Assembly (NCBI RefSeq): GCF_032362555.1
Contig: NC_083515.1
Span: forward strand, 5,553,001 to 5,617,000
Direction of reading: 5' to 3'
Origin: Amyelois transitella
Lineage: Eukaryota > Arthropoda > Insecta > Lepidoptera > Pyralidae
Length of the DNA: 64,000 nucleotides
Part shown: piece by piece, positions 1 through 64,000 of the stretch
Position numbering within the stretch: the first letter of the stretch is position 1
Layout: the number at the start of each line of letters is the position of its first letter
The notes under the pieces: model-generated
The model's input: only the letters and a program-made list of their open reading frames with translations
Told to the model about the DNA's origin: nothing
The model's database searches: none
Program-made: the position numbers and the translations under genes

Positions 1-29
1 GCCACGTCATATGTGTGAAAATGATTAAA

Positions 30-140
30 ATGAGTTCCTATAAATGTTGTGCAGTGCCTCAATGCACTAATACAACAATAAAATCTCCTACGAAACTGTT
101 TTTTTCTATGCCGATGGATTTGAATATTCGCAAGAAGTGA
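30..140 (+). pseudogene. THAP-domain N-terminal fragment
   Basis: A 36-codon frame begins with ATG at 30 and ends at TGA 138-140. It reads YKCCAVPQC, then a K-T/S-P-x-K-LFF stretch and a basic IRKK. This is the start of a C2CH THAP zinc finger (C-x4-C spacing, then the LF.FP-like core). In THAP proteins the basic run is normally followed by Trp; here that codon is TGA, consistent with a TGG-to-TGA change, and further stops follow. THAP domains bind DNA in P-element-type transposases and in host regulators derived from them. What remains is probably a transposon or gene remnant. A genuine first exon ending near 137 is possible but no good donor is visible. Confidence 0.5.
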
Positions 141-220
141 TTTCAGATCATGATCTAAGATCAGTGGGTACCAAGATATACTTACATTGATGTTTTCACA
201 TTCCTCAGTTCGGCAGCATA

Positions 221-259
221 GAAATCTGGATTGTCTTTGAAGAAGACAATCCAGATTTC
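221..259. repeat. perfect 17-bp hairpin
   Basis: Arms 221-237 (GAAATCTGGATTGTCTT) and 243-259 are exact reverse complements around a 5-nt loop. It lies about 80 bp downstream of the THAP fragment. No flanking terminal motifs identify it as a known element. Confidence 0.8.
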
Positions 260-1140
260 TTCTTCCAACCATTATTGCGTCCACTTTTGGTAGGTTTCGA
301 CTGTCAGCTTTCGCGAAATTGGTTTCCATTATTAAATACCTATGTTATCTGAGTAATCCTGAGCGATCAAACACTTATAAAATCTTGAAAAATAATAGCG
401 AACACTAAGGAACGGTACGATCCACAGTCTGTTTATGGATAATTGACGTCATAATAGAAATAGCCAATCACGTTCGTTTTTAGTCACGTGACAGCTGCAT
501 ATAAAAACCTAATTTTCTGAGACGGATTTTGTTTAAATAATGCAATATTTTTATCTCGCGTTATTACAAATCGCTCCAAAAAAATAATATTAAGACTGAT
601 GACATAAAAGAAATGTATATTTTTAATACAGTCAAATAGCCTATTAGAGTCATAAAAGTTCAACAACAGTGAGATCACAAAGAACAATGCATATTGCTGT
701 CAAATATATGTCTGTGAAAATTTTCAATTTTAATTTTTTCATACTTTTATGGTTTTGCAACACTGGTTTAGTAGTATTGCAGTATCAACAACAATATCAG
801 AGTTTGTTTGTTTGTAAATACTTTATTGTAGGTACATAAAAAATTATAGACATACAAGTATCCTATTTTTTAATTTTTTAATAATATATATACATTATAA
901 GTATAACATAAAATATTTATTTTCCTGTATATATTATTTTGTATATATTTATTATTATATAATGTATATCTTTCAATTAAAACTTATCTGAATTGTGATT
1001 GTTTAATATTCTATCTGAATTTTACACCTGGCTGCTTATACTTTTATTTGCAGTTTTCAAGATGTGATTAACATGAAATTTACCTGTGGTACCTCAATAG
1101 AGTGTTACTTTATTAGATAAATTAAATATACAATACTTAC
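260..1140. other. AT-rich non-coding stretch
   Basis: No supportable exon was found on either strand. It is presumably intron or flank of the minus-strand mRpS7 gene. Around 805-830 there is a (GTTT)n-like run followed by AAATACTTTATTG, a pattern seen at the ends of lepidopteran retroelements, but nothing that can be classified. Confidence 0.4.
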
Positions 1141-1556
1141 TTCACCAATGGATCGTGGTATACTGAAGAAGTTTCATATGATGCGGGAGGTTTAACTGGC
1201 ACAGAGGCATATTTAGATAGTTCTGAACTTTCAATTAAGCTAGCTTGATCTTCCTTTCTAAATATTGGGTTTTGAAAATAGTCTGGAAAACTTGTGGGTC
1301 TGGAATAGTTACACTTTTGTAGTCCAACAGACCACCTGCAAATTTTCGAAAAAAAATAAGACAAATAAGTTTGTAAATACTAGCTTTCGACCATAGAATT
1401 ACTACCTTTTTTAATCTACTTATGTACCAGTTTCCAGCATTCTACGATCAGAAGTTTGTTTTTTAGAATTAAAATCTACACGGTTACGTACCTCAAAAAC
1501 ACAGAAGGATTCTGAGTAATGCACTTGGAGAGTGAAAATAAAGCGTAACTATTCAT
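1141..1556 (-). CDS. mRpS7: mitochondrial ribosomal protein S7 (uS7m), exons 1-2, partial
   Basis: Small-subunit mitoribosome protein that binds 12S rRNA at the head/platform. Exon 1 is 1556..1492 (MNSYALFSLSK..., an amphipathic presequence-like start) with donor AG|GTACGT. Exon 2 is 1335..1141, entered after TTTGCAG and left at AA|GTAAGT. The reading phase (AG|G) joins cleanly. Exon 2 shows the N-terminal signature recalled for animal MRPS7: an aromatic/Pro-rich stretch, then IFRKE, SKY..VPVKP, and ETSSVYHDPLVK directly before the expected 'KFTN' core. The rest (the conserved S7 fold) should follow leftwards; it was not found in 1-1140, so the gene is truncated by the window edge. It is head-to-head with RPA43, ATG to ATG 779 bp apart. 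Identification rests on remembered family motifs only. Confidence 0.75.
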
Positions 1557-2335
1557 GATTATCAAGTTCTATCTTGCAAGTTTTTAGGAAATACAGTAGA
1601 ATTTATATTACTATACTTAACAATTATCAAAAATAAATTTCTTATTTTGCAATTGTACAGTAATTTATCATGAAATTATCAACCACCGAAAACTAATTTT
1701 CTTTGGCTTATGCCTCTATTTTTAAGTATTTTTATTTCTTCAGTAAGTTTCTTTTAACATAACCTAAAATCAACTTAAAAATAATTAAGGTTATATTTAA
1801 TTAATACATTGACAGTGACACCTTAATCAAAAATGTTGAAGCATGACATGACTACAAAATTCAAGTGTTGAAAGTCAAGGAAGTTTAACTACAGAGCAAT
1901 ATATACTAGGCGATTTATTCGAGCCATTTCAATAAGCCAATCCAATTAACAAGTGATGTAGACGGTCTAATTTTTAACATACACTAAACCACAGCTCTAC
2001 GTTGAGAACCCTATCCGCATCCTTAAGCCACATGTATCCACATAAATTAAAAATAATTATTTGGTCCGAACTAAAAAACACTTCAATATCATGAGAAAGC
2101 ATGGGGAATGGGGAGGACCACCTACCTACGTATGTCAAAGGTTTTGACTTTTTGTTATTGTCATTGTCATTTGCCATGTCAAAACAAAAAGCAACAAAAC
2201 AAAGAAAAGCAAAGCAACGAAGAATTCAACAATCAATCAAACAAAATTGCATTTCGAACTGAATCATGTCTAAGATTTTTATGAATTTACGTTGAGAATA
2301 CATGTGCGGGGGTAAAATTTATTGCGCTTTCGAAA
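1557..2335. promoter_or_regulatory. shared upstream region of mRpS7 and RPA43
   Basis: This is the 779-bp gap between two divergent start codons, so it probably holds both promoters and 5'UTRs. No TATA box is convincing. It contains a 67-codon minus-strand frame (2177..1974, starting MANDNDNNKK) with a good-looking internal donor TAC|GTAGGT at about 2130. Joining that donor to the acceptor before the mRpS7 ATG gives an early stop, so it is not simply a 5' exon of mRpS7. Confidence 0.4.
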
Positions 2336-5300
2336 ATGTCAACTATAATAAAATTTGAACTAAAAGAATTAAGAAAGTTAGCAAATGATAAAGACTCTTG
2401 CGTTGTTGAAAAAAAAGTGACTCAAAATCTTGCACTGCAACCTTGGTGTCTAGGAAATCTAAAAGAATCTATAAAGAATTTATTAGATTACAAAATAGGG
2501 AAATATGACAAAGAGTAAGCATATTTTGTTTGTGAGGTATGTAATAGTATATGTGTAGAAAAATGTTACAGTTTTGCAATTCCAACATGTTTTAGATTCA
2601 ATGGAATTCTCCTGAGCTATAAAAATCTTCGTATACTACAGAATATAGGATCAATACGCAATGATAATGCAGATATCAATTTTCAAGTACAAGCAGACTA
2701 CTTTATATTTCGTCCCTATGTTGGCGCTATGTTAAAAGGGGTTATCAACAGGAAGAGTCACACACATTTGGGAATACTGGTACACAGGTAAACAGTAGTT
2801 TCTAGCTTTTGCCCGTGGCTTCGCTCATGCATATTTGTTGTTTAATGTGTAGCAGGAGCAACGATTTGGCTCGACCACCACCAAAGGGAAGATCTTCCGC
2901 CAGGTGTTATGCCTGGGGATGCAGCTCCTACCATGTTGAGTCAGAGATAATATTTATGCTCCAATACTTATTTGTATGCACAGTGACCAATTTTTCTGCT
3001 CACTACACTGTCTTAAGAAGAAAGATTGCAAATTTACGATATTAATTATTAAACAGCTTTTCCCATGATTGAACTCTGCACATTGTCGTTCATAAACATT
3101 TTCATCATCATCTTTTTTTTCTGGAATGACAGATACCATTATAATATCCTTTTCAATTCCTTGGTTTTTTCGGAGTACACAAAGTATCTGTTTACTGTTC
3201 CTGAGGGAAGTTAATGTGGAAGAACCCTTGGGCAATGGCAAATTTTTATAGTTGCATTGTATCTATAATTAGTACCTAAAATATAATTTTCTTATTACAC
3301 TAAACACTAAAACTAAGTCACATATAACAAAAGAGTCATTGGTACATGGCCAAGGTTAGATTTAAACCTGGGCTACCAGGCACATTTAACTACCACCTGC
3401 TCTAGCCGCATACAACCTACTCATACCTACAATAAGTAATTCTTTGCACAATTTTTTTTTAATTTCACATTATTAGTGTATCTATTTATTAATCTACTTT
3501 AAAGAATTAAAGTCATTATGTCTGGTGTAAATTATCTTGATGATGATTAAGGATTAATATGCTTGTGTGTAGCTCTCAAAATGTACCTTTTTGATTAACA
3601 TTACACCCTTATTTTGGTAGTACATTACAAATATAAATAACTAGCTGTGTTCCTGGGACTTCGTCTGAGTGGAATAGTCATTTTAGTTCATTGAAGGATG
3701 AATAATGTTCCCTGGTTTTTTTTTTTGTCTTTTTCCATTATTTCTTCGCTCCTAATAGTTGCACAGTGATGTAATATAGCCTAAAGCCTTCCTAGATAAA
3801 TGGCCTATTTAACACAAAATAATTTTTCAATTCTAACCAGTAGTCGTATTAGCGCGTTCAAACAAACAAACAAAAAAACTCTTCAGCTTTATAATATTAG
3901 TATAGATAATCAACAGTTTGGCCAGGCACGCAAGGAAAGGTTTTTGAAACGCTTTTCCGCCATATTACTTTAAAAGTATTGATTAATCTATCTGAAAACT
4001 AATTTGTTTTAAAACAAATATGCCTACAGCAATCTCGGATAATGTTGCTTTCTTTGAAATTGGTTTGGTATCTTTGGAGATTACCCGCCTCAAATATACA
4101 AGCTCACAAATGCTTACCTCTTTATATTATTAGTATAGATTGACAATTATTTGGGTTGTATGAACACATGTAAGTTAGGGTTGCCAGGTATCCACAGGAC
4201 ACAGTCATGCTTCTGAGTGCCTGTCTAGCTAATATTTACAGGGCTTTTAAAGGAATTTTGCAAACATATGTGGCAGTCCAAGCATAAAGGTACCACTTGG
4301 GTGGTATTGAGTTAAGGCCATATTTGGATAGTTAAATAGTTGGTTGATCATATGGAATAAAAAAAAAATTAATCATAATAACATTTATTGGAATAAAAAA
4401 TTTTCAAAGTTCACACTTACAAAAATCAAATTATTGGGAAACAGGCATTGAAAGTTTAAGCTGTATTATCTAAAGATCTAGTAGTCAGTTACATAGATTA
4501 TTATTTATTATTATAGAGCAATATGTTTAGTATAAAATCAATTAGTTAATGTTATGGAAACATTATCGAATAAAAAAATAGAAGCTTAAAACTAACTATA
4601 TAATAAGTTTAGTAAAAGGGCCCAGTTGAGTACAATAAAATTTTAAACTGTAATAGCTAGAGATCTAGTTGTCAGTTACATAGATTCTTATTTATTACAA
4701 TAGAACAATATGTTAAGTATAAAATCGACTGGTTATTATTATGGCAACACCATCGAATAAAAAAATAGAAGCTTAAAACTAACTTTATAATAAGTTTAGT
4801 AAAAGGGCCCAGTTGAATATAATAAAATTTTAAATTGTAATAGCTAGAGATCAAGATGTCAGTTACATAGATTCTTATTTATAATAATAGAGAAATATAT
4901 TAAGTATAAAATCGACTAGTTTTTATTATGGCAACACTATCAAATAAAAAAATAAAAACTTAAAACTAATTGGTAGTTATGTTAAGTTTAGGAAATGGGT
5001 CGAGTTGACCGAAATTAGGTTATATTTCGCGTACATTGTAACACACATTTATTAAGAATATATATACTACTCGTAGGACATACAAAAACAGATTAAATTT
5101 ACGTCAAAAGAATAAAAATTAATGAATTAAAAGTCATTAATACGACACATTCCAAAAAAAAAAGAATTAACCTATTACAGGTTTCAAAAGTCAGAATTAA
5201 ATCTCAAATATTTTCTGACCTGCGCTTTGGACAAAAATATGACCCGTTTCTTACTTGATTCCTATGACCGACTTCCTTGCGGTATGAACAAGTTGGCGTT

Positions 5301-8300
5301 TTTCTAACACTCAGCTTAACTAGCTTAGCTTAGCTTAGCTAACTTAGCAATTTGATTGGATGATGTATTAGAAGTAGAAGTAGTTGTTCCTTCTACTACA
5401 CTACAGTGACTAGGAGTGGATATGTCGTCTAAGACTATTGGTTTGGGACACAAAATAGGGTGATTGCGCTGGTTTTCGTCCAATTAGCGGAGTTGCTAGC
5501 TTTCAGACGTAAAAATAATATGATAAAGTATCCTAATTAAAATAGCTCATATTTGTTTATATACCTCATATAGTCTATTTTTGATAAAAATTAAGAAACT
5601 TTTAATTATAACTACATTGTTTTTTATATAAATAATTAAATGTTAAATGGCAGATTTCACTAGTTTTCGTCCAAAAAATTTGGTTTTCGCCCTGGTGTGA
5701 TCTAGTTTCCGTCCAGTATGTAAAAAAGAGTAAAAGTGCAATGTTAAATAAAAACTGTCTTTATAATCTTTTATTTAATCAACAAAAATATTTATTCTTC
5801 AGCAGTAGATTTCCTGCTTTTTTTATTTCCCCGAATCCATCTATAACAATTAATTTCATAGTTTAGTACCTACTAGAAAAACCTGTACGAATTAACAAGA
5901 AAATGTGTTAGAAGTAGATTCAACACTATTATGGACGAAAACTAATACAAAAAAAATTGCTGTTTAGTTTTCGTCCATGCCATTTAAACATTTTTTTTTA
6001 CAAGCAATACTGAGAAATTATTGGACGTTAACTAAATATCTTGTCAAATAGCCAATAAAGTTCATATATAAAGAAAACACATATTTTTTTATAGGTCTGA
6101 AAAAGTAAAATGAACATTCCAAATATTTAGCTTGCTGTTTTAGTTTCCGTCCACGTGGACGGATACCAAATAATTGGTAAAATAGGCATGTCAGTATTCG
6201 TCCGCAAACTTTTACTAAGATTACTACAAAAACATTGTAAAATAACCTAAACATAATGTTAGTTATACTCTTAAATATCCTTACATGCCAAAATATTACC
6301 CAATCTATGTGAAATAGTCATAAAACCCACCACGGAGTGTTCCTGCACCAGCAATTTTTTTTGTATCGGCAATGACGTCTACGAAACACGAACACATGCC
6401 GGCCACTGAGTTTAATTTTTTCGAAGTTGACAAATTGGATTTTGTGGTTGTTAGAACTGTTGCTTAAGTATGAAGGATCGTGACAAGTTGCAACATGCGT
6501 GCATAGGTGTGTTTATATTCTTTTTATATGCGTTTAAAAGTGAAATGGACGAAAAGTAGAACTGGACGCCAAACCAGCGCAATTACCCTATCTTTAGATT
6601 CTTCTTCGACAAATTCACGTATTTTGTTATACAAATACCATTCCTTTCTATAGTCATACCTGACGGGAATATTTGTGTTGGAAGTTGGTCTTATACTTTA
6701 TTTGGATTTAAAACTTTTGCCACGACCGATGGTAGCATTTCAGAAATATTTTTGTAGCAAAGCATGTGCCCTTTGTTATTTGCGTTAGATTCAAAATGGG
6801 AAAATGTTAATAGCTGGCTTATGGTAGAAGCATCTGATTGAAAAAATTTTGCCCAGTCATACATTTTTATAAAAGTATCACCTTTCTCATTACCTGTGAG
6901 AACAGCTGTAATTGCGTTAGTTTTTGGACAAGCCTGAACTGCGGCTACAACCAAATCCATTAATTTATTAGATTCTCTATTTCTAAAACTTTTTTTAAAA
7001 AGTCCAAAGTACATGTCTGGGGCGAACTTGGTATGCCCTACGGGAAGGAATGACATGCGAAATGACCGATGCCTACCTGTAACAACTCGCCACGTAGCAT
7101 ACTGCATAACATAGTTATTTTTATTTTGCCCAGCACAGTTATCAGCGTGGCACACAACATCGGTTTCACCTAATCCGAAATTTGCAAAAAAATGATGCAG
7201 CAATGAAATGATTACGTTAGCCCCTTTACCTGTATGACATGATTCAGGGATAATATATAAGACAAATTTCTTTAATGGCTCTACAGCAACACCAAATAAA
7301 CTGACTTTGAACCCTAACAAAAAATAAAATGGCCCTATCTGTTGAGAGCTATGTGGTAAATGAACTTGCTGAGCAAAATCAAAAGAGTAATGCATCGTAA
7401 CTACAAGTAATATGAGGTCCAAGCATAGGGAAAGATTCAGAGAATGAATCTCTTACACATCTGATTATATCACTGTAATATTTTCTTTCAATTTGTACTA
7501 GGTCTAAATGTTACTTTGATTTAATTATGAGATTTAATTTTTCTTCTTCACTCAAGCGTTCATTTTTTTAATGTTGTTACATTTTTTTGACAAACTGCGC
7601 AAAGGTCAGTTTTCGGTTTCTGCACAACAACATTTGGGCAAAATGTTTCCCAGAGGTCGTACCAAGTACTCCTACCAACAGGAATATTATTCAGTGAAAT
7701 TAGTGAATCACAATATGTTTTATAAACGTATGATTTGGTCATACTGCAAGGAAGTATTACTAGATCAGAATTATATCGGTGACCTGGTAGACGGCCAGGT
7801 AAAACTAAACCGTTATCATTGGAGTACTGTTTTATATAATTAACTGCATCAGCTCTGGTTTGTAAATTATAACAATTGTAAGGAGCTTTTCGTGACTTAT
7901 AGACATTTGGCGCGACACCGTTAGTCAAAAAATCTCTATTATAAAATATCGCTGTTGACAGTAGATGTCTTTGTGGTTGGTTAAACATCGACATTAGTTG
8001 TTATTTAACTCATTATCATTATAGAATTCAATTTCAATCATTCAATTTAAAGAGTGTTGATAACTGGTCCCTTTTCACTAAACATATAATTGCATTTTTC
8101 TCACGTTGTGTTCGTTATTTACAGACGATTATTATACGAAAATGTAGCCCATTGCATGTTGCATTAAAATCCATTAAAATCGCATAATGCCAATTTTCCA
8201 CCTTTTTTCACAAAATCTCAAATATCTCGGAAACTAGAAAGTGCTCAGTGGGCCCTTTTCGCTTGGACGGCCACATATAATTTGTGAATTGCAGTTTCAT

Positions 8301-9415
8301 CTGTAAAGACATCAATGACCTTTCTTAAACCTGTGATCGCATTCATCAGATTTTGGATTTTGTATAAAAAAATTACCCATTTCTTGCTCTCCCAATGCAT
8401 GTGTTAAAAGTTATATATAAATTTAATTTTTATTTATTTATTATAAGCTTTTACTTTACCTAAATAATTTTTCCCTTGATTTTAATTCCCATGGTGACAT
8501 ACCTATAAGAATTGAATATAATAAATTTTGTGCTGTTAAAGACTAACTAGTAAATACTTAAATCTATTATTTAACTTACTTTCAGAGTATTCAATGTTGT
8601 TATACCACGACCTACTGAAGAACCTGGCAATAAATGGATTGGCTCATCAGTTCATGAAGGGCAACCAATAGCATTTAGAGTCGTTGTTTTGGATCTATAT
8701 GGTGCCTTACCATACATAAGAGGAGAATTAGATGAAAGGTAAGTATTTTATTCTTATTTTAGTTCCACTCCCTTCCTCAGCACTAATTCGCCTAATCGTC
8801 ATATAAATTAACTCTGCCTATAATGATGTAAGCCTATTTAGCATCATTTTATGCCTATAATGGTGTAGGGCTAATAAGCAACCAATAATACCCACAGATA
8901 ATGTACCTTTGAAATTTTATTATCGGTTTAGTATTTAGTTTTTCCAAAGATTAGTCTTTACAAAAAAAATTACAAACTTTATCTCTTTATAATATGTGTA
9001 TAGATAGAGTTTATTATATAATATATATATAATAACCATGTATGGCTATAATGATATACCTATTTGCAGATTTATTAAGCTGGGACTGGATGGACATATT
9101 GATAATATTGATAATACCCTTCATGTGAATTATGTTGACTTCGAAAAAACTAAGCCATTTTCTCAAAAGCAAAGCGGAGATGGATTACCGGAGTCAACAT
9201 CCAAGAATGTACAGAAAGTTAACGCTAAACAACAATCTAACAGAATTGCTAAAATAAATGGGAAACCCACTCCAGAAAAAAATAAAAATTCGGATAAAGA
9301 CAATCTTTCTGTAGAGAAAGATAAAAATAAAAGGCAGAGTAAAGTATTAGAAGCTGATTCAAAACAACAGGAACCAAATTCAAAGCAATCTAAAAAGCAC
9401 AAGAAAGATATTTGA
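2336..9415 (+). CDS. Polr1F: DNA-directed RNA polymerase I subunit RPA43
   Basis: Pol I stalk subunit (partner of RPA14 in yeast) that docks the initiation factor RRN3/TIF-IA for rRNA transcription in the nucleolus. Four exons: 2336-2514, 2596-2787, 8586-8738, 9070-9415; all junctions are GT/AG and in phase, giving 289 aa. The N-terminal half has the RPA43/Rpb7-like signature: NGILLSYKNL, then F.V.ADYFIFRPYVGAMLKGVINR, SHTHLGILVH, then FNVVIPRP and an OB-fold-like stretch. The C-terminal third is low-complexity and Lys/Gln/Ser-rich, ending KKHKKDI, like the basic nucleolar tails of animal RPA43. Intron 2 is 5.8 kb and filled with transposons. POLR1F (TWISTNB) is the vertebrate name. The ATG at 2336 is the only in-frame start before the conserved region. 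Confidence 0.9.
2798..3906 (-). mobile_element. Helitron-like remnants with LTR fragment inside
   Basis: Two minus-oriented elements of one family seem to be present. Both show the end CTAG followed by a T/GC-rich 'ttgcccgtggcttcg'-like motif (2798 and about 3643), which in reverse is a GC hairpin plus CTAG, typical of Helitron 3' ends. At 3866-3906 the other terminus reads (CAAA)n, then TCTTCAGC and TTTATAATATTAGTATAGAT; in reverse it starts TCTATACTAATATTATAAAG, the TC 5' start. Positions 2840-2960 match an LTR-like sequence also present near 58870-58980. A further copy of the 5' end lies at about 4112-4139. Confidence 0.5.
3340..3415 (-). mobile_element. tRNA-derived SINE fragment (family C)
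   Basis: Contains the family signature 'cattggtacatggccaaggt', then a degenerate box-B-like 'agatttaaacctggg', in minus orientation. It matches the longer copies at 25737-26108 and 43044-43262. Confidence 0.55.
4450..5005. repeat. 187-bp tandem repeat, about 3 copies
   Basis: Three head-to-tail monomers. The marker GTCAGTTACATAG recurs at 4483, 4671 and 4858 (period 188 and 187), and AGTAAAAGGGCCCAGTTGA at 4611 and 4798. The units are AT-rich and the third is the most diverged. This is satellite-like, within RPA43 intron 2. Confidence 0.85.
5311..5348. repeat. short AGCTT-type microsatellite
   Basis: Runs of CTTAG/AGCTT units (TAGCTTAGCTTAGCTTAGCT and flanks) just before the 1.13-kb inverted-repeat element. 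Confidence 0.7.
5458..6588. mobile_element. 1.13-kb TIR DNA transposon, non-autonomous, TA target site
   Basis: The left end GGGTGATTGCGCTGGTTTTC and the reverse complement of the right end (GGGTAATTGCGCTGGTTTGG) match at 18 of 20 positions. Both sides are flanked by TA (5456-5457 and 6589-6590). Inside, the motif AGTTTTCGTCCA and variants occur about ten times in both orientations (near 5471, 5662, 5704, 5931, 5966, 6021, 6142, 6193, 6545, 6562), including a back-to-back palindrome TCCGTCCACGTGGACGGA at about 6147. No long coding frame is present (the longest, 6254..6018 minus, shows no known domain). The superfamily cannot be assigned from these ends alone. Confidence 0.8.
6691..7994 (-). 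pseudogene. DUF7869-type transposon-associated protein, broken
   Basis: Three minus-strand segments of one protein. The N-terminal part (7994..7560) has VLPGRLPGH and a CAVCQ-type Cys pair near its end. A middle part (about 7560..7390) carries an in-frame TAA at 7511-7513. A C-terminal part (7422..6691) carries the hallmark HADNCAGQNKNNY followed by a G-H-TKFAPDMYFG motif. The segments are out of register at the A-rich stretch near 7560 and again near 7390-7410, so the gene has at least two frameshifts and one stop. The family is widespread in arthropod genomes as repeated 'uncharacterized' genes, and the acidic/Asn motif looks like a nuclease/transposase core; that role is inference. It lies about 100 bp outside the right end of the 1.13-kb TIR element. 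Confidence 0.75.
8760..9005 (-). mobile_element. possible Helitron-like tail remnant
   Basis: RPA43 intron 3 contains a degraded 5'-terminus-like string near 8985-9005 (CTTTATAATATGTGTATAGAT), resembling the clear copy at 3885-3906. Confidence 0.35.
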
Positions 9416-12400
9416 GTGTTCTAAATGTGGGTTTGAAACTAATCTCAGTAAAGTACGCCATTTTATCTGATTGCTATTAATGATTCATAAATTTCTATGT
9501 ATTGCTAATTTGTTTTTTAGTTTCAAGCCCAGGATGCTATATTTCATGTTGAAAAGTCATGCCAGTCTTTACAGACCACATTTGCTGCATAATATGTTAA
9601 GAATACAATGTATTGTAAGTTTTACATATTATGTATCATTATGTATTTGTTATTAGCTATCATTTGGCTTTAGTGACTTTGGCTAACGTAATCTGAAATT
9701 GAGAATGAAAAGAAATATTTTATGTATTTTCAGAATTTTATTTATAATTATACATTTCTTATGAAAATTTTCTTTTAATTTATAAATAAGTAGGTATTTA
9801 AAATTACTGAGGTCTAAGCTAAAATGGCAAACAGTACCCATACCTAATATTTTATTTAGTACTTGCTCTTACCCGCGACTTCTTTCGCCGACAATCTCAA
9901 TTCATAACAGTTGACTCCCCTTTCGAGGGGTGTCGTGAAGATATTGCATATCAGTTTATAAGATGAACCAAGGCAAACAGAGAAAACCGCATTCAAATCA
10001 GAGCAATAGATTTCGCAAAGAGCGAGTTCAAACGAAGAAAGAAGTACCAAGATGTTACAATATATTCATTTCGTTATTTTTTTCAAAGTATTCTCCCTGT
10101 CAATCGATGCATTTTTGCATTCTATTTAACCAATTATATTAGCGAACGTCTAGACTCGCAAAGAGTCTTAATATCGCTTGGTGAATAACGAATAGTTTAA
10201 TAAGGTTTTAAGAGCCTAACTAGACTGCTCGCTATTACTCTAGTCTGAAAAACGGGCGCTTGCTCAGTTCAGTCGCACGTAATCTGTCGACGTAGGCTAT
10301 TGCATGGAACCTGTACTTTCGAAGCCCGAAAAATTGACGAAGCACTTGCTGCAATGAGTTTGACTAATAATAAGAGGTGTTCGTATTTTATTCTAATACT
10401 AGTTGTTTCCCGCAACTCCGTTTGCGTTATTAAATTTACTAAAATTTCCGTACATACTACTGGGTAGCCTTTGGCTTCTACATCACATGATCCTCCTTTT
10501 TTCCGCCAAAAGAAAATGCTTATCAGGTAGGTAGAACAACTTTTGTTAAGATGTCTTTTCTATAATTAGGATGATTTAGCTGGTCTATAATGGTTCTGCA
10601 TCAGGTGTTACAGATCTTAGATTTATACGCTATACAAAATGCTCATCAGGTTGAACAACTTCTGTTAAGACGTCATTTCGATATTTTCAAAATTCAAAAT
10701 TTTTATTCATTATTATAGGATACTATATATCGCTTAATAATTGTCGTATGGTTTAACAACATTGGTTGACGTCAAATAAATTACTTAAAAACTAAGTTTA
10801 CTGCCGCTTCCAAGGCGTCAGTGCAGAAGAAGCGGTAACAAACTGCACTGCAGCATTTTCTTCAACAACGTCAACTTCACAATATTAAATTATACTTAGA
10901 ATAGAATGTGGTCAATTTCCTATAGTTTAGCTGAGTTGTTATGGTTCGATATCAGCTCATCCAGATTCTAAAATAAATTGTACACTATATTTTGGCCAGG
11001 CATTAGAGCTATACAACAAAACAAGATTAATTAATTTGAATTTCAGTAGTTCCGGAGATTAGCGTGTACAAACAAACATGCAAACAGACAGACTGTTTTC
11101 AAATTCATGCTCAGTTACTATTTCTTCATCGTTATAAATATTTTTTTTAATTATAAGTACTCAATGTACAGACAAAATTTTTTTACTGTTTTATTATAAT
11201 TATGTACTTACTTACCTATTGATGATATTTAAATAATAGCTATATATTAGTACAATTTTTTCATTATATACGACATATATGAACAATTATCTTAGCTTGC
11301 TTAAACTGGTTAAGTGGTTAACTGTTTTTTTTACGTGTGGAAAGACTTTCGTCTACCCGGCCGGGTACGGGAAGCCGGACGGGTTATGTGGGGCTTAAAC
11401 CCACTAAAACCATACGGTGCCATCGCCTACCGCTTCGTTGCGGCGGCTTCCTTCCGCTTCCACTTGTGTCTATTTGGGTAGAGAGAGGGAGAGAGATACA
11501 TTGGACGATTTTTACTCGGAGGCATCCGTTTTTCTGACATTTCACTAGATTTAATTTAGTGAAACGACATTTCACTCACTATTTTAGTAAGAAGGCGTCG
11601 TAAATAAGAATATCCCACAAAAACATTTCATGTTAAATGTTGCCAATAGGAGACCATATAATAATAATTACATGGTCTCCTAAGCCTAGCCCTAATTTTA
11701 CACTCAAGTAACGGGGAAATACGGATTTTTTTCGTACACACTGCAGCACTTTTTATACGACGCTATCAAAAGATTTACCTCTCCGAGGCGGCATTCAGAC
11801 CTCTAGCGCCAAAACTTGCGGAAGTCTCAAACAAACTTTCACCACCTAGTTTAAGGGGTTGGGGGGTAAAAGTTCCAAGTTTTATAATGTTTTTGTTGTT
11901 TGGGTACTAATACTAGCTTACATACCAAATTTCAGTTCAGTTTTCTAGGACTTCAGGAAGTACCTTAAGAATTCTGATGATCATCAGTGAGTGAGTAAGT
12001 GAGTGACGAAATCGGGGTATTTTATATATCAATAAAATCTAAAGTATAAGAGCTATGCAATTGAAATTTAGAGGTTTATTAAGTCTATCACTGACATCAT
12101 ATCTCGAAAATTTTGTTTATCTGGTATAACCCAAACTCAAGTTATGAAGGTTCAAAAATACGACGAACCACTTCGAGAAAAGGTAGGTAGTGCCCTTTGC
12201 GCTTCGCTTGGCTCGTATTGGCGGGGGCACTACCGTGCCCCCAGATTCAACATATGTCGTGATTTCGTGATATCCCTAGGGATTTCGCGAAATCTCTGGT
12301 TACTTCATTTTCCTGCGACATATAGGTATATAGCTCCAATCCGTGAAATCTATGCATGCGCGATTTAGGTTTTTCGCTGTTTTTGATTGATAGCGTCGCG

Positions 12401-13809
12401 TAATTTAATTTTTTATTCTTGTGACTTGTGGCGTATAGATTTCGCCACACCTTCTTCTTCTCCAAATACTTTCCTGAAAACCGCATCAAAATCGGTTTAG
12501 CGAAACGCGATATAATTTTTTTAAGGTGGTAAAAAGAGGAGTATCGCCTTTTAATAGATCCTTTTTAATCTTAGTGAAATTTCTAAAACCTCCTAAGTGT
12601 AACAAACACTTTCCTGAAAACCGCATCAAGATCAGTTCAGCGAAACGCGAGGTAATTGCAGACGATATGATAAATATTAAAGCAGTTTGAAATAATATAT
12701 TAGCGAAAAAAAACATATTAGTATTTAGTAGCGCACACCGTACCTAGTAGCGTAACGAACGATTTTGCAACAGACACTCGACGAAATTTTAATAAGAAAG
12801 AAAGAAATATCTTTATTTGGCGCAAAAGGTAACATATGTAATGTTCATAATCATAGAAATAATAAATTACCGACGTATAAAAAATATATAAAAAGTGATA
12901 TTATAACTCAATTTCTTTTACATTCATTTAATGTTTCACGTTTTTTGCACTTTATTATAAATCCTAGAATTGAGATTAAAATAATTTTATTTCGAAGCGT
13001 AGATTTTATTTTGTGTAAAATGATAAAGCTGAAAATCTATAAGATTTTGATCTTGATTCTTTTAACTTTTAATTATAAACAATTAGTTGACGTAATATTT
13101 GTTTTAAAAATTCTTATAATATTACAAACTTAAAAAACTTAAACAAGTGAGCTTTTTTAAAAACTTTGACTAGATTAACTCAAAATAGTGTTATGACTTA
13201 AGTCCGTTTTTACTGGACGTACAGAAATATTTTAGTAAAGTAATTCGCTTAAACCTAATAGTACATAAAGCTAATTATATTACATTCGAAAAAATAATGT
13301 CATGTTATATTTGACATTTGTAATCACAGTTAATTATCACATAGCTATTCGTAAGTTTATCACATTTAAATAAATAGTTTTTTCTCCAGCTTACAGAAGT
13401 AAATAAACTGATCTGTATTTGTACAAAAAAATTGGGCCTAATCTACAGGATTTTTAAAACTTTTTTCACCCTCTTAAAATGTGTTTTTTTTTGCAGCTGC
13501 GAGAAATATATGGAATATTAATACCTAATATATTATAGAGTTTGGACAAGACAGACAACGCGGGCAACACTAGAATGAACTGTCAAACATTGTCGTTTCT
13601 TTCTATATCTTTCTGTCGCCTTCGCTCGCTTGATAGGTTTCTGTGTCGTTTATAAAATGCTAACATTTACGGCTACTTCGTTGATGTATATTATGAAAAC
13701 GTGACAAAATTTATTGTTCTGTTTTTCAAATGGATCATTTGGAATTATTTTCTTACACCAAAGATTAGTAAAAAGAAATTGAAAAGTATTTTTCTCGGTA
13801 AGACTAAAA
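9416..13809. other. gene-free repeat region between RPA43 and Mkk4
   Basis: No supportable exon. It contains Helitron-like ends (near 9866, 10401 and 11046-11100, the last with 'cagtagttccggagattagc' then a CAAA-rich run). At 11330-11560 there is a GC-rich block of retroelement character. At 10060-10130 a stretch resembles a mariner terminal region (low confidence). At 12325-12390 a fragment matches the LTR-like sequence of 58870-58980. The 45-bp motif with 'ctgaaaaccgcatcaa' and 'cgaaacgcga' occurs twice (12471 and 12608). The AT-rich 122-codon frame at 12765-13133 shows no domain. Confidence 0.5.
12471..12655. repeat. direct repeat, two copies
   Basis: ACTTTCCTGAAAACCGCATC is followed by A-rich, T/GTTNAGCGAAACGCGA sequence, starting near 12471 and again near 12608. 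Probably parts of related mobile-element tails. Confidence 0.6.
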
Positions 13810-16800
13810 ATGTCGAAGAATGGCGAATTGTCATCAAACCAAGGTAAAAGCTCAAGCTAATGTTGTCGTACGACATGAAGTTGTGTATTTCATAGCTATA
13901 TGAAAACAATTATATCTTTTAGGTCCTAGTCGACCAAGTATGCCTAAACCGGATTTGAACTTGTTTAACCCTGAAAAACGCAAAATACTGGAGTTACCAT
14001 TAGGAGGGTCACCAGGTGATGGTGCTGCGTTTTTGCCGTTTTCTGCCAATAGCTCTTCACAGAAACCGCGGGTACCATCTCGTACAATAAGAGATGTTCT
14101 TCCTGAAAATACAAGGTAATGAATGTTTCTTCCTTCCATTTATATAAATTCCATTATTAAACCAAACAGCTTAATGAGGCCTTGCAGTCTTTGAGACTGT
14201 AATCTCTCTAAGATGTGTATCCTTAAGTTGTTATCCCTCTAGCAGTCCATTGTTTTCTAGCACATGTTAGGCTTACATCTGATATATATTTCACTTTCAG
14301 AGACAGATGTAGAATTTATCCAACCATGCAATCTTCAGGAAAATTACAGTTGTCTGCGACAGAAATATATGATTTTACAGCAGATGACCTTCAAGATTTG
14401 GGCGAAATTGGACGAGGTGCATTTGGTGCAGTGAATAAGATGGTTCATCGAAAGTGAGTGACAGTATTGTTGAGAATAGAACTTGTTTTGTAAATATTTA
14501 TAGTCTAATATTTAAGTTAATCCACCCTTTTCGCAGTTTATACTATTTATAATATTGTGAAAATAATACCTAAATATTTATTTAATGTAGGACCAACCGT
14601 GTCATGGCTGTGAAACGCATTCGCTCTACAGTAGATGAAAAAGAGCAAAAGCAGTTACTGATGGACTTGGAAGTAGTAATGAAAAGTAATGAATGCCCAT
14701 ACATAGTTGAATTTTATGGAGCGTTATTCAAAGAAGTAAGTAATTTTAAGCGTTAAGTTGACAAATGGTTTGACTGTATTTTAGAATTCGAGTGCCTTGC
14801 ATGTCTTGTATGTGTAACCATGTTATAATAAAATTGAAGCATGATTCAAATGTAATTTTTATAAGTTCGGCATAAAACATGCACTGTTTTAACTAATGTC
14901 ACTGCTATAACAGAGCCAACATAAACAGACTGATAGCACATTCAGCTATTTGGCTTTATGATAGAATTGAGATTCAAATAGTGACAGGTTGCCAGCCCAT
15001 CCCCTAAAATAAAAATCCCAAGTTTAAGCCTATCCCTTAGTCATTAATTTGCTACTATACAGGATGTGTTAAGAACTGCTGAAAGAGCCGTGTAGTTCCC
15101 GGCTCCAATATCAAAAAGAATAGCACCACTCCATCTCTTTCCCATGGATGTGGTAAAAGGCAACTAAGGGATAGGCTTATGATTTTGGGAATTTTCTTTT
15201 AGGCGATGGACTAGCAACCACTCACTATTTCAAACTCAAAATACTAACATTATGCCTAACAGCTGAAACACGGCCTTTCAGTATTTTAAGACTGCTGGCT
15301 CTGTTTACCCTGCAAGGGGTATAGACGTTATTATATGAATTAATAAATGAAAGAACATAAAGAAGGCTGTAGATTTATAAAAGATATTTTTTTATTTTTT
15401 CAAATTTGTTTTAATAACATTTGTGTGTGCAGGGCGACTGCTGGATCTGTATGGAATTAATGGACACTTCATTAGATAAATTTTACAAGTTCATATGTGA
15501 GAGGATGCAAACTCGAATACCTGAAAATATTATAGCAAAAATTACTTTGGCTACTGTCAAAGCCTTAAACTATTTAAAAGAAAAACTTAAAATAATACAT
15601 AGGTTAGTACAACTAATTAGTTTTATGTCCAGGATATATACCAGTAATCAGTTGGTGATATAGTTATGCTATACATTATTTTTTGTTGTGTATTTGTGCA
15701 ATAAAGATTACAATAATCAAATGCACCTATAATAAAGATATTTATTTGTGTACAGGGATGTGAAACCTTCAAACATATTACTAGACAGAAGGGGAAATAT
15801 CAAGCTATGTGACTTTGGTATATCTGGCAAGCTAGTTGATTCAATAGCGCGCACCCGTGATGCTGGGTGCAGACCTTACATGGCGGTAAGTAGTTTTCAT
15901 TTTACATACATGTATTATGTTTTTATTAGACAAAGCCTCAACTGAGAGAAGTCTGAAATTCCAAATAATTTGTGTTATGTATGCCATTGATAAACTTACA
16001 AATAAAGATTAAAACAAATCCAATTAATATTTTTTCATTTATTTATTTAAACTGCTGAACCACATGTAACTTAAGTTATCAAACTCTTAATTGAGGGATA
16101 TTTTATGGTTCCTAGCTGTAGCTGCTATTCCCTACCTAGATAAAATCCTTTCAGGTTGACTGGAATAATTCCCTACTAGGGATAAGTGTTGTGCATTTTT
16201 GTTTTTGTCTATGTTTTCTGTAATTCTGTTATGAACAAACAAACTTACCATTCCTATGTGCTTATGGTTATAATGCTATCGTGCAGCCGGAACGGATCGA
16301 TCCTGGCCGAGCGCGGGGCTACGACGTGCGATCCGACGTATGGTCGCTGGGAATCACCCTGATGGAGGTGGCGACGGGCGCCTTCCCTTACCCGCGCTGG
16401 GGCTCCGTGTTCGAGCAGCTACAGCAAGTCGTGCAGGGCGACCCGCCGCGTCTCACCAACAATAATAACGCATTCTCCAACAATTTTGTGGAATTTGTCA
16501 ACACATGGTTAGTTGTAATTATTTTTAAACATCAAACAAATAACAACACATTTAGTACATTATTATGATTAACATTTGACGGCCTGTGGCACAGCGGTAT
16601 TATGCTTGCCTGTGAAACCAGAGGTTTCAGCTTCGAATTCCGGCCAGGGGCATGACGGCTAATAAGCTTTTTCTGATGGGATTTGGATGTTTATCTGTAT
16701 AAGTATTTTTTTTTATAAAATATAGTATAGTTGAGTAAGTATCTCGTAATACAAGTTTCGAACTTACTTTGAGCCCAACTCAATCTATGTAATTTTGTCC

Positions 16801-17254
16801 TGTATATATTTATTTATTTCTAATGCGAAGGAAAATTTATAATATTTTAGAAAATTGGATATAAACCTAAATTTTAAGGGATTGATGATTATTCATCTGA
16901 TGCTCCTTTTAAAGGAAATAAGGGATTATATGTATAACACCTGTGTACACTTATTGAAAGTAGTATACTTTTCTTTGTGGTTGGCTGTTAAGTTATTCTG
17001 AAAATTTGGCTTATGTTATTTAAATGTCCACAATGTGTTTTGTACTTAAAATATTTGCTTTTTGTTACAGTCTCATTAAGGAAGAAACTCAACGTCCGAA
17101 ATACAATAAGCTTTTGGAGAGTCCATTTATTAAAGGCATTGACCAAAGCAGAGTTGATGTGGCCGCGTATGTTTGCGAAGTACTGGATGCCATGGAACGA
17201 AATGGCGTAAGTCCTTTCACCACAGATCAGCCGGCACAGGCGTGGGTAGATTAA
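13810..17254 (+). CDS. Mkk4: MAP kinase kinase 4 (JNK/p38-activating MAP2K)
   Basis: Dual-specificity kinase that phosphorylates Thr-x-Tyr in JNK (and p38). Exons: 13810-13843, 13923-14115, 14301-14453, 14591-14735, 15433-15602, 15756-15885, 16287-16507, 17071-17254; all GT/AG and in phase, 409 aa. Visible motifs: an N-terminal D-site-like KRKILELPL for MAPK docking, the glycine loop GRGAFG (residues 113-118), catalytic Lys135 in AVKRIR, HRD at 231-233, DFG at 251-253, activation-loop Ser261 and Thr265 in SIART, APE as APER, and D-VWSLGI. The C-terminal tail after the kinase fold ([13 protein letters not shown]..., ending AQAWVD) resembles the DVD docking site of MAP2Ks. All key residues are present. 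Intron 4 holds two inverted repeat copies and intron 7 a SINE. Drosophila Mkk4 is the closest remembered relative. Confidence 0.93.
14905..15045 (-). mobile_element. family A repeat (inverted copy)
   Basis: In reverse this reads the family A 3' half (gactaagggataggctt..., atgggctggcaacctgtcac, ...ggctctg). It forms an inverted pair with 15095-15337 inside Mkk4 intron 4. Confidence 0.75.
15095..15337 (+). mobile_element. family A repeat, near full length
   Basis: Starts at 'gtagttcccggctccaata', then 'ggaccactccatctctttcc'-like and 'ggataggcttat' blocks, 'ggctctgtttaccctgcaag' and 'tatagacgttattatatg'. The tail is the GTGATTATATG(TATG)n type shared with RTE LINEs, which suggests mobilisation by RTE machinery. 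Confidence 0.8.
16578..16818 (+). mobile_element. tRNA-derived SINE (family B)
   Basis: The tRNA-like head 'ggcctgtggcacagcggtat' (box A) is followed by 'agcttcgaattccggcc' (box B, damaged), then the family body 'tggatgtttatctgtataag', 'tctcgtaatacaagtttcga' and an AT-rich tail (tatttatttatttc). Inserted in Mkk4 intron 7. Confidence 0.8.
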
Positions 17255-19261
17255 TGCGTCACTGTTACTACAAAAACACTTCTTATACTTATCAGTTTAC
17301 TTACTGGTAATGGGATTGATGTAGATAAAAAAAGAAACAACCACTTTTGGGTTCATCTTCTCACAGTACAAAATAATAATTTACTTTTGAGAAATTATAA
17401 TGTGCATGTTTTGGGCTCAAAGAGAAGGCTCATGAGACTATGACTACCATACCACCAATCCTGCAATGGTGAAAGTCAAATGCACCCTCAAAGTGCTTGT
17501 TCTACGTTCTATTTCCCTAGAAACATTTGACAAGTGTTAAGTGTCTATGTTGACTGGCTTGCCTCCTAATTCATACATGCTGTGTTGCATTACTTTAGAA
17601 AGAGTTTAACTTTATTGAAGTACTGTATGAATCGATGTAGTATATATTAGGACAAGTAGAACAATTTTTTAAACCTTGAAGTTTGATATGGATAAAAATG
17701 CAAAAAATATACATCCACATACAATTTTGTATCTCTACTTCTTTCATATTGTAATATACTTCAATTTATTGTTTCGTACTGATAATTTTGTTTCAAATTA
17801 TTTATAAATACCTTATTTTAAAATGTATCCAAAGTCTATTCTTCCTTTTAGACAGTTAATATGAAGCAATAAAGTATAAAATAAAGAAAATGTGAATGTT
17901 GAAAAAAAAATTTTTAATTTGACCAATAAAGTTTTATTCAATGGGATAGTCAAGGCCAATAGCAAGAAAAAATTATTTTTCTTAATTTTAGCAGCTCTCA
18001 TACAATATGTTCATTAAATTAAAGGCCATCTCTACACATTTTTGTTTAATTTTCATTTTTAGGTGAATAATATACTGGGCTGCGGTGTATACTAAAATAT
18101 GTATTTATTTTTCATAAATCCCAAATAAGAAAAATACATGAAACTTAGAATTTCTCAAATTTCTTTGTAATAATTGGTTATAATTTTTTTTCTTAAAGTT
18201 CATTAGTTTTTGTTCTTGGTTAAAAAGTATTAAAATATTATTTTTTTAAAAAGGGGTTCTCTATTTTAGTTTCACTAGTGTTTGTAAATTCATTCTTCTC
18301 ACCGTGTAAAAAAATATGTTTATTAATGTAGTCCAAAGAATTATGGGTGGTCTTTTCGTGTTTGGCAATTTCTACATTCTGTAATATTAAACTAGGTATT
18401 AGATAGCACTAATATGAATAGCTTCACAGACAATATTAAGTATCACTTGTTTTGTACCTTGTAAAAAAGTTCCAGTTGTGTGGATAATTCATATTAATTA
18501 TAAGAGGCAACATGAGAAGAATAATAAAATTAGGAAAGGTTGTTTAACCGTCTAGTCTATTTATTTAGTTACTTAAAAAAAGGTATACAATCTAGAAATG
18601 TCTTTTAATCTAAAAATCATTAGTTCCTCATACAAACTTTTTATGCCATCAGCAGATTAGTTCATTTTAGAACAAAAAGCAAAATTAATTTATTATGACA
18701 TCTGTTGTTTCAGTACTATTAATTAATTTATTAATGTTTTTTCAATAAAAAGACCAATCAGCATTGTTAACCCTTATTTCAGTACCTAAAAAAATTAACT
18801 ACAATTGATTCAGGTAAAATAACCTACAGCAAAGTTATAAAACTAAAATTTTGTCATTATTAGGAGGCCTACTTCACCGTGATGATATCATAGAAACAAG
18901 CTAAGTTGAAAAAAGGTTTCAATTTTAAATGTTTGTATTTTTGCTACCTTATTTGTTTTGTGAACACACACAGTACAGAATTGCAATTTTTTAAATTTGT
19001 AAATAATAAAAAAAATGGGTCAATAAACATCAGCCATTTGTATGAAATAATAAAACCATTAAAATGGAAAAAATCAAACCATTTTGCAGTTATAAAAATA
19101 TATTTATAAGATTTGGTTCTCAGTAAGTACTATTACATTTTAAGAAATAGAGTATGATAAATTAGTACAGTTTTGTTTTATTGCTACTAATGGTTCTCTC
19201 TAATAAAAAATTAATCTTAAGGTATGATGTGTCAAAATTAATGAAAAGAAAAAATCAATGT
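17255..19261. other. Mkk4 3'UTR and AT-rich intergenic
   Basis: No exon is supported. Candidate poly(A) signals AATAAA occur near 17868, 17880 and 17925, so the Mkk4 mRNA probably ends around 17.9 kb. The remainder is AT-rich and repeat-poor between two convergent genes. Confidence 0.5.
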
Positions 19262-20325
19262 TTATTCTAAAACTTCACTAATTTTCTTTGCATTTAAAAT
19301 CTTACCATATTTAACTAAAAGTTTGTACTTTGCCCCATCAGACAACTGTGGAGACAAATAAAATGAATCTATTGCTTTTGGTGGTAAGTCAAAAAGAGGA
19401 AACCAATCTTCTGTTCTTACAATTTTATCTTTTCTTTTTCCCCAATAGTCAACTGAAGATATCTTAATAAATTGATTATCTTCAGTTATGTAAAGAAAAC
19501 CAATGATATTGCGAAATGGTAAGCTAACCAGTGACAATACAGCTGCTGCAGTCAAACCTGGAATATAAAAACAGCTTACATATTAATTCCATGACTTACA
19601 ATTAGATTTATTTGTAAAATCATTAACAAACAACTTACTTTTCTACAATACATTTTAAAATTACTTTGTAAATCATCTAAATCTTAGTTTTGATTTAAAA
19701 TTCATATGATGATTATTTGAATTACTTAAGAATTATTAAAATGATTAGCATTTTAATATTTATTCTTAAGTAATAAATTATTTAAGAATAAATATTAAAT
19801 TAGGCTGCCAGCCTCCTGGGAAATTCATCTCAGGACTCCATTATGCAGGGACTTGCTTTTTTGTAAATAAGTGTTAGTTTTATATTAAGTGTATTTATAG
19901 ATTTATCTTTCAGTTTTCCTTATAGGTACTAAACTAAAATAATTTTTTTTAGATTTTCTTTAGTTTTATTAAAGTGGTTGAATTTTAAATATGTATTCTA
20001 CAATACTATAAATAACAATACACTACTCACCAACATAGGCAGTGGAGAAGAAGGTATGCTCTGGTACTACATTCATTATTTCTAATATACCACATGTGGG
20101 CAATGCTACAGTGCTTCCAATTATATGGTAAACTTTTAATCTATTTAAAATTGCAATATATTTAATAGCAGGTAATGAAAATACAGGTTCGAAATTTTGT
20201 TTAGTCTGTTCAGAATATGTTTTTGAAATGCATCTACTAACCATATAGTTGCAATATTTCATGGTACGAATATTATAGCTTAAAATAGACATTTTTAATA
20301 TAGCACTATATTTTATTCTTAGCAC
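19262..20325 (-). CDS. Tmem186: transmembrane protein 186 (complex I assembly)
   Basis: Inner-mitochondrial-membrane protein of the MCIA complex, which helps assemble the ND2 module of respiratory complex I. Two exons: 20325 (or 20292)..20031 and 19557..19262, with donor G|GTGAGT and acceptor CAG, in phase (TAT GTT G|GT). The protein is 196 aa from the first Met or 185 aa from MSILSYNIR. Visible order: a short N-terminal presequence-like region, then FEPVFSLPAIKYIAILNRLKVY (family hallmark 'F.P.y..p.i......rlK'), two hydrophobic segments around the exon junction, FRNIIGFLYI, then YWGKRKD and a soluble tail. Head-to-head with TBL3 (522 bp between start codons). Confidence 0.8.
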
Positions 20326-20847
20326 ATCATGTCAATATTATTATTTCAATAAATTACCAAATATGTAACAGATAATAAAGTTAGATACCTGCCTACTTTA
20401 TTTTACCGTTACTGACGTTGCAGGTATTTTAGTTTAACTTTTCATTTATGGTTTGACGGTCTTGGATACAAGGCGCATTTAAATTATAATTTTTTTGAGA
20501 ATGATAATCACAGACTTAATATAAATGTTCTAAGATAAAGTCTGTGTGTTTCTGACAGTCAATAAATTATTTAGTCAGTCCAGTCTCCCTCAATGTATTT
20601 TCCTATTTAAATAAATTTATGGTAAAGTAAGTTTGGCATCATTAAGCCTAAAAAAACAACTAATGTCAAAGTATGTCAAAGTAAGATCTTGGAAATAAAA
20701 TAATTGTTGTTCGTAAATAAAACCATGTGCTCACAAAAAATAGAATCATCTGAGAATCATATGGACTACTTTAATATTACATTGTAAAATATTGAACAAT
20801 TACTTTACTTTGTTGAATAAGAGTATTACCATTTCTTATTTTACACC
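20326..20847. promoter_or_regulatory. shared promoter region of Tmem186 and Tbl3
   Basis: A 522-bp gap between divergent genes. AT-rich, without a clear TATA box. Two tandem copies of 'aagtatgtcaaagtaaga'-like sequence lie near 20665-20685. Promoter role is inferred from gene orientation only. Confidence 0.35.
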
Positions 20848-23800
20848 ATGGCGAACATGTTAAAAGAAATGTAAGTCCATTTAAAATTTGTTTATGTGCT
20901 GCTATAAACTATTTGAAGTGAACTAAATTATAAAGCAAACCTAATGCAGGGCAACCACCTGAAGTCTCCCACTTGCATCTTGGATAGGAGGGCAGGCTCA
21001 TTCCATCTATATAATCACGTCTATATCCCTTGCAGGGTAGATAGAGCCAGCAACTTGAAAGACTGACAGGCCACGTTTAGCTGTAAGGCTTAATGATAGA
21101 ATTGAGATTCAAATAGTAACAGGTTGCTAGTCTATAAGAATAAGCCTATCCCTGAAAAGGAAAGAAAAGATCCGTGTATAATTATGATTCAGAAATGGTT
21201 AATCAGGTGAATACACAGATTGTCTCTCGCTCAACGTTTTGTTTATTCTCTTTGTCTTGAATTGGTTCTAGTTTAAATGTGCTGACACCCACACAGCCTA
21301 AGAAATTGTTGATGTAGAAGACCACATTTGATTTGTACTATATTTTAATTTTCCAAGTATAGACTTTGTACCTAATATAGTAAGCTAGCTTGGCCCGCCT
21401 ATGTCCTTAGATGGAGCCTTTTTTGATATCCACACTATATGTATATTTTATAGGGAAAATTATGTTATAGTTGTTAATTCAATGTTTTTTATTTTAGATA
21501 TGAAAAGTCAGGAGAATATACTGCCTTCTATACTGGCGGAGATATTCAGTGGTCACAAGATGGTGTCTGTTTACTTTGTCAATGTGATGATGTTATCAAA
21601 ATCATTGATATCAATACACTGTCAACAAATCTCATCATTGGAGACCCTGAAGAAGATGCAGAGAGTGACCAAATTTACACATTCCAAATGTCCCATGACA
21701 ATGAAGTTATTGTGTCTGCACATAAAAGTGGACTCATGAAACTGTGGGATCGAACAACAGGTAAACAAGTAAAGGTTTGGAGATCTGGCCACAAAGGGCC
21801 AGTAGCTAGACTAGCATTTGATTCAAGCAATGATTGCCTTGCATCAGGAGGATCTGATGGAAATATTAGACTGTGGGATTTGGCTCATCATACCTGTACC
21901 AGCAGTTTAAGAGGTGCTATGGGAGTTTTCACTGTCTTGATATATCACCCAAACCCGTCTAAGGAATTGATTTTTGGAGCAGCTGATGATACAAAAATAA
22001 GGTCTTGGAATTCAAAAAATGGGAAGGAAAGTGTAATATACTCTGGGCATTTTAGCAAAGTGACCTCTCTGCAGTTTACTGCAGATGGTGAACATATGGT
22101 AAGTTCAGGCAGGGATAGAGTTCTAATTCTTTGGAAATTAAGTGAAAGCAAAGCTCTGAGAGTGATACCTGTCTATGAGAGTATTGAATCAATTGTACTT
22201 TTACCACAGTCTTTTAAAATACCACATTTTTCAAAAAAAGTTGAAACTGATGGTATTTATGTTGCATGTGCAGGAGAAAAAGGGGTAGTTAAAGTTTGGA
22301 ATATGTATATGAGTCGTTTGATGTATGAACAAAATAATAGCTTGGTGTCTCCTGCAGCTGAAGAGGGTGGCCTTGCTGTAACACACTTATTGTACAATGA
22401 TGCTCGGAATATGCTATCAGTTGTCACAGTTGATCATAATATAATTGTACATGACCTGGAATCCTTTGGCTGTGTGAAGCAAATGATTGGTTTTACGGAT
22501 GAAATTTTAGATATAATATTTGTTGGTAAAGAGGAAACACATATTGTTGTTGCTACCAACAGTAGGGATTTAAAGTATTATGAGTTGGAAAGCATGAATT
22601 GCCAAATATTGAAAGGCCATACTGATATTGTTTTATCTATGGCTGGATTTCCTACTAAACCTGAAATGTTTGTATCTTCTGCTAAAGATAATTCTGTTAG
22701 AATTTGGATTCAAGATGCAAATAAAGTTATCACATGCATTGGTGTTGGAACAAGGCATACCGCATCAGTGGGTTCCGTACACACTTCTCAGACTTCTTGT
22801 AATTTTTTTACATCAGTGAGCCAAGATAATTGTTTAAAAGTTTGGACCATGCCAAAAGATTTTGATGATAATGAGCAACAAATAAAATCAAGCTATACTG
22901 AGTTGGCACACAATATGGATATCAATTGTGTTGCCATTTCACCAAATGACAAAATTATTGTTACGGGTTCTCAAGACAAGACCGCTAAGTTATGGACAGA
23001 AGATTTATCATTATTAGGTATTCTTAAAGGTCATAGAAGAGGAGTGTGGTGTGCTAAATTCTCCCCTGTTGATCAAGTTATTATGACCTCTTCTGCAGAC
23101 TGTTCTATTAAGTTATGGTCAGTTGTGGACTTGAGTTGCTTAAAAACATTTGAGGGTCATGAAAGTTCAGTTTTAAAAGTGGAGTTTCTTAGTAGAGGCC
23201 AACAAATTATTTCAAGTGGTGCTGATGGACTATTAAAATTATGGAATATTAAGTCTTCTGATTGCAAAATGTCATTAGATAATCATGATGGAAAAATCTG
23301 GTCTTTAGCTGTTAAAAAAGATGAATCAGTGCTTATAACAGGAGGGTCTGATTCAAAGTTAGTAATATTGAAAGATGTGACTACAGAGCGAAGGGATCAG
23401 CTGGCTAAGGAAAGAGAACAGCAGATCTTGCAAGAACAAGAGTTAAATAATTTATTACATGATAGAAAAATGGTAAAAGCCCTGAAACTAGCGTTGCGAA
23501 TGGATAGGCCCCTACATGTTTTGAAAATTGTCAATGAAGTCCTGAAAACAGGAACTGATAAACTATATGAAACTCTTAAAGAAATTAATAACACCCAAAA
23601 AGAAACATTACTGAAGTTTGCTGCAGAATGGAACACAAATAATAAAAACTGTCATGCTGCACAAATCGTTTTTAATATCTTAGCGCCAGAAATAATATCC
23701 GGAAACTTGAAATTACCAGCTTTAGCCAGTTTTATTGAAGGTGCATTACCTTACAGTGAAAGACATTTTGAAAGATTAACTAATTTGTTGCAGGATTTAA

Positions 23801-23853
23801 ATTTTATTACTTACACTGTAAACTGTATGCAACCTCACTCTATTAAGAACTAA
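20848..23853 (+). CDS. Tbl3: WD40 protein TBL3 / UTP13, SSU processome
   Basis: Component of the UTP-B complex, which binds the 5' ETS of pre-rRNA for 18S maturation in the nucleolus. Exon 1 is 20848-20870 (MANMLKE + 2 nt), intron GTAAGT...TTTTAG, exon 2 is 21498-23853; 792 aa, close to the size of animal TBL3. Many WD repeats are visible through GH...W-D/K signatures: SGHKGPVARLAFD...GGSDGNIRLWD, SGHFSKVTSLQF, KGHTDIVLSMAGF, ELAHNMDINCVAIS...TGSQDKTAKLW, KGHRRGVWCAKFS, EGHESSVLKVEF, consistent with two tandem propellers. The C-terminal Utp13 domain follows from about residue 650 (LLHDRKMVKALKLALRMDRP...). Exon 2 carries nearly the whole protein without introns. A minor intronic repeat (family A) lies in the only intron. 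Confidence 0.93.
21008..21165 (-). mobile_element. family A repeat fragment
   Basis: In reverse: 'ataagcctatccc'-adjacent body, 'gactagcaacctgttac', 'gctggctctatctaccctgc', 'aagggatatagacgtgatta'. In the Tbl3 intron. Confidence 0.75.
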
Positions 23854-24206
23854 TAAAATTTTAAGATGATGATGATGTTTTTCTTTTCGTTATCCATAAA
23901 TATTTGTCACCAAAACTAAGACGATACTAATTAGTAAAAAAATATTGACTTCTAAGGCATAACGCGAAGTTGTGACGCACGATTTATATGTATGTGTATC
24001 ATAAGATAAACTTGCGAAATGTTAATTTACTTGATCTATATGTAAAAGCTCAAATGATAGAGTTAGTGGCGCCCGCGCAGGTTTTGTCAACGTGTTGGGA
24101 GTCTTCACGGTTCGCATGCAGTGTTAGAGACTCGACCGTGTGCAGCGGACCGTTCGTCGTTGTCGCGAATTGTTTAGTGTCGCGCTCTAATGTCTCATTG
24201 ATCAGC
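23854..24206. promoter_or_regulatory. Tbl3 3'UTR and channel 5' flank
   Basis: The Tbl3 stop is followed at once by AATAAA (23851-23857 overlaps the stop). The next 300 bp become GC-richer toward 24207, with CpG-rich stretches (gcgcccgcgcaggt, gtcgcgaattg) consistent with a 5'UTR/promoter of the channel gene. A short upstream ATG (24190, MSH-stop) precedes the presumed start. Confidence 0.45.
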
Positions 24207-27200
24207 ATGACTTTAAGAACAATATTATTCAGTTCGTGTCTTCTTTTATTAACCTCTAACTATACCAATGGACAAAAGTAAGTTTTTTTTAATAATTATC
24301 TGTTTCATGATGCTATTGACAAATTAATTCAATATTTAAATTATTTAAGGATCGTTGTGCATACTTATTTAGCGACATTCACTTAACCGTTCCTTCTTCA
24401 AACTTCAAACCTCTTGTTAACTTTTTCCGCCCTGCCGCGCGTCATCTATCATGTTTCGAAAACCACCAGTTGCCTGTACCGCTTTCTTTGACTTCGTAAA
24501 ATTTTTTATAGGAATTTATATTTATCAAAAGGCCCGAAAATTGCTGGTAAAATTTTTGTGTGGTTCTGATAGATTGATTTTTGGAGATTATGCTTGAGAT
24601 AGGTACCTAATCATTATTTTTGAAATTACCTGAAGTACCTACACTAAGTACTTAAGTGAAGTCATAAATTGCAAACTTAGTTTTATTAGGTATTATGTAT
24701 TTATATAGGCTGTTAAGAGATATATACGTAGTAAACATAGCTCCATATCAATAAGAAAACAATAGGCCGTAATAATCGTACTTACGGGTAGCGTATGGGG
24801 CGCATTGCCATCAATTCGCGACGTACTTACCTACCTAATTACTAACTCCAATAGTGCCAAATTGTCAGTAAGTATAGCTGACTACCGGTCGGGCCATCTG
24901 AATAATATTTAAATTTCCGGGATTTTTAAAGAACCCTATAGATAGTTACTATAGTTTACTATCGAATAGTGACTGATATATGGACGTACCTACAGACAGA
25001 TTCAAACTCAAAATTATTTATTGTAGACATGTGGATGAAAATATATAATGTATTTCTGTAAGTATATTTTTATATTGTTGCTATAAACACAGTGACTTGC
25101 CGCTTTTTACTGAATTATCTAGTTCCTTTATTGTACACTCTTTTTTAGGGTTTCGTTGAATAAAATTCGCTCAAACATGTAGTATCTAATTTTTTCATGG
25201 GATCGTTTAATATTTTTATCCTATATAGGAGGAAAAAATTATTTGTACTGTCATCAGTACACTAAATTGACTTACATAGACTACACATACACTAGACCTC
25301 ACGAGAAACATAGGCACATGCCAAAATTTAAAGTCTGCATTGATCAGTCATTCATTATTAACAAGTTTCCTCCCTTTACATCCTGGATATGTTATTCAGA
25401 CAAATTTATGTTTCGATTTTGGTTCTTGTTCTGGGTCTTAGGTATACCTAAGCGTCATATACCTTATTTGTATGTAACTGTCCTATGTTTCATACGGAAC
25501 AATTTGTAATAAATTACAAAAGGCTTTACTCCTCAGAAGAGTTTATTTACCTTATACCTAAATAATATTTTCGTTTCGCCGATGCCGCATTCTTAGCCGA
25601 TGTTTTTTTTATGAAATCATAATCGAACCGAAGCGATTGATAGGTTTTCGGGGTAGACAGCCGAGGCAGATATTAAAAGCCATATTTACCTAAATGGAAA
25701 TCAGATTTAGAAATATTGACAGTTTTGAGTAATTTCTTCTTCCTCCTGGCTTTAGTGCCAGTTGCATCCTCACCAGTCTGGAGAAGAGCCCAGGGTATGC
25801 CTTTGACCTTGGATCCTGGATTGGGTGAGTCAGGTTCTTACACGGAGCGACTCCCGTCTGACCTCTGCAACCTTTGCAGGGGAACCTAACCCGTATTGGA
25901 TCGATCTTGGTTATACATCCAGTTGCCTGAATGTGCAGGTTTCGTTACGATATTTTCCCGCACCGTAAAAGCGTCGGTTAGTATTCAAACTAATGAACAT
26001 AACTTAGTCATTGGTACATGGCCAGGGTGGGATTCGAACCTGTGCCTTTTTGCGCTACACGCATTTTAACCGGGCACCTTACCGATCCGACGCTCGTCCG
26101 ACGGGTACATAGACTATAGACATGAAATGTTATTATGTCACAAACCATCAGTAACGATTAAGACGTCACATTTTACCACACCATCTTCATGTATAAGATT
26201 TCCTACTCATATCTAAAAAATACACAAGGAATAAGTATGTACTTCAAAATTTCGTTTCCCATTGTAGGTATTTAGAAATAAGGCACCAAAAATGAATAAA
26301 AAAAATTATACATACACATAATCACGTATATATCCCTTGCGGGGTAGACAGAGCCAACAGTTTTGAAAAGACTGAAAGGGCACGTTCAGCTGTTAGAATT
26401 GAGATTCAAACAGTGACAGGTTGTCAGCACATCACCTTAAAGAAGAATCCCAAGTTTATAAGCCTTAGTCGCTTTTTACGACACCCATAGCAAAGATAAA
26501 GAGTAGTCCTATTCTTTTGTTATTGGTGCTGGGAATCACACTGGAAATCATAAAAAATATGTTTGCAAAAAATGAGAGAAATAAGAATGAAAATAATATA
26601 GACACGCTTCGCTGCACCCGAGGCTTTACTCCTATCGGATCCTCCTATTTAGGGATAAAATAAATTCTGGAATTATGCATGTATAATTCCAAATTATATT
26701 CTAACCTACTACAAAGTACTCAATTTCATAAAAAATACTGTTTAATACATATTTGCGTGGAAGAGTAACAAGTATCATACATATTTTTACACAAACTTTT
26801 GCATTTATAATATTAGTAGAGAGCGCACGCAGCTCCACCCGCATAAAATGACACGTTATCTCCCGTTCTCGCGAGAGTTTCCAAAATCCTTCCTTAACAG
26901 ATGCTTTCATATACATCAGCAACTATCTGCTTGACAAATTTCAGCGTGATCGGCTCTGTAGATTGGGCTGTACGATATAGATATAGATCACTCAGTCAAT
27001 CAGTCATCTTTTCGTTTTACTTACAAATACTCAAAGACTAGATACGAGAAGAGGACAGTAGAATACATCCTATCAATCTATCAATTGTGACATTAGGTAT
27101 ACTACGGAGAGGTCCTTTGGGCATGCATACAAAATTAAATAACATTTAATAGGTAGGTAGTTACGTACATATAATAGATACTTAGTCTTTATATCATTCA

Positions 27201-30200
27201 GATAAAACTTAGAAGTGTCTGATTAGTGTCCAAACCAAACTCAAGTTAGTCGATTGAATCTGGTTAACAGTGATTCATAGGCATATAGTGCTCTTATGGT
27301 TTGTTGCTGCACCGATTCAAGTGGTCAAGCATGTTCAAGTATGGAAAGCAGTTTAAACAAGTTGTATTATTATTGTTTAAATAATATTTACAGGAAACAA
27401 TAAAGTCAATTCGGTACCAATCAATTCTATTATTTATAAAAAAAGCTTATTTTGAGAGTAGGTAAGTATATTATAGGTATTTATCCCGATATGCACAGTT
27501 AAATAAAGAGCGTTTTTCGCGTGCACAATGTAATGCTCAACGCAGTTGTCAATACTCAATCATATATTGCATTCCATAAGTTTGTATGGTGACAAAAAAA
27601 AATAAAAATACAGCCCAGATATGGGCCCTGTCCCACAACAATTACGCAGAATAGAGGAGGTCGCACGGAAAATATTATAAACATGTGAAATGTTTAAATT
27701 CTTTAAATCATAATTGCACATGTTCAGGTAGTCGTGTAATGAAATCTAGTGAACTAAATACTATGGCCCGCAACTTCCCACGCGCATATTTCGTTGTTTA
27801 TTTTACAACGATTTCCCTAAATTCTCCTATACGATCTCCTATATGGTTTAACACCATAAAATTAGAAGAAAAAGAACCTAAATTTAAAATTATTCAGAAT
27901 TCTATGTTTGAAACACTACAGAAATTACGCAGATTTGAAAAGTTTTCATGCTGAATAACGTCAGCAACTACTTAATAGCTTATAATGTAGATAATTTATG
28001 GGCGTCTTATACTCGTGACGTGATTGTTTTGGATTCATGAAAAGTTACTATTTCGGGCTTTCGTTCTTTTTAATACAGAAGTTACCAACGTTATTGTGAT
28101 GTGTCGTTCATTTTCAATTTACCTACTTGTGGTAGAGAAAAACTCCTTTTAAGTTGTGGTATTTCAACAAATAAAATAAACTTTTTAAAACTCCTATCAT
28201 TCGATATTCTATAATACTGATCCCGTCATCTAACCAATCCTTATTCTCTATAGTCAAACTTATAACATTTCCAATGTCGGCATTACGTGCGCAAAAAAGT
28301 ATATTGACAACTAAGGGTAGTTGACCAAAAACATCATAACTTAAAAAAAGTGTTCAGCATTCATCCATCTTTTTTATCTTTGATCTTTTATGGCAGTTGT
28401 AACCTTGAATTAACTATACATAATACTTGCTTATGGTGTCCATTGTAAATTTTTGAGGCTCTATCGTCTAAGATAACAGTTTTAATTGATGATATATGTA
28501 CATTATTCTGCCATAAATAAATTGTAAAGTTGCGGAGGTCACACGGGAGTCGCTTTGTGTAAAACTTTAAAATTACCCAATCCGAGGCGAATATGTCACC
28601 GAGACTAAGGCCAGGGAAAAGAAACAGATACCTATTTAACTGTGCAATTATTGTATGGCTTCTTTCCTGCTGTGGAAGCAGCGAAAAATTAACGTACTTA
28701 GTAAGTTACTAAGAAGTATGTTTTGACCAGAAATCTCTAAAAGACGACGTAGAGGAAGAAGACGATGTAGGAGTAAACGACATGTATTGCCGGCAAAATT
28801 CTTTTTTTGAGCACGAGGCAGTAGCGAGTGACCGTAGCGAATATTTACTATTTGTCAGAATTACACAGATCATTAACAACAGATAATCCTTTAAGATCAA
28901 TCACATAGCGTCATCACTAAATCGTTTAACAGTTTTTGGTTAAAAAGTGTATGTGTACATTCTTTTATATAAATTCGATCTTAACTTTTAAGGTTTGGCA
29001 CATACATATATAAATACATAAAATCACTCTTTTTTCCCGGAGGGGTAGGCAGAGACTACAACTTTCCACTTGCTACGATTCCTGCAAACTTCTTTCGCTT
29101 CATCCACATTCATAACTCTCTTCATGCAAGCTCGGCGGTTTCGGGTACTCTTGACCTGGCGTTTAGGTATGGCACGTTGGTAGGTAATCTAAATTTGAAC
29201 CGATTTTTTTTAATTTTTTAATTTTCAACAGTCTTTTGATTGAAGATATAGGTAGGTTTACAATTAGAATAAGTACAATGATTTTAATTGTATCTTAAAT
29301 TGGAACCTGACTTGAAATAATTGTATAGGTATAATGAAATGACCAAGATAATTACGGAGGTAATCTAATACTTTTTATCATGTCAATGATGATCTGAATA
29401 ATAATCCGCCTCAGGCCATCCCACGTGCCCAATTTATGAATGACCGTGGTAGACATAAGTATATATGTGTTAACATGGGTCCCGAAACACGGAGTGATTG
29501 GCGTGAAAAACAAAACAACTCATGACCTCCTTCTTCAATAGACAACAATGTATGATACATATAATAAAATAGTAAAAATATTTTGTCTGTACATTTAGTA
29601 TTTTTGACTGAAATGGATAAAGAGACACTTAGAATGAATAATAGAAAGCAAAAATATTTTTTTTTAATTTCTTGTCTGTCTGTCTGTATGTATGATCTCA
29701 ATTATCTCCGAAAGTACTGAACCGATTTACTTCAAAGTTTCACCAGTTGCTTTGTTTTAACTCAGAAAAACATTTAAAGTTTGTTTCATCAAAATCGGTT
29801 CACTAAAAAAAGTTATCGACATTTGAATGAAATCAAGGCATGTAGTTTGCCTGCAAATAAGTTACGAAATTTAAAATTCAAAGTAATTTATCATTATACG
29901 ACAGCATTATTCCTATAGTATATAAATATAAGTGAGCAGCGACTAAGGGATAGGCTTACGAACTTGGGATTTTTTTTAGGCGATGGGCGAACAACCTATC
30001 ACTATTTGATTCTCAATTCTATCATTAAGCCAAATAGCTGAACGTGGCCATTCAGTCTTTTCAAGCCTGTTGGCTCTGTCTACCCCGCAAGGGATATAGA
30101 CGTGACCATATGTCTACTTTAATTTCGACACCACCGCAACGGCCACGATGGTCCAGTGGTTAGCGCGTGAGACTGTGAAGTTGAGGTCCAAGTTCGAGTC

Positions 30201-33200
30201 CCAAGAAAAACAAGATAGGTTTTATTTTCTATTAAATTTAAAAAAACTGAAAATAAAAATACTACATATAATAAAATGGTAAAAATATTTTGTCTGTACA
30301 TTTAATATTTTTTGTCTGTCTGTCTGTATCTGACTGTATGATTAAGATTCAACTCGAACTTTACGCGGACGAAGTCGCGGGCAACAGCTAGTAATATAAT
30401 AAGGATGAAGCTTAAATATCCTTCCTCTCAGGTATACCTAGTTACGTTACTTAGACATAAGGGATTTATTATCTACATAAGTTCCACAGAAAACACCTAA
30501 ATGCTCAAGGGAGAAGAGTCAAGTGGGTCAAATATTGCGGTTGACCTTCTCTATTCATTCGATATCGAGGTGTTGAATAAATGCAAGTATTTGCATAAAA
30601 GCGACGTCAATTTTATTGTAATTATAATAAGTCACGAGTCCTTCCTTACTGTTGGACTGATAATAATGAATGATCTTTGTTGTCATTACAGCCGCGATTC
30701 AGTAAGTAGACTAAGGTTGCAAACATGATTACCTACTTGTAGGTACCTATAGCTGTACCCAGCAAAAAATCATAAGTACACATACTTTGTAAAAAGTTTA
30801 CTTTAGGTGATTAGTCGAATTCGTAGGCCACTCCAGCAAAATAACGCCTTTCACATTATAGCTAACATACTGCGCATGAGCCGTGAACGTCTCGATATTA
30901 TAGTCCCATAAGTAAGTGGGACCTACTCGTAAGAGATTTTTCTAAATCCTCCCATGGAGCTTGGAAAAGCTCGCCCGTTATAGGTACCGATCTACGAGTA
31001 TACATACGCGCGCACTTCTGTTCAAAGGGCGGATTCTTAATAAGTATGTACTGTGAATTTACCTTTGTCTTTAGCAGAAATTTCTTTCAAACACTATTTG
31101 CTACAATATAGCTGCAAACAAATTTCCGATTAAACCTATGTAGGTAAGTACTAGGTACTACAAAGTCCAAAAGTCTAACGGAGATAGGATAATATTGCAA
31201 GATGTTATTACAAAGTCATCCCATATTATTTACTCTTGTCAGGGAGAATTACGTAGGTACTATCTGATTACCTTATCTCGGTATTATACAGCTAGGTATG
31301 TATATGGGAATGTAAGAAAAATATTTAAAATAGATACTAGCGGCATTTTCACACTCTTATCCTATCGGATTATCTCCCAAGAGCAGATTATCTGTCGTGA
31401 AGCAAACTAAGCTCTTAATTGCCTTGATTATCACATGGCGACTCGTCGCGACAAAATTCGGTGAAAGAAAGGATTCTTAATAAACGCCCAAAATTCAATA
31501 ATCACGTCTACGCATTTATTCAATTCAAAATACCCAAGTTCCATCTGCTTTTTTTCTTGTTGGTGTACATAAAAACATTTTGTGTGGCAGTTGGTTTCTT
31601 CCTGCGCAGATTGTAAAAGTAAAAAAGGAAAAGGCTTATAAACTTGGAATTCTTCTTTTGGATGGGCTATGCAATCATCATCTTCGTTACAAGCATTGCA
31701 CCACGATAAATACCTAGTACCGAACTCATTCTTAGCGATCCACTTCATGGAATTCGGTATAGATCCATATATCAACTCGAGTTGGACGTACCAAAAACAT
31801 ATCGATATAGGTAAGTATGTTCTCGACTTTGACGACTCTATGATTCGGTATAGGCATAAGATACTTAAGATAGAAAGTTCTTTGTAGAACTAGTGAGACC
31901 TAAAAGCAAATAGCATGAAGTAGATAGTTACCATTCATTGACACCTTGAACAGTGAAAAACATTGTAAAAGGTCAATTGATTGCTTCCTCGGTCTGTCGC
32001 TCAGTGCTCGCCCTACAGAAACAGAAGGCAATTAACTAAATATGATTATAAGATTTGTCATCATTCTCCTGCCAGGACTTCTTGATGCCTTCACCCTCGG
32101 GGTCCTGACCTAACCTATAATGTTAGGTTACACACATTCAATTGCCTGAATGTAGAGGTTCCCTCACCGTAAAATCGGTTAGTAGGTAATGTCCGTACAT
32201 TACTAACGTTGTCAGTAGTTGAATTTCTCTGAATTTATGTCAGGTCGAGGCAGAAAAATGTAACTACCTTATAGTTGGTGTTGGTTATATAAACCCATTG
32301 AAAGGTGGTCTGATTTTTCTGCCCCCGACCGGACTTGAATACAGAGAAGTTTAACTACCGACAAGCGATTAACGATATCTAAGTATTTGGAAATGTCTTT
32401 TACCTAATTGAAATTAAAAATGTATTTAGACAGGTAGGTATTGTTTTGTTTTACCAAAGGACAACAACTTGTAAAGTTATTCAAAGAAGTGCATGTCTTC
32501 CGCTAAGAAGAAGCACGTCTATCGACAGTTTCAAAGATAAACGAAAGTACATAAATTCAAACTTCACGAACCAGCGATTAAAAACCTGTGTTTTCAGAAG
32601 ACTTTGTTTTGGCGGCTAACATTACTGTCTGATTTAAAAAATACCAACTAGGTAAGGTACCTTTGTAGGTAGTCATTACTAAATATTGTGTCCAATCATT
32701 AATTCTTATTTACAAGGAGAAGGCTAGTATAGTAGATTGATCATAGGACTCCGTCTTATATATTATTAACTATTAAAGTAATGGCATATCAAATTCGATC
32801 TTTGCCAATATAAATTTCAGAACGACCTTTTATCTCAATCCCCTCCAAATGCCTATGCTTCATAGAAAGAACAGTAACAACGTATTAGACTCGTTAATCA
32901 AAGAATATTGGAGGATTTCTTAACATGTAAAATAAGTTAGGTGAACCAATTTTATCAGAATTTCGAGGTCTTACGTTAAAGTAAATAAAAAATGGATACA
33001 TTTAAAACAAACACACGAGAAAGCTTTCATTCATTTTACGTCTGTATAAAACTCCACAGTTATTTCTCATCGTGTTATGTGTCTAGAGGAAACTGACATG
33101 CACTGAATTTTAAATAGGCAGATACTCGTATTAAATTCCAAACAATGTGTGGAAATTTGTCCAAACTCAAGGAATCGCACAAAACACCTTAACCCCTGAA

Positions 33201-36200
33201 AGCCTAGAACGTGATCTTGAAATTTAGTAGGTCAGCGCAGTTATTATGTTCTTACCTACCTACAATTCTAATTCTATTAGTGAACGAACACGCATAACTA
33301 TTACACCATTATTAAAATCAATGCCTTAGCTAAGGTATAGAACACTATAATGGGGAGGGCCTTTTATTGTAAGCATACATTAACCTTTCATGCGTAAGTG
33401 CTGAGATATAAATAGGCTTATATTACTTTCCAGATAATAATTATACCCTACATACGCCCTACGTTAATATAAACTTCAGTTTATTAAATTCACAATTTTA
33501 TAATCTTATGATCCCAATTGATTTTAAATTGCCTGCCATCTGTTCTACTTGTATTATGTTCTAAGTCATATATCTGAGTCACACAGGGTAAATAAATGTA
33601 CATCTGCGCTGCCGTGTTATATAAATCTAAGGCAATTTACCTAATTCTTAAATCTGGTTAGCGTGACGATTGGCAAATCGTTTGGCTGTAATGACGACCT
33701 GCCTAGTCACATGACCGCGCGAACGAAGCATGCACCTTCGCAGAAGTTCAAGGGAACTTACTGACACTGATTACGAATCGAAAACATCAATACAATTTTA
33801 TAAGTCCATTTTCATTCAATGGTTATGATAATTAAAGAATATGTCAATTCCTTCGGACACGGCGACATCTTAATACGTACTTTTTAAGTATTTTAATGGT
33901 TTTTGTACTTCTAGATTGCATTTTGAATAATTTGGAAACCGATTTGAATTGCCAATCATGAAGTAATTGGGAACCCTTCTTTGGCGCTTGTCTCTAAAAA
34001 ATTTCCCAAATTTACTTCTAATTTCAAATGCCGACCAATAGAAGGTCCTCAAAAAGTGTTTTGAGTTTAGTTTAACAGTAAATTATTCGTATGTAGGTAT
34101 TGCGACAACCTCTATCGCATGCATTGTGTTTGGATTTTATTTATAAGTATCTACTTAGGTAAGGAATCCTTACTACGTAAAACCGAATACATCAAATTGA
34201 TATGCGAAAGGTAGCTTACTACACGATCCTTTTTCCAAATAGTATTTCGTCTTTTAACCTTGCGAATAAGGTAAATAAATGAACAATGATACCTTAGTTT
34301 TAATTATTGAATAATTGTCTACTAAACAGCGAACTATAAGGTTTGTGCAAAAGATAACATTTTCCTGGTGTTTATCCATCTAAGTACGTAATATATGGGT
34401 AAGTGAACTAGGAATAAAATACGGGAAAGGTAAAGAATCTTACCTTGGGGTAGTCCACAGCACACGTGGATATTTTACCGAATTTATCCGCCTTACATTT
34501 CCATTATTATTTGGAACTGTGCAATACACAAAATCATCGGAACAATGCACAGATTTCCCTGGTATGTAGAAACAGTGAAATGTGGCTATTCCTTCGCTTA
34601 AAAAAGAGTCCCAGGAGTAGGTATAAAATTCCTAAATTGACTTTTAAAATCTGCGTGGGAGGAGAAGCAGCTATAGTACAGTATTATGTTTTAATCGTTA
34701 CCAGACCAGCATATAAACAAGGAGCAACTATTAAATACGAGTAGGTACTATAGTCTAATTATAGTTTTATATTCACAAACAATTTTTTAAAGTACCTAAT
34801 AATAGCTAGGTATCTATGAAAGCTAAAAATGGTGGCATCTCTTTCCCATGGATAACATAAAAACCAACTAAGGAATAGGGATCTTGGGATTCTTCTTTCA
34901 GGCGATGGGCTAACAATCTGTCACTATTAGAATCTCAATTCCACTGAAAGTGACCTTTCAGTCTTTGCGAGACTGTCGGCTCTGTCTACCCCATAAGGAA
35001 TAAAAACGTGATTATATGTATGTATGTATTAAGTTAATAAATAAATCCTCAAGCGACCTCGTGGAAAATTATCCTTTAAACGATTTCTTAACATTGCCTA
35101 CATCACCTTACTGATGAAGATTGTCTTTTTTATATGTACTCAATACCTATATAGTACTGTTAATTAAGTGATCCAGTATGCCTAAGTAAAAGAATTAACT
35201 TGTTTTTTAAGGACATATTGTGATTACAGATGTCGTTTCTTATTATCTGGTGTTTCTTAATTAATCTGTCGTGATCTGGCTCGGCTGCTTTGACGCCCAT
35301 GTGTACTTGGCTTATTACGCACAATTAGCGCGGAGATATGAAATGTGAGGATTACCTAACCTAATCTAATTATGCAAATCTTGTGACGTAGTAAATCATT
35401 AAATCAATTTAATTTTTTTAAGGTGTTAAGGTATTAGATACATAATAAAAGAAAAGACCTAGCAGTGCCTGCTGAGACGAGTCGAACGTTATATATTTCT
35501 AAATATCTTGCGTTCTATCATTAAAGTTTATATTATTATTTGGATTTGGATTGATTGAAAAGGACGCGACTTCATACATCTTTCCAATTGTCACGATCTT
35601 TGCTTGCTTCTTTTGCTTCATCAAAAATATCACTTTTTTTAAGCAATCTCGTTGGGTTAACTACTTATTACATCTTGGCCTTCCCCCTCCAACGTTCCCA
35701 TTTACATCCACTACGTAGGTATATTTAGAATGTAAAAGAATACAGTTTTTTTAAAATTTTGTCGAATGAAGGTATTTGGTCATGCCAATAATTATAAACC
35801 AAGCATACGCTAAGTATTAGTTTTGCAGGTGTTAATTATTCTATTAGAGGCGGTAATGTTGGCATCGTTTGTAAAATTACTTACCATTTGTATTATGCAT
35901 ATTTTCTTGCAGACAAGTAAGATAAATTACTATTCAACGTTATCATCATACTCCTGGAGTTAGTCCTGGTTGCGCACTCAACTCTCTTGAGTGGATCCTA
36001 TGAAAAAATAAAAATAATTAAGATAAGAGTCCTTGTAGTACATGGCCGCGGTAGAATTTGAAATTGTGCCACTCTTTGTATCACGCTATTTTTATTGGAT
36101 TACCTTCGACGACCACCAACGCTCTAAATTACTTAAATGTATTCGCCCGTAGCCACGGCTTCGCCCGTAGAATATACATAGCTTACGACCCCCGCTTATA

Positions 36201-39200
36201 ATGTACCTACCTACGTTTAAATTTTTCCAAAGATTAACCCTTACTATCGAACAAAGTTACAAACTCTACCTCATGTTAAAAGTTGATGGTTGGAATATGA
36301 TGAAGCTAGTTTTATGTATTTAAACTGTTCATTACCTACTAGCTTACACCTGTAGCTCCATCCGCATGAAAAAGTATCCTACGTCCTTCTTTGCGATATT
36401 TCATGAAGATCGGATCAGTGGTTTCAGTGTTTAACAAACTAACGCATTTATGAAATAAGTATGGCTTATTCATAAAATTTCATTGAAATTTCTGCAAATA
36501 CAGATAAATGGTGGTTTCAAATAGATACAATCATCAATAGTGGAAAATCGGTTACCTAATTGATTTAACACCCACTTGATAGAATACTTGTATTTTTTAC
36601 ATTTTATTGGTGCTAGTTAACCTGCTACCGTTTTTGTCATTTACTACTTTACTTTTTGTGGCTGAGTTAAATACTTTTCATGCTGATGTAAAAAATGTTC
36701 CATTCGTTAAAAGTTATTCGATAAAAGACCTAATGTTCACGTAGGTACTTAGTATAATTATTAACCACTACTAACGATACTTATTTTTCCTAATATAATT
36801 TTAAAAGTATTTCTTTTGTCTCAAAATCAATACCTTGTATTTTTAGATAGCACTTCTGTTTGTTAAATTAATTGACATGCTAAAAATTAAATAGCTATAT
36901 TAATTTGATTTACGAGGATTTACACACGTATCACATCATGATTTATAATTACATTTGATACTTCCTTTTCCTATAGTTTTCTTCCAACTAATGTATTACC
37001 TTTTGCTGATCTAACCGCTCGCAACTTTTACGTGTGTACATAATACTAGGGATTCTAAAAATAAATACATTATCATGCACAAAATGACGTTGTATTTATT
37101 TTATATTATAATTTACGCGGAGATTTCAATACTAATCTCTCTGATTCACTGAAGCAAATAAAATTAACTGCTTTGTAGGTTGTTGTCCAAATAGAGTATA
37201 TTTACTACATTTTACAATATAATCACTGAATCATAGTGCCTTTATTTGAATACTGCAATATTCTATTCATTAAAATATCCACTAGCAAACAGGAAGAGAT
37301 GAATAAAGCCTATAAATTATCATATTTCGTTTTAGTTGAGTGAAGTACTTATGCGACTTTGACTAAAAAGTTTTTCTTGATAAGAACTGACGTTTTCTTC
37401 TCTATTTTACAAAATACATCAGTATTATGGCCTAAGTAATAATCTTATTTATTTTTTTTCCGAAATACATTATATAATACCTTTAATCTTTAAACGGCGT
37501 CTGAGAATGTTCAATTTTGCAGATACCTTCCTATAATTTCTAAAAGACAATAATTTAACTAATATTTTTAATTTTGTTGTGGCTGTGATATCTAAGAAGT
37601 ATGCTTTGTGAAAAATACATTGAAGGTAACTACTTCCATAGTTTGTTTAATAATTTTATTAAATACACTTGTGGGCATACGTAGTGGCTTAGCGGCTTAA
37701 TCTTAAAGCAAATCTCGTTGGTATCAGGGAATTGGTCCATAATGTTATCAGTATCAGTAAGCAAATATTGACATTGTTGTCGTCGGCAGCTCCCACCGAC
37801 CTTGCGGTGGTGTGCGTATGTAGTAAGTTCCACGTAGGTAGGTACATTAGTCTTTAAAACTGAATTTGAAAATTTGAAGAAGTAGAAAATGCTTACATGC
37901 TGGTTTTGGTAGAAAATAAATATAGTATGCGCTGGCTGCGTCTCTTACCGTACATATTGTTGAAGTCAATCAGGGGGAATGTTCATTACCTTAACCTCTA
38001 AATCTATGTCTGAATGTCAATTCGAACACTAAACTTATCGTTATCGGTAATATAGCAGAGGTGCTTTATAATATCTTACGGGACAGCCAGAGATTTAGAG
38101 GTCACAAGACTAGAGTCAAGCTTATCAAGCACAACCTGGATATTTTAATGACTTTTTTTTATGTGACCTAGGCCAACAGGGTTGGAGTGTCCATCCCTGG
38201 ACAACGGCGACAGCTATACCCAGTCAGAGTTCCTGTCGCGGCTGGCCAACGAGTGTCGCTACGACCGGCTGCTGCTGCCTACCTACAACACCAGGGATAC
38301 TGTCTATGTGCACGCTAGTTCATATGTCTACTTTATACAGCCAGCGGAGGCCCATGATCTAGTGAGTATGTTTGTTCATAAGTTTTTATATTTTACGCTC
38401 TCTTTTAGTTTGGTTTGATAGCAAAGCCTGTATCCGTCGATCTGGGGTGTTAAAGACGGCATTAAAATTGTTAGCTGCATGACCGACACAGCCTTGCGGG
38501 ATTTTTTGTTGTATTGCATAAGCTGTTAACACTTCCGCTTTTAGTTTTCTCCTATGACAAATATTAACAGAAAGGAAGAATTGCTTGCCCTAGCTCGAAA
38601 TTCGACACCAAAACGTAGGTAATGTAAACTAATATTGTTCGTTATTTGCTTCAGAATTTCAAATTGCATTTTCTTTTGCAACTGCGGTGGGTTGACAAAC
38701 GGTTGGCATACTACCGGTTTTCGCCGAAGCGAATAAACATAATCGGGGAAAATGATCTGCGGGATCGAATATGGGTACCGCACTTGTATATGTCCAATGA
38801 ACAGTCATCTAGTTTGATGGGGACGGATAGTAAGGACGTGCTGATATCGGTGGCACCTGACGGAGAAGTCGTGTTCAGTCGACGCATGCAAGCAGTCCTG
38901 TACTGCTGGATGAATCTGCAAAAGTTTCCGTTTGACGAACAAACGTGTTCCATGAATCTTGAGAGCTGTGAGTATTTAGCATACTTTTCCTTAAACAATT
39001 TTACCGTTAAAAAAAGACGTGTGGTTCCCGGCACCAATAAAAAAAGAAAAGGACCACTCCATCTCGTGGATCTACCCATGGATGTCGTAAAAGACGACTA
39101 AGGGATAGGCTTATAAACTTGGGATTCTTCTTTCAGGCGATGGGCTAGCAACCTGTCACTATTTGAATCACATTTCCATCATAAAGCCAAACAGCTGAAC

Positions 39201-42200
39201 GTGGCCTATTAGTCTTTTCAAGACTGTTGGCTCTGTCTACCCCGCAAGGGGTATAGACGTGATTATGTGTGTGTAAAAAAACGTAATATTTAGTCATCTG
39301 TATCATACCTTAAGTATACATAAAACTTACTTAAACGAAAAATCTCTTTGTTTTAACCTATATTTTTGCACTTATATTATAATGATTTTTGTCTGTTATA
39401 AATTAGTTCAGAACCTGTGACCCGATTAGTTAGGGTTTCAACATTATAATATTATGAATTTCAAATTGCAGTATTCGCAGGATTTACAAAAATTTTAATT
39501 TTAAAATCAATAACTGTAATCAAAAACATAATGCCAAAGGCCTACATGCAGGCGTAGGTACAAATATTCTTCGAGGTTTTTACCAAATTGTTTAATTTTG
39601 TTCTTGTTATCTGATTACATGGTTTGTTATTTTCAGGGAAATACAACGCTTCGATTTTACGGCTGATGTGGGAAAAAGACATACCGCCGGTGCGCTTGTC
39701 TCCTGAACTCCACTTAACTGAGTATTCTCTCATAGATTTCTGGACCAATGAGTCCGTGGTTAGGGGTGACATAGCAAGTATGCGCCTCATAGGAGGTAGA
39801 TGTAATAATCACTTTCTTTACTAAACGTGTTGTTCATGTAAGTTACAAGGTACATAAGGCAAATATTCATAAATAGCTTTATTTATCTTTTATAGCTTTT
39901 TGTAATCTTATTATGATTTAGTTTAATTGGATAATAAATTGACAAGGTCTTAAAAATCAGTTAATTTTTTTTTTCATAGAAATTTTAAGTATCAATACGT
40001 GTCAATGAAGTGTTATGTAACAATTAATCTGTATTTTCCGTATAACGGGTATTCAAATTCAGTAGCTATACTAATAATTACCGTTATTGCCTCATGTACC
40101 TACCAGCTATTAATTTTATTTTATATCTTTTGTGTTTTCTCTATAAACCATATACTTTATATAGTTATTTCTAATTCCATTGCAACAGCTTGATGATAAC
40201 GCATTTAACGGGACATAGCCATGTACAAGCACAATATAATCCCTTTGCTTCCACCTACCTATTTGAATCTCAATTCTATCATAGAGCCAAAAAGCTGAAC
40301 TGAAACTGTTGGCTCTGTCTATCCCGCAAGGGATATAGATGTGATTATATGTATGTATGTACCTATTGTTTAACTTTTAATAAAAGGAAAATCTTTCGGC
40401 CATCAGTGGAACAGTATTTATTTATGTAAAATAAATTATATACATATTTACTTCATTTTGATACACGCAACATAAGGCAACCTGCATACCTTAAAAATTT
40501 AAAAAGATCAGTGCTAGACGATTATACCGGAACATCTACATACTACAGACTGACTATCCTCTACAATATACATATCCGCTTATTTACCAAGTAAAAACCT
40601 AAAATATAAACTTTTTGCTTATTTATGACTTTTCTCACAGTCTTAATTATTGTAGACCCTATAAAAAGATAGGTTTAATATGTATCAAATTCATCTCTAA
40701 CCTAACAGGACTTTCACTTCTATGTGTGTGTAGTGGGCAACGCACACGTTACTAGCCAAATATTAATTAACTTCTTAAGTGTCATATTTTTTACTATGGC
40801 ATAAATGTTATATGTGATTAAAGTTAATCATTTCATATACTTTTCTCGTATCCTATTTTGTCCAAATACCCAATGGACCGGGTAATGGCCAAGTAAAATA
40901 ACATTTCAATATTTTTCACTAATACGAAGCGCGTAAAATTGTGAAACGAGTACATTAGGAATTACTTTTTCAGCTGGTAACTACAGCGCCCTAAAGTTCA
41001 CTTTCAAGTTAGGGCGCGAGGTCGGTTACTACCTGATGGACTACTTCATCCCCTCGATGATGATAGTGGCTATGTCTTGGGTCACGTTTTGGTTACAAGC
41101 GGACGCTTCTGCTCCGAGAATTACTCTAGGTACGTTGTATTTTTCCAGCCAACAACTACAGCGCCCTAACGTTCACTTTCGAGCTAGGCCGCGAAGACGG
41201 GTACTACCAAATGGATTACTTCATCCCATCTATGATGATAGTGGCCGTGTCTTGGGTCACGTTTTGGTTGCACCCGAACGCTTCCGCGCCGAGAATCATT
41301 GTCGGTATGTTGTGTGTGCTCTGGCTCTGGGATACCCAAGCGATACCAAAAAGCTATGCTGCCTGTTTTTCTGCTCGATAAAAAGGGCTGTACTAACTAA
41401 CTGTTAGTTTAGAAACGTTTACAGATTAATATTAATTTTGTTAATAGACAGTAAAAGAAGGGAGCGATTTTAATACATTCAAATCAGTAGGTGTATAGTA
41501 TAAATTAGTTGTAGTTGTAGTTATTAATGAATTACTTCATCATTTGCTATTAAAAGCTATTCGGTTTTGGTAAAATTTCGATGCATACCTATATGTGCCT
41601 AGATAGTTTCATGTAATATTAACCTGTATAGTTGTAATATCAACTGAGTCATGTGTATGTTGCACTTACCTACTTTGTTCGCGCCAACTTTGTCATCTTA
41701 TTAAATACTCTACCATGCTTAATACTAAAGAATGCAGTCGATTATAGTATAAATAAATATTAGAAGGCTGCAGAGAAGACTAAAATTACAAATGACTCCT
41801 GGACGAGTTGAAAGAAGGCAGATGAGGAACATGGAAGCCAAAATCAGAAATTGTAGAAAGAGAGAGGGCGAGATAAGTGGTTCACTTTAATAACTTGTTA
41901 CCGTATTACTAAAACTATTGCCGTTATCCGAGTTTCACAAAATAAATGTGACTTTCTATTTCCAGGCACCAGTACCATGTTATCATTTATCACGCTGGCA
42001 TCGAGTCAGTCCAAGACGCTACCGAAAGTGTCGTACATCAAAGCCAGCGAGATCTGGTTCCTGGGCTGCATCGGCTTCATCTTCTCTGCTCTCGTGGAGT
42101 TCGCTTTTGTCAACACTATTTGGCGAAGAAAGTAAGTCTCAAATTCATACGTATTAAAATCGTTTTCCCATAAAATGGGTACATGAGGTAACAAGAAAGA

Positions 42201-45200
42201 AGCTATATGGATTGGAGTGTCCTTCCAACGTGCCCACTTGCACGTTGTCTTTGCCATTCCTCCTGGAAAGAGACGTGATTTTATTTTTTTCAAAATGCAG
42301 CCATTTATTAGGTCATAAACATTTTACTTGTAATCTAAGTAAAGAAGAAAGTTTAATATTCAAGTCGTGCTAGACTCCAACGCGATATTGCAAACAAAAA
42401 CATAATCTTGTTATCAAACATGGTCCAAATAAATATTATCTTGTTTGAAATCCCTAGAACTGAATAAACTTAACATTTGTATAATTACCACGTAAGGTAA
42501 ATATTATGTTTAATAGAAATTGCTAGTATTTTGAGGCTAATACAAATACAGATATATCACAATTTTTCTCCCTTACCTACGGGGTACCTAGAGCCAATAG
42601 TTACAAGACTTGATGGAATGGAGATCTAGATAGTGATAGAGGTTGCTAACCCATGACCTAAAGGAATGAATCTTGAGTTAATTATTCCAATAATATTATA
42701 AATAATTTATTCATTTAAAATTTGATTCTAAGCCGTGTGATTTCCGGCACCAATAGAAAAAAAAATAGGACCACTCCATCTCTTTCCTATGGATGTCGTA
42801 AACTGCAACTAAGGGATAGGCTTTTAAACTTGGGATGCTTCTTTAAGGCGACTAGCTAGCAACTTGCCACTATTTGAATCTCATTTCTATCATTAAGTTA
42901 AACAGCCGAACGTGGCCTATTGTTCTTTTCGAGAATGTTGGCTCTAACGTGATTATATATGTAAAATTTGATAACAAACTGTATCAATAGATTTACCTGC
43001 AAAGGCTTATAAACTAGGGATTCTTCTTTTCTTTTCTTATCTATAGTGAGATTCGGTTGCCGAATGGGTAAAGTGCCCGTTTAAAATGCGCGATGTGCAT
43101 AAAAGACGCAGATTCAAATCCCACCTCGGCCATGTACCAATGACTATTTTTGAAGTTATGTACATTATTTTGAAAAATAACCGATGCTCTTACTCCACAT
43201 TCAGGCAACTGGATGTATAACCACGATCGATCCAATACGGGATAGGTTTACCTGCAAAGGTTGCGTTATTTAAAAATTTATAAATATTTTCTTCAGGAAA
43301 GTAGTAAGCCTGAAGAAGGTGAACAGTAAGTACATTCTGAAGAGTACACTGACGCCGCGGCTAGCGCGCAAGGAGCTCCAGAAGGAATTGCAGGAAACTT
43401 CGCCGCAGCTGTCCAAGTCCAGGTCATGCTCGTCCCTCAATCAGGACACCAGCAGCGACCCCTCAGGACCTGCTTACAATAACTACCTGACTGTACACGT
43501 GAGTCTCACTCATCTCTGTGGAGAGGACCCCTTTGCGCCCCTTTTGACATTGTATTTTAAATGTATTATCTTACACATTGTGTAAAATATTACATTGTAT
43601 ATTAAAACTTAGAATATTTTAAGAACCATTTCACATTTTCGACGGCGCAGTGCTGTCCTCATTAGTTGTAGCAATAATCGCTTATAAACTTAGAAAACTA
43701 TAAACATAAACGTTTTGAGTCAAAAAAAATAATAGGATTTATAAATAAACATACAATATACAGGACAGAAATTGAGTTAGCCTCGAAGTAAGTTCAAGAC
43801 TTGTGTTATGATACTAACTCAATGATACTACCTAAAATATAGTAAATACTTATAAAGATAAAAATCCAAGATCCAGCTCAATCAGAGAAAGTTCGTTTCA
43901 CATCATGCTCTGGCTGAGATACGAATCCGGGACCTCCGGTATCACAGAGAATTAAATAGCCTCAAAATATTTTTCGTATCGTAGATGCCATAGAATATCT
44001 CGTAGCAGAAAAAATATTTTATATTTAGGATTCTACGTCGTAGCATGTTCGTAGCAGAATTCATAATTATTCTAATGTTATAAAAAAAGTCCTCTTCATT
44101 TGAACCATAGCTGATATTGTTTCTTAGTTATTGTCTAAGATGTAAATAGAATCAAATTTTCATTTAAATAAATATTGCACCATGAACAATGCTATAAATT
44201 ATAATACAATGCACCGATAGTACATTTATTGGTGTTATGTAATAAACGTAATTGATTAGGTACTCGTACATTCATCATCACGAGATGGCTTGTGCATGTT
44301 TCGTGAATTCTCACTGAAGGTTATTGAGATAAAAAATAATCTTTTCAATAAAAAAATACGAGTAATACTTATTTGAAAAGTAATAAAATTGATAATTGAC
44401 AAATACTCTGGCTTTTAGGCCGTTAGAACGAGAACATAGAGTTCAAATATACTGCACCGAATATAAGACAGTACAGACAGGGCCAACGCACGACTAAGAA
44501 TCGGGTTCGCCAGCCTTCGTTGCTTTAGTTTTTTCGAACGAAATTACTTAATAGTATGAAAAGATGATACAGTTAATCAGCCAATGGAAAAAGCTTCGGT
44601 TTGTACGAACCTTAAGCAGATATCAAGTGCTTCATAATTTTCATTTTCACATAAACTGGGTCTTATTATGGGGTAATTCTAGAAACTGGTTGTTTATCAC
44701 TATCGACGTTATTACACGGCATTACACAAAGCATGTCACCTATTTCAGGCTCACGTTTCGAAGTTTATTTTTTATGCAAATCACTAAACCAAACAAAACG
44801 GTATTGTTTTGCACCCTGTTCATGCAGTAACTTGTAATACAAGTACAATACTTATCAGTTTCAGTTTACGACTTATGTATGAACCATCGATAGCGTATTA
44901 TTTGTACACATCCGCATTATGCGTCTACCAATGCTATTTACTTCATTAGTCAACTCGTTAAGAACATTCACGACGTCGCTGTGTATTTTCCATGTGTTTG
45001 TAATTTCATCCGAAATAAGTACATATAAACGGTATTTTAGGATGTAAAAATTAAGGATCAGTTTTTGAAATAGCCAAACAGCAATAGCAATTCATCAGCA
45101 TGCTAAATAGTTCTTCGTAGTCATAATATAATAAAAATATACCAACAATTTTTGTTGGCTTTTCCAGAGTTTCCCGTCTGCGATGAATTTGCCGACCATC

Positions 45201-45431
45201 ACGACGCAGAGCTACGACGACCTCATCCAAGGTCCCGGAGGGACCCGCAAGCCGCCGGCTCCCAACGGGAACGGCAGCGACGGCTCCGACGAGCCCCCAC
45301 ACCACCATACCTGGACCCAGATGACGCCACAGGAGATCGCCACGTGGATCGACAAGCGCTCACGAGTCATGTTCCCAGTCCTCTTCATCTTCTTCAACAT
45401 CATCTACTGGACTTTCGTCTACTGCCTATGA
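24207..45431 (+). CDS. Cys-loop ligand-gated chloride channel, pHCl / insect group I type
   Basis: Pentameric plasma-membrane anion channel subunit. Exons: 24207-24277, 38172-38361, 38655-38967, 39637-39795, 40974-41129 (5a) or 41149-41304 (5b), 41966-42131, 43297-43498, 45168-45431; phases all agree; 506 aa. Exon 1 is a signal peptide (MTLRTILFSSCLLLLTSN), joined in phase across a 13.9-kb intron. The Cys-loop is C171-x13-C185 (CWMNLQKFPFDEQTC). Exon 5 holds TM1 and the A-P-R anion filter motif; exon 6 holds M2 (GTSTMLSFITLASSQSKTLP) and M3. Exons 7-8 hold the cytoplasmic loop with SYDDLI, and M4 (FPVLFIFFNIIYWTFVYCL) ends the protein. The ECPSL-NG and CRYDR ectodomain start, Leu-rich beta core and SYDDLI point to the insect pHCl/CG6927/CG7589/CG11340 cluster rather than RDL, GluCl or HisCl. 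Ligand (protons, or unknown) is inferred. Confidence 0.9.
24278..25736. other. channel intron 1, proximal part
   Basis: No exon recognised. AT-rich, with many 'taggtacct' microsatellite-like bits common in lepidopteran introns. The frame at 25243-25509 shows no domain. Confidence 0.4.
25737..26108 (-). mobile_element. tRNA-derived SINE, longest copy (family C)
   Basis: In reverse: the tRNA-like head with perfect box B GGTTCGAATCC (in 'aggttcgaatcccaccctgg'), then 'catgtaccaatgactaagtt', 'cattcaggcaactggatgta', 'ggttgcagaggtcagacggg' and 'actggtgaggatgcaactgg'. Related pieces occur at 3340, 28525, 32058, 35945, 43044 and 47770. Confidence 0.8.
26312..26548 (-). mobile_element. family A repeat, near full length
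   Basis: In reverse begins 'gtgtgattcccagcaccaat' and ends at 'gggatatatacgtgattatg'. All family blocks are present, with one small deletion in the middle. Confidence 0.8.
26600..28524. other. channel intron 1, repeat-derived and unclassified DNA
   Basis: At 26600-27000 there are degraded phrases of Helitron-like bodies ('tttcagcgtgatcggctctg'). The rest shows no exon, RNA gene or clear repeat. Confidence 0.35.
28525..28620 (+). mobile_element. family C SINE tail fragment
   Basis: 'gttgcggaggtcacacggga' and 'aattacccaatccgaggc' match the 3' part of the family C SINE at 25737-26108, in plus orientation. Confidence 0.6.
29020..29170 (-). mobile_element. RTE-type LINE 3' end, 5'-truncated
   Basis: In reverse it encodes the C-terminal tail of the RTE reverse transcriptase ([19 protein letters not shown]-like, then RSKWK and the terminal 'gtgattttatgtattta'). 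The same sequence is at 55390-55530 in plus orientation. Confidence 0.8.
29550..29720. repeat. diverged mobile-element tail with TCTG run
   Basis: 'acatataataaaatagtaaa', 'atattttgtctgtacattta' and a (TCTG)n/(TATG)n run. The same blocks recur at 30265-30335, next to a Helitron-like 3' end, so both are copies of one element. Confidence 0.6.
29938..30112 (+). mobile_element. family A repeat, 3' portion
   Basis: Contains 'gactaagggataggcttac', 'gttggctctgtctaccccgc' and 'aagggatatagacgtgacca'. Confidence 0.8.
30138..30391 (+). mobile_element. tRNA-like SINE head plus Helitron-like 3' end
   Basis: 30141-30205 reads like a tRNA ('ggtccagtggttagcgcg' as box A, 'agttcgagtccc' as box B). It is followed by the TCTG-run element and, at 30358-30391, by 'acgcggacgaagtcgcgggc' and 'aacagctag' then T, matching a Helitron 3' hairpin and CTAG|T terminus. 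Confidence 0.55.
30400..34840. other. channel intron 1, no clear features
   Basis: No exon. Contains a family C SINE fragment at about 32058-32200 (minus) and a short family A piece at 31625-31670 ('ggcttataaacttggaattc'). At 32220-32370 there is an imperfect inverted repeat ('gttgaatttctctga...', 'gggcagaaaaat'-type arms). Remaining sequence is unclassified. Confidence 0.4.
34842..35033 (+). mobile_element. family A repeat
   Basis: 'tctctttcccatggataaca', 'tcttgggattcttctttcag', 'ggctctgtctaccccataag' and tail 'gtgattatatgtatgtatgt'. Confidence 0.8.
35034..38171. other. channel intron 1, distal part
   Basis: Family C SINE pieces at 35945-36120 (minus). A Helitron-like end near 36140 ('gtagccacggcttcgcccgt') and bodies to about 36480. 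At 35575-35640 a degraded trace resembling the RTE tail (minus). Otherwise AT-rich with no exon. Confidence 0.4.
39018..39275 (+). mobile_element. family A repeat, full length
   Basis: Starts 'gtgtggttcccggcaccaat' and ends 'ggggtatagacgtgattatg' plus a TG run. It begins about 50 bp after the donor of channel exon 3. Confidence 0.85.
40258..40366 (+). mobile_element. family A repeat, 3' fragment
   Basis: 'tatttgaatctcaattctat', 'ttggctctgtctatcccgca' and tail 'gattatatgtatgtatgta'. In channel intron 4, upstream of exon 5a. Confidence 0.75.
40974..41129 (+). other. channel exon 5a (TM1 + pre-M2), alternative A
   Basis: 156 nt, acceptor TACTTTTTCAG, donor CTAG|GTACGT, phase 1/1. Encodes AGNYSALKFTFKLGRE..., TM1 DYFIPSMMIVAMSWVTFWL, then QADASAPRITL. 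Residues K/K/V/L before TM1 and QAD before the APR filter are the versions recalled in related insect channels, so this is probably the ancestral form. Confidence 0.85.
41149..41304 (+). other. channel exon 5b (TM1 + pre-M2), alternative B
   Basis: 156 nt, acceptor TGTATTTTTCCAG, donor GTCG|GTATGT, same phase as 5a. Encodes ANNYSALTFTFELGRE..., TM1 DYFIPSMMIVAVSWVTFWL, then HPNASAPRIIV. It is about 79% identical to 5a at protein level (11 changes in 53), with about 12 further synonymous codon changes and no stop or frameshift. The 19-nt gap (41130-41148) that separates it from 5a serves as both a donor and an acceptor region. Confidence 0.8.
42568..42964. mobile_element. two family A repeats, inverted pair
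   Basis: 42568-42680 (minus: 'ctacggggtacctagagcca' and 'tagatagtgatagaggttgc') and 42732-42964 (plus: 'gtgtgatttccggcaccaat' to 'aacgtgattatatatg'). They face each other in channel intron 6, as in Mkk4 intron 4. Just upstream, 42205-42290 is a short RTE-like tail. Confidence 0.7.
43044..43262 (+). mobile_element. family C SINE
   Basis: Head 'gccgaatgggtaaagtgccc', box B 'agattcaaatccc', then 'catgtaccaatgact', 'cattcaggcaactggatgta' and 'cctgcaaaggttgc'. It ends 34 bp before channel exon 7. Confidence 0.8.
43735..43975 (-). mobile_element. tRNA-derived SINE (family B)
   Basis: In reverse: damaged box A, 'accggaggtcccggattcg' region, 'tgagctggatcttggatttt' and 'aacacaagtcttgaacttac', tail AT-rich. 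In channel intron 7. Confidence 0.75.
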
Positions 45432-47149
45432 TTGTACGCGGTGCGGCGTATCGAATGACGTATAACGTTGATTCATACTGCGTCAACCTTTCGGTTGTTC
45501 AACAAATAAGTGTATCATAGGTATTTCAGCAAATGAGGAAAAGTTTTGGAATTTATCTTTCCTACTGGTTTGCAAATTTTGTTGTTTGGTATATAGAACA
45601 TTTAACTACTTGATCTTTTTTTTAAATACCAGACAAATTGGGATGATTGTACGTACATTTATTTAATAAATCACCAATAACCGGCAATAAGACAGTATGT
45701 AAGGGCCGTATATGTAAACTAAGAATCTTGATGCAGTATTTTTTAGTAAGTTTTGATATAGTTTGTTTTACCATAATTTGAAATACCCTATGAAGAACAT
45801 ATTATTTTTTGTATCATACAATACGTACGTGGCCATATTTTTGTAGGTAGAATTAATGTAGTTAAAATAATGTTCCTGTATTATTGAAAACTTGCCTAAA
45901 TAAAGTAAGTTCTTGGAGAAAAGAAACACTATGTAGTCTTTCACGAAAACAATGAGCAATTTCTTCACATTATTTTATTGTTAGTGGAACTCCACTAGGC
46001 TCATATTTTGCAAGTGGTTTACCCGTAGTAAAAATAGTCCGAGTTATAGTGGTAAAAAAAATTTGCGGCGAGGAAAGCCAAGTCAGAAGCCAGGGAAAAG
46101 TAAGTTAAGTCGAAAGAAAGAATAGGCAGCCATAGCTGCACCTTACTTGTTTCGAATGGAATGGTTGTGAATAATGTTACTTAATGTCCATTTTGAAATG
46201 TAGGCTTTGATTCTCATTTTTTACTTTATGACATTGAAATGTGCCTTGTGAGATTACTATTCCAAAGTAGTCATTTTAAGTATAAGTTTTATGTGTAAGA
46301 AAATAATGTAGATAGGCTTTTGAAAAAGAAAATATTCACTATCAATTTATATATCCCTACTATAGTACCATACCGTATTATGGAGTCTATAAATATTTCA
46401 CATAAGTATTTATATTTTTTGTTTTTATTTTTATTAATTTGTACTTAGCCGAGAAACCTTTTATTCATAATTTATACGATGCGCAATTATAATAAATAAG
46501 AAACCCAGTGTAATGAAATAAAAGTAGATTTTAACACATACAAATATAATGGCTTTACTTTCTAATATTCATAGCTAATCAGAGATACACAAAATAGTTA
46601 TAATTTTTACGATACTTCACTTAATTTTAATACAATAAGGTCGTAAAAGCGGAAGTCACCAGCAAACACTTTCGATACACTTCGGAATTGTTATAAAAAT
46701 CATTTGAAAATTGAAAACAACCGTTTAAAAATCATAGCATTGTGTTTTAAAGCATAAACCTGTGTGGAACATCTACTGCACAGTAAAACAAGTGATAATT
46801 GAGGTAGCTCTAAGACTAGATTAAGGCTGTACCAAACATTTCTGAAATTAAAGGAATACGTTAATTTCAGAAATATTTGCTATATTATCCCTTCACCCAC
46901 ATTATTCAAAAATAGGTTGGCAATGTTCTCAACAGAAACTTTACATTTTGAAGACAAAATATATCTATAGAATATAACCTTATTTTTCGTATTTGTATGT
47001 ACATTAATACGATATTTGAAGAAGATGTACTACAAAATATGAATTCTTCAGGCATCTCTTCTCTGTAAGTTTAGTATCAACCTGCGTCCAATCCATCAAT
47101 AGTAGCACGTAATTTTGATATTTTTTCCAAAGTTTCACATTGCCATGGT
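45432..47149. other. tail-to-tail 3' region of channel and kinesin
   Basis: Probably long 3'UTRs. AATAAA candidates on plus occur near 45665, 45899, 46492 and 46519; on minus, candidates (TTTATT) lie within the same stretch. No further exon or RNA gene was recognised. Confidence 0.45.
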
Positions 47150-50100
47150 TCAAGAGTTAGCGTTGTCGGCTGCTCGCGGTGCCACCATCACCAAGCTGTC
47201 GTCGCTCGCATATCGCTTCAGGGTCGCTGCACTTGCCTGACTGAAAAACAAAAATATTTTAAATTTTCACAGTCAGTATTTTGGTTTTTAAATTTTTAAA
47301 GAAGTACAGTACAGTACCTGATTGCAATAACGCTGCAGCAAGTAACGTACATTGTATATAGGCCAGGATATAGACGCGACAAGCGATGGTCGAGTCTAAA
47401 AACTTCTAGGATAGTCGAAATGGGCGCACCTCGGGCTCCAACGTCAGGAAGAAGATGAGACGACAAAAGAATGGTACCTGTATCTAGTACGCGGTCGAGG
47501 GGTGGGCGCGAGGCGCGGCAGGCGGTGGTCCAGCGCCAGCGTGCCGCCCGAGCCCGAGCTGGAGCCGCGCGCCGAGCCGCTCGAGCTCTCCGACCACGTC
47601 AGCTCGGACATGCTGCAACCATCACCATCAGTTTTGTTCGCATTGACATAAACGTTGTAATTATGCATAGGTTTTTGTGTCGAACATAAATTAACTTTTG
47701 TGTAAACAATTTCTATGAGTGAGATGATAGTTATATTCCGATTTCTATGGGGGTGGCATAAATTGTACTACACTGGATGAGTGGTTAAAGTGCCCGACTT
47801 ACCGAGAGTAGTCGAGGGAGAAAATACAGAAACTTATGAAAGATTGTAGAGGCTCATAGAGAGTATACCTACTGATTCTTCTGATAGCTTCTTCCTAAAT
47901 AAAAGATTATTTTTTTTAATAATATTATTTTCTACTTTTGGACGATGGGCTGCAATCTGTCACTATTTAAATTTCAATACCTTTTTAGAAGGCTGTCGGC
48001 TCTATTTACCCCGTAAGGGATAAAGATGTGAGTTTGTGTACATTTGTATGCATGTATTAATGTGGTACCTTGTGGAAATGGGCGGCAGGCGGTAAGGAGG
48101 TGTGTAGATGTCATTGCTCTCCGTGTACGTGGAGGCGTGGATCTCTTGTTGGTACAACTCGTACATCTGCGACAGCTCGGGGGACACGCCGATCCCTAGC
48201 TCTGAAAACAAACAGATAAAATTGTGATTGGTGAGGTTATTTGAAAGACCTCAGAAAAAATTACAATAAAATGACAAATGTTTCTTCTGTTTTCTTATTA
48301 TTATTTTTTTTATGACTTCGCAGATGATCTGGGTCGTATTAAGTAGATACTGACGATTTTAACTTTTATAATTAGTATTGCAGAAATTAAACATGCACCT
48401 TCGAGCGCCCGCCTCTGCCTCGTGATGATCTCGTCGGAGAGTCTCCGCTGCGCGTCTCGTCGCTGCAGCGCGAGGTCCCTGCGTCGCAGCTCGTGTGCCC
48501 GCGCCGCTCGCTCGCCTTGTAGCGCCAATTTGTCCGCTTCCAGCTCGTGCACGCGGCACACTAGCGCCAGCACCTCCCGCTCGGGACCGCTACTAATACG
48601 GGCTGGCAATTCCTATATAAATACACAGTGTTAGATAATAGGTACCTACAACATAGAAATATACGTAAAAATAGACGTTTTCTAGTTTTTATAATTTCCG
48701 ACAATTAGAAGAAGAATCGTTTTTGTTTCATAGTTATTAAATATACTGTAAAAAATATATATATAAAAATATAATCTTTTATAAACAAAAATGTTTAAAT
48801 CGTCTCAAACTTCGAATACTATGATTATTGTAGGCGTAGAAGCTACAATCTTGTAGAGGCGCTACACACGCTACGACGTTAGATCCCGACCTACGGGCCA
48901 CGGCTACGACCCCTACACTTGATACGAGTTCTTTAAAGTCTAAAACGTAGTTCGTAATCGTAACCCTCAAAAATGAATTACAATTAGCCAAATAAAGTTT
49001 TTTCTAATCTACATAGGTATTTTCTATTTTCCTTCATAAGTAAAACTGTGATTTATAAAGGTTTTTCATTCGTTACAATTTTTCATCCGGTAAAAGCCAA
49101 AATGCTTTTATTTAGCAGGTCATAACCGTCTAACTTGTTCGAGTTTTCGTTCGACTCTTCTTCTCTCTTCTCACACACTCCTGCTCCCTCACGACGGCTT
49201 CGGCGCGCTCGCTACTACTACATGATAGTCTGGTGCCCCACGTTTTAATCAGCGCTTCTATCACTAGTGTGCTAGAAATATTCTTCACCTTGAGTTCTTA
49301 ATAATATGATTCATATTTCCATGCGCTTACGTGTACATACCTGTTCAAGTTGTGCGCCGCGAAGGCGAACTTGCTCAAGTTGTCGTTCCACTCTTTCTCT
49401 CTCTTCTCGCGCGCTCTCCTGTTCTCTCTCGACGGCTGCCAACTCAGCCCACGCCTGTTCTACAGCTACCTCGGCTTCGGCGCGCTCACTGCCGCTACTT
49501 GATAGTCCTGTGCCGCCTCTGTCAATTTAAAGTTCCTGAATACAATACTTATACTATCAATCCATGGCAAATAATCTTATTCTTACTATGCATAACAATA
49601 TAACTGTTGGTAATAAACAACAATTGTTTCACAATAAATTAATCCTTGGGAATATAATTAAAAACTGAAACGTTTCAACCAAAGTTTTGTTTACTTATAG
49701 TATTTGACTACATTAATTTTTATCGGTAGGTATAATATTGCCAATGGTCTCAAAACCTCAAAAGTAGTGAAACTAATAATAACTCCCAGCCATTTTAACT
49801 ACTTTGCATTTCACCTTCAGATCCGAAGTTTATTGTAATTATTTCAGAACGTATCAAACAAAACACGAGGAGCCTTAAAAAAGAAAACCTGAGTTAATTA
49901 ATGCACGCCGCGATGTGTGCTAAAACTTAATTAAGGCAGCCGGGTTTTCATATTGGAGTTGAATATAAAACATTTTGCTAAGTGCAAGGTCATAACACAA
50001 CACATATGTATATTGCTGTGGCATAACTTAAGTAATAGCAGTATCAAACTCATGCACGAAGATGAAAACGAGAATGAACTACAATTTTATTTTCTTCATT

Positions 50101-53100
50101 GTTAAAACTTTACGAGTACGCTTGCCGTGCTTGCCCGTTATTTACCGTTTTGAAGGATACTAAAATTTCAAATCTTCGGAACGAGCGGTACCGAGTGCAC
50201 ATGTAAGTCAATCAGTGTCCTTGTATTCGAAGATATGAAATTCAATATCCAAATGAGAAGATGTCAAGAAACCCTGCTTACCTATAACTCTGCTGTGTGC
50301 TAAGCCGTGACCCAGACAGGCTGATCGGCTTATAGAGGCGGTTGAACCTAGCCTCCCAATGGGATATAGTCGCATGTTGGCGTTCTGCATCCAGCGCCAA
50401 GCCCAGCAGGTGGCTGTCAAAAATTAATTTTAATATCATTAAAGCTGGTCTGACAAAAATGTCGTGTCTACATTCGACAAGTGGAGGCTAGCTCTTAGTT
50501 TAAGGGGTGTTACAGGTTTAATACTAGCTGTAAAATTGTGACATCAATGAGAGATATTCGGTAAACATCAATTATTTATAATGATGCTTCATGAACTAGT
50601 TGAGTACCTACTTTAGTCTATTTTACCTACCTGTCCAGCTCCATCAGCCTCCGTCGTAACCGCATTTGTTGTTTGAAAGTAGACACTATGGCCTCTCTTA
50701 AGGATTTTAAATGGGCCGCACTTTCTGCACTCTCCTCTTTCTTTACTTCTTCTATCAGTTGGAGATCTTCTTTCGATATACTGCCAAAAGAAAATTTACA
50801 ATTGAGATAGATTTCGAATGTATTCACAAGTAAAAAATATAAGAGAACAACAAATACCTTGACCGGTCGTCTTTCATCTTAAGCTTGAGCCGCGAAATCT
50901 CTTCTCTCAATTCATTTATGACCGAACGATATTGGGACAGATGCATGGGTGTTTCAACCAATTCCCGTTCCACCTATTAAATAAATAAACTGAAGCTAAT
51001 AACAAAATATTAAAATGAGAAAAGTCGTTAACAACGCGCTTACTATTTCAAATAAAGCAACTTATGCACTCGCACATTTAGCTGTTACTATGGTATCTAA
51101 CGTTATAAACGTAGGGACATAATTGGAATGGGAACAAACTTCCTCTTAAGGCAGTACGTACCCTGTTAGTGATAGAAGATGCTTTCTGGGCGTAATGCAG
51201 AGTTGATCGAGTGGTCTCACGATGGTTGTGTCCGGGAGCGACGTGCGCCACCATCGCAGTGCGACACCGTCCTCCGAGTACCTCTCGCAGCAAACGTGTT
51301 AATTTTGAATCGCGGTAGTTCACGTATCTGTAAGCATTCCGCTTTAGTAAAATCGAGTTAACGTAGTAGTACTGTATCTGTATTATCGACTTTACTAGAC
51401 TAACCTGGCTCCCCCAGAAAGCGCCATGATGCAGTTGCCGAGAGCCAGGAGTGAGCGGTTGATGTGTGCGCCCTCGAGGCGGCGCGCGCGCAGCCCAGCG
51501 CGCTCTGACCCCGCCAGGTCAATAAGGAACAGACGTCCTCGCTGCACACCACCTTCCACCGGACAACTCACAGTAACACTAAAAATATCTAAATATTTAA
51601 CAACCTGAAAGAGCTTGTTTAATACTTCCTGCTGAACTTAGTACCTAGTAATAAAATAAAACTATTCTCTATGGATACCTATGTCGCAGTAATAGTTACT
51701 TTGCTGGAAGGATTTTGGATAGATCAATGTGTTGCTCACTGTACACTATGAAGAAAATATTAAAAATATAACAAAGCGAAAAATGTAAATTGGCCCACTT
51801 ATGCGGTAGGTAATTACAGTTGCCGGAAAGTTAAATGGCCATATGAAACATTCCGACATGATACAAGGTTATATATAATTAACACTTCTAGTGCAATTTA
51901 AATGAACCACAATCGTCAAATTAGGTATCTTTGAGCTAAACCCATGTTTATCTTTCTTTTGTCATCGCAGTGCTTTTTGTATGTGTGAAATGATACAGTG
52001 TAAGTCATTATTTTTTATGGTCTGCTTCACTTATAATTTATCCAATTGCACCCGAGCAGATGTCGTTGGCCGAGTTAGAAGGTATACATTCTAAGTGTCT
52101 TCCATAGTGCCAAGTTATTAGTTATGCTAATGTTACTTACCTAAGTAACGCGTGTCCCCTAGACGAGTGCTGGTTAGCGTGCGTGGGCTCGGCAGTCCTG
52201 GCGCGGTCCCCGCGGGCCAACAACTCGGCCACGTGGGCCGCGCTGGTCGCCCGCACCTCGCTTAGACCGGCCACCACAGGTGCTCCACTGCCCCCCTCGT
52301 CTCGGAGCTCCAGAGCGCCAGCACCGGGGTTCAACAAGTCCCGTATATTTTCATTATATATCTCTATGTAGGACATTTTTACCTAGAAAAGAAATGTGTG
52401 CGATAACGGGAAATTCGTTCAAACCAACGTATAAGAAGTGGGCACCTGTTTAATTTGTTTAAACTCCCTCTCTCTCTTTCTTACCGCGTGTTCCCGGTTG
52501 CACCCTTCACAAAAGTGTTTCGGGACCCGGGGTCCGCCTTCCGACTATATTTGTTTAAACTCTAATAACATGAACCACTAACTTACGTATTTCCTGGTCA
52601 AATATGTACCTTGTTGAGCGAGGAGGAAGGAAACAACCTTATACCCTTTGTAATGTTTTATCTAAGAAACATATTCTTGCCGCTTTGAAGAATTACTATG
52701 GGAAAAGTGTGGCAAGATTTTGTAATATTCGATATCGAGCCATTCCTGAATAGCCATAATTACGCGCGATAATAACAAGAGCACACGATAATTAAAATAA
52801 AAAGAATTAATTAAAATCCCAAAAATGAAGGAAGCCGGAAGGAAACCAATAAATGCCACTGACATTGAATTTCTTAATAAAGAAATAACATAAAGGTCCT
52901 TAGATATAATGACTGTAACTATCTATCGACTTTAGGAAAATTACAGGCACTTATATGATTAATAATGAATGTAAAATACATATTTAAAAGGTCGTTTTAT
53001 TGTACAAGAATATTGAGTACGGTACCTAAATGTACAACAATTATTGATTAAGTATTAGTATTAAGAGTAAGTATGTATCATACTCAACAAGGTCGCTATG

Positions 53101-56100
53101 CGCGGCATTTTTCTGACTGTTTAGATCTGCTGCTAGACAGCGAGAATACCTACCTACATTACAATTACAATTATTTTAGGTTCAGTTGTGTCACATACTA
53201 CCCCCATTGGGGGTTGTGTATAGATGTACAATGTTGAGTATAATTTAAAATGATTATTGGTAAAAACCTTTTACTTCGTTTACAAAGGTTACAACTGGCC
53301 ACTTACAAAATATAAAAAGAAAACTTTTGAGCTCACTTTGAATTGTAGTTATTAAAAGAAAGACCAACTTGAGGTTTTGTACAAGTATTAATTTAAGTAC
53401 ATGTTCTTAAGTTCAAATCAAAGTGCAGTTTTAATTGGACGAAAGCTTGGATCGTGGTAACACTTCCAGTTGGCATTCACAAGGACTAAGATTTGTCACG
53501 GGCACAGAAACGCTTTTTTACATACCTTAACTTGTACAATAAGACTTCTTTTGCATTCAATTTTTAAATGAAATGGATTTACATTTAAAATACTTTATAC
53601 CCTTAACGATAAGAAACAAAGAAAACAAATTTCGTGCGTTTTATTACGCATTAACGGAAAGGTGAAAATCGATAAGTGTTTTGATCAAAGGCCACTAATG
53701 ATCTATTGATGAGGTTTACTCGCTTTGAACGAAAATTATAGCACTTTTCTAGCTAGTAAATATACCTAGTATGGAAGTAATAAATACCGCAGAAGCATCT
53801 AATCAAAACGACCAATAAACAATACCTGTCTGCGAGTGTATAAGTTAGGTACCGTCAATTATTGTTAATTCTATTTATTACTAGCTTTCCCCCGCGACTC
53901 TGTCCGCGCGGATGTCGGTCTTCGCGTAGATGGTTTATTTCTCCATTTTATTTTCAGTCCGGTCAATTTAGACCAAAAAATAGGAATGAAGCTACATTAA
54001 TTCCCATCAAGCTGAAAATGAGTATAATTGTTTAAAACACAATCAAAAGCATTATTTCGAAATTCCCCATGATTCCGGTTGAAGGAAAAAAATTACCCAA
54101 GGTCAAAGGTAAGAAAATGGGATTTTCACGATTTTCTTCAAAACGGTAAGTTTTATAGGAAAATTACCTCAGACATAGATTGTAGATCATAAAGATATCT
54201 ATAAAAAGGAATCAATATTTTTTTTCAATAAAGCTACCGTTTCTGAGATATTACGATGCAAAAAGTTGCAAGCGTCATAATATGCATAAGCACGTCTCGT
54301 ATATACTCTATGTAGCAGTAATATAAGTAAAAATATTGTTCTGTCGGTAATTTTAACTTGAATTCAAAATATAAAATATACATAAGTATAATGAAACCCA
54401 GTCCCTTCATTTATACTGTAGTGAAACCTTGACACAACATCTGTCTCTCTGTTTAATTGTGTGGCTAGGGTCGTATAGCTGCTTTATTTTAGAATGCTCA
54501 ACACATGAAATACCGTTAGTCTTTAATAATAGTTGTCCTTGCGGGGATACCGTTGTCGGCTATGGACACCACGGCCTCTCATGCCCTAGGAGTGCCGGCC
54601 GCTTAGGGCGCCATGCCGCCCTAAATGATATAATCCTCCGTGCTCTTGCCACCATCCATGTTCCAGTCGTTCTAGAACCAAACGGTCTGGCTCGGGATGA
54701 TGCCAAGAGACCGGATGGTATGACTTTGGTACCCTGGAGATTGGGGCGGCCTTTGGTGTGGGATGCTACTTGTGTCGACACACTTGCGCCGTCTCATCTT
54801 CAGGTTACTAAATCTAAAGCCGTTCTGCTTCAAATGAGGCAAAAAACCTCAAAAGGCGCAAATATGTAGTTATCGGGATCAAAGTTTACATCAGATGGCA
54901 AGTGTGATAGTGATATTGAAAGGAGAGTGAACGCGGGGAACATGGTGAATGGAGCTTTGCATGCCTTTATGAGCAGTCAGAAACTATCCAAAAAGGCTCG
55001 ACTGGCTGTGCACAGGGGCGTGTTGGTCCCGACATTAATGTATGGGAGTGAAAGTTGGGTATGGCAAAAGAAGCACGAAAGCAGAATAAATGCAGTGGAA
55101 ATGAGAGCGTTAAGGAGTATTTTGGGTGTGAAATTGAGTGACCGAATAAGGAACAGTGTGATAAGGGAATGTTGTGATGTGAAAGAAGATGTAGTTACAG
55201 GAATAGAAAAGGGTATGTTGAGATGGTTCGGTCATGTGGAGAGGATGAATGAAAACAGTTTGACTAAGCAGATATACATAGAGACACTCTCCAGATGACC
55301 GAACCATCTGAGGGAAAGGTCGGGGTGGGAAGACCTAGACGAACATATCTTGATCAAATTAAGGACGTCCTGGTAAAGGGTCAGGTCAAAAGTACCCGAA
55401 ACCGCCGAGCTTGCATGAAGAGAGTTATGAATGTAGATGAAGCAAAGGAAGTATGCAGGGATCGTGGCAAGTGGAAAGAGGTAGTCTCTGCCTACCCCTC
55501 CGGGAAAGAGGCGTGATTTTATGTATGTATGTAGTTATCGGTAATATCTATACTTTTGAACCTTTTGGGGTAGAAACTCTGGGACCGGGGGGCCTATCTG
55601 CCCATCAGCTTTTCCGACAATTGTCGGTAATTGTAATTGTATGCATGCATCCCGTTACATACTTTTAATTTAAATAACACAAAGTTCGTTAACACGCGTA
55701 GTTTTAAGTTATTATAATTCATATAATATTTACTTAATCGGCACTGTTTGGTCTATAATACTGTATACTGTTCTATAAGATATTTTATTTTGTACTTATG
55801 ACTGTTTGTGCCAAAATAAATGAAAAAAAAAAAAAAAAAAAAAAAAATATTGATACCTTTTTTATAGATAACTTTATGATCTACAATTTATGTCTGAGGT
55901 AATTTTCCGATTTGAAAAACTTACCGTTTTAAAGAAAATTGCGATACACCCATTTTTTACCTTTGACCGTGAGTAAATTTTTTCCTTAAACCGGAATCAT
56001 GGGGATAATGCTTTTGATTGTGTTTTAAATAATTATACTCATTTTCAGCTTGATGGGAATTAATGTAGCTATGTAGTATTTTTTTCATAGTAATTAGTAG

Positions 56101-59100
56101 CGGCCCGCTTGTGCAGCAAACGGTTCAAGCCAAAGCCGACTTTAGGCGCTACAGGTTACGGCGCTAAATCCACTGCGGGTAACGCAACGTGCGTTCGCGG
56201 TTCTATGGATAAACTGAAAAATTAAGATTTTTTTTCCTTCGTATTTTTTCGGGATAAAAAGTACCCTATTTTACGCCCAGGATAATAAGGTATAATTATA
56301 CCAAGTTTCATCAAAATCGAACCGTTAGTTTTCACGTGATGCCTGAACATACAGACAGACAGACAAAAATTTTTTTAATCACATTTTTGTGTTTGCTATC
56401 GATCCAGTAACACCCCCTGCTATTTATTTTTTCAATATTTTCAATGTACAGAATTGACCTTTCTACAGATTTATTATATGTATAGATGTATAGATGAACG
56501 ACTACACAGAAATCTTTGACAAGAAAAATACATTAATATTTACTAGGTATCAATTCTCTTTTCTCTCTCATGTTTGCGCATTGCTTCACCTCCACCACAG
56601 TGCTTCGGGCCCTGTGGTTTCATTCCACTTTCTCCGATCTGCGGCGCCTTCAGTTTTCAAACCAATGGCATGCATATCATCTTTAACGACGTCAAGCCAG
56701 GCTTTGTTGGCTCTGTCTACCCCGCAAAGGATATAGACGTGACTATTTGTACGTATGTATGTATTATATTCTTATATTATATATTCCTAAATATATCTAT
56801 GTATTTTATACGTAGGATAAAGTATGAAACAAATTCATTTATTACCTAACCTGACATGCTCCATGTTGTATATTTGATGAGGTGAATTACAGGTGAAGGA
56901 AACGTAAACTCGACGATGAAAAATGTATTGTGGAGCTATTGTTTGTTCGGCCGACTAAAGAAAAGTGCCTGTCATGGCGTCTTTGAAAAACATTTGGTCT
57001 GATTCATACGCGACATAGAACTTTGTCAAAACTTTAGTTCATCAACCTTGGTGCCAAAGGTATTTTAACCAACAAAAAAGATAAATATGTTCAATTTTCT
57101 TCTGTTAAAAAAATTATCAAGCAGATGCGTAGGTCACAGATATACTCAGTAAGTAGTTTTTTTTTATTTTTTATTTTGATAGTAAGCAGCTGAATTTGAA
57201 ATGAAGCTTTAGAAATATGTGTTCAAAGTAATCCATTGATTCACTTGAAACGTTTTCACATTGTCACCTCCGGACATGTGGGAAAAATATTTAATTTATA
57301 AGTAAGTACACACATTACAACTCAAATGGAAATGTGAGAAAATTGCATATTATTATAAAAAATGTAATAAAACCCTTCTAATGTTTTCCACTGCGGCAAA
57401 CATAACTAATCGCCAATGGTATTATCAGATATGAGCGCACACTGCCCGCCCGTGGCGCATGCTTCACAACAACAAATTATAAAGAAGAAAGAAAGTAGGG
57501 ACATGATAATCTGCAGCAACTGGCTTGTTATATAGTTTGTCGAGCAATGACAACCGCCCATTTAATAACGCATATGCGCAACCACTACCATTTTGACAAG
57601 AATATCCAACTAGAAGATATTTTTCTCTTGAATACAAAACAATATTTTGTTTATAAAACAATATGCAATAATAATAAGTCTTCGTTATACTTATAGTTTT
57701 TTGGCTACTAGATAGACCAGTTTGTATTAATAACTACGTACCATTATGTACCATTTTCAGTTATTACTTAATTTCTAAATGGAATGTGTATCCATTGATA
57801 GGTAGGATATGTTTATACATAATGCTGATGAAAATCACGCTGTTGACTGCTTGCTGGCAACGTAAAGCGACTATGTAAAAAGGGCACTTCCTACAAGAAG
57901 ACGGTTAGACATTAATGTGATAAGACATCTGTAAAGTAAATAATTTTTATCAATTCCCAACGCTCCCCACGCTAAAGCTTTTATCGGCAGTTATCTGCAC
58001 GGCGAACCGCTACAGCCTTCCAAATGAAAGCTAATGAATCACTTACTTATCTAAGTATAACTAATACTCATAATTCAACCTTAGGTTCAAATGATTAGTT
58101 ATAACCACAGTTATAATGAACGAAATAGAAGCACGGGTTAAAAAACGTCATTTTCAATTTAGTTTCTCAATAATAGGAGCATCGAATGAATTTCTGCGAA
58201 CTGGTGGGTGGCATTAACTTTGCCGCCAAAGGTCAATCGTCTCACAACGATGTTCATGAATATTAAAGTATAACTTCACTTTCTTCTATCGAGGCTCCTT
58301 GTGACGTCAACGAATTCGTACCAAGGTGACTTCCACTTCATTAAAAATTTAATATTAAATATCATACGTTGCACTCGCAACTCATAGAGCTACTAAGATG
58401 AAATAAACGCATGCAGGGAAAGCGTGCACCTCTTCCAAATATAAATATGCAGGTCCTTTAAAGTTGAAAATGAATTCGGTGCATCGTGGGCATCTGTTGG
58501 TTTATCCTTCCACTACTCAATCATCTAATTCTGCGCTCCCGATGAAGCTCCCAATACTTCTGAAACCGTTTCGTTGGTTTCATTCATTTTCTATCGTCCG
58601 GATAATGTCTTTTATTGGTTCTAAGCAACTCTCTGGGATTGCTAGCTTGCTTTTTCACACTAGAGATATCTCTTCAGCGTGGCAGCTCTGTACGATATCT
58701 ACCGGCGCTAACCAGTCTACTTCGCTCTCTACTGTCTTGACTCACTAGGACTTCGAGCAACTTCCGGCTTACTAGAAGACAACTCTACTATCACATTGAC
58801 GCATTCAGCCAATAGCAGCGAAGAGTCTAAATCGCGATTATAAAGATTTCACGGATTGGAGCATAAATACCACCTCCACATTGTCGTAGCCGCGGTTCCC
58901 CAGGCATAACACCTAGCCTGGCGGAAGATCTTCCCTTTGGTAGCGGTCGAACCCTAATCATAGCTCCCGCTACATTGGTGACCCGATGTCACTACAGATA
59001 TAATCAAAAATTTAAAAACATAAGTAAAGATTTTTATTCAAAATTCTATTGTTTACTTAAATCTCAATGACTTGTATTAAAAATACAGAACAGACACCAA

Positions 59101-62100
59101 ACAAAAAATGTAGCGGTAGTGTTGGGCGCCGTGATTATCTAAGCTCATTTTTCCCTAGTGTCCAATCACGCGAGGCAAGGCAGGCTGTCGGCATTGACCT
59201 TGAAATGTTCAGGTTCATTAGTGGTTTACCGCTTAAATGTGAAATAAAGGGTGGCGGTGCCACCCCCCTCTGTTTGATAACACTTATGGATGTTTTACAT
59301 GCGTTTTAAATTTAGTTTTTCTATGAATGATTGTACAATATCATGTCGTTATTCATTCTATAACTTATAAATATTCATTCGTGCTATCATTTACAACTAG
59401 ATTTTTACTGCTTTGAACGAAAAAATACATAACACTGACACATGTATAGGTAGTTGATCAATAAAAGAGTCTTTTAAAAATTTTAATATCTTTTTAACAT
59501 TATTCCTCAATGAGTTGAGTGCCTTTTTTGTAAACCAATCTATTTTTTTTAAACAATAATTTTTATATGAAAGAAAAACTAAATATTACTCGAAATTTTG
59601 TGAAGCGTGCAGTTTACTCACCTTCGCAGATTTGCATAAGAAGTGAGTACCTTGTTCCGGTTGGTCAAGGTTCAGCGTTACATTTGCATGAAACAAAACT
59701 TATTTAATAGATCGGTCCATTAACATTGCAAGACATTAGACAAGAGTAAATACCTACCTTATTTATAAAGTAGATTTTAACTTTTTTCGCTAAGCTTATA
59801 ATTTTTTTTATATCTCAGGTGATAATATGGCAATACGGCAGTGCGCTTGTCTGTGACACTGGAGGTCCCGGCCAGGGTATGATGAGAAACGAACTTTCTC
59901 TGATTTTCCTGGGTCTTGGATGTTTATCTATATAAGTATTTATTATAAAGTATAGTAGCATTGAGTTCTTATCTCGTAACACAAGTTTCGAACTTATTTC
60001 GAGCCCCGAAATTAACTCTGTGTTGTTCTTACTTAACTTTCCAATTACTGGATCGTGCTCACAGAAGGTCTACGAGCTTATATTTAAGCAATTTTGCCAA
60101 GCGGATGGTGATGAATCACTATTTTGACATTGTACCTTCGTGGAGGGATGGTACCACAGTGGTTTCTTACCAATACGATGATAATTGAGTATTTATTAGT
60201 TATAAGCATAATGAGGAAATGAAACGCTTATGAGTAGAAACATGTTCTTAAGTACCTACCAATTAAATTTTACCTTCGCATTTAGGTGCCTTTTATAACA
60301 TGTGACATTTTATACCAATCAATATTTTAGAAGTTGAACCTTTATATTGTTTTCCTTTGGAATTTACTTTAAGATTGGAAAAAGGAAGGACGATGCCAAT
60401 AGAGATTAGTACCTGAATGATTTTTTAGTAAATACATCTTCAATGCGATGTGGAAAAGAAATGTTACTTCAAACCAAATGTTTTTTATTTGTGAAATCAG
60501 AGACAGCGATTAAAGAAAAACAGAATCTAATTAGTATACATTTCTGTGGTAGTAGTTCCTTTTTGATAACTAACTTAACGATGCCAAGGACCATACTTCC
60601 TGACCTTCAGTAGATAATTTGGAATACAAAATGTGTAGTCTAGAGCGAGACAGCAATTTGATGTTTTGATAATGAAGAGTGCACATGATACAGGTTAATT
60701 TATTGCGGCATTCTGAAATCAATTATGGATTCCGTCCTTCCACACAGTTTTCCATTAAAACCGTTATCAGCAAAAGTAACGCATTAGTCTATGATTCCAC
60801 GGCCCCCAGACGTAACTTAATTTTGATGTAACGTATTGTACGGGATAGACTCTCTTATATATATTTTTTTTGATAAGACAAGTGACGCGCTTAGTTTCCC
60901 GGCACAAAAATAAAAAGGCTAGGACCACTCTATCTCTTTTCCATGGATGTCGTAAAAGGCGACTAAGGTTAATAAATAAATAAATATATACGGGACAAAT
61001 TACACAGATTGACTTAGCCTCGAAATTATTTCGAGACTTGTGTTACGAGATACTAACTCAACGATACTATGTTTTATAAATACTTATATAGATAAACATC
61101 CAAGACCCAGGTCAATCAGAAAAAGTTATTTTCTCATCATGCCCTGGTCGGGATTCAAACCCGGGACCTCCGGTGTCACAGACAAGCGTATTACCGCTTC
61201 GCCACAGAGGCCGTCAAATGCTTATACACTTGGGATTCCTCTTTTAGGCGATGGGCTAGCAGCCTGTCACTATTCAATGAATCAGAATTCAATCAATAAG
61301 ACAAACAGCTGAACGTGACCTTTCAGACTTTTGATGACTGTTGGCTCTGTTTACCCCGCAAAGTTTATAGATGTGATTATATGTTATGTTAAGATAAAAA
61401 AATACTCAACAAGAACTTTTTAAATAAACGCTTTTCGACTGAAAACAAAATGATGTCAAAATAAAAATTATGATTTAAATGAATGAATTCTGAAATGGAC
61501 AATTTTTAAAAGAAGCCAAATATATTTATTTAGATACAAATAAATATATAATTAAAGCCTAATTATAAATAATAGTATGGGATTCTTCTCTGGAGTATTT
61601 TTACTAAGCCAAGATATACATACCTAAGTACCTACCTATTTACGTTTGTTTGTGCGTGTGCTCATGTAATGAAACTAATTGCAATTACCAACAATGTCAC
61701 AAGGTTGAAACCATCACGAAATCATTCTGAAAACTGTATAAGCGAATGTTCAAATTGGTATTTAACCAAGTGTTTTAATATATGGTAAAGGATAAAGACG
61801 CGGTTATATGTACTTTTTATATAACCAAGGATGCCAAAAGTACTTAAGTAAAAACTAAATTTACGTTGTTAACAACATCTAATGAAGAGTTAAAAAGAAT
61901 TCTCAAAAAATAATTAAGGTACCTAATAAGCTGATAAACTGAACGTGGCCTTACAGTCTTTTCAAGACTGGGGTCTGTCTACCCTTCAAGGGATATAGAC
62001 GTGACTATATGTATGGATGAAAAAACAGCATATTTTTGCTATTCATATGTATTTTGAGAATGGATATAATTAAGTAAATTATACGAATACGGGAAATAAC

Positions 62101-63845
62101 GTTTATTCACAAACATAGCTGCAGATGGGTCTAGGCCGAAAGAAACGGATGAAGGTCGCTGTAGAAGTTTCGTGAATAGCTCGAGGTGGAGCGATCGAGT
62201 GATTCCGCCGGAACCGCCAGCAATGAATAATGAAGCCCGACTATTAACCGCTATTCAGCGGGATCCCGACAATTACCTTTGTATGGAAAAGAAAGCATTA
62301 AATGAACTCTATCTTACACACATTTTCGACATTTTGATCAATAGCCTCGGCGTTTGTTTACATGCTTACTTAATGATATCTTTTATGAGTAATAAACGTG
62401 AAATGTAAGATATATTACTTTAAAAAAGCATGAGTTATTCATTGTGTATTTTATGATATCAGATTCAATGTTGTCAAACAGTATTCACGATAAGGTATTT
62501 AGTACCCATTTTATGTTACCTTACAAATTGGTACACAGGTCTTTTTATAGTAAATATTTATAATTACCAATTCCTTGATTGACATGCAACTGTAAACATG
62601 TAATTAAAAAGTTTGAGTTCAAATGAATAGATATATGACAATGTGAGCAAATACTGCAGCACGTAATTAGCTACAGCTACAATCGATATAATGACCGCCG
62701 TAATGGCATGTCACACCCGTCTCACAAAACAATAAACCAGAACTAGTTTTTACAACATTTAATAATTTTCTTTCGCATAACTTTCAAATAGTTAACTAAG
62801 TATTCGTTGGAATATATTATTTTGAAAATATAGAAATCATGACATACCTATTAGGTAAGTTAATAAAAAATGTGCAATGAAAATATGATGGATTCCTCTG
62901 CCGAATCTAAAGAAACTTTTTTCAAATCAAATTTTAATTAAAAAAATATATATACATAGATATATTGATGTTCTAGAAATAAGGTGCTCTGAATGTTAAA
63001 TTATTTTAAAAGATCAGTACCTCATAAGCATTGGAGTCCTCGCTCTCTGCGATGCTGGTGAAAAGATGACTAAGGGCCCTGGACATGAGGCCGGTCATGG
63101 TGTGGGTCTTTCCGGCGCCGGTGGCTCCATATGCAAACACCGCCCCCGCAAATCCTTTGAGCGTGTTACCCACCAGCGGGGCACAAACTACATCGTACAC
63201 CTCCTCCTACGTACAATTGACATTTGATATAAATTATTTAGAGAGATATGTATATGTGTATAAAACCAATTTTTTAAATCTTGTTATTTTTCTTACATAT
63301 AAAAGTCGTAGGAGGCAGCGTAGTCAGACGGATATAACTTATCTTCAGACATAGACGGCTCATCGCCACAGAGGATATCAACCCGGACGAACTCCAGAAA
63401 AATTATCATTTATTTTCAAAAAAAGAAATTGGTAACATTCGATTTCGGAACAAAAACAATTGATGTAAAAACCAAAGATAATTCACCGTATCTACTAAGC
63501 TATCGATAAAAAAAATATTAACGAGCATTCTGTTCGGCCGGCATACATAACCTTCAAAGTTCAAGAGCTGAAATCAAATCTTTAATATTTGATAGCAACT
63601 GATCTTATCAACGCTGCCGCTAAAATTGCGCAACAGTAACATGTAGCAAGTGACTGTCAGTGACATAATATGAGTAATAATTTTGAAGCGAATATTTACT
63701 CTAGTTCATTATTATGTGAGTGCGTGACGTATACCTGCGTGCTGTCCTCGCCAAAAACGCGGTCGTATACGTAGTGCTTGTCGTTCCCCCGGCGCAGGCG
63801 CAACACGTCGCGCCGACTGTCCGCTTCCTCTTGCAACACCAGCAT
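47150..63845 (-). CDS. Kif19A: kinesin-8, KIF19-like (5' exons beyond window)
   Basis: Plus-end microtubule motor; KIF19-type kinesin-8s walk to tips and depolymerise microtubules, notably in cilia. Thirteen exons in reading order: 63845-63735, 63206-63021, 52382-52141, 51578-51405, 51327-51162, 50973-50858, 50780-50631, 50413-50282, 49518-49341, 48612-48399, 48201-48069, 47612-47478, 47240-47150 (TGA); all junctions are in phase, about 675 aa visible. Motifs: P-loop [27 protein letters not shown], switch I NQHSSRGH, switch [24 protein letters not shown], and [13 protein letters not shown]. The neck [19 protein letters not shown] then coiled coil matches KIF19 better than KIF18. A Glu/Arg-rich coil (exon 49518-49341) and a Ser/Gly-rich tail follow. 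The initial beta-1 strand is missing, so upstream exons lie right of the window. The 10.6-kb second intron holds nested transposons. Confidence 0.9.
47770..48052 (+). mobile_element. family C head and family A 3' fragment
   Basis: 47770-47820 resembles a tRNA-like SINE head ('gatgagtggttaaagtgccc'). 47930-48052 is a family A 3' part ('ggacgatgggctgcaatctg', 'ggctctatttaccccgtaag'). Both are in the kinesin intron before exon 48201-48069 on the minus strand. Confidence 0.65.
49128..49245 (-). pseudogene. decayed copy of the kinesin coiled-coil exon
   Basis: In reverse, 'gactatcatgtagtagtagc', 'gagcgcgccgaagcc', then 'gagggagcaggag', 'agaagagagaagaagagtcg' and 'ctcgaacaagtt' align with exon 49518-49341 in the same order. 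About 48 nt are missing in the middle and the frame breaks near its 3' end (stop). The similarity ends before a splice donor, so it is probably not used. Confidence 0.7.
52383..53880. other. kinesin intron 2, AT-rich part
   Basis: No exon or clear repeat was recognised between the 52141-52382 exon and the nested transposon cluster at 53881. The 52662-52865 minus frame shows no domain. Confidence 0.4.
54390..55849 (+). mobile_element. LINE C-terminal fragment with poly(A) tail
   Basis: Frame 54429-54869 encodes CPCG...[36 protein letters not shown] and [19 protein letters not shown], the C-terminal region after the RT domain of some animal LINEs. After an RTE insertion the same reading resumes at about 55542 with [16 protein letters not shown]. 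The 3'UTR ends AAATAAATG followed by about 25 A (55823-55848). 5'-truncated and inactive. LINE clade not assigned. Confidence 0.75.
54877..55541 (+). mobile_element. RTE LINE insertion, 5'-truncated, with target duplication
   Basis: Encodes the RTE reverse-transcriptase C-terminus: [32 protein letters not shown], then (in a shifted frame at about 55295) [15 protein letters not shown] and [13 protein letters not shown], ending at the (TATG)n tail. Flanked by a 14-bp direct repeat TATGTAGTTATCGG at 54863-54876 and 55528-55541. At least one frameshift near 55290. Confidence 0.85.
56590..56705 (-). mobile_element. second LINE C-terminal remnant
   Basis: In reverse encodes [15 protein letters not shown] and ADRRKWNE, the terminal motif of RT proteins in several LINEs (W-D-V-x-x-D...A.DR.KW). 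It is followed on the plus strand (56703-56765) by a family A tail fragment. Confidence 0.65.
56766..58454. other. kinesin intron 2, unclassified
   Basis: AT-rich; no exon, RNA gene or repeat that can be supported. Confidence 0.35.
58455..58995 (+). mobile_element. LTR retrotransposon fragment (LTR 3' part and primer-binding site)
   Basis: The sequence ends '...agctcccgctaca' followed by TTGGTGACCCGATGTCAC, a typical LTR end plus primer-binding-site arrangement of insect Ty3-like elements. Pieces of the same sequence occur in reverse at 2840-2960 and 12325-12390. No gag/pol was found next to it. The LTR start is not resolved. Confidence 0.5.
58996..59824. other. kinesin intron 2, unclassified
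   Basis: The frame at 59067-59309 has a compact sequence ([20 protein letters not shown]) without a recognised domain. Nothing else is supported. Confidence 0.3.
59825..60045 (+). mobile_element. tRNA-derived SINE (family B)
   Basis: 'atggcaatacggcagtgcgc' and 'ttgtctgtgacactggaggt' (tRNA-like head with box B deleted), body 'ggtcttggatgtttatctat' and 'ctcgtaacacaagtttcgaa'. Confidence 0.8.
60893..61390 (+). mobile_element. family A repeat split by a family B SINE
   Basis: Family A 5' part (60893-60967: 'agtttcccggcacaaaaata', 'ggatgtcgtaaaaggcgact') and 3' part (61222-61390: 'gggattcctcttttaggcga', 'gttggctctgtttaccccgc') are continuous once the SINE at 60968-61216 is removed. Confidence 0.85.
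60968..61216 (-). mobile_element. tRNA-derived SINE (family B), best preserved copy
   Basis: In reverse: 'ggcctctgtggcgaagcggt' (box A TGGCGAAGCGG), 'gtctgtgacaccggaggtcc', box B GGTTTGAATCC, then 'tggatgtttatctatataag', 'ctcgtaacacaagtctcgaa' and a (TTTA)n tail. It carries both Pol III promoter boxes, so it may be or have been transcribable. Confidence 0.85.
61391..63020. other. kinesin intron 2, distal part
   Basis: A family A 3' fragment at 61935-62015 (plus). Otherwise no exon; the 62172-62408 plus frame shows no domain. Confidence 0.4.
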
Positions 63846-64000
63846 CTGTCATCATCGGATTATCTTGTGAATAGAGAGAGCAGTGCCCCGAACAGTATGT
63901 ACCAAATTTATTTATTTACAACTTTGCGCTTATAACAAACGGACGCCGAGCCGTCGACGCTCCGTATTTCAAAGCTATGAGAATGAGATTGCATTTATTC
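63846..64000. other. kinesin intron edge
   Basis: Upstream of the first visible kinesin exon (minus). A short open stretch 63942-63990 (minus, FEIRSVDGSAS) could be part of the next exon but has no convincing donor. Confidence 0.3.

Follow-up and report, generated by a model that had tools for sequence, protein, structure and literature searches.

The stretch of DNA analysed here, which we call the window, is 64,000 nt long (C11:5553001-5617000 in an assembly of 327 Mb and 33 contigs) and carries on its forward strand a gene for a predicted neurotransmitter-gated ion channel. The first exon found (38180..38361) opens the ligand-binding domain (Pfam Neur_chan_LBD), the next (38655..38967) continues this domain and includes the Cys-loop, and a third (39637..39795; exon 4 of the initial annotation) runs to loop C and has a translation free of cysteine. 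Two copies of the following exon lie side by side, and in the gene model and the comparison of the copies with their paralogues each encodes the end of beta10, TM1, the M1-M2 loop, and the beginning of the pore; we refer to them as 5a (40974..41129) and 5b (41149..41304). The remainder of TM2 (from 4') and TM3 are encoded at 41966..42131, the TM3-TM4 intracellular loop at 43297..43498, and the end of that loop, TM4, and the stop codon at 45168..45431. An exon with the start codon and signal peptide was not located upstream of 38180 in the gene model.

The two copies are 156 nt each, are arranged head-to-tail, share the same phase, and are each preceded by AG and followed by GT. Only 19 nt separate them (41130..41148, GTACGTTGTATTTTTCCAG), and this spacer is made up of the 5a donor (GTACGT) and the 5b acceptor (TTTTTCCAG) placed back to back. 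Coordinates, lengths, phase, splice dinucleotides, and spacer had all been described in the initial annotation and were borne out by the sequence check, as was its claim that either copy is in frame with the flanking exons: 5a and 5b each give an open channel fragment of 479 aa, and the two fragments are identical outside the exon itself. The pair forms a single tandem repeat with a 175-bp unit and 82% identity, in which the copies diverge at 28 of 156 nucleotides and at 23 of 51 whole codons; 11 of these codons specify a different residue. The first ~10 codons (40979..41008 versus 41154..41183) have no synonymous difference, and later codons have some; the synonymous-free start could be a gene conversion tract, a splicing element, or chance.

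Both predicted isoforms score above the Pfam cut-offs for the neurotransmitter-gated ligand-binding domain (26 bits) and transmembrane domain (28.1 bits), with 139.4 and 100.2 bits when 5a is used and 140.1 and 90.0 bits when 5b is used. Both also have PDB matches among GABA-A and glycine receptor chains (best chain score 200.9 with 5a versus 187.5 with 5b). Arg at pore position 0', a feature of anionic Cys-loop channels, is present in both copies and occupies the same column as in eight paralogue rows from the same genome. Other frames of the window encode a Utp13-type WD40 protein (21478..23853, forward strand), a kinesin motor fragment (51078..51518, reverse strand), and a DUF7869 protein (6691..7452, reverse strand); the Pfam scan of eight such frames left five without a match. 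Dispersed-repeat copies, all in the same orientation, occur in introns before and after the exon pair (39075..39234, 40259..40357, and 42786..42945).

Identity of the channel gene

A 5a peptide search of the assembly that contains the window returned 11 matches, which are 5a (100%), 5b (82%), and nine others at 38-47%. Protein scans of viral and prokaryotic contig collections returned no relatives, as expected there. The eight paralogue rows comprise two RDL-type sequences, a C5 group-I-type, C24, a C5 LCCH3-type, a C19 GluCl-type, and two exon copies of a gene on C8; L008 was excluded because an intron splits the segment. The labels RDL, group-I, LCCH3, and GluCl denote the families to which we take these genes to belong.

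The initial annotation placed the exon pair in a pHCl gene, a label that is probably wrong. Excerpts of PMC4569296 describe spider pHCl subunits with a second Cys-loop and a full PAR motif, and an insect 12344 clade that lacks the second Cys-loop. In the window protein, the segment that separates the Cys-loop from TM1 is free of cysteine, so that loop C has no second Cys-loop, as in the 12344 clade, and APR rather than PAR stands before TM2 in both copies. Both pHCl features are found in the C8 gene (L010), which has a cysteine pair (IPCPIKASWRG, then NYSC) and PAR. This C8 gene had also been considered as a histamine-gated channel, an assignment that was dropped for a pHCl type given its second Cys-loop and PAR.

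Identities over TM1-TM3 bear on the same question. The window protein (5a) is 40-46% identical to all paralogues, about equally: 46% to the GluCl-type, 44% to C24 over only 57 aa of TM1 and early TM2, and 40-42% to the others, with the RDL row covering 95 aa. In Table 2 of the Tribolium study, Drosophila pHCl is nearest to GluCl (23% versus 15-21% to other subunits; excerpt of PMC2064938). The window protein thus leans towards GluCl as that pHCl does, by little (46% versus 40-44%), and this, together with its character as an orphan anion channel, would suit the reading that the same exon switch sits in a pHCl gene. We consider that reading unlikely, since the window protein has neither a second Cys-loop nor PAR, whereas both are present in the C8 gene, whose closest match is clearly GluCl (50%, versus 34-40% to the others). 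By elimination, in a comparison with paralogues of its own genome and with published family features, the window gene is fairly likely to be a CG12344-type orphan. The full-length values of Table 2 place CG12344 nearest to HisCl among other subunits (25%; excerpt of PMC2064938). The TM1-TM3 identities of the window protein do not reproduce this closeness, and their failure to do so counts against, or at least gives no help to, the CG12344 assignment. Drosophila CG12344 is treated as a glycine-receptor subunit in the clock network by a review (PMC6540063, in excerpt).

The C8 gene resembles the window gene in that its homologous exon is also duplicated in tandem (4846..4998 and 5218..5370, 153 nt each, 219 nt apart). 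Its copies differ at 35 of 51 codons, 33 of which are synonymous differences; only two residues change, A/S ahead of TM1 and S/V at position 1' of the pore. With numbering from 0, codons 38-44 are seven consecutive identical codons, TGGCTGGAATGGAATGCAGTG, despite the many differences elsewhere, and may represent an RNA-level element. The duplications in the window and in C8 look independent, because copies are far more alike within each pair than between pairs. A tandem copy of the TM1 exon is present in two of the nine channel genes found in the genome, a count that may miss genes with an intron inside TM1. A 2004 review reportedly deals, by its title, with convergent splicing in ion channels. 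Two other arrangements were observed in the genome: C31 (L007, L005) carries two RDL-type TM1-TM2 exons at separate sites, which differ at 2' (Ala in one, Ser in the other), and C2:11949371-11955667 carries separate TM exons on one strand that match the channel TM profile, with positions 30-59 occurring twice, and could be an alternative-exon cluster.

Residues exchanged and selection on the two copies

All 10 rows compared align the filter R in a single column, and the last three whole codons of the exon are therefore positions 1', 2', and 3'. The exon covers pore positions 0'-3', a point absent from the initial annotation, and reads R-I-T-L in 5a and R-I-I-V in 5b; from 5a to 5b, the pore-lining Thr2' becomes Ile and Leu3' becomes Val. 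Where the last strand of the binding domain enters TM1, K becomes E, V becomes D, and L becomes Q, and in the M1-M2 loop QAD becomes HPN. The strand leading into TM1 is the coupling region between the binding domain and the pore. The initial annotation had counted 11 changed residues, clustered before TM1 and just before the filter; the number is correct, and the confinement to two clusters fails at 2' and 3', which lie after the filter. In the PDB alignments, K, V, and L of 5a stand opposite K, I, and I of a GABA-A beta-2 chain, and glycine receptor alpha-3 has H, M, and L where 5b has E, D, and Q. Position 2' is the site named for dieldrin resistance and picrotoxin, and is tied to conductance and to sensitivity to blockers and insecticides (excerpt of PMC4569296).

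None of the eight paralogue rows shares the 5b residue at eight of the 11 differing positions, and none shares the 5a residue at three, so that 5a looks ancestral-like and 5b derived. Against this polarity, the 5b residue is the commoner one at two positions, P and N of HPN (one row versus none, and four rows versus one), and the rows are not independent, as the two RDL sequences are nearly identical to each other and so are the two C8 copies. Paralogue residues at the position of the 5b D are M, M, I, L, I, F, R, and R, those at the position of the 5b Q are L, L, L, L, V, L, F, and F, and Ile is found at 2' in none of the eight rows. Copy 5b retains the columns that are invariant over the 11 rows compared, which include R0' and, in TM1, W, P, and S. 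An effect of the switch on gating or the pore, as put forward in the initial annotation, is plausible from these residues, and we think it rather likely that exon choice alters both.

Divergence between 5a and 5b by the Nei-Gojobori method is 0.70 at synonymous sites (dS) and 0.107 at non-synonymous sites (dN), a dN/dS of 0.15 (bootstrap range 0.05-0.36, with 1996 of 2000 replicates usable). When 28 random substitutions were simulated on 5a in 5000 trials, 65% of the copies gained a stop, the mean number of residue changes was 18.3, and 11 or fewer occurred in 0.06%. The low dN/dS and the outcome of the simulation lead us to conclude, as far as sequence comparison carries, that the pair is old and constrained. 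An assembly artefact, a pair of alleles, and a recent assembly duplicate were each rejected, as the dS is far too high and there is a single locus in the genome; the same dS indirectly answers the concern, raised in the initial annotation, that the pair might collapse to one exon in a better assembly.

Alternatively, 5b could be constrained and yet specify a subunit that is silent or dominant-negative, in which case exon choice would tune the number of channels and not their properties. Such a subunit would be in keeping with the D and Q of 5b, which stand at pre-M1/M1 sites where the eight paralogue rows have other residues, and with the Ile2' that none of them has. We regard it as distinctly unlikely, given the dN/dS across the pair and the retention in 5b of R0' and of the W, P, and S of TM1.

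That 5b is a duplicate in decay, or already dead, and has dropped out of splicing is less probable again, indeed very unlikely. The Pfam TM and PDB scores of 5b fall below those of 5a, and a one-branch test, which also counsels caution about the constraint on the pair, is equivocal: with all 12 non-synonymous changes and half of the synonymous ones assigned to 5b, the deviation from neutral expectation is borderline (p 0.05), and with the synonymous share cut to one third it is not significant (p 0.30). Yet the 5b donor and acceptor are intact, and 5b has acquired neither a stop nor a frameshift at a divergence where about two thirds of the random copies gained a stop.

Splicing of the pair

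Joining both copies leaves the message in frame (531 aa), and so does skipping both (427 aa). Because 156 is a multiple of three, the frame does not bar double use, and exclusion must therefore come from the spacing. The exclusive use proposed in the initial annotation holds up in these terms, as the tandem spacing should force it and both frames are constrained, with no barrier from the frame itself. We know of no insect intron as short as 19 nt. A steric threshold of ~50 nt from donor to branch point is given in PMC7969005 (excerpt), far above the 19 nt between 5a and 5b, and 57 of 629 human exon clusters (9%) were predicted to be under a threshold of ~50 nt (excerpt of PMC5740500); caution is advised by the unusually short introns reported in human RNA (PMC5435141, in excerpt).

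The pair has the sequence features of mutually exclusive homologous exons, namely tandem homology, the same phase, and two copies that can each be joined. Competing RNA structure was considered as well: 39780..42000 contains seven candidate inverted repeats, three of which span the exon pair (39892..39907 with 41342..41357, 39975..39987 with 41571..41583, and 40371..40382 with 41548..41559). Altogether, 5a and 5b are very probably a real, constrained, and sterically exclusive exon pair.

The usual distance from branch point to AG is about 18-40 nt, and on this basis the branch point of 5b would be expected at ~41109..41131 on the forward strand, within 5a or its donor. A motif scan of this interval found no yTnAy motif. 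Its best match is ATTAC at 41120..41124 (4 of 5 positions), in which the candidate branch A, 41123, opens the Thr2' codon and precedes the end of the AG by 25 nt. We infer that ATTAC may act as the 5b branch point.

The explanation we favour, and hold to be likely, is that 5a and 5b are tandem-duplicated mutually exclusive exons of an insect anionic Cys-loop gene, most likely a CG12344-type orphan, and that their choice alters gating or the pore. The 19-nt interval could presumably not be spliced out, the 5b branch point would lie within exon 5a or its donor, and U1 bound at the donor of 5a would be incompatible with U2/U2AF bound at the acceptor of 5b on one RNA. Each transcript would then join exon 4 either to 5a or to 5b. 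The 5a isoform would be the family-typical channel and the 5b isoform a derived one. The expected differences, which would arise in certain cells or stages, are in the coupling of agonist binding to opening, in conductance or desensitisation, and in the response to picrotoxin and other pore blockers.

An RNA-level off switch, in which both exons and the 19 nt are retained and the resulting frameshift leads to decay, is extremely improbable: retention does shift the frame, as the initial annotation stated, and the 5a-19-5b message is open through 5b and reaches its first stop at fragment residue 393, but a switch of this kind would leave the constraint on the 5b protein frame unexplained.

A bolder extension of the mutually exclusive reading, which we offer tentatively, is that two orphan or pH-type chloride channels of one genome have independently made the exon for TM1 and positions 0'-3' into an either-or cassette. 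The cassette in the window would be policed by interlocked splice sites, with the 5b branch point in 5a at ATTAC, such that the use of one exon blocks the signal of the other. If this is true, the chemistry of the pore at 2', the insecticide position, would be under regulation and would vary with cell type. More generally, an exon switch at this position would let one gene make pores of different chemistry in different cells, and this in a channel for which no ligand is firmly established. The 19-nt spacing would also make the pair a simple natural experiment on the steric model of mutually exclusive splicing, since removal of an intron between the copies should be impossible.

Comparison with known systems

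Steric exclusion has a precedent in exons 4a and 4b of OGDH, where mutual exclusion results from branch points too near to the upstream donor; these branch points are intronic, 25-41 nt past the donor in humans (excerpt of PMC7969005), whereas the 19 nt of the window pair should shift the branch point of 5b to a site within 5a or the 5a donor.

Alternative exons are also known from related channels. Insect nAChR alpha6 has tandem alternatives of exon 8 that change TM2 (excerpt of PMC2064938), in a cation channel, unlike the window gene. Exons 3 and 6 of insect RDL and exon 3 of GluCl are alternative exons in insect chloride channels, as is the case here, but they alter the ligand-binding domain and not TM1 or the pore (excerpt of PMC2064938). 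Alternative splicing of an insect orphan chloride channel is represented by pHCl, whose splice variants 3, 3a, and 4 and intron-10 variants, described from beetles, are insertions in loop C or in the TM3-TM4 loop and in this respect differ from the window pair (excerpts of PMC2064938 and PMC7017565). Among the literature matches listed, in the parts they contain, there is no description of a TM1 exon pair in pHCl or CG12344, which weakly supports its absence from print; public lepidopteran gene models may already list both isoforms.

The closest likeness is to the tick RDL gene (GABA-1), which also has intragenic exon copies in an anionic Cys-loop channel, alternative transcripts, and a difference at 2' (Ala/Ser). 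It differs from the window pair in gene and animal group, in being a triplication, in the length of the segment (154 aa versus 51), and in the residues exchanged (A/S versus T/I; excerpt of PMC9219234). Exon copies that swap position 2' are thus already known from tick RDL, and what the window pair adds is an unusually compact arrangement and a pore residue that is informative.
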